DNA of 25,137 nt from a virus, in the IMG/VR virus record IMGVR_UViG_3300008107_000496, positions 1-25,137 of that record; one strand, given 5' to 3'. This document shows positions 1 through 25,137 of this stretch, piece after piece. The notes under the pieces were generated by a model. The model worked only from the letters and a program-made list of their open reading frames with translations, was not told where the DNA came from and made no database searches. Made by a program: the position numbers and the translations under genes. How positions within the stretch are numbered: the stretch's first letter is position 1; the number at the start of each line of letters is the position of its first letter.

Positions 1-1
1 G

Positions 2-346
2 GTAGATAACATCATACGAGACCTTCAATCTAAGGGACCTGAGCGAGGCATACGTAGTCCAATTGTCGTTGGATACCACAGAGACTCACATATGGGCATG
101 GTTGATGAGGGAAATCATCGTGTTTTGGCGGCACACATGGCTGGACATGAGTTTCTCCCCACTCATGTGATGCGTTTGTACTCTAAACCACTTGTAATGG
201 AAGAACGTGGTCAATTTCCAAAGTATCTTTCAGGTGAAAAGAAAACGTGGCCTTGGGCACAGCAAGTTAACCGTGGCATAGATGAGCATCATCCTGGGTA
301 TATGCACCCTCGTTGGGTTTTTCACCCAAATGATGTTCTTCACTAG
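2..346 (+). CDS. ParB/sulfiredoxin-like domain protein, 5'-truncated
   Basis: The reading frame is open from the first bases of the window, so the N-terminus lies outside it. At least 114 residues are visible. The visible part reads as the second half of a ParB-like fold: a helix, a strand with RSPIVVGY, then the signature DEGNHRVLAAH (GxHR-type motif). ParB-like domains bind or hydrolyse CTP, or act as nucleases, in partitioning and in many phage proteins of unknown role. Two more genes here (4761 and 5330) carry the same G[N/H]HRV.AA signature, so this is one of three divergent paralogues. The remaining C-terminal region, rich in Trp and His, has no motif I recognise. An ATG at 92 lies inside the ParB motif block and is unlikely to be the real start. 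Function is unknown. Confidence 0.75.
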   Translation, partial: VDNIIRDLQSKGPERGIRSPIVVGYHRDSHMGMVDEGNHRVLAAHMAGHEFLPTHVMRLYSKPLVMEERGQFPKYLSGEKKTWPWAQQVNRGIDEHHPGYMHPRWVFHPNDVLH

Positions 347-375
347 CCTAAAAACTAAATTTTTTCGGGTGAAGA

Positions 376-567
376 TTGATTCATGAATTTAAACAACCTT
401 TAGAGGTCAGTACTCCTCTTGGTGAAGGTGTTGCTCTATTGCTCATTGACTACGGGTGGGGTGCTAATAGTTGCTGGGTTGTTGTACTTGAGTCGGGTAT
501 TGTCAAGCATTTTGAGTCTAATGACATTCGCTTTTTACCTAATCCCACATGGGGTATTTTAAAGTAA
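376..567 (+). CDS. Small conserved-looking phage protein of unknown function
   Basis: The product has 63 residues. The only start available before an upstream in-frame stop at 370 is TTG at 376. The sequence is compact and beta-rich, with TPLGEGVALLLIDYG followed by a WVVVLESG strand and a SNDIRF ending. This resembles short phage proteins that pair a TPLG.G strand with a (N/K)DIR strand, but I cannot assign a function. It starts 30 nt after the ParB-like gene. Its stop codon (TAA 565-567) lies inside the -10-like box of the next gene. The start-codon choice is the weakest part of this call. Confidence 0.6.
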   Translation: MIHEFKQPLEVSTPLGEGVALLLIDYGWGANSCWVVVLESGIVKHFESNDIRFLPNPTWGILK

Positions 568-576
568 ACTATAGAA
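565..576 (+). promoter_or_regulatory. Leaderless-type promoter (TAAACT, 6 nt before ATG 577)
   Basis: TAAACT at 565-570 is followed by six bases and ATG 577. The block AGTAAACTATAGAAATG is nearly identical to the one before ATG 1628 (AGTAGACTATAGCAATG). No good -35 box is visible. It belongs to the set of 12 similar sites in this window. Confidence 0.6.
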
Positions 577-1613
577 ATGCTTAAGCCCTCAGAACTTCCT
601 GATGATTTACCTAACCGTTAATTAAACCAACAAGTCGCCTTACTGGCGAACAGCGTATTCTCCTTCAACCCCATGGTGAATCAGACTCATATGGACGCAC
701 TCACATCACTCCCGACACCTTTGCTAACTCTATTACAGACGTAAACAGAAGTGTAGAGCGTATTCCTGAACACAGAGAGAATCTTGAAAAGTATACGTTT
801 GCAAGAGACATGCTCCTTGAGCAAATGCGCACTGACATTCCGCAACACCAAAAAGATATGGCAACTGCACAGGTCAAGCGTATGTACCAACCGAAGATTG
901 ATAGGGCTCAACGCTCCCTAGACCACGCTGAGAAGGCAGAAATGCCATTGACAGGGTTGCACACCACATTGGCTGCGCTTTTGGGTAAGCGTGCGGTTGG
1001 TTGGTCACTGAGTGATGCTAACAGTAAGAACAGCGATTATTTAGACATGGATACAACAAAAGAGCCTGCGTACCCATTTGAGGACGGTCTTCCTGGTATG
1101 ACCGTTTCAAAAAACTCAGAGATTGCTGAAGGTAAGGCGGCACACCACGCAGATACCGCATCTCTTCCTCTTCTACAGCGTGTAGCCTCTCGTGTGGCTC
1201 CTTGGCACGCAAATGTTCATGCTCTTAACTCTGCCTATGGTGGACCAGAAGAGGGTGGCTGGACATACACGACAGGTAAAACTATTACCAATAGTCGTGG
1301 TTATATCACACAGCGTGGAGCAAGAAGGGCTGCTGAACGGCTTAGTGAACAATTTAAACCTGGTCGTCACGGCGTTGAGAATATGTCAGCGTCAGATGTT
1401 TACCAGATGGATAGAGACCAAGGTGCATTTGAACCTTTGGAGTACACAGATAACATGGCTGACTCCATGGGTATGCCTTCTAAGTTTATCCAAGAGCCCA
1501 ATGACGAAGATTATGACTACTCACACTTTGGAAAACCCTCTACGGACTATGACGTTACAGTAACTCGTGGTAAGGCTGGAGATTATCCGAAGAACAAACC
1601 CTACTACCAGTAA
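577..1613 (+). CDS. Phage protein of unknown function, apparently split by a -1 frame change near 616-621
   Basis: ATG 577 follows a leaderless-type promoter but meets TAA at 619-621 after only 14 codons (MLKPSELPDDLPNR). The -1 frame is open from 615 through to TAG/TAA at 1613 and reads as coding well upstream of its first ATG at 810 (LTGEQRILLQPHGESD). That stretch contains no ATG, GTG or TTG. A single -1 shift at about 618 would give one protein of about 345 residues. The N-terminal half is helical and charged. The C-terminal half has a GPEEGGWTYTTG strand, a helix rich in Arg and Ala (TQRGARRAAERL), and a terminal YPKNKPYYQ tail, a combination I associate with a small family of uncharacterised phage and cyanobacterial proteins. 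The cause could be a sequencing or assembly indel, a real frameshift mutation, recoding, or a non-standard start such as ATT 621. Confidence 0.65.
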
Positions 1614-1615
1614 AG

Positions 1616-1627
1616 TAGACTATAGCA
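1616..1627 (+). promoter_or_regulatory. Leaderless-type promoter (TAGACT, 6 nt before ATG 1628)
   Basis: TAGACT at 1616-1621 is followed by atagca and ATG 1628. Fifteen of 17 bases match the block before ATG 577. No -35 is evident. Confidence 0.6.
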
Positions 1628-2356
1628 ATGAGTAATTTAAGAGTTACAGACGTACAGTCTGCACTTCGCCATTATGCTGGTACTGGTCATGATGTCCTTA
1701 CTGACCCTCATGCCGTACACATTGACGGTGAACGTTATGGCTTGGCAGTAGGACATGAGTTAATTTTGGATAATGTAAAAGACTTAACTTCTTCAGGTTT
1801 ATTTACAAGTTTGATGCAATCAGAAAGGCCCCTCCTTTCGCAAGTCCGCACTATTACAACCCAATCCCCTCATCAACGAGAAAGTGGGATGTCTTCTCTA
1901 CTGCGAGAAGTAACACCCCACGTACCTGCAATCAGTAATAAATGGGGAGAGGGTAACGACTATAAGGAACCTTTAGGGATTTACAGTCACTACACTCATT
2001 TACAACCCTACACATATGCAGAACGGGCTAGTGGCACTATTAATGGTGTTCCTCCTTTTTGGGAGAGGGACCTTGACAGAAGCAAGATTGAGTCTCTCCA
2101 CCATAAAACTATTCATGACGCATTAAAGTCTCATACCACTGAAGAAGTGTCACATCCAGGTTTTAATTTTACAAACAGTGACATCAGAGGACCATTGACC
2201 AGTGCAGATAATTTCAATCATAAGGATGCACTTAAGCGTGCAGCAGGACTTGGTTCAGCACCTTTTAAAGGTCTTATTCGTATCCAACATGCACCATCCC
2301 AATCACTTTACACATACAATCCTGATACTGAACAATTGTTTAAACACGAGGGCTAA
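1628..2356 (+). CDS. Unknown protein, tandem paralogue A
   Basis: The product has 242 residues and no recognised catalytic motif. It is clearly paralogous to the next gene. Shared blocks are the N-terminus (MSNLRVTDVQSALRH), GHDVLT, a YGLA segment, LMQSERPLLSQV near residues 63-75, a helix with an IHDAL core, a SADNFNHKDAL segment, and the C-terminus FKGLI...YTYNPDTEQLFKHE. The gene begins at a leaderless-type promoter. Its stop overlaps the next start as TAATG, and the codons for its last residues (GAGGGC) supply a Shine-Dalgarno-like sequence for the next gene. The size and neighbourhood suggest an accessory or virion-associated effector, but this is inference only. Confidence 0.85.
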   Translation: MSNLRVTDVQSALRHYAGTGHDVLTDPHAVHIDGERYGLAVGHELILDNVKDLTSSGLFTSLMQSERPLLSQVRTITTQSPHQRESGMSSLLREVTPHVPAISNKWGEGNDYKEPLGIYSHYTHLQPYTYAERASGTINGVPPFWERDLDRSKIESLHHKTIHDALKSHTTEEVSHPGFNFTNSDIRGPLTSADNFNHKDALKRAAGLGSAPFKGLIRIQHAPSQSLYTYNPDTEQLFKHEG

Positions 2357-3054
2357 TGAGTGATTTAAGAGTAACCGATGTTCAGGCTGCCCTACGCCAT
2401 TTCCAAAGCGTTGGTCATGATGTTATGACTAACCCTCGTATGTTAAACCTTGAGGGTCGTGAGTACGGGCTGGCTGCACTACACCACTTAAGTGTTTTAA
2501 AAGATAATCGTGGTGACCTTCTGCATTCGTATTTAATGCAGTCAGAACGTCCTTTACTATCTGAGGTGCATACTCAGTCGTTTGAACCAGAAGATGGTAT
2601 TCAACGTATATCACGTTTTGTTCAACCCCATCAACCAAGAATGCACACGAATACAAAAACGGGTACCTCTTATCACGGTTATGAGTCCAATAGTTATGTT
2701 ACGGACCCAGGGTCTTGGGGGGACGACTCCTATGCCCCTGTTGGGTCTGTGCTCTGGACACCAGATACCTTTTGGACACAGGGTCCTCATAAAGACATTC
2801 ATGAAGCGTTGGAATCTCACAGAAGTGCAGATGTTAGCCATACAGGAACAGTAATTACAGATGGTAGTTACAAAAATGCTCGTGCTATGGATAGTGCAGA
2901 CAGATTCAACAATAAAGAAGCATTAGCCAATACTTTACCAAAGGGAGATATTTTTAAAGGTTTAGTATCAGTAACTCATTCACTGCCTGATAACAAACGT
3001 GCTAGATACACCTATAACCCTGATACCGAACAATTATTTAAGCACGAGGATTAA
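2356..3054 (+). CDS. Unknown protein, tandem paralogue B
   Basis: The product has 232 residues and is a diverged duplicate of the preceding gene. It shares MSDLRVTDVQAALRHF, GHDVMTNPR, YLMQSERPLLSEV, SADRFNNKEAL and YTYNPDTEQLFKHED. The middle section (residues about 75-150) is the least conserved and is rich in Gly, Ser, Tyr and Trp, so it may be the specificity region. It is translationally coupled to paralogue A through TAATG. Its C-terminal codons contain GAGGA, placed 6 nt before the next ATG at 3057. I cannot name a family for either paralogue. Confidence 0.85.
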   Translation: MSDLRVTDVQAALRHFQSVGHDVMTNPRMLNLEGREYGLAALHHLSVLKDNRGDLLHSYLMQSERPLLSEVHTQSFEPEDGIQRISRFVQPHQPRMHTNTKTGTSYHGYESNSYVTDPGSWGDDSYAPVGSVLWTPDTFWTQGPHKDIHEALESHRSADVSHTGTVITDGSYKNARAMDSADRFNNKEALANTLPKGDIFKGLVSVTHSLPDNKRARYTYNPDTEQLFKHED

Positions 3055-3056
3055 GT

Positions 3057-3218
3057 ATGCCAGTACCTACAGGACCACAGTTTCAACAGAACGAAGACGA
3101 AGACGGCCCATACTGCAACAACTGCACTGACGACATGGGGGAAGCGTTGGAGTGGCACGACAGAGAGACTATTCACCCTAGTAAGCGTCTTCCATGTAAG
3201 GGTTGTGGCGCAAAATAA
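3057..3218 (+). CDS. Small zinc-ribbon protein (two CxxC knuckles)
   Basis: The product has 53 residues and is too short for most gene callers. It contains YCNNC (C20, C23) and PCKGC (C47, C50), a classical four-cysteine zinc ribbon separated by an acidic and His-containing stretch. GAGGA lies 6 nt upstream of the ATG as a ribosome-binding site. The stop overlaps the next start as TAATG. Such miniature zinc ribbons in phages are usually of unknown function, possibly nucleic-acid or protein adaptors. Confidence 0.75.
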   Translation: MPVPTGPQFQQNEDEDGPYCNNCTDDMGEALEWHDRETIHPSKRLPCKGCGAK

Positions 3219-3658
3219 TGCCTAAGATTGTTTACCACGGAACTTTTGGTGAACACGCACCTCATGAATATGGTGAACCTTTTCATGCGGGCACCATGAG
3301 AGCCACAGATGACCGTAGTTACGACCAAATCATGGCTGGAGAGATTGAAGAACCTGCTATCCGACAGGTGCATGGTTATGAAATTAGTGATGATGCCCCT
3401 ACAGCGTCCAGCACATATGACGACCCGATGTCCTCAGGTGAGTATAAGGTTCCAGAAACTTCTCAGACACGTATCTACCCCTATAAAAACGAGCGTGAAG
3501 ACCGTGGCTCAATCTCCTATGTCATCCCATCAAGTTTTGTGGGTAACCATGTGAAACATCTTGGGGTGCAGTTTCAGGGATTCCACGGCAATGATGAACA
3601 ACATGATGCTTTGATGGGTGCTATCTCAACCATGGTCGGTGGGCCATTTAAACAGTAG
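3218..3658 (+). CDS. Putative ADP-ribosyltransferase-like protein (YHGT / FHAGT motifs)
   Basis: The product has 146 residues. I start it at ATG 3218 (MPKIVYHGT) because that ATG overlaps the upstream stop as TAATG; an in-frame TTG at 3203 lies inside the upstream zinc-ribbon gene. The opening IVYHGT strand is the hallmark first strand of the ART fold. It is followed by FHAGTMRATDDR (residues 22-33), a helix, a YEIS strand, a DDP segment, then IYPYKNEREDRGSISYVIP and a VGNHVKHLGVQF strand. ART enzymes transfer ADP-ribose from NAD to proteins, nucleic acids or small molecules. I do not see an unambiguous catalytic Glu, so activity is uncertain. It is last in the transcription unit that starts at 1628. 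Confidence 0.65.
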   Translation: MPKIVYHGTFGEHAPHEYGEPFHAGTMRATDDRSYDQIMAGEIEEPAIRQVHGYEISDDAPTASSTYDDPMSSGEYKVPETSQTRIYPYKNEREDRGSISYVIPSSFVGNHVKHLGVQFQGFHGNDEQHDALMGAISTMVGGPFKQ

Positions 3659-3660
3659 GT

Positions 3661-3672
3661 TATAATCAGGCT
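3661..3672 (+). promoter_or_regulatory. Leaderless-type promoter (TATAAT, 6 nt before ATG 3673)
   Basis: A perfect TATAAT at 3661-3666 is followed by caggct and ATG 3673. This is the best single -10 match among the twelve sites. Confidence 0.7.
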
Positions 3673-3846
3673 ATGCCAACGTATCAGTATAAGTGCCCAA
3701 ATGACCACTACTACGAAGAAGAGCGGTCAATGACATCCCCCGAACCCATTCTTATCTGCACTGCTTGTTCAGAAGAGATGAAGAAAGTCTTTAGCGCCCC
3801 CGCCGTCAACTTGGTTGGTCGTGGGTTCTACCGCAACGGCGGATAG
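3673..3846 (+). CDS. FmdB-type zinc-ribbon protein
   Basis: The product has 57 residues. It follows the FmdB/CxxC layout from end to end: MPTYQYKC start, a short acidic loop, a LICTAC knuckle (C29, C32), a KKVFSAPAV segment and a GRGFYRN C-terminus. The first knuckle is degenerate: C8 is followed by PND and then H12 instead of a second Cys, so zinc binding may use Asp or His. FmdB-like proteins were named as putative regulators, and small phage copies have no settled role. The gene has its own leaderless-type promoter and is followed by another unit 12 nt later. Confidence 0.85.
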   Translation: MPTYQYKCPNDHYYEEERSMTSPEPILICTACSEEMKKVFSAPAVNLVGRGFYRNGG

Positions 3847-3858
3847 TATACTTATTAG
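3847..3858 (+). promoter_or_regulatory. Leaderless-type promoter (TATACT, 6 nt before ATG 3859)
   Basis: TATACT at 3847-3852 begins directly after the upstream stop and is followed by tattag and ATG 3859. The local block tagTATACT is repeated before ATG 5687. Confidence 0.65.
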
Positions 3859-4758
3859 ATGTCGTGGTATAGCCAGATTTCTAACACTCCAAGAAATCAA
3901 ATTGATTGGGATGCAGTTAAACAACAATCTGCTGAGTTAAACGGCAATAGTGCTCGCAGCATAGATGCGATTGTTGCACACGTACCAAAGTACACCGCTG
4001 TTAAAGAAGGTCAGCAACACCCTGTAGGTAAGCATGGGCAACTTAAGTTGTTCCATGAGCATGTCTGGCCTAAGGGTTACACCCCCGACCGTCTGAATGC
4101 TGTAAGTGAGGCTACTGCTGGGTTTGTAAATGACAGTATTGGTAGCGACCATTCTGCTCACTTACAAAATAAAATTGTAGAAACAATGGCTCGTTCTACT
4201 GTACCCACAGATACTTTAAGAGCACTTGCTGACCAAGGCACTATTGATATTACGGACGAGACATCTGAGGGTGAATTTGACCCCGACACATCTGAAGTTC
4301 GTATAAATCCAAGAGTTTTAGGAAGCAAAGGAACCTTCCACCCCGATGCTTCTGGAACAGTGGCAAGTCAAATGACTATGCATGAGTTGGGCCACTTGCA
4401 TGATTATGCATCTGACTATGACGATTTTTGGAAAAACAACGACAACCGTTCATGGTATTCAGGTTCAGGTGGTCTATTGGCCAGTCCTGCCCTAGAAGGG
4501 CGTGCTGAGGGCTTCAGGTTGGCTACGACACGTGTCACACGAGGGATGCGCCGCTACAACGAGGCTATTATGGGCCCAACTGCTAAGTACAGTAGTTCAG
4601 GGTTTTCAGGACCAGCACGAGGTGTTTTTAACCTGAACCGTCTTAAGTCATTTCGCCATGCCAGTGGTCTGGACCCACTTCCCCGCATTACAGAAACTCC
4701 TGCTACTGCGGAAACTCTTGAGCAACCAACACTTCCTGGTATGGAAAAGTATTTATAA
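3859..4758 (+). CDS. Putative zincin metallopeptidase (HELGH)
   Basis: The product has 299 residues. MTMHELGHLHDY places the zinc-binding HELGH at residues 175-179. ALEGRAEGFR (E213, E217) follows about 35 residues later and could supply a glutamate third ligand. Before the active site there is a DPDTSEVRINP strand (about 141-151), typical of the edge strand preceding the active-site helix in zincins. The N-terminal 110 residues contain QLKLFHEHVWP (61-71), which resembles a bacterial sliding-clamp-binding peptide. The protein ends QPTLPGMEKYL. The second HELGH protein, at 7722, shares the layout of strand, HELGH and then EG.A.(A/G)F. There is no signal peptide, so it would act in the host cytoplasm or be carried in the virion. 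Substrate unknown. Confidence 0.75.
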   Translation: MSWYSQISNTPRNQIDWDAVKQQSAELNGNSARSIDAIVAHVPKYTAVKEGQQHPVGKHGQLKLFHEHVWPKGYTPDRLNAVSEATAGFVNDSIGSDHSAHLQNKIVETMARSTVPTDTLRALADQGTIDITDETSEGEFDPDTSEVRINPRVLGSKGTFHPDASGTVASQMTMHELGHLHDYASDYDDFWKNNDNRSWYSGSGGLLASPALEGRAEGFRLATTRVTRGMRRYNEAIMGPTAKYSSSGFSGPARGVFNLNRLKSFRHASGLDPLPRITETPATAETLEQPTLPGMEKYL

Positions 4759-4760
4759 AC

Positions 4761-5288
4761 ATGATTAGTAAAGACTTGTTTGGAAAGATTCGTGTAACAC
4801 CTCGGCCTATGGTTGAGCCTGAGTCTGTTCCTGTACAACTTTCTCAGAAGCCTAAAAACCCAAACCAGTACAAACTATTCATGCGCCCACAAGAGTTGAT
4901 GGATACTGTTAAGTATTCTGTTGATTATGGGATTGTTCCATACAATATTCGCCAGACTAATGATGGTGAACGTATCTTAAATGAAGTATGGAATCAAAAA
5001 ACTAAAGAGTTGCGAAGGTCTGCTTATTCAGGATTAGTCAACAGTATTGAACAACATGGCATATTACGTCCTGTAACTATTGAAGACCGTGGACATGGGC
5101 GTGCTTTTGGGATGGGACAAGGGCATCACCGAGTAGTGGCTGCTCAAAGGGTTGAAAATAGAACAGGTCGTCAAGTCTACATTCCTGTTGTGTACAGCAA
5201 TGATTACGATGAAACAGAAGACACAAGAAACTACCCTATGACAGAAGTAGAAAAAGACTTCCGAAATAACAGAGTTAGTTTTGACTAA
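4761..5288 (+). CDS. ParB-like domain protein
   Basis: The product has 175 residues and starts 3 nt after the zincin stop. The N-terminal 45 residues are Pro-rich and end with NQYKLFMRPQELMD (35-48). The ParB-like core follows: a helix (SGLVNSIEQHG), ILRPVTIED as the strand with Pro, a GRAFGMGQGHHRVVAAQR signature and a YIPVVYSNDYDE ending. The QGHHRV motif replaces the GxHR of canonical ParB. The FM[T/R]..EL segment is shared with the next ParB-like gene (FMTAYEL), which supports an ancestral duplication. Its DNA target or enzymatic role is not known. Confidence 0.8.
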   Translation: MISKDLFGKIRVTPRPMVEPESVPVQLSQKPKNPNQYKLFMRPQELMDTVKYSVDYGIVPYNIRQTNDGERILNEVWNQKTKELRRSAYSGLVNSIEQHGILRPVTIEDRGHGRAFGMGQGHHRVVAAQRVENRTGRQVYIPVVYSNDYDETEDTRNYPMTEVEKDFRNNRVSFD

Positions 5289-5290
5289 GG

Positions 5291-5319
5291 TTGACATTAC
5301 AAAAACTGACCTGTACAGT
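5291..5319 (+). promoter_or_regulatory. Possible sigma70-type promoter (TTGACA-17-TACAGT)
   Basis: TTGACA at 5291-5296 and TACAGT at 5314-5319 are separated by exactly 17 nt, upstream of ATG 5330. It is the only site in the window where I see a good -35 and a correct spacer, so the match could be fortuitous. Confidence 0.4.
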
Positions 5320-5329
5320 CTGTTTCATT

Positions 5330-5674
5330 ATGTTTATGACTGCTTATGAACTTTTTACTGAAGTTCCTTCAGGGGACGCTTTTGGCTTAACTTTGGCTGA
5401 GAGCACCGAGTTAGCAACACGAAAACTAGAAGAAGCCCGTACTGGTGATGCATACACCACCAAGTTTCCTGCTTTATTGGGTGATGAGTCATTGTATGAC
5501 AGCATTGCCAAAAACGGCGTAACAAGCCCTGTCATCCTAGCCTACAAAGGGTTTGTGGTTGAGCGCATGCCAGAACACCATAAAGGTAAGGCTTTTATCC
5601 ATAACGGTAATCACCGAGTGGTTGCGGCATACCACATTGACCCAACCATGCTTATAGAGGTTGAGTACCTTTAG
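5330..5674 (+). CDS. ParB-like domain protein
   Basis: The product has 114 residues from ATG 5330 (MFMTAYEL). An ATG at 5336 and a TTG at 5291 are alternatives. I chose 5330 because FMTAYEL aligns with FMRPQEL in the preceding ParB-like protein, while the TTG would overlap a possible -35. A helix with a YDSIAKNG core is followed by VTSPVILAYKG, a charged loop (ERMPEHHKG) and the signature IHNGNHRVVAAYH. The protein ends with a IEVEYL strand, so it is almost only the ParB-like domain. The NGNHRV motif matches that of the first gene in the window (EGNHRV). Confidence 0.8.
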   Translation: MFMTAYELFTEVPSGDAFGLTLAESTELATRKLEEARTGDAYTTKFPALLGDESLYDSIAKNGVTSPVILAYKGFVVERMPEHHKGKAFIHNGNHRVVAAYHIDPTMLIEVEYL

Positions 5675-5686
5675 TATACTGATTAC
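5675..5686 (+). promoter_or_regulatory. Leaderless-type promoter (TATACT, 6 nt before ATG 5687)
   Basis: TATACT at 5675-5680 is followed by gattac and ATG 5687. The box and spacing are the same as before ATG 3859. Confidence 0.65.
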
Positions 5687-5887
5687 ATGACAGTTCCAGA
5701 CGGCCAGCAATTTAGAGGCGTAAACATTATAAAACTTCCAGGTCAATATGCTGGGTGGAAAGTAGATGCTCCAGGTATGAACCTTACGTCTAGCAATATC
5801 AAGGGTATTAAGAAGCATATTAATACAAGCCTTGAGGCAGGGTTCCAAGTGATTGACGGTCGCCTCCACAAGCCACAGTCTGAGTGA
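5687..5887 (+). CDS. Small hypothetical protein
   Basis: The product has 66 residues, with a strand-rich N-terminus (FRGVNIIKLPGQYAGWKVD) and a helix with a IKKHINTSLEAGF core before a basic tail. No family is recognised. The regular alternation and the promoter exactly 6 nt before the ATG support expression as a single-gene unit between the ParB-like gene and the membrane protein gene. Confidence 0.7.
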   Translation: MTVPDGQQFRGVNIIKLPGQYAGWKVDAPGMNLTSSNIKGIKKHINTSLEAGFQVIDGRLHKPQSE

Positions 5888-5893
5888 CTGGTG

Positions 5894-5905
5894 TAAAATA
5901 ATACA
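5894..5905 (+). promoter_or_regulatory. Leaderless-type promoter (TAAAAT, 6 nt before GTG 5906)
   Basis: TAAAAT at 5894-5899 is followed by aataca and GTG 5906. The position of the box supports GTG 5906 as the start. Confidence 0.6.
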
Positions 5906-6136
5906 GTGAAACAGATTCTCCTCCGTATTTGTGCAGCCTTTGCTGCTACTGGTCTATCGGTCGTTGGCGCTGGCGCTATTGCTGGTATTCCGCTGTGGAA
6001 AGCCATTATGATGGCTGGTATTGGTGGTGTGTCCTTCGTTGTTGAGGGACTTGCACGAGCCTATATGGATGATGGTAAATTAACAGTTGATGAGATTAAT
6101 GATGTCTTCAACAAAGTTGACAAGAAAGCAAAGTAA
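5906..6136 (+). CDS. Small membrane protein with EF-hand-like tail, possible holin
   Basis: The product has 76 residues with a GTG start. Two hydrophobic stretches (about residues 4-27 and 30-49) separated by a Gly/Pro turn indicate a helical hairpin in the membrane. The tail contains MDDGKLTVDEINDVF (54-68), which resembles a half EF-hand or dockerin-type calcium loop followed by a helix, then a Lys-rich end. Size and topology suit a class II holin, but the lysin is 14 kb away, and the Ca-binding-like tail is also found in other small phage membrane proteins. Function is therefore open. The stop overlaps the next start as TAATG. Confidence 0.75.
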   Translation: MKQILLRICAAFAATGLSVVGAGAIAGIPLWKAIMMAGIGGVSFVVEGLARAYMDDGKLTVDEINDVFNKVDKKAK

Positions 6137-6294
6137 TGCCAACATCTAAGCGTTGGAGTGACCCAGAAGACAATGAGTACACCGATGATGAGGGTAACAT
6201 TCTCTATTACGACCGCACTGGACGTTTGCGCAAGTTTAAATCAACTGACATTGAGTATCAACAGCAGTACCACTATCACGAAGAAGATAACTAA
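6136..6294 (+). CDS. Small acidic hypothetical protein
   Basis: The product has 52 residues, very hydrophilic, with SDPEDNEYTDDEGN at residues 8-21 and a Tyr/Gln/His-rich end. A GNILYYDRTGRLRKF segment looks like a single beta hairpin. It is linked to both neighbours by TAATG overlaps (6134-6138 and 6292-6296), which supports real translation despite its length. No family is recognised. Confidence 0.7.
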   Translation: MPTSKRWSDPEDNEYTDDEGNILYYDRTGRLRKFKSTDIEYQQQYHYHEEDN

Positions 6295-6629
6295 TGGCCA
6301 GAAAAAAGGATGAAGGCTTTGACCCAGAGGGTGACGGTCCTACATTTCGCCGTGACATCTCACAAAGTGACTTACCTCCTGACGAAGCAAGAGACTTTGC
6401 CATCAAAATGGACAACGTCCGTAGAGCCCGTGCTGCTAACGACCCAACTAAACCTAAAAAGCGCAGAGCACCGTCTAAGAAGAAAATAGAGCGTGGTCTT
6501 GAACGGCAAAGAATCATGAACGCAACGCAGTTTCGTGAGCCTGAAGACCGTGGTCCAAACCCAAATTACGTTCCTCCTGCGCCAGGAACTTATGGTGGTC
6601 CACCACTGCCTCGTTCTACAGAGGGTTAG
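6294..6629 (+). CDS. Basic, probably disordered hypothetical protein
   Basis: The product has 111 residues. A charged N-terminus is followed by a Lys/Arg-rich centre (KPKKRRAPSKKKIERGLERQ, about 53-72) and a Pro/Gly/Asn-rich C-terminus. The basic segment could bind nucleic acid, but there is no recognised domain. The 3' end overlaps the 3' end of the opposite-strand methyltransferase by 14 nt (6616-6629). Confidence 0.75.
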   Translation: MARKKDEGFDPEGDGPTFRRDISQSDLPPDEARDFAIKMDNVRRARAANDPTKPKKRRAPSKKKIERGLERQRIMNATQFREPEDRGPNPNYVPPAPGTYGGPPLPRSTEG

Positions 6630-7197
6630 TACACAAGTAGGCTAACTGCCAAAAGTACTTCCCTACAACAGGCCATTCAATTTTTGTCTTTGGGTCTACC
6701 CATGACTTACCATTTGGGTTATCAGGTATATTATTAAACACATTCTTGATGTTTGTAAAGCCCATTTTATTAAGCAAGTCTGCTACACGCTCTTCGTGGC
6801 AATTCCAATGGTGATGCGCTCCATCCCACCATTCATGCTCACGCTCTGGTTGCCAATTCCTATCTTGGTGTTCAATAGTCGCTAGAACCATGCTCCAAGG
6901 CTCTGCACCATCTTTCCACCGCTTAATTGTTTTATAAACATCTGGACCAACAACCATGATTGATGCACCAGGTTTTGCAACCCTTTGTATATCTTTTAAG
7001 AAAACTGGCACTTCGGGCCAAGGGATGTGCTCCAAAACATGTCCCAGGTATACAGCATCAAAAGTGTCATCTTCAAATGGGTATGGTTCTCCTGGAGCCA
7101 CTCTAATGTCTGGAGTGGTGTTTTCACCCTCCCAAACATCTACGTTGACCCAACCTTTTGCGTAATGGGTTCCGCACCCTGCGTTTAGTAATTTCAT
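6616..7197 (-). CDS. Class I SAM-dependent methyltransferase (type 11 style)
   Basis: The product has 193 residues from ATG at 7197 (MKLLNAGCG); an ATG at 7236 would run past the divergent promoter and is less likely. Motif I is LNAGCGTHYAKGWVNVD (residues 4-20), with the acidic residue for the SAM ribose at the end of strand 2. Motif IV is DAVYLGHVLEHI, followed by LKDIQRVAKPGASIMVVGPD as motif V/VI. The C-terminal part is rich in His and Trp (AHHHWNCHEERV). The N-terminal GCG...GW.NVD arrangement is common in small methyltransferases found near sugar- or nucleotide-modifying genes, so the substrate could be a glycan, a small molecule or nucleic acid. It is the only minus-strand gene, which suggests an independently acquired and independently expressed unit. 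Confidence 0.9.
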   Translation of the reverse strand: MKLLNAGCGTHYAKGWVNVDVWEGENTTPDIRVAPGEPYPFEDDTFDAVYLGHVLEHIPWPEVPVFLKDIQRVAKPGASIMVVGPDVYKTIKRWKDGAEPWSMVLATIEHQDRNWQPEREHEWWDGAHHHWNCHEERVADLLNKMGFTNIKNVFNNIPDNPNGKSWVDPKTKIEWPVVGKYFWQLAYLCTNPL

Positions 7198-7203
7198 CTG
7201 ATG

Positions 7204-7216
7204 TAAACTATACCCT
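7204..7216 (+). promoter_or_regulatory. Leaderless-type promoter (TAAACT, 7 nt before ATG 7217), overlapping a divergent site
   Basis: TAAACT at 7204-7209 is followed by seven bases and ATG 7217. On the minus strand the same bases give TATAGT (7212-7207), 9 nt before the methyltransferase ATG at 7197. Only 19 nt separate the two start codons, so both -10 boxes overlap. Confidence 0.55.
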
Positions 7217-7573
7217 ATGAGTAATGAGCATCTCAACTATGAGCAAATGGGTTTGACCCATGGCCAGATTAATAGCCTCACTTCACATAAAGAAACACGA
7301 AAGTTACTGGCGCACCTAGTAGACAATTCCCCTACCCCAGTAATTGCCCATTCTGGTAAGAATAATCATATTAAGTTGTACTTTAAGGGTGATGGTCTTG
7401 TTACGATGGCTGCTACCCCAAGTGACCCTCGTTCAAATACAAATGCAGATTTGCAGATTAGGCGTTCTCTAGCAACTCATGGTTTTGAGTACCGAACATT
7501 ATCTTCTTTTTCAAAGAAAAAAAAGAAAGAAAGTAATGAAGAACCAGTTGTGGAGCCTGAGCCGCCACAATGA
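7217..7573 (+). CDS. HicA-like fold protein
   Basis: The product has 118 residues. After a helical N-terminus (LTHGQINSLTSH, ETRKLLAHLV), the central part reads HSGKNNHIKLYF, a turn, LVTMAATPSDPRSN, then a helix (ADLQIRRSLATHGF). This is the beta-beta-beta-alpha order of HicA toxins and related dsRNA-binding-like folds, including the small residue plus TPSD motif that follows the third strand. H52 could stand for the HicA catalytic His. The tail is Lys-rich then Glu/Pro-rich. No adjacent HicB-like antitoxin is visible, so a classical toxin-antitoxin pair is unlikely. Stop and next start overlap as ATGA. Confidence 0.65.
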   Translation: MSNEHLNYEQMGLTHGQINSLTSHKETRKLLAHLVDNSPTPVIAHSGKNNHIKLYFKGDGLVTMAATPSDPRSNTNADLQIRRSLATHGFEYRTLSSFSKKKKKESNEEPVVEPEPPQ

Positions 7574-7725
7574 TTGTTACTTACCCTATACACACTGAAT
7601 CTTACGCCAATGCTATTAAGTTAGCCGAGAGCACAGCCAAATCACACGGATTTACCACTTTCCGTCTTCTTGGCATTACAAAAACTGGAAGTGGTACCTG
7701 GGATGTAAAGATGCTGGTTTTATGA
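7570..7725 (+). CDS. Small hypothetical protein
   Basis: The product has 51 residues. It overlaps the upstream stop (ATGA 7570-7573) and the downstream start (ATGA 7722-7725). The predicted structure is strand, helix (SYANAIKLAESTAKSHGF), then two strands (FRLLGITKTG, TWDVKMLVL). The double overlap and a good amphipathic pattern support it as a real gene. No family is recognised. Confidence 0.7.
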   Translation: MIVTYPIHTESYANAIKLAESTAKSHGFTTFRLLGITKTGSGTWDVKMLVL

Positions 7726-9050
7726 CTATTAATCTTGGGCAATTTGGTGGTGTCTATTGGCACGATGAAAATGGGAATGAGCAAGAGGTTGTAAATAAAA
7801 ACAACACTAAGCCCGTTCAAGGCATGCTTTTCCACCCACTTACGGGCACAGGTATTCCTGGAGACCCTATGCAAACAACTATTGGCCGTGAACGTGATGT
7901 CCGTGACGCTTTTGGTTTTTCATTTCCTGACGTAGAGAAAAGTGGTATTCCTAGAGAAATGTTGGGTACACAGCAAACAAACCCAAAGTTGTCTACATTA
8001 ACTAATAGAAGAAGTAGTAGTGGGTCATATGACCCTGATACAAACACAATTAACCTTCGCCCAGAGGGGCACATCCTGCGCACAGGAGAAACTGCAATTC
8101 ATGAACTAGGTCATAGCCGTGACCGTGACCGTGTTAAGAACTTATATAGTAAAACAGGTTATGTTCCCGAAGCAGAAGGTACCGCAGACGCTTTTGAAGA
8201 CCGTTTTTCATCTCAAAATATCATGCGTCCATCAGGAGATTTTGACCCCACAATCAACCCTGATAGGGCTTCAGAAATAATGAAAGAACCCATTGAAAAA
8301 GTTGGGAACAGTTGGGGTATTTTTGGTTACGGTGGTAACTCCTATGTGTGGCGTGACAAAGTTGAACAAGGTTCTTATGCAATTGCACGCATGATGGGTG
8401 CTATGAGGCCTTCAGGATTGCCTGCTCGCAGGGTTCAGCCACTAGGCGGTGGTCTTGGGTCTGCTTACCATCTAAGTGGTGTGCAACTTACCAAAGCACA
8501 AGCAAAACAAGACGACTTGGCTAAACCAGTAGGTGGTGGATATGTACGCTGGAGTGATAGAGCAGACACCACAGCGGCTAGAACAATCCACATTGGGCGT
8601 TTGTACAAGTTCAACCCACAGGTAAAACAATTACTGGATAGTGCTGGATTGCAAGATTTAGGTGAATTTGCTTCAGAAGTCCATACCGCTTATAAGTCTG
8701 ACCAAACAAAGTATAAAAAAGAACGTATTGTAAAGGCTATTCAAGATGGTAAAACATACGATGAAGACCCTACAAGTGTGCGTGCTGTAGCAGCCGTTGA
8801 AGATTATGAAAAACCAAATCGGAAGAAAGACCAAGTTAAGGCATTTAGACAACCCTCTTTGTTTGGTCCTGAGTGGGAAATAGAAGAAGCAAATAAATCT
8901 GCTGAGGCTGCTGGTGTACTAGAAACCCGTATTAATGGCCCTGAGGCTGCAAAAGAACATCTCAAGAAAATAAAAGTTAAAAAGCCTAAAAAGCGTGAGA
9001 CTTCTGAATGGGACAAACTTAAAGAACAACACAAAAACGGACTTCTGTAA
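7722..9050 (+). CDS. Second putative zincin metallopeptidase (HELGH), multidomain
   Basis: The product has 442 residues. TAIHELGHSRDRD places HELGH at 127-131, and VPEAEGTADAF (148-158) follows with E150/E152 as likely third ligand. DPDTNTINLRP (104-114) is the preceding edge strand and matches DPDTSEVRINP in the protein at 3859. Downstream is a Gly-rich stretch (about 200-250), a possible helical domain, the peptide RQPSLFG (376-382) and a very charged Lys-rich C-terminus (KKIKVKKPKKRE). There is no signal peptide. It shares the early cassette with the first HELGH protein but is longer, and the additional C-terminal 200 residues have no recognised domain. Host-protein cleavage or virion maturation are both possible roles. 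Confidence 0.75.
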   Translation: MTINLGQFGGVYWHDENGNEQEVVNKNNTKPVQGMLFHPLTGTGIPGDPMQTTIGRERDVRDAFGFSFPDVEKSGIPREMLGTQQTNPKLSTLTNRRSSSGSYDPDTNTINLRPEGHILRTGETAIHELGHSRDRDRVKNLYSKTGYVPEAEGTADAFEDRFSSQNIMRPSGDFDPTINPDRASEIMKEPIEKVGNSWGIFGYGGNSYVWRDKVEQGSYAIARMMGAMRPSGLPARRVQPLGGGLGSAYHLSGVQLTKAQAKQDDLAKPVGGGYVRWSDRADTTAARTIHIGRLYKFNPQVKQLLDSAGLQDLGEFASEVHTAYKSDQTKYKKERIVKAIQDGKTYDEDPTSVRAVAAVEDYEKPNRKKDQVKAFRQPSLFGPEWEIEEANKSAEAAGVLETRINGPEAAKEHLKKIKVKKPKKRETSEWDKLKEQHKNGLL

Positions 9051-9055
9051 AGAAT

Positions 9056-9187
9056 ATGACAGATGAAGAAACCTGTGACTTGTCTGAGCAATGTGTTTGG
9101 TGTGGGGGCAAAATGCGTCCTGAACACGCTCATTATAAGTGCGAATCTTGTGGCGCTAGGGATGCTTGTTGCGAGGGAGTTTATTGA
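9056..9187 (+). CDS. Small Cys-rich zinc-ribbon protein
   Basis: The product has 43 residues. It contains CVWC (C13, C16) followed by GGKM, and CESC (C29, C32), plus CC at 38-39. This is the rubredoxin-like layout CxxCGG(K/R)M...CxxCG. It lies 5 nt after the zincin gene, and its stop overlaps the next start as TGATG (9185-9189). The last codons carry GAGGGAG, a usable ribosome-binding site for the ART-like gene. Confidence 0.75.
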   Translation: MTDEETCDLSEQCVWCGGKMRPEHAHYKCESCGARDACCEGVY

Positions 9188-9588
9188 TGAGCAACAGTAA
9201 CCACCTAAACCCCAGACAATTCCGTTTTCATCTCTATCATGGAACTTCTGCTTCTAATTTAGACAGGATTAAAACAACTGGTCTTGGAGGGAATGTTCAA
9301 GGTGGCTCTCCTACTTACCTTACAAGCGACCCAGAGTTAGCAGAGTATTATGCTCATAAAAACGAAGACCCTGCCGTGCTTACAGTAGCAGTTCGTCCCC
9401 GTGACTTAGAAGTTGATTGGAACTCTTTTGAAGACCCCGTTCACGGGTACAACCCCTCACGAGCATTTGATTCATCTAAATTGCGTCATGAAACAAAAGA
9501 TTGGGCTAATTCCCTTCGCCAGACAGGTGCTGCTGTACACCGTGGTGTCATTGACCCAAAACATATTGTTGAAATAGAAACATTATGA
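9187..9588 (+). CDS. Putative ADP-ribosyltransferase-like protein (YHGTS)
   Basis: The product has 133 residues from ATG 9187; an in-frame TTG at 9166 lies inside the zinc-ribbon gene. The sequence RFHLYHGTSASNLDRIKTTG carries the H-G-T strand and helix of the ART/PARP fold (residues 13-32). PTYLTSDPELAEYYA (42-56) follows and matches the second ART strand with Tyr-Leu-Thr and its helix. A VLTVAV strand and a VEIETL ending follow. This order (YHGTS, then YLT, then A..YA) is that of the Tpt1/PARP/RES-like superfamily. The catalytic Glu is not obvious, although E130 or E132 of the terminal strand could serve. It is paired with the next gene, which has a parallel N-terminus. Confidence 0.75.
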   Translation: MSNSNHLNPRQFRFHLYHGTSASNLDRIKTTGLGGNVQGGSPTYLTSDPELAEYYAHKNEDPAVLTVAVRPRDLEVDWNSFEDPVHGYNPSRAFDSSKLRHETKDWANSLRQTGAAVHRGVIDPKHIVEIETL

Positions 9589-9600
9589 AGAAGGTTATTG

Positions 9601-9846
9601 ATGAGCGCCAGTGACCACCTACACGGTAAGCAGTTTTGGCATGGAAGCCCTGTGAATTTTAAATCAGGTGACCTTATTGAAGGCAATAGAAGCGTTCATG
9701 GTGTTGCATTTGCAACAGATGACCGTGAAAGAGCAAGTGCTTATGGCGACCCCTATGAGGTAGAGCCTGTAAACCCCGATGATGTTAAACAACCATACGA
9801 GGGTAGTTGGGAATTCACTAGTCCATCTGGATGGAAAGTTAAGTAG
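9601..9846 (+). CDS. Short Arr-like ADP-ribosyltransferase-fold protein (WHGS)
   Basis: The product has 81 residues from ATG 9601, with AAGAAGG about 6 nt upstream. MSASDHLHGKQFWHGSP parallels the N-terminus of the preceding protein. The next elements, FKSGDLIEG, VAFATDDRERASAYG and YEVEPV, follow the order seen in rifampin ADP-ribosyltransferase (Arr): H-G, then a G-D-L turn, then a strand and helix with ADP-ribose contacts, then YxVEP. It is shorter than Arr enzymes (about 140 residues) and ends soon after the YEVEP strand, so it is a minimal or truncated version. The target could be host protein or a small molecule; this is inference. Confidence 0.65.
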   Translation: MSASDHLHGKQFWHGSPVNFKSGDLIEGNRSVHGVAFATDDRERASAYGDPYEVEPVNPDDVKQPYEGSWEFTSPSGWKVK

Positions 9847-9864
9847 TAATTCTCAGTAATTCTC
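9845..9864 (+). repeat. Two tandem 10-bp direct repeats upstream of a -10 box
   Basis: AGTAATTCTC occurs twice in immediate succession (9845-9854, 9855-9864). It ends 9 nt before TATAAT at 9874. The one-helical-turn period places both copies on the same DNA face, as expected for an activator or repressor site. Confidence 0.5.
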
Positions 9865-9873
9865 ATTATTGTG

Positions 9874-9879
9874 TATAAT
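9874..9879 (+). promoter_or_regulatory. -10 box of a promoter with a long leader
   Basis: TGTGTATAAT (9870-9879) contains a perfect TATAAT with an upstream TG, as in extended -10 promoters. Unlike the other sites it lies about 76 nt before the next start codon (ATG 9955). It would therefore make a structured leader or a small RNA. Confidence 0.5.
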
Positions 9880-9901
9880 TACTATTGAGGTTTTACCCAC
9901 C

Positions 9902-9939
9902 GAGACGGGCTGCTTGCGAGCGGTCCGTCTTCGTGTCTC
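9902..9939 (+). promoter_or_regulatory. Foldable leader segment with two competing stems
   Basis: AGACGG (9903-9908) pairs with CCGTCT (9925-9930), and inside it GCT (9912-9914) pairs with AGC (9919-9921) around TGCG. GAGAC (9902-9906) can instead pair with GTCTC (9935-9939). The two long stems share bases and exclude each other. It lies between the TATAAT at 9874 and the TAAACT at 9943. It could be a terminator, an attenuator or a small RNA; there is no U-tract. Confidence 0.4.
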
Positions 9940-9942
9940 TGA

Positions 9943-9954
9943 TAAACTATATTA
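9943..9954 (+). promoter_or_regulatory. Leaderless-type promoter (TAAACT, 6 nt before ATG 9955)
   Basis: TAAACT at 9943-9948 is followed by atatta and ATG 9955. It forms a second, downstream promoter for the secreted protein gene, in addition to the TATAAT at 9874. Confidence 0.65.
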
Positions 9955-11406
9955 ATGCTTAAATCCCGTTTGAGGATTACAAGTTGTTTTTTGTGGCTTA
10001 TGCTCACATTTTTGGGGTTTTATCCGTCTTCTCCCGTAAAAGCCGAAACTTTAACCACCTTTGGTGCCAATGACTTCTATTTTGAATTAGAGGCTGGCAC
10101 TACCTTTACTGTGCGTGCAACTGCACAAACATACGGAATTGACAGTATGTTTTGGCTGTACAACAGCAACAATCAGTTGCTGACTGCAAATGATGACTAC
10201 TACGGCTTAGATTCGTTTATTTCTTATGATGTGCAAGAAACTGGCACATATCGCCTTCGCACAGGTGTCTGTTGCCATGACCCTAACCGCTGGTACGGCA
10301 CTTCTTACACGCTACAAACTAACTCTGCCCCTAGTGAAGTGCCCACAACGACCACTTCTACAACTACCACCACGTTGCCACCATTGGGAATGAGAACTCC
10401 TACAAACCTTCAGGCTACCGCTTATGATGGGCGAGTTGCACTTTCATGGGATGCACCAGAAGGTGGTACTGGGTACGCCGAGGTAGAGCGTTACGCCGTT
10501 TTCTTCAGTAGTGACAACTGGCAGACATCATTTGCCATAGCGTCAACTAACACATGGGCAACTGTTTACAACCTTGAAAATGGAACCACTTACCAGTTTA
10601 GGGTTCGTGCAGATAATGACACCTTAGGTGTCTACTCATCCATTACAGAAACTTTTACCGTTCAGGCGACACCTGTGACGACCACCACAACGACAACTTC
10701 AACGACCACAACGACCAGTACCACGACAACGACCAGTACGACCGTTCCACGAACGACAACCACCACAACCACCGAACCTGTAGTGGTTGAGGAACCCACG
10801 ACCACAACAACGAGCACGAGTACGACCAGTACCACTCTTTTTGTTCCTGTGACAGTTCAGACCACAACGTCCCTGCCCACGCCAACAACAGAATTAACAA
10901 CAACCACATCATCAAGCACTACTATACCTCCTGAACCAGAGCCTGCGCAAGGAATTGACGAAGAAGTTGCCGCTCTTATCAACGAAATCTCTAATCTTCC
11001 TCAATCTGAGGTTCAAGCGGCTGTAGAAAACATTATTGAAGAAGGTGTTAGTGCCGAAGAAGCAACTGCTCTTGCTACCAACCCAGAGGTTTTGCAAGAA
11101 GTCACGGCTGACCAAGCAACCGAAATCTTTGATGCCGTTGAGGTATCCGATTTATCTGATGAGCAGGCAGAACAACTGATTGAAGCGGTTCAGGACGCAC
11201 CAGAAGAGGTGCGAGCAGCCTTTGAGGATACAATTAATGTGTTCGGTGGCAAGTTCAATGCTTACGTGCCTATCGGCTCAAACATTAACGTAGGCCAGCG
11301 CAAAGTCCTTGTTGCGGCCACTGGAGTATTATTTGCAGCACCAGCAGTTTCTGTATCTTCGTCTTCCAGCGGTACCCAGTCAGATTCCCGTAGTAGAAGG
11401 AAGTAA
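9955..11406 (+). CDS. Secreted multidomain protein: PPC-like, Fn3, Thr-rich linker, helical repeats
   Basis: The product has 483 residues. Residues 1-30 form a signal peptide (KSRLR, a hydrophobic core, then SSPVKAE). Residues about 33-122 resemble a bacterial pre-peptidase C-terminal beta domain (FELEAGTTFTVRA, DSMFWLYNSNNQLL, GTYRLR). A short Thr linker follows, then an Fn3 domain (about 147-238: TNLQATAYDGRVALSWDAP through YQFRVRADND). A long Thr/Ser linker (about 240-325) leads to an acidic Ala/Glu helical region (about 330-435) with repeating (S/T)xEQA..L and VT.DQA units. The C-terminus has a hydrophobic stretch (KVLVAATGVLFAAPA) and a basic tail. The architecture looks like a host surface protein rather than a typical virion part, so host acquisition and a role on the infected-cell or virion surface are plausible. 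A two-TM gene follows directly. Confidence 0.8.
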   Translation: MLKSRLRITSCFLWLMLTFLGFYPSSPVKAETLTTFGANDFYFELEAGTTFTVRATAQTYGIDSMFWLYNSNNQLLTANDDYYGLDSFISYDVQETGTYRLRTGVCCHDPNRWYGTSYTLQTNSAPSEVPTTTTSTTTTTLPPLGMRTPTNLQATAYDGRVALSWDAPEGGTGYAEVERYAVFFSSDNWQTSFAIASTNTWATVYNLENGTTYQFRVRADNDTLGVYSSITETFTVQATPVTTTTTTTSTTTTTSTTTTTSTTVPRTTTTTTTEPVVVEEPTTTTTSTSTTSTTLFVPVTVQTTTSLPTPTTELTTTTSSSTTIPPEPEPAQGIDEEVAALINEISNLPQSEVQAAVENIIEEGVSAEEATALATNPEVLQEVTADQATEIFDAVEVSDLSDEQAEQLIEAVQDAPEEVRAAFEDTINVFGGKFNAYVPIGSNINVGQRKVLVAATGVLFAAPAVSVSSSSSGTQSDSRSRRK

Positions 11407-11568
11407 ATGCAGAAATTTCTTGAAGAACTCCAAGGTCTAGCGTGGACCCTCGCAGGTACAGCCCTGGTGCTGATTACCCTGTCTGGTCAGGTTCGCACAT
11501 ATGGCCTTTGGATTAGTGGCCTTGCTTTGGGCACTCACTTGATTGCATCGTTTCTCAAGGACGATTGA
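11407..11568 (+). CDS. Small two-TM membrane protein, possible holin
   Basis: The product has 53 residues. ATG 11407 directly follows the upstream TAA, and AAGGA lies 5 nt upstream as a ribosome-binding site. Two hydrophobic helices (about 11-27 and 32-50) are separated by a short SGQVRTYG turn, with charged ends (EELQ and KDD). Size and topology are holin-like, but no lysin is adjacent. An alternative is a membrane anchor or partner for the secreted protein just upstream, with which it is translationally coupled. Confidence 0.7.
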   Translation: MQKFLEELQGLAWTLAGTALVLITLSGQVRTYGLWISGLALGTHLIASFLKDD

Positions 11569-11575
11569 CCTGAAG

Positions 11576-11587
11576 TAGAATAGATAC
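11576..11587 (+). promoter_or_regulatory. Leaderless-type promoter (TAGAAT, 6 nt before ATG 11588)
   Basis: TAGAAT at 11576-11581 is followed by agatac and ATG 11588. It would drive the long fibre unit 11588-18861. Confidence 0.65.
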
Positions 11588-15590
<4,003 letters not shown>

Positions 15591-15591
<1 letters not shown>

Positions 15592-16727
15592 TGCCTATCA
15601 AAAAGGGCACGTTTGCTTCCAGCATTGCTGAAGTACCAACAGTAACAACTAATGCTGTTACTAACTTTAATCAAAACCAAGCAACGGTAAACGGTGTTGT
15701 TAGTGCAAACAATTTACTAACGACTTATTATTTTGATTATTCAACAGACCCAACATTCACATCCTACATGGGAACTCTTGGTGTAACTACATCTTCACAG
15801 AACCTAACAGTTTCCGCAAACATTACTGGACTGTCGGTTGGTACTCTTCATTATGTTCGTCTCCGTGCAGTTAATGCAATTGGTACAACTATTGGGTCAA
15901 CTGTTTCATTCACAACTTGGTCACTTAAGACGTATACAAATACAACGTCAGGTTCTTATTCTGTTGAAATTCCGTCAATTTCTGGTGTAGCACCTACTAT
16001 TTACGAAATGCTCCTGTACGGAGCAGGTGGTGGAGCCAACTATGCTGGAGGGGGTGGGGGAGGTTATCGCCTTTTCTCTAGCCATACTTCATCTACCACT
16101 GGTACTCAAAACATTTCTGGTTCTGTAGGTGCTGGTGGTACAGGAGGAAACGGTGGGGGTGGCACTGGTGGAGCAACAACGGGTGGAAGCACAACTTTAA
16201 CTATTGGCTCAACCACATGGACTGGTGGTGGAGGAACCGCTGGTGAACACCCAGGTGCTAATGGTGCACCATCTGGTAGGGGTGGAACTGTTGGTTCTGG
16301 AACCAATGGTAATAACCTCGGTGGAACAAACGCTTATGGTTACTACTATTTTACTGGTACCTATGTACAGTATTGTTGTGAAACTGACAAATATGGTTTT
16401 TGTACACAACTTTGTAATGACACAAACCAACCTATTTATGCCTGGGACGCTGCATACTATGCAGGTGGTGGCGGTGGTGGCACAGACGGAGCAGGCGGAA
16501 ACGCAACTGGTCACACAACCAACTCCCAAGTAGGTGGCACAGGTGGCGCAGGTGGAGGTGCTTATGGACTTCGTGGAGGTAACGGCGGTGGTGGTAGAGG
16601 AACACAGGGAGTGGGTGCAAATGGTTCAGTACCCGCAGGCTCTGGTTCAATTGTAGGTACAGGTGGACAAGGTTGGTATGGTGCAGGCGTTGCTGGTGGT
16701 ATAACCTTTAAGTACTATGGACCATAA
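15591..16727 (+). CDS. Fn3 plus glycine-rich adhesin
   Basis: The product has 378 residues. Residues about 14-110 form an Fn3-like domain (TVTTNAVTNFNQNQATVNG, TTYYFDYSTDP, NITGLSVGTLHYVRLRAVN). The remainder is a Gly-rich region (about 140-378) with many GGG and GGxG runs, as in phage adhesins of the gp38 or poly-glycine-II sandwich type, where Gly helices pack under exposed recognition loops. A Cys-rich loop (YVQYCCETDKYGFCTQLC, about 258-275) interrupts the Gly region and may be the receptor-contact or disulphide loop. TAATG couples it to the collagen-like fibre, so it may form the distal tip. The C-terminus ends ITFKYYGP. Confidence 0.8.
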
Positions 16728-16730
16728 GGA
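16725..16730 (+). promoter_or_regulatory. Shine-Dalgarno AAGGAG deciding GTG 16737
   Basis: AAGGAG lies 6 nt before GTG 16737. This is one of only three strong ribosome-binding sites in the window and supports the GTG start. Confidence 0.7.
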
Positions 16731-16736
16731 GTACAA

Positions 16737-17822
16737 GTGATTTCCCAACCTTTTAGTATTGATGCCCTTAAAACACATAAATTATTTTATGTACTAGACC
16801 ACATTACAGAAACACCTGTAGAGTTGTACAGGCGTACACCTGCTGGAGACGACCCAGTTACTGAATACAGTTTGTTTAGTATGGAAAATGGTCAGTTGCT
16901 TGTTGCTTTTACAAACCCATTTCAGTATGCTGCAAACCTTTGTTTAATTGCTAAACATGGAGACACTGAAGAGATTGTAAACTTTACGGCATGGGAACGT
17001 GTTGTTGACATCTACGATACTGACCTTGAAAATACTGACCAAGGTTTCTTTGCTTTTTGTGATTCTAAAGCCCTTTTTGACCCAGAAGTAGAATGGCGTT
17101 GTGACAATACGTTGTATGGTCCCCATACCTTTGTACGAGAAGACGGAAGAATTGTCCCAACAGTTAACAAACTACGGGCATACGAAACCCTATTACCACT
17201 ACATAATGTTGGTTACCTTATCTATATTCATCTGCATGATGATGTTGAGATTCGTGAAAAGTACAAAAATAATTCAGAAGTTCCTTGCGTAGGACTCACC
17301 CTTTCGGAAGCATTCAAACTTTTATATGAATGGTCAGAAGTTACTAAAGAACCATTTAATAGCACACAAGACATTGCTGTTAAAGCAGACGAGTTTTTAA
17401 ATACTTTTGGTTTTACACCTGACCTTGTAGACAATCAGTCAGATATGCAGGTTGTAAAATACCTTAGCGGTAGTGAGACCGCAAGACTGCGCCCAACTGT
17501 TGTACAACCAAATAAACCAGAACTGGTTAATTTTGTCAAGAAAAGAATGGCATCCAGTTCCTTAGCCTCCTTATGTTCTATTTACCCAGGATTGTGGGAT
17601 ATTGACGAGGTTTTAACTGTTGAGCAAGAACAACTTGCCGCAGGTGTCATGCGTTTTAAAGACTATTACAAGATTCCTAGCGATTGGGAACTTACTGAAA
17701 ATGAACGTATAATTGAGCATTGTACGTTATATGTAGACCCTACTATTGGGCCATTTGTGCATAACCAACTTAGATTACTTGTAAACAAAAAGAGAGTACT
17801 AGATGAGATTCCACGTAGTTAG
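16737..17822 (+). CDS. Unknown protein of the fibre module
   Basis: The product has 361 residues from GTG 16737. The N-terminal 90 residues look beta-rich (HKLFYVLDH, TPVELYRR, EYSLFSMENGQLLVAFTNPF). The middle is mixed, and the C-terminal half is helical (LSEAFKLLYEW, VKADEFLNTFG, LASLCSIYPG). I do not recognise a family. Its 3' end overlaps the glycosyltransferase start by 20 nt, so the two are tightly co-expressed. A role in fibre assembly, or as partner or substrate of the glycosyltransferase, is inference only. Length and even codon use support a real gene. Confidence 0.8.
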   Translation: MISQPFSIDALKTHKLFYVLDHITETPVELYRRTPAGDDPVTEYSLFSMENGQLLVAFTNPFQYAANLCLIAKHGDTEEIVNFTAWERVVDIYDTDLENTDQGFFAFCDSKALFDPEVEWRCDNTLYGPHTFVREDGRIVPTVNKLRAYETLLPLHNVGYLIYIHLHDDVEIREKYKNNSEVPCVGLTLSEAFKLLYEWSEVTKEPFNSTQDIAVKADEFLNTFGFTPDLVDNQSDMQVVKYLSGSETARLRPTVVQPNKPELVNFVKKRMASSSLASLCSIYPGLWDIDEVLTVEQEQLAAGVMRFKDYYKIPSDWELTENERIIEHCTLYVDPTIGPFVHNQLRLLVNKKRVLDEIPRS

Positions 17823-18861
17823 TCTTCCTCACACCAATACCACCGAAGACTTTACAGCCTGCGCCTATACGGAGAAAGTCCGTAAGTTCTGCATAATGAT
17901 GAAAGACCTTGGTCACACGGTCTACTTATACGCAGGTGAATTCAACGAAGCACCCTGTGATGAGCACATTACATGCATTACAGAAACTGAGCGCCTTACA
18001 GCAGTGGGTAACAACCATTATTCAGCGGCTTCCTTTGATTGGACACTTCCACATTGGGTTAGTTTCAACAATAATGTAATTGCTGGAATTCAAGAACGTC
18101 TAGAGCACAAAGACTTTATCTGCCTTATTACTGGCTACGCTTCTAAACCAATTGCTGATGCTTTCCCACAAGAACTGAGTGTGGAATTTGGAATTGGTTA
18201 TGGTGGCTCATTTGCCCCATTCAAGGTTTTTGAGTCCTATGCATGGATGCATTCTTGCTACGGCTCCAAGGTAACCGACCCCCACGCCCTTGATGGGAAG
18301 TTTTACGACACAGTCATCCCTAGTTACATTGACGTTGATGACTTCCCCCTCCAAGAAACACCCGATGATTACTACCTATACATAGGACGACTTATTGAGC
18401 GCAAGGGCTATCAGATAGCCGTAGACGTTTGTAAGCACCTTGGGAAGCGTCTGGTGGTCGCTGGGCAGGGTGTACCACCTGAGTATGGTGAGTACGTTGG
18501 CGTTGTGGGTACAGAAGAACGTGCCAAACTCATGGGTGGCGCAATTGCCGTATTTACACCCACCATCTATGTAGAGCCCTTTGGCACTGTCGCTATTGAA
18601 GCCATGGCGTGTGGTACACCAGTTATCTCAACTGACTGGGGAGCATTCACCGAAACGGTAAAACACGGAATTACAGGGTTCCGCTGTCACACACTTCAAG
18701 AGTTTGTAAACGCCGCTAAAGCAGCCCCAGAACTTAGCCGTCCCTTAATCAGCAGTTACTCAAAAGACCGTTATGGTTTAGATACTGTAGGTCTTATGTA
18801 CGAAGAATACTTCAACCGACTTCTCACTTTGTGGGAGGACGGCTGGTATACGTTAAACTAG
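17803..18861 (+). CDS. GT4-type (GT-B fold) glycosyltransferase
   Basis: The product has 352 residues, typical length for the family. The N-terminal domain begins MRFHVVSLPH and contains LGHTVYLYAG, the acceptor-domain pattern. The C-terminal domain starts at DDYYLYIGRLIERKGYQIAV (189-207), with LVVAGQG (217-223), the nucleotide-sugar motif IYVEPFGTVAIEAMACGTPVIST (255-277) and VKHGITGF. E258 and E266 form the E-x7-E motif of retaining GT4 enzymes. It transfers a sugar from a nucleotide-sugar donor; the acceptor is unknown. Placement between adhesins and the S74 fibre suggests fibre-protein glycosylation or modification of the host envelope. It starts inside the preceding gene. Confidence 0.92.
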   Translation: MRFHVVSLPHTNTTEDFTACAYTEKVRKFCIMMKDLGHTVYLYAGEFNEAPCDEHITCITETERLTAVGNNHYSAASFDWTLPHWVSFNNNVIAGIQERLEHKDFICLITGYASKPIADAFPQELSVEFGIGYGGSFAPFKVFESYAWMHSCYGSKVTDPHALDGKFYDTVIPSYIDVDDFPLQETPDDYYLYIGRLIERKGYQIAVDVCKHLGKRLVVAGQGVPPEYGEYVGVVGTEERAKLMGGAIAVFTPTIYVEPFGTVAIEAMACGTPVISTDWGAFTETVKHGITGFRCHTLQEFVNAAKAAPELSRPLISSYSKDRYGLDTVGLMYEEYFNRLLTLWEDGWYTLN

Positions 18862-18865
18862 TTTT
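18854..18865 (+). promoter_or_regulatory. Leaderless-type promoter (TAAACT, 6 nt before ATG 18866)
   Basis: TAAACT at 18854-18859 overlaps the stop of the glycosyltransferase (TAG 18859-18861). It is followed by agtttt and ATG 18866. Confidence 0.55.
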
Positions 18866-20023
18866 ATGCACAATCCAGTCTACAGGGCACTTGTTACCTA
18901 TTCTAATAACACCACAGGGGAAATTCGCATCAAGATTCCGTCCCTTCTAGGTGTTGACTCGGAAGTTTCAATTTCTTATATTGGGAGAACTGCTACAAAC
19001 GGTACTTGGGTGGTCCCGACTGCGGGTGACCAAATTGTAGTAACTGCTGATGACGACAACCTTACAAACATATTCTGGGTACAAACATCCCCTTTTAACC
19101 CATCAACAACAGAATATGCAGGTTTGTCAAGTCTCTCTGATGTAACCCTTACTACACCTGTTTCTGGGGAGATTCTTGCATATAACGGCACTCAATGGGT
19201 AAATAACTCAGCGTTATTAACAGGCAAGGCACCTCTTTCTGGACCAACCTTTACAGGAACTGTAACGCTTCCATCTACTACGTCTATTGGAACCGTGTCT
19301 TCAACTGAAATTGGGTACGTAGATGGTGTTACTTCTTCTATCCAAACACAGTTAAACGCAAAAGCCAATCTTTCTGGAGCCACCTTTACAGGTGGTGTTA
19401 CTGTGACTAACGGTTATTTTGATGGTGGTTGGGGAATTACCTGTGGTGGTGGTGTGTCGTTAGGAAATGGTGCGGCAATTGACAGTTTTAAAAACTACAG
19501 AGCACTACAAATTTCAACTGCTACAGCGTGGGGTGGAATCTATGACAACCACAGTGGTTATTTAATTAATGCACAAATGCCTTCTGGGTGGACTAGTGCC
19601 GTATTACAGTTTCGTGCGTCTTCTGACTGGGGTACTTACAACGGCGGTATAATCACGTTCCAATACGGAAATGTATATGGTAATGGTTGGTCAATGTCTG
19701 ATGCCCGTACAAAGATTAATATAGTAGATAACCCATACGGCTTAGACATTGTGCGCCAAATGATTCCAAGACGTTTTGGGTACCGTATGTCTGATGGTAG
19801 TGTCAATGAGCATGTTTCATTAACAAACCAAAAAGTTGGTTTTATTGCACAGGAACTTATGGAAGTACTTCCTGATGCTGTGTTCCACAGAGAACATGAA
19901 GAAGAGAATGAACACGGATATTCAGCCGCCTATTCTGTAGACTACGGTTCAATTACCGCAGTGTTGACCAAAGCCATCCAGGAGTTGGACGCACGCCTAA
20001 CCACCATTGAGGAAGCACAATGA
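18866..20023 (+). CDS. Tail fibre/spike protein with S74-type intramolecular chaperone
   Basis: The product has 385 residues. Residues about 5-72 look like a small OB-like domain (YRALVTYSNNTTGEIRIKIP, GTWVVPTAGDQIVVT, IFWVQ), as in baseplate hub proteins of the gp5/VgrG type. LSSLSDVTLTTPVSGEILAYNG (about 87-108) and ALLTGKAPLSGPTFTG repeats (116-131, again KANLSGATFTG 166-176) are classical fibre linkers. The C-terminal domain begins SMSDARTKINI, with S278 and K283 as the Ser-Lys pair of the S74 self-cleaving chaperone. It continues RRFGYR, KVGFIAQELMEVLPDAV, VDYGSITAVL and a terminal coiled coil. S74 domains trimerise the fibre and then cut themselves off, so the mature protein would end near residue 277. 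Confidence 0.88.
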   Translation: MHNPVYRALVTYSNNTTGEIRIKIPSLLGVDSEVSISYIGRTATNGTWVVPTAGDQIVVTADDDNLTNIFWVQTSPFNPSTTEYAGLSSLSDVTLTTPVSGEILAYNGTQWVNNSALLTGKAPLSGPTFTGTVTLPSTTSIGTVSSTEIGYVDGVTSSIQTQLNAKANLSGATFTGGVTVTNGYFDGGWGITCGGGVSLGNGAAIDSFKNYRALQISTATAWGGIYDNHSGYLINAQMPSGWTSAVLQFRASSDWGTYNGGIITFQYGNVYGNGWSMSDARTKINIVDNPYGLDIVRQMIPRRFGYRMSDGSVNEHVSLTNQKVGFIAQELMEVLPDAVFHREHEEENEHGYSAAYSVDYGSITAVLTKAIQELDARLTTIEEAQ

Positions 20024-20157
20024 CACAACAACCACAGGTAGACGCAAATAAGGTTATTGAAAGCCTTTGCCGACAAGTTGCTCAACAAGCCCAACAAATT
20101 GCAATTCTTGAGGCTATGTTGCAGCAAGCACAAGAAACCAAAGATGCTGTAAAATAG
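20020..20157 (+). CDS. Short helical (coiled-coil) protein
   Basis: The product has 45 residues, overlapping the upstream stop as ATGA. It is almost entirely one amphipathic helix rich in Gln and Ala (VIESLCRQVAQQAQQIAI, EAMLQQAQE). Similar small helical proteins often follow fibre genes in phages, but the role is unknown. It ends inside the left arm of an inverted repeat (20155-20174). Confidence 0.7.
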   Translation: MTQQPQVDANKVIESLCRQVAQQAQQIAILEAMLQQAQETKDAVK

Positions 20158-20174
20158 GTTATCCAATTAACCTA
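20150..20174 (+). promoter_or_regulatory. -10-like box and 7-bp inverted repeat before the lysin
   Basis: TAAAAT at 20150-20155 overlaps TAGGTTA (20155-20161), which pairs with TAACCTA (20168-20174) around a 6-nt loop. The right arm touches the first base of the AAGGAG ribosome-binding site (20174-20179) of the lysin at ATG 20185. It could modulate lysin translation or be an operator. Confidence 0.45.
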
Positions 20175-20184
20175 AGGAGCATCC

Positions 20185-20724
20185 ATGCCAAGAAAATACC
20201 CCTATTATCCCGCTTTTGACGGAAAAAAGGCAGGTGCTGGCGTTGAATGGTTTGTTAATGCTTGTGGTCGCCGTTGGAAAGCAAAGAACATGGGGATTTA
20301 TTCTCCACGATTGATGAGAAATTCTCACACTGCTGGCAAGAAGATTGGTGACCCTGGCATGGAAAAGTGGCTAAGTGTTCACGCCACTGGAGCCGCATGC
20401 GATATTGGGTACCCTGACCGCAAGACTGGTCTTGCTATGTGGGATTGGTTCCTTGCACACACCAAGGAGTTGGGAATTGTAGAAATTCACGACTATGCCT
20501 TTGACGCAAATGCTAAGGATGGCAAGCCTGGTTATGGTCGTGGTTACCGCTGTAGCCGTGGCGAAGGCTCCGACCCAAAATCGGTGAAGATTTATAACGA
20601 AAAAGAGAACGCTGGAAGTTTTGGAGGGCAGTGGTTGCACCTAGAATTTGAGCCTGAGTTTGCTAAGGATGCCGCAAAAATGGAAGCGGCTTGGAAAGCA
20701 ATCCCTAAGCCTGGTGCTGCGTAA
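20185..20724 (+). CDS. M15-type peptidase, probable endolysin
   Basis: The product has 179 residues. AAGGAG lies 5 nt before ATG 20185. SVHATGAACDIGYP (64-77) gives S64, H66 and D73 of the SxHxxGxAxD zinc motif. QWLHLEF (149-155) supplies H152 and E154. This is the D-Ala-D-Ala carboxypeptidase or L,D-endopeptidase (LAS/M15) layout found in phage lysins. It would cleave peptidoglycan cross-bridges or stems at lysis. There is no signal peptide, so a holin is needed; the nearest small membrane protein is at 21269, with others at 5906 and 11407. The segment 107-147 is loop-rich (KDGKPGYGRGYRCSRGEG). A virion-associated hydrolase is a less likely alternative. Confidence 0.85.
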   Translation: MPRKYPYYPAFDGKKAGAGVEWFVNACGRRWKAKNMGIYSPRLMRNSHTAGKKIGDPGMEKWLSVHATGAACDIGYPDRKTGLAMWDWFLAHTKELGIVEIHDYAFDANAKDGKPGYGRGYRCSRGEGSDPKSVKIYNEKENAGSFGGQWLHLEFEPEFAKDAAKMEAAWKAIPKPGAA

Positions 20725-20729
20725 TAGTA

Positions 20730-20741
20730 TAAAATAACCTT
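20730..20741 (+). promoter_or_regulatory. Leaderless-type promoter (TAAAAT, 6 nt before ATG 20742)
   Basis: TAAAAT at 20730-20735 (within TATAAAAT) is followed by aacctt and ATG 20742. Confidence 0.6.
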
Positions 20742-21263
20742 ATGGCACAGAACTTTGGCGGATACTACAAAGCGCAACGTGACGAAGCAAAACGTCAGCG
20801 TGAAGTAGGTGAACTACTTAAACAACGCCGTTTGCGTGAAGCACGTGGTGAAGAGTTTACCGAGGAAGAGCAACAACAGTACCAAGAGCAAATTGAAGCC
20901 CGTACCTTTGGTGCTTACAGTGTAACCACATTACCAAAACATCCTGATAACTATGGTCGTGGTCCTAGCAAGAGTACCCGTGTTGCCTCTCACAAGTTTG
21001 TACCAGGTTCTAGAACTACTGACCAATTCTTAGGGCACACCATTATCAATACTGGTACTGTCTATGTAAAGTTTGCAAGACCATCTAAGAGACAAAATGG
21101 TGATGCAACTTATAAGTATACTAATGTACCTGTTGCTATCTACGAACAGTTTCGTGGTTCAAACTCCAAAGGCCGTTTCATTAACAATCCTTTGGATGCA
21201 CACAGCCCTACAAAAGTTGACCCTGCTAGTGAGGAATACGGAAGATTCTGTTCTGATTTGTAA
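20742..21263 (+). CDS. Unknown protein with charged helix and KTSC-like domain
   Basis: The product has 173 residues. Residues about 8-55 form a highly charged helix (KAQRDEAKRQREVGELLKQR, EEEQQQYQEQ) likely to be coiled coil. The centre is Gly/Pro/Ser-rich. Residues about 100-155 read TGTVYVKFARP, ATYKYTNVPVAIYEQF and SKGRFINNPL, which matches the KTSC pattern (strand, Y.Y..VP...Y..F, S.G.(F/Y)(I/F)N). KTSC domains are small domains of unknown function, often in phage and RNA-associated proteins. It begins a new unit after the lysin. Confidence 0.7.
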   Translation: MAQNFGGYYKAQRDEAKRQREVGELLKQRRLREARGEEFTEEEQQQYQEQIEARTFGAYSVTTLPKHPDNYGRGPSKSTRVASHKFVPGSRTTDQFLGHTIINTGTVYVKFARPSKRQNGDATYKYTNVPVAIYEQFRGSNSKGRFINNPLDAHSPTKVDPASEEYGRFCSDL

Positions 21264-21268
21264 ATAAT

Positions 21269-21523
21269 ATGAAAAAGTTAATTGGTTACGGCTCATTGAG
21301 CCTTTTTGTTGCATCATTCCTACTATCACCCGTAGCATTCAGTCTCTGGGGTTCTGATGAACCTTGGCGTGTAGGCAAAGGTCTCCACATCAACTTGTGG
21401 AAGCGCACCTTCCAAATTGGTGTTTGTCACAAACAACATTACAAAAACTCCATTGATGGTGAACTGTCCGTTGTAGGTGGTAGGTTTATGGAAACCGCAC
21501 CTGAAGAAATTGGAGCATGGTGA
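21269..21523 (+). CDS. Small protein with N-terminal TM/signal segment
   Basis: The product has 84 residues. MKKLIGYGSLSLFVASFLLSP is a basic start with a hydrophobic core (about 4-26), either a signal peptide or a single membrane anchor. The rest is soluble and beta-rich, containing WGSDEPWRVGKGLHIN and one Cys (C54). Located next to the lysin, it could act in lysis, but I recognise no family. The stop overlaps the next start as TGATG (21521-21525). Confidence 0.65.
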   Translation: MKKLIGYGSLSLFVASFLLSPVAFSLWGSDEPWRVGKGLHINLWKRTFQIGVCHKQHYKNSIDGELSVVGGRFMETAPEEIGAW

Positions 21524-21744
21524 TGCTTTGGAAGCGTGACAAACCAAGTAAAGAACTTCCACCCCGTGTTAAGAAACTTGATACTCCGTCATTGTTGTCT
21601 TGGATGGACTCTACACTTATGAATGTTGGTAGAACATTTGACGCTTGGCGTTACAAGGACGCACCAATAGAAGAGGTGCACCAAGCAATTGATGTGCTAA
21701 ATGACCTTTGGGAAGAAATTTCTAATAGAACTATTGACAAATAG
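21523..21744 (+). CDS. Small hypothetical protein
   Basis: The product has 73 residues from ATG 21523, chosen because it overlaps the upstream stop as TGATG. In-frame ATG 21517 and GTG 21520 would add two or one residues. It has a basic N-terminus (LWKRDKPSKELPPRVKK) and then two helices (SLLSWMDSTLMNVGRTFDAW, PIEEVHQAIDVLNDLWEEI). It is the last gene before the hairpin region and terminase unit. No family is recognised. Confidence 0.7.
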   Translation: MLWKRDKPSKELPPRVKKLDTPSLLSWMDSTLMNVGRTFDAWRYKDAPIEEVHQAIDVLNDLWEEISNRTIDK

Positions 21745-21810
21745 TAACCACTAGGTGCTATTGTGTAAAGAACGAAGATTTCGGTGTTCTCCTTTCCGCC
21801 GAGTCTTCCA

Positions 21811-21849
21811 GGGGGTCCCTACTTTCCTCCCTCCTGTGTAGGGACCCCC
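21811..21849 (+). terminator. Perfect 12-bp hairpin between the lysis-side genes and terminase
   Basis: GGGGGTCCCTAC (21811-21822) pairs perfectly with GTAGGGACCCCC (21838-21849) around a 15-nt pyrimidine-rich loop. There is no U-tract after it, as is common for terminators in Actinobacteria. Outer elements ACGAAG (21772-21777) and CTTCGT (21860-21865) can close the whole region into a larger structure. It ends 18 nt before the terminase -10 box. It is most likely a terminator for upstream transcripts; a packaging (cos/pac) or processing signal is an alternative. Confidence 0.6.
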
Positions 21850-21866
21850 GACTTCGCCCCTTCGTG

Positions 21867-21879
21867 TATGCTTTAATGC
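21867..21879 (+). promoter_or_regulatory. Leaderless-type promoter (TATGCT, 7 nt before GTG 21880)
   Basis: TGTATGCT carries the -10-like TATGCT at 21867-21872, seven bases before GTG 21880. It lies directly after the hairpin, so terminase would start a new transcript. Confidence 0.55.
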
Positions 21880-23433
21880 GTGACAGCACTTGATGAATCA
21901 GACATTGACGAATACGAGCAAGCGGAAGACCTTGATGAAACTTCCGCTGAGTTTCTTGACAACCTAGTTAAGAGGTTAATTATCTTCACAGAAGAATTCT
22001 GTGATGTGGAGTTATTCCCTTATCAGGTTCCTATTGCATATCGCTTGATTGAATCCATCGTAATTGGTGATGGTGAAGAAATTACAGTCGTAGCAACTCG
22101 TCAGTCTGGTAAGTCTGAGGTGCTCTCCAATGTTTGTGCTTCGCTCATGGTTATCCTTCCCAAGTTGGCAAAGGTCTACCCAACATGGCTTGGAAAGTTT
22201 GAGAAGGGTTTTTGGGTCGGTGTGTTTGCACCAACAGAAGACCAAGCCGATACCGTGTTCAGTCGTATTGTTACCAAGTTGACCAGCGACCACGCACTTG
22301 AATTCCTTCTTGACCCAGAAATTGATGATAAGGCAGCCTCTGGTGGCTCCCGTGGTAAAGGCAAACTCATCAGCCTAAAGAACGCTGGGTCACTCTGTCG
22401 TATGCAGACTTGTAACCCTAAGGCCAAGATTGAATCTAAGACCTACCACTTCGTCCTTATTGACGAGGCTCAGGAAGCCGATGAGACCATGATTGCTAAA
22501 TCAATCAAGCCTATGTTGGCGTTCAACAACGGTTCTATCTGTCTTACAGGAACTGCCACTCGCTACAAGTCTTACTTCTACAAGATGATTCAGTACAACA
22601 AGCGTAGGTCTGTAGGCGGTAAAACAAAAAGACAGCAGCACTTTGAATACGACTGGAAAGTTGCCGCCAAGTACAACAAGAACTACATGAACTTCATCTC
22701 TAAGGAGAAGTTGCGTATTGGTGAAGACTCTGACGAATTCCAGATGTCCTATTGCAACCGTTGGATTCTTGAAAAGGGTATGTTCGTCACCGAGGAGCGC
22801 CTGGACCGCATGTATGACGCTTCCATGAACCTTGTGAAGCAGTGGTGGCGCACACCAGTTGTGGCAGGTATTGACGTTGCCCGCTCTAATGACTCCACCG
22901 TAGTTACTGTCGTGTGGGTTGACTGGGACCATCCAGACCCATTTGGTTTCTATGAGCACCGTATTCTCAACTGGCTTGAGATTAACAACGAAGAGTGGGA
23001 GTCTCAGTACTTCCAGATTATTGACTTCCTACGTAACTACGACTGTCTTCGTATTGGGGTGGACGCTCAGGGTGTAGGTGGTGCTGTGGCGGAACGTCTG
23101 CAAATCCTTCTTCCTGACGTTGAGGTTATGGCTATTACCTCAGATGCTAAGAATCAGAATGAACGGTGGGTACACCTAACAGAACTTATTCAGCGTGACC
23201 AGTTGGTTGTTCCAGGACACTCTAAGGCTCGCCGTGTGCGCACATGGAAACGTTTCAACCAGCAGATGTCAGACCTTGAAAAAGTGTATAGAGGTCCATA
23301 TATGTTGGCGGCTGCTCCCGATGAAAAGGGTGCATTTGATGACTACCCCGACAGTTTGGCTATCGCCTGTCATATGACGGTGCAGGACACCATGCCGACC
23401 ATCTTGGTGGCAGATAATCCTTTTTTCCGTTGA
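21880..23433 (+). CDS. terL: Terminase large subunit
   Basis: The product has 517 residues with a GTG start. It is the ATPase-nuclease motor that packages phage DNA into the prohead. Visible motifs: an adenine-binding-like FPYQ (46-49), Walker A as VATRQSGKSE (71-80), Walker B VLIDEAQ (192-198; D195, E196) and coupling motif CLTGTA (221-226). The RNase H-like nuclease domain follows with GIDVARSNDS (330-339; D332), RIGVDAQGVGG (391-401; D395) and FDDYPDSLAIAC (486-497; D488 and D491 region). All key residues are present, and the length is normal for the family. A small terminase subunit is not identifiable just upstream. It begins after a strong hairpin and its own -10 box. Confidence 0.96.
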   Translation: MTALDESDIDEYEQAEDLDETSAEFLDNLVKRLIIFTEEFCDVELFPYQVPIAYRLIESIVIGDGEEITVVATRQSGKSEVLSNVCASLMVILPKLAKVYPTWLGKFEKGFWVGVFAPTEDQADTVFSRIVTKLTSDHALEFLLDPEIDDKAASGGSRGKGKLISLKNAGSLCRMQTCNPKAKIESKTYHFVLIDEAQEADETMIAKSIKPMLAFNNGSICLTGTATRYKSYFYKMIQYNKRRSVGGKTKRQQHFEYDWKVAAKYNKNYMNFISKEKLRIGEDSDEFQMSYCNRWILEKGMFVTEERLDRMYDASMNLVKQWWRTPVVAGIDVARSNDSTVVTVVWVDWDHPDPFGFYEHRILNWLEINNEEWESQYFQIIDFLRNYDCLRIGVDAQGVGGAVAERLQILLPDVEVMAITSDAKNQNERWVHLTELIQRDQLVVPGHSKARRVRTWKRFNQQMSDLEKVYRGPYMLAAAPDEKGAFDDYPDSLAIACHMTVQDTMPTILVADNPFFR

Positions 23434-23473
23434 TTTATGGTAACCTTATAGATAAGTAACCCCAGTCCCTTTT

Positions 23474-23478
23474 GGAGG
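23474..23478 (+). promoter_or_regulatory. Shine-Dalgarno GGAGG deciding GTG 23484
   Basis: GGAGG at 23474-23478 lies 5 nt before GTG 23484. An in-frame TTG at 23472 overlaps the ribosome-binding site itself and is therefore not the start. Confidence 0.75.
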
Positions 23479-23483
23479 ATTTT

Positions 23484-23885
23484 GTGAACGTAGCACCCGC
23501 ACCGATGTTCCCTGAGAAGTCGCCCACCATGTTTGAACGTGGCTTTGCCCCGTCAATCCCAATGAATAAGGGACCTCTTCGCTTTGAAGAGGGTGTCGCA
23601 ACTGACACCGATGTCCCCAATGACTTTGCTCAGGGCGCATACAGTGACACTGCACCATCGCCAATGCGCATGAACCATAACAACCCTGAGATGGTCTTCA
23701 AGCACCCAGAGCAGACCATGCGTGAGCGTGCTCACGTTGGTGCTGCTTCGTGGATTGAAGCACCTGCTGTTCTCAGCGAGTTTGTTCAGGGAGCAGTTGC
23801 TGGTGACGGCATGCCAACCTTTGAGTATGAGTACAACACGGGTGGACACATGAACCGTCCAAACCCAACTGTAGTATTTGACTAA
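23484..23885 (+). CDS. Unknown protein downstream of terminase
   Basis: The product has 133 residues from GTG 23484. It is rich in Pro, Met, Asn and Phe with few predicted helices (MNVAPAPMFPEKSP, SPMRMNHNNPEMVF) and one helix-like segment (AHVGAASWIEAPAVLSEFVQG, about 84-104). There is no recognisable domain. Its position between the terminase and the next virion-side gene suggests a structural or packaging accessory. There is a 50-nt gap to terL containing CTTATAGA (around 23443-23450), which could be a weak -10 box. Confidence 0.75.
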   Translation: MNVAPAPMFPEKSPTMFERGFAPSIPMNKGPLRFEEGVATDTDVPNDFAQGAYSDTAPSPMRMNHNNPEMVFKHPEQTMRERAHVGAASWIEAPAVLSEFVQGAVAGDGMPTFEYEYNTGGHMNRPNPTVVFD

Positions 23886-23888
23886 ATA

Positions 23889-24362
23889 ATGAACTACGGC
23901 GAAGCACCTAAGCCTGGTGCCGCCGAAACCTCTGAACCAGCACCGTACCAACAGTCGCTAAGTATTCAGAGTGTCCCAGGTGGTATACCCATTGCAGCAG
24001 TATACGCTGGTTATAAGACAACGTATAACTTCAAGCCAGTAGCGGCTGCTAGGCGTATGGCTTTTGTAGAATCTGCGGCACATTACAAATACTTTGAAGC
24101 AAATACGTCTATTCATAACCCATTTGTACCACCACGCCGAAGCCCAAAGGGTGGTATTGACCGTCAGCGCCGCTTGACAGGTAACGGTGAAATCTTTACA
24201 GACCCACTGGATGCTTTTAAGCCCCAGAGGTTTAAGTCCACAAAACTCAATGACCCATCTCGCTTGACATACAAGTCGGGTGGACCAAGCCGTTGGGAAA
24301 AGAAGGGGTTGGCTGCTTACCGTATGGCTAACCAAGACAACATTGACGGAGTTGATTACTAA
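23889..24362 (+). CDS. Unknown protein, Pro/Arg/Lys-rich
   Basis: The product has 157 residues and starts 3 nt after the previous stop. A low-complexity N-terminus (EAPKPGAAETSEPAP) is followed by PIAAVYAGYKTTYNFKPVAAARRMAFVES and basic loops (PPRRSPKGGIDRQRRL, FKPQRFKSTKLNDPSRL). The overall charge is positive, and the protein has no recognised domain. The stop overlaps the next start as TAATG. It may be a virion structural accessory, but this rests only on position. Confidence 0.75.
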   Translation: MNYGEAPKPGAAETSEPAPYQQSLSIQSVPGGIPIAAVYAGYKTTYNFKPVAAARRMAFVESAAHYKYFEANTSIHNPFVPPRRSPKGGIDRQRRLTGNGEIFTDPLDAFKPQRFKSTKLNDPSRLTYKSGGPSRWEKKGLAAYRMANQDNIDGVDY

Positions 24363-25137
24363 TGGCACGCAGAAAAATTGAAGTAACAGACTCTGGTATC
24401 CATATTGCTCGTGATATGCCAACACTGGATGAAGTTGTCAACTCCGTGTCCGAGGCTGACTACAGAGATGCTATTAGCAACCCTGGTGATGTTATTGCAC
24501 ACTGGAATAAATTTAAAACAGAACGTGGTGCTGGTAAAGACCTAGCAATGATTAGTGACATTGACCCTACAAAAGGTTCAACAAACGCTAAAATTGCTAA
24601 AAATGCTTCTCATCCAAGCCCCTTGGTGCGGGGCACTCTACAGATGAGTATGGCCCTTGCACAAGCCGATAGTAGTGGCGTTATTGAAACTTGTGGAAAG
24701 TGTCGCACACCACAATGCACTGCTATTTGTAATGGTAGTTCAGGAAAAATGGCAATCCCAGGTGGAACTGCGGAGCATGCAAAGCAAGTCCGTACTCAAT
24801 ATTGGGCAGAGCATCCTCAAATGGCAGGTGCTTTAGCAGTTATTCAATCTAGGCAAGGTTCTGCTAATGCCCGCCTGTTGGGTATGGTTCCAGCAATTCG
24901 TACCAACATGTGGCAAGACACCAACTGGGCTAAGACTAACTTGCGTGGTCCCTGGATTGAAGACATGGAAGAAAAAGCAGGTAGTCGTGCAGAGGGTATC
25001 GCAAAAGACTACCCATTGCTTACTCACATGAACTACACAAAAGAAACTGCTCATCGTGCATTGCGTTCTGGAGAAACTGAGCCAGAGGTTGGGCTACCTT
25101 CTAACTACGCCTTAACGTTGAGTATCAATGAAAACAC
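24362..25137 (+). CDS. Cys-motif protein, possibly gp88-like, truncated by the window end
   Basis: At least 258 residues are visible with no stop. MARRKIEVTDSGIHIARDMPT opens the protein. A Cys cluster TCGKCRTPQCTAICNG (C111, C114, C119, C123) is followed by a GGT..HAK helix, then GMVPAIRTNMWQDTNWA (174-190), HMNYTKETAHRALR (222-235) and NYALTLSINEN (248-258). The order Cys cluster, N.(S/M)(D/W)..W, Y.YTK and NY.L(T/S).S resembles the phage protein type often labelled gene product 88, whose function is not established. This is a remembered resemblance, not a search result. The Cys cluster could hold zinc or an Fe-S cluster. Confidence 0.7.
   Translation, partial: MARRKIEVTDSGIHIARDMPTLDEVVNSVSEADYRDAISNPGDVIAHWNKFKTERGAGKDLAMISDIDPTKGSTNAKIAKNASHPSPLVRGTLQMSMALAQADSSGVIETCGKCRTPQCTAICNGSSGKMAIPGGTAEHAKQVRTQYWAEHPQMAGALAVIQSRQGSANARLLGMVPAIRTNMWQDTNWAKTNLRGPWIEDMEEKAGSRAEGIAKDYPLLTHMNYTKETAHRALRSGETEPEVGLPSNYALTLSINEN

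Follow-up and report, generated by a model that had tools for sequence, protein, structure and literature searches.

A two-hairpin element with pyrimidine-rich, anti-Shine-Dalgarno-like loops upstream of a phage terminase gene: a candidate structured RNA

Comparison with related phages indicates that a real, conserved RNA element lies upstream of the gene for the terminase large subunit (terL) in the stretch of viral DNA analyzed here (the window, which is 25,137 nucleotides [nt] long and is part of a linear virus record of 26,429 bases in which no end repeats were found). The element spans positions 21774 to 21849 on the plus strand, between the stop codon (21744) of an open reading frame (ORF) of 75 amino acids (aa) and terL. 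We regard it as a candidate phage structured RNA of about 80 to 95 nt, the two hairpins of which, HP1 and HP2, would display open, C/U-rich loops resembling the anti-Shine-Dalgarno (anti-SD) sequence. By sequence comparison, its marks are two stems that stay paired as their sequence changes, pyrimidine-rich loops, and an HP1 loop belonging to a motif that also occurs on hairpins of unrelated phages and that, in the scans made, is tied to an intact CCUCC core. Our preferred reading, which we consider roughly an even proposition, is that the element is a phage small RNA or a 3′-end hairpin, with predicted anti-SD pairing either in trans or from the 3′ ends of mRNAs.

All the features of the locus described here are on the plus strand. 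The upstream ORF (21517 to 21744), for which no PHROG match was found, ends before the two-hairpin element. Within its last codons is TTGACA (21734 to 21739), a possible −35 sequence for the element, although the match could instead stem from coding conservation; a spacer of 19 separates it from TATTGT (21759 to 21764), a possible −10 sequence of the form TANNNT located 9 nt upstream of the HP1 base. HP1 (21774 to 21808), which is supported by folds, covariation, and covariance model (CM) hits, has 5 plus 6 bp with a small internal loop, its arms being GAAGA-TT-TCGGTG and CGCCGA-G-TCTTC. Its apical loop, UUCUCCUUUC (21787 to 21796), is anti-SD-like. HP2 (21811 to 21849), supported by folds and by a hand alignment, has a perfect 12-bp stem and an apical loop, UUUCCUCCCUCCUGU (21823 to 21837), that is 93% C/U and includes CCUCC. 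Farther downstream, a −10-like hexamer, TATGCT (21867 to 21872), lies 7 nt upstream of the terL start and is a candidate leaderless promoter. terL (21880 to 23433) encodes 517 aa from a GTG start and matches PHROG phrog_2 (E = 8.1e-27); its nearest annotated phages are six Streptomyces phage records at 46 to 47% identity.

The region of the element folded at −42.6 kcal/mol, versus −27.5 ± 3.2 kcal/mol for 200 dinucleotide shuffles (z = −4.7), none of which was as good. Positions 21771 to 21866 folded alone gave a z of −5.3, and across six elements z ranged from −5.3 to −9.1. An earlier note on this DNA had described a strongly structured region directly before terL with a perfect 12-bp stem (21811 to 21822 with 21838 to 21849). 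Both the structure and its location were borne out: the stem is HP2, seen in the sequence as well as in the fold, and the GTG at 21880 is 30 nt downstream of it. The same note had taken a second pairing, GAAGA with TCTTC (21774 to 21778 with 21804 to 21808), as the outer part of a single structure; the pairing is present, but as the base of a separate hairpin, HP1. The closing stem that had been proposed for the whole region, ACGAAG (21772 to 21777) with CTTCGT (21860 to 21865), is missing from the best and centroid plus-strand structures, though the two sequences are complementary. Because GAAGA is occupied by HP1, this closing stem is not formed on the plus strand; the minus-strand fold does contain a long-range closing stem. 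By eye, the ACGAAG/CTTCGT pairing is present in the near-identical loci L002 to L010 and missing in L011, L014 to L018, L021, and L052. What the earlier note had missed was the independence of HP2, the conservation of the pyrimidine loops, and their anti-SD sequence.

From 332 viral relatives, the terL search retained 80, and upstream sequences were taken from these 80 terL loci. We scored a hairpin if it had a stem of at least 6 bp and a C/U-rich loop within 220 nt upstream of terL, and this rule was applied to the 75 loci that had at least 150 nt of upstream sequence (5 loci were too short). Hairpins satisfying the rule were found at 22 of the 75 loci. At 19 of these 22 (L001 to L011, L014 to L018, L021, L022, and L052) both hairpins were present, and at L073, L074, and L076 the pyrimidine-loop hairpins upstream of terL are different ones. 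The identical rule found nothing on the reverse strand of the 75 loci, and 53 of the 75 had no rule-matching hairpin upstream of terL. In relatives that are free of the element (e.g., L023 and L025), the upstream stop is followed within a few tens of bases by a TANNNT and the start of terL. By this comparison, the two-hairpin element is an optional insert upstream of terL. L181, which came from a second terL scan, has two pyrimidine-loop hairpins as well (positions 1542 to 1615, before terL); their loops, UUUCCUACCCCCCUACCCCCUG and UUCCUCCUA, have a C content nearer that of 6C RNA (discussed below). Inspection by eye of L074 (about 5820 to 5960), L073, and L076 revealed arrays of hairpins with pyrimidine-rich loops upstream of terL, the last member being a long G+C-rich hairpin that, with its T-rich tail, resembles a true terminator. 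Also by eye, no comparable hairpin pair was found upstream of terL in the Streptomyces phages LuckySocke and BRock (two of the six hits).

When MAFFT was applied to the whole element, it misaligned the hairpins, and RNAalifold on that alignment gave eight pairs, all in HP2. Because of this misalignment, the loop was used as the anchor for aligning HP1, and hand alignment was applied to both hairpins. In the hand alignment, for which arms were picked to pair and bulges were set aside, 9 HP1 and 13 HP2 variants were paired throughout the selected arms (two 3′ bases of L012 were unpaired), and the loops were 81 to 100% C/U. In seven terL relatives, 42 of 42 HP1 cells were paired, 8 of them altered on both sides. 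The HP1 covariation score for these seven sequences was 0.667 versus 0.202 when shuffled, a value matched by none of 500 shuffles. Both sides had changed in 3 of 6 HP1 pairs, versus 1.4 in shuffles; 41 of the 500 shuffles reached this number, which is not decisive alone. The covariation counts leave out L021, L181, L073, L074, and L076; L021 was excluded from alignment A5 because of its differing loop length. A covariation analysis in relatives was the check that had been proposed for this region, and its result is that HP1 stems change with compensation. Judged from these alignments, the stems are rewritten with compensation among relatives and the loops remain C/U-rich.

The loop of HP1 led to a wider set of phages. 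Scanning for exact copies of TGTTTCCTCCTTTCCA gave 34 stretches, several of which are unrelated phages with this sequence as a hairpin loop. At least four further pairs were present in 10 of 23 distinct contexts (shuffled mean, 1.1) and, with terL kin removed, in 6 of 19 (shuffled mean, 0.8). The pattern scan GNG[TTTCCTCCTTTC]CNC yielded 58 stretches. Counted together with the earlier loci and six genome contigs, 22 of 49 distinct contexts of GNG[UUUCCUCCUUUC]CNC had a stem of at least 7 bp, whereas 3,000 shuffles gave a mean of 1.3 and a maximum of 7; terL kin account for 3 of the 22. No stem of at least 5 bp was found in the 11 contexts of a permuted loop of equal composition, or in the 11 rows (8 distinct contexts) of a loop in which CCUCC was changed to CCUUC. 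A control with a C-G closing pair and a slightly looser pattern had stems of at least 7 bp in 1 of 31 contexts, and for a shorter loop, GTG[TTCCCTTTC]CAC, enrichment in hairpins was not clear (stems of at least 6 bp in 4 of 24, with 1.7 expected). In blastn comparisons at E = 1e-10, the hairpin loci were mutually unrelated except for the terL kin, L084 with L096, and L106 with L229. With sites resembling ribosome-binding sites (RBSs) removed, about 16 phage lineages remain in which G[UUUCCUCCUUUC]C caps long, unrelated stems. The motif hairpin, with its loop open, was part of the best fold at 21 of 24 loci given about 170 nt of context, the exceptions being L212, L220, and L235. An 18-mer scan of genome contigs gave six hits, none with a stem of at least 6 bp. 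Among the matches listed from the open PMC literature (titles and abstract openings), we found no description of this hairpin-loop motif, and an earlier printed one is possible. The related phages L106 (1456 to 1479) and L229 (7339 to 7362), which are 72% identical over 1.9 kb, have kept the loop hairpin with differing stem sequences; in L106 an RNA ligase gene precedes the hairpin and a helicase gene lies downstream. The loop motif of the hairpin loci (UUUCCUCCUUU) has perfect mirror symmetry.

Two CMs, R1 and R2, were used to search for the motif. R1 includes terL kin, but the window was left out of it and of alignment A8 because MAFFT had misplaced the window row in alignment A7. Alignment A8 also omits L223, L232, L235, and L093 as RBS-like and L096, L216, L220, and L237 for brevity; the same screen called L209 RBS-like, and this hairpin was kept in A8 but not in A9. 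Because R1 still includes terL kin (L002, L011, L014, L016, L018, and L052), R2 was built from alignment A9, which holds 17 hairpins exclusively from phages outside the terL kin. Pairing counts from A6, A8, and A9 are not independent evidence because their rows were chosen for forming the hairpin; pairing on the selected hairpins was 98.3% in one count and 132 of 132 cells in another, which is true by selection. The independent evidence for pairing in the motif is therefore the stem count of the pattern scan (22 of 49 versus 1.3). R1 matched HP1 of the window at 25.4 bits (E = 1.5e-5) and HP2 at 11.6 bits (E = 0.34). Over 42 records, it found beyond the known elements a second adjacent hairpin in the record of L239 (22.2 bits; loop, UUUUAUCCUUUC), the remaining matches having E values of 0.017 or worse. 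At E = 1e-4, R1 matched 1 of 148 Bacteroidota genomes (G057, reached through its 18-mer) and none of 149 Bacillota genomes; as 53 candidates were scored per listed genome, this is a weak negative. With R2, searched at E = 10, the window gave a single hit, HP1 (21781 to 21802; 22.0 bits; E = 1.7e-4), and HP2 was not matched. Among 21 terL loci, R2 recovered HP1 of L014, L016, L018, and L052 at 36 to 39 bits and, weakly, L002 and L003 (16.1 bits; E = 0.11), and it missed HP1 of L011 and L021 and the hairpins of L074, L076, and L181. The stricter R2 search thus recovers the window but only part of its kin. By these models and scans, HP1 of the window belongs to the phage hairpin-loop motif.

The 12-nt motif loop shares nine bases, CCUCCUUUC, with the anti-SD tail of 16S rRNA, GAUCACCUCCUUUCU, and the HP1 loop of the window retains CUCCUUUC of these. 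A passage in PMC6288834 gives GAUCACCUCCUUUCU as the tail for several bacteria and GAUCACCUCCUUA for Beta- and Gammaproteobacteria; we used the sequence from that passage because the 16S-tail pattern was missing from the three draft genomes that were scanned. Loop matches of 6 to 7 nt near the gene starts of the window were few. Searched with Rfam at the gathering score, the window contained no family, and neither did the hairpins of 16 loci, the only match being a tRNA elsewhere in L229. The best of 4,227 Rfam families at the element was 6C RNA (RF01066), which aligned over its full length (1 to 75 of 75) at 26.2 bits (E = 0.087 in 201 bases); as the gathering cutoff is 47, we rejected membership in this family. 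In a 6C search of 44 records of terL kin, 5 scored 24.1 to 25.7 bits, and the record of the window was not included at E = 1. Among 14 control genomes, only C. glutamicum and Caulobacter had matches, both below the cutoff. No match was above the cutoff in 25 records of hairpin phages and terL kin, where two weak ones fell at hairpins (16.2 and 13.4 bits).

Several bacterial RNAs nonetheless resemble the element in part. Like 6C/B11 RNA, it consists of two adjacent hairpins, with loops that are C-rich in 6C and C/U-rich in the window. Unlike 6C, the window loops UUCUCCUUUC and UUUCCUCCCUCCUGU are without a run of about six C's (the longest run of C is three), the element is phage-borne, and the loop motif is a C/U mixture like the 16S tail. 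6C is an RNA of the Actinobacteria, and the terL of the window is, from sequence alone, closest to that of the Streptomyces phages mentioned above. The loops of B11 base-pair with RBSs, according to the portion of PMC10470900 consulted. Further 6C copies are described in part of PMC9569102 on mycobacterial chromosomes and plasmids, and so RNAs of the 6C type can travel. NfeR1 (alpha-r14) has several hairpins that each carry an identical anti-SD motif on strongly divergent stems (from an excerpt of PMC10746234), and CcsR, of the cuckoo family, sits with a DUF1127 gene (from an excerpt of PMC10253847). These alphaproteobacterial RNAs resemble the element in that stems vary and loops are fixed, although in the terL group the loops are C/U-rich rather than identical. 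Their motif, CCUCCUCCC, is in neither window loop, the phage motif being UUUCCUCCUUUC and its variants, and they are bacterial genes, as the phage element is not. In Xanthomonas, sX13 has stable stems with apical C-rich loops and represses mRNAs that have G-rich motifs near the start (a passage in PMC3771888). Small RNAs of the sX13/RNAIII type, likened here by description, share such stems and loops with the element but are bacterial and have three hairpins and 4C or 5C motifs. In Rhodococcus phage WC1, intergenic noncoding regions rank with the most highly transcribed loci (a passage in PMC10986025), and such highly expressed actinophage RNAs are likened to the element by description. By analogy, the mode of action of the element may resemble that of 6C, alpha-r14, or sX13; the element itself is assigned to none of these families.

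We looked at the sequences upstream of the element and of gene starts for clues to expression. Within the range searched (5 to 10 nt upstream of HP1), TANNNT was found at 7 to 9 nt in 9 of 12 elements and 5 of 8 sequence types, against a background of 6.9% per position; it was not found in L014, L016, or L018, where HP1 directly follows a stop codon. With TANNNT at 7 to 9 nt, transcription would therefore begin near the HP1 base. terL looks leaderless: at 70 of 75 terL loci an in-frame RTG follows TANNNT at 5 to 8 nt, a count given without a background rate. The phage of the window is rich in starts of the leaderless type: among the first starts in the window, TANNNT precedes RTG by 5 to 8 nt at 9 of 28 (background, 5.6%) and an SD sequence is present at 3 of 28 (background, 9.6%); with a looser SD rule the window value was 0.21 versus a background of 0.11. 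In terL kin with versus without the element, the values were 0.30 versus 0.38 for SD and 0.21 versus 0.20 for leaderless starts. The other hairpin phages are not rich in leaderless starts (0.08; background, 0.04).

In the mechanism that we propose, a promoter belonging to the element would drive its transcription in the clade of the window, and elsewhere the element would form the 3′ end of the upstream transcript. Its loops would then pair with purine-rich RBSs; we infer such SD pairing for the phage RNA because the C-rich loops of B11/6C and sX13 pair in this way in the cases studied (passages in PMC10470900 and PMC3771888). Pairing would damp the translation of leadered mRNAs, and many of the phage's own genes, including terL, would be less exposed to this effect, being leaderless in appearance. 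HP2 may also terminate the upstream transcript ahead of the terL promoter. A more ambitious version would have the hairpins form a class of small RNAs in about 16 unrelated phage lineages that mimic the 16S anti-SD tail in a hairpin loop and seize the RBSs of leadered mRNAs (mainly those of the host); in the phage of the window, with its often leaderless genes, this would steer the cell to phage mRNAs such as terL. This version we consider doubtful. We see no specific support for a sparing of phage mRNAs because, in terL kin, SD and leaderless use is alike with or without the element and leaderless starts are scarce in the other hairpin phages.

The position of the motif hairpins relative to genes bears on two other explanations. 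If the motif were merely the reverse complement of a strong RBS (GAAAGGAGGAAA), it should precede genes on the other strand, and among contexts with stems shorter than 7 bp, 24 of 41 do precede the start codon of an open frame on that strand. However, only 4 of 24 with stems of at least 7 bp do so, the window has no minus-strand ORF of at least 50 aa between 21563 and 22011, and the stems covary; this artefact is hardly credible as an account of the element. Motif sites at L232 (1926 to 1943), L226 (3913 to 3930), and L230 (7833 to 7850), which on the other strand are 8 to 11 nt upstream of the start codon of an open frame, are likely RBSs, that of L232 lying within a 10-bp hairpin. The main rival to anti-SD pairing is a transcription terminator, or an mRNA 3′-end barrier, by which the leaderless promoter of terL would be insulated; the loop would then serve termination, RNA stability, or a binding protein rather than pairing in trans. 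The element has a stop codon on one side and the terL promoter on the other, as such a role would have it, and in 13 of 20 sister hairpins that are not RBS-like the loop is at most 57 nt past the stop of a same-strand ORF; among the remaining sisters, L201, L212, and L227 are within predicted ORFs and L244 is amid opposite-strand genes. U-rich tails are present in L224 and L011, and Sinorhizobium phage phiM5, to which L219 is 69% identical across 69% of the query, carries, at the place equivalent by gene order to the L219 hairpin, a hairpin of the ordinary terminator-like kind that ends in a T-rich tail. Yet in the window no U-tract follows the G+C-rich stem of HP2 (GACTTCGC), and the element was not in the output of a terminator scan, although the 8-nt loop limit of that scan would miss it anyway. 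Termination also does not need an exact 12-nt loop with an intact CCUCC core over unrelated stems, nor the two hairpins of the terL group, each with a pyrimidine loop. A 3′-end or terminator role is possible, and we give this rival a substantial minority share of our belief.

A DNA recognition or cleavage site for packaging (cos or pac) would also be expected near terL, as packaging sites often flank terminase genes, and the element is 30 nt upstream of it. When gene neighbors were scanned at six loci outside the terL kin, terL was downstream of the motif hairpin in two, L086 and L097, but the scanned neighbors in L084, L089, L093, and L106 were tail, nuclease, helicase, or RNA ligase genes (L086 and L093 have stems shorter than 7 bp and are RBS-like). 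An essential packaging site is disfavored because the element is optional (22 of 75 terL loci), and compensatory stem changes together with a one-strand loop indicate RNA. Among three roles proposed earlier for the region, a conserved structured RNA gained support from covariation in the terL relatives, and the packaging site, poorly supported in view of the 53 of 75 loci without a hairpin under the rule used, is in our estimate very improbable. Alternatively, the C/U loops might be read as single-stranded pyrimidines by an RNA-binding protein or Rho, with no SD pairing. The loops are almost pure pyrimidine and vary in detail within the terL group, and the loose HP2 loops are compatible with this reading. 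Against it, neither a loop with a one-base change in the CCUCC core that leaves it pure pyrimidine (0 of 11 rows) nor a permuted loop of equal composition (0 of 11) was found on a stem of at least 5 bp, and we consider a protein or Rho site improbable.

For the anti-SD reading, the wider interest is that several bacterial small RNAs carry anti-SD or C-rich loops on stable stems and many unrelated phages carry a like solution, with the CCUCC core unchanged on hairpins in the single substitution tested. Action in trans would make the hairpins a general means by which phages seize translation, and one that a simple sequence signature could reveal. If they are terminators, a 12-nt loop common to phages of seemingly different hosts still wants explaining.

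Three other observations were made in the window. A scan of 83 sequences for C/U-loop hairpins found no second element there except a small hairpin at position 152, which has 7 bp and the loop UUUCUCCCCA. At 21290 to 21302, inside the start of the ORF at 21269 to 21523, GGCTCATTGAGCC is followed by TTTTT and is terminator-like. Positions 12304 to 15591 encode a protein of 1,095 aa that matches collagen-like and tail-fiber PHROGs.
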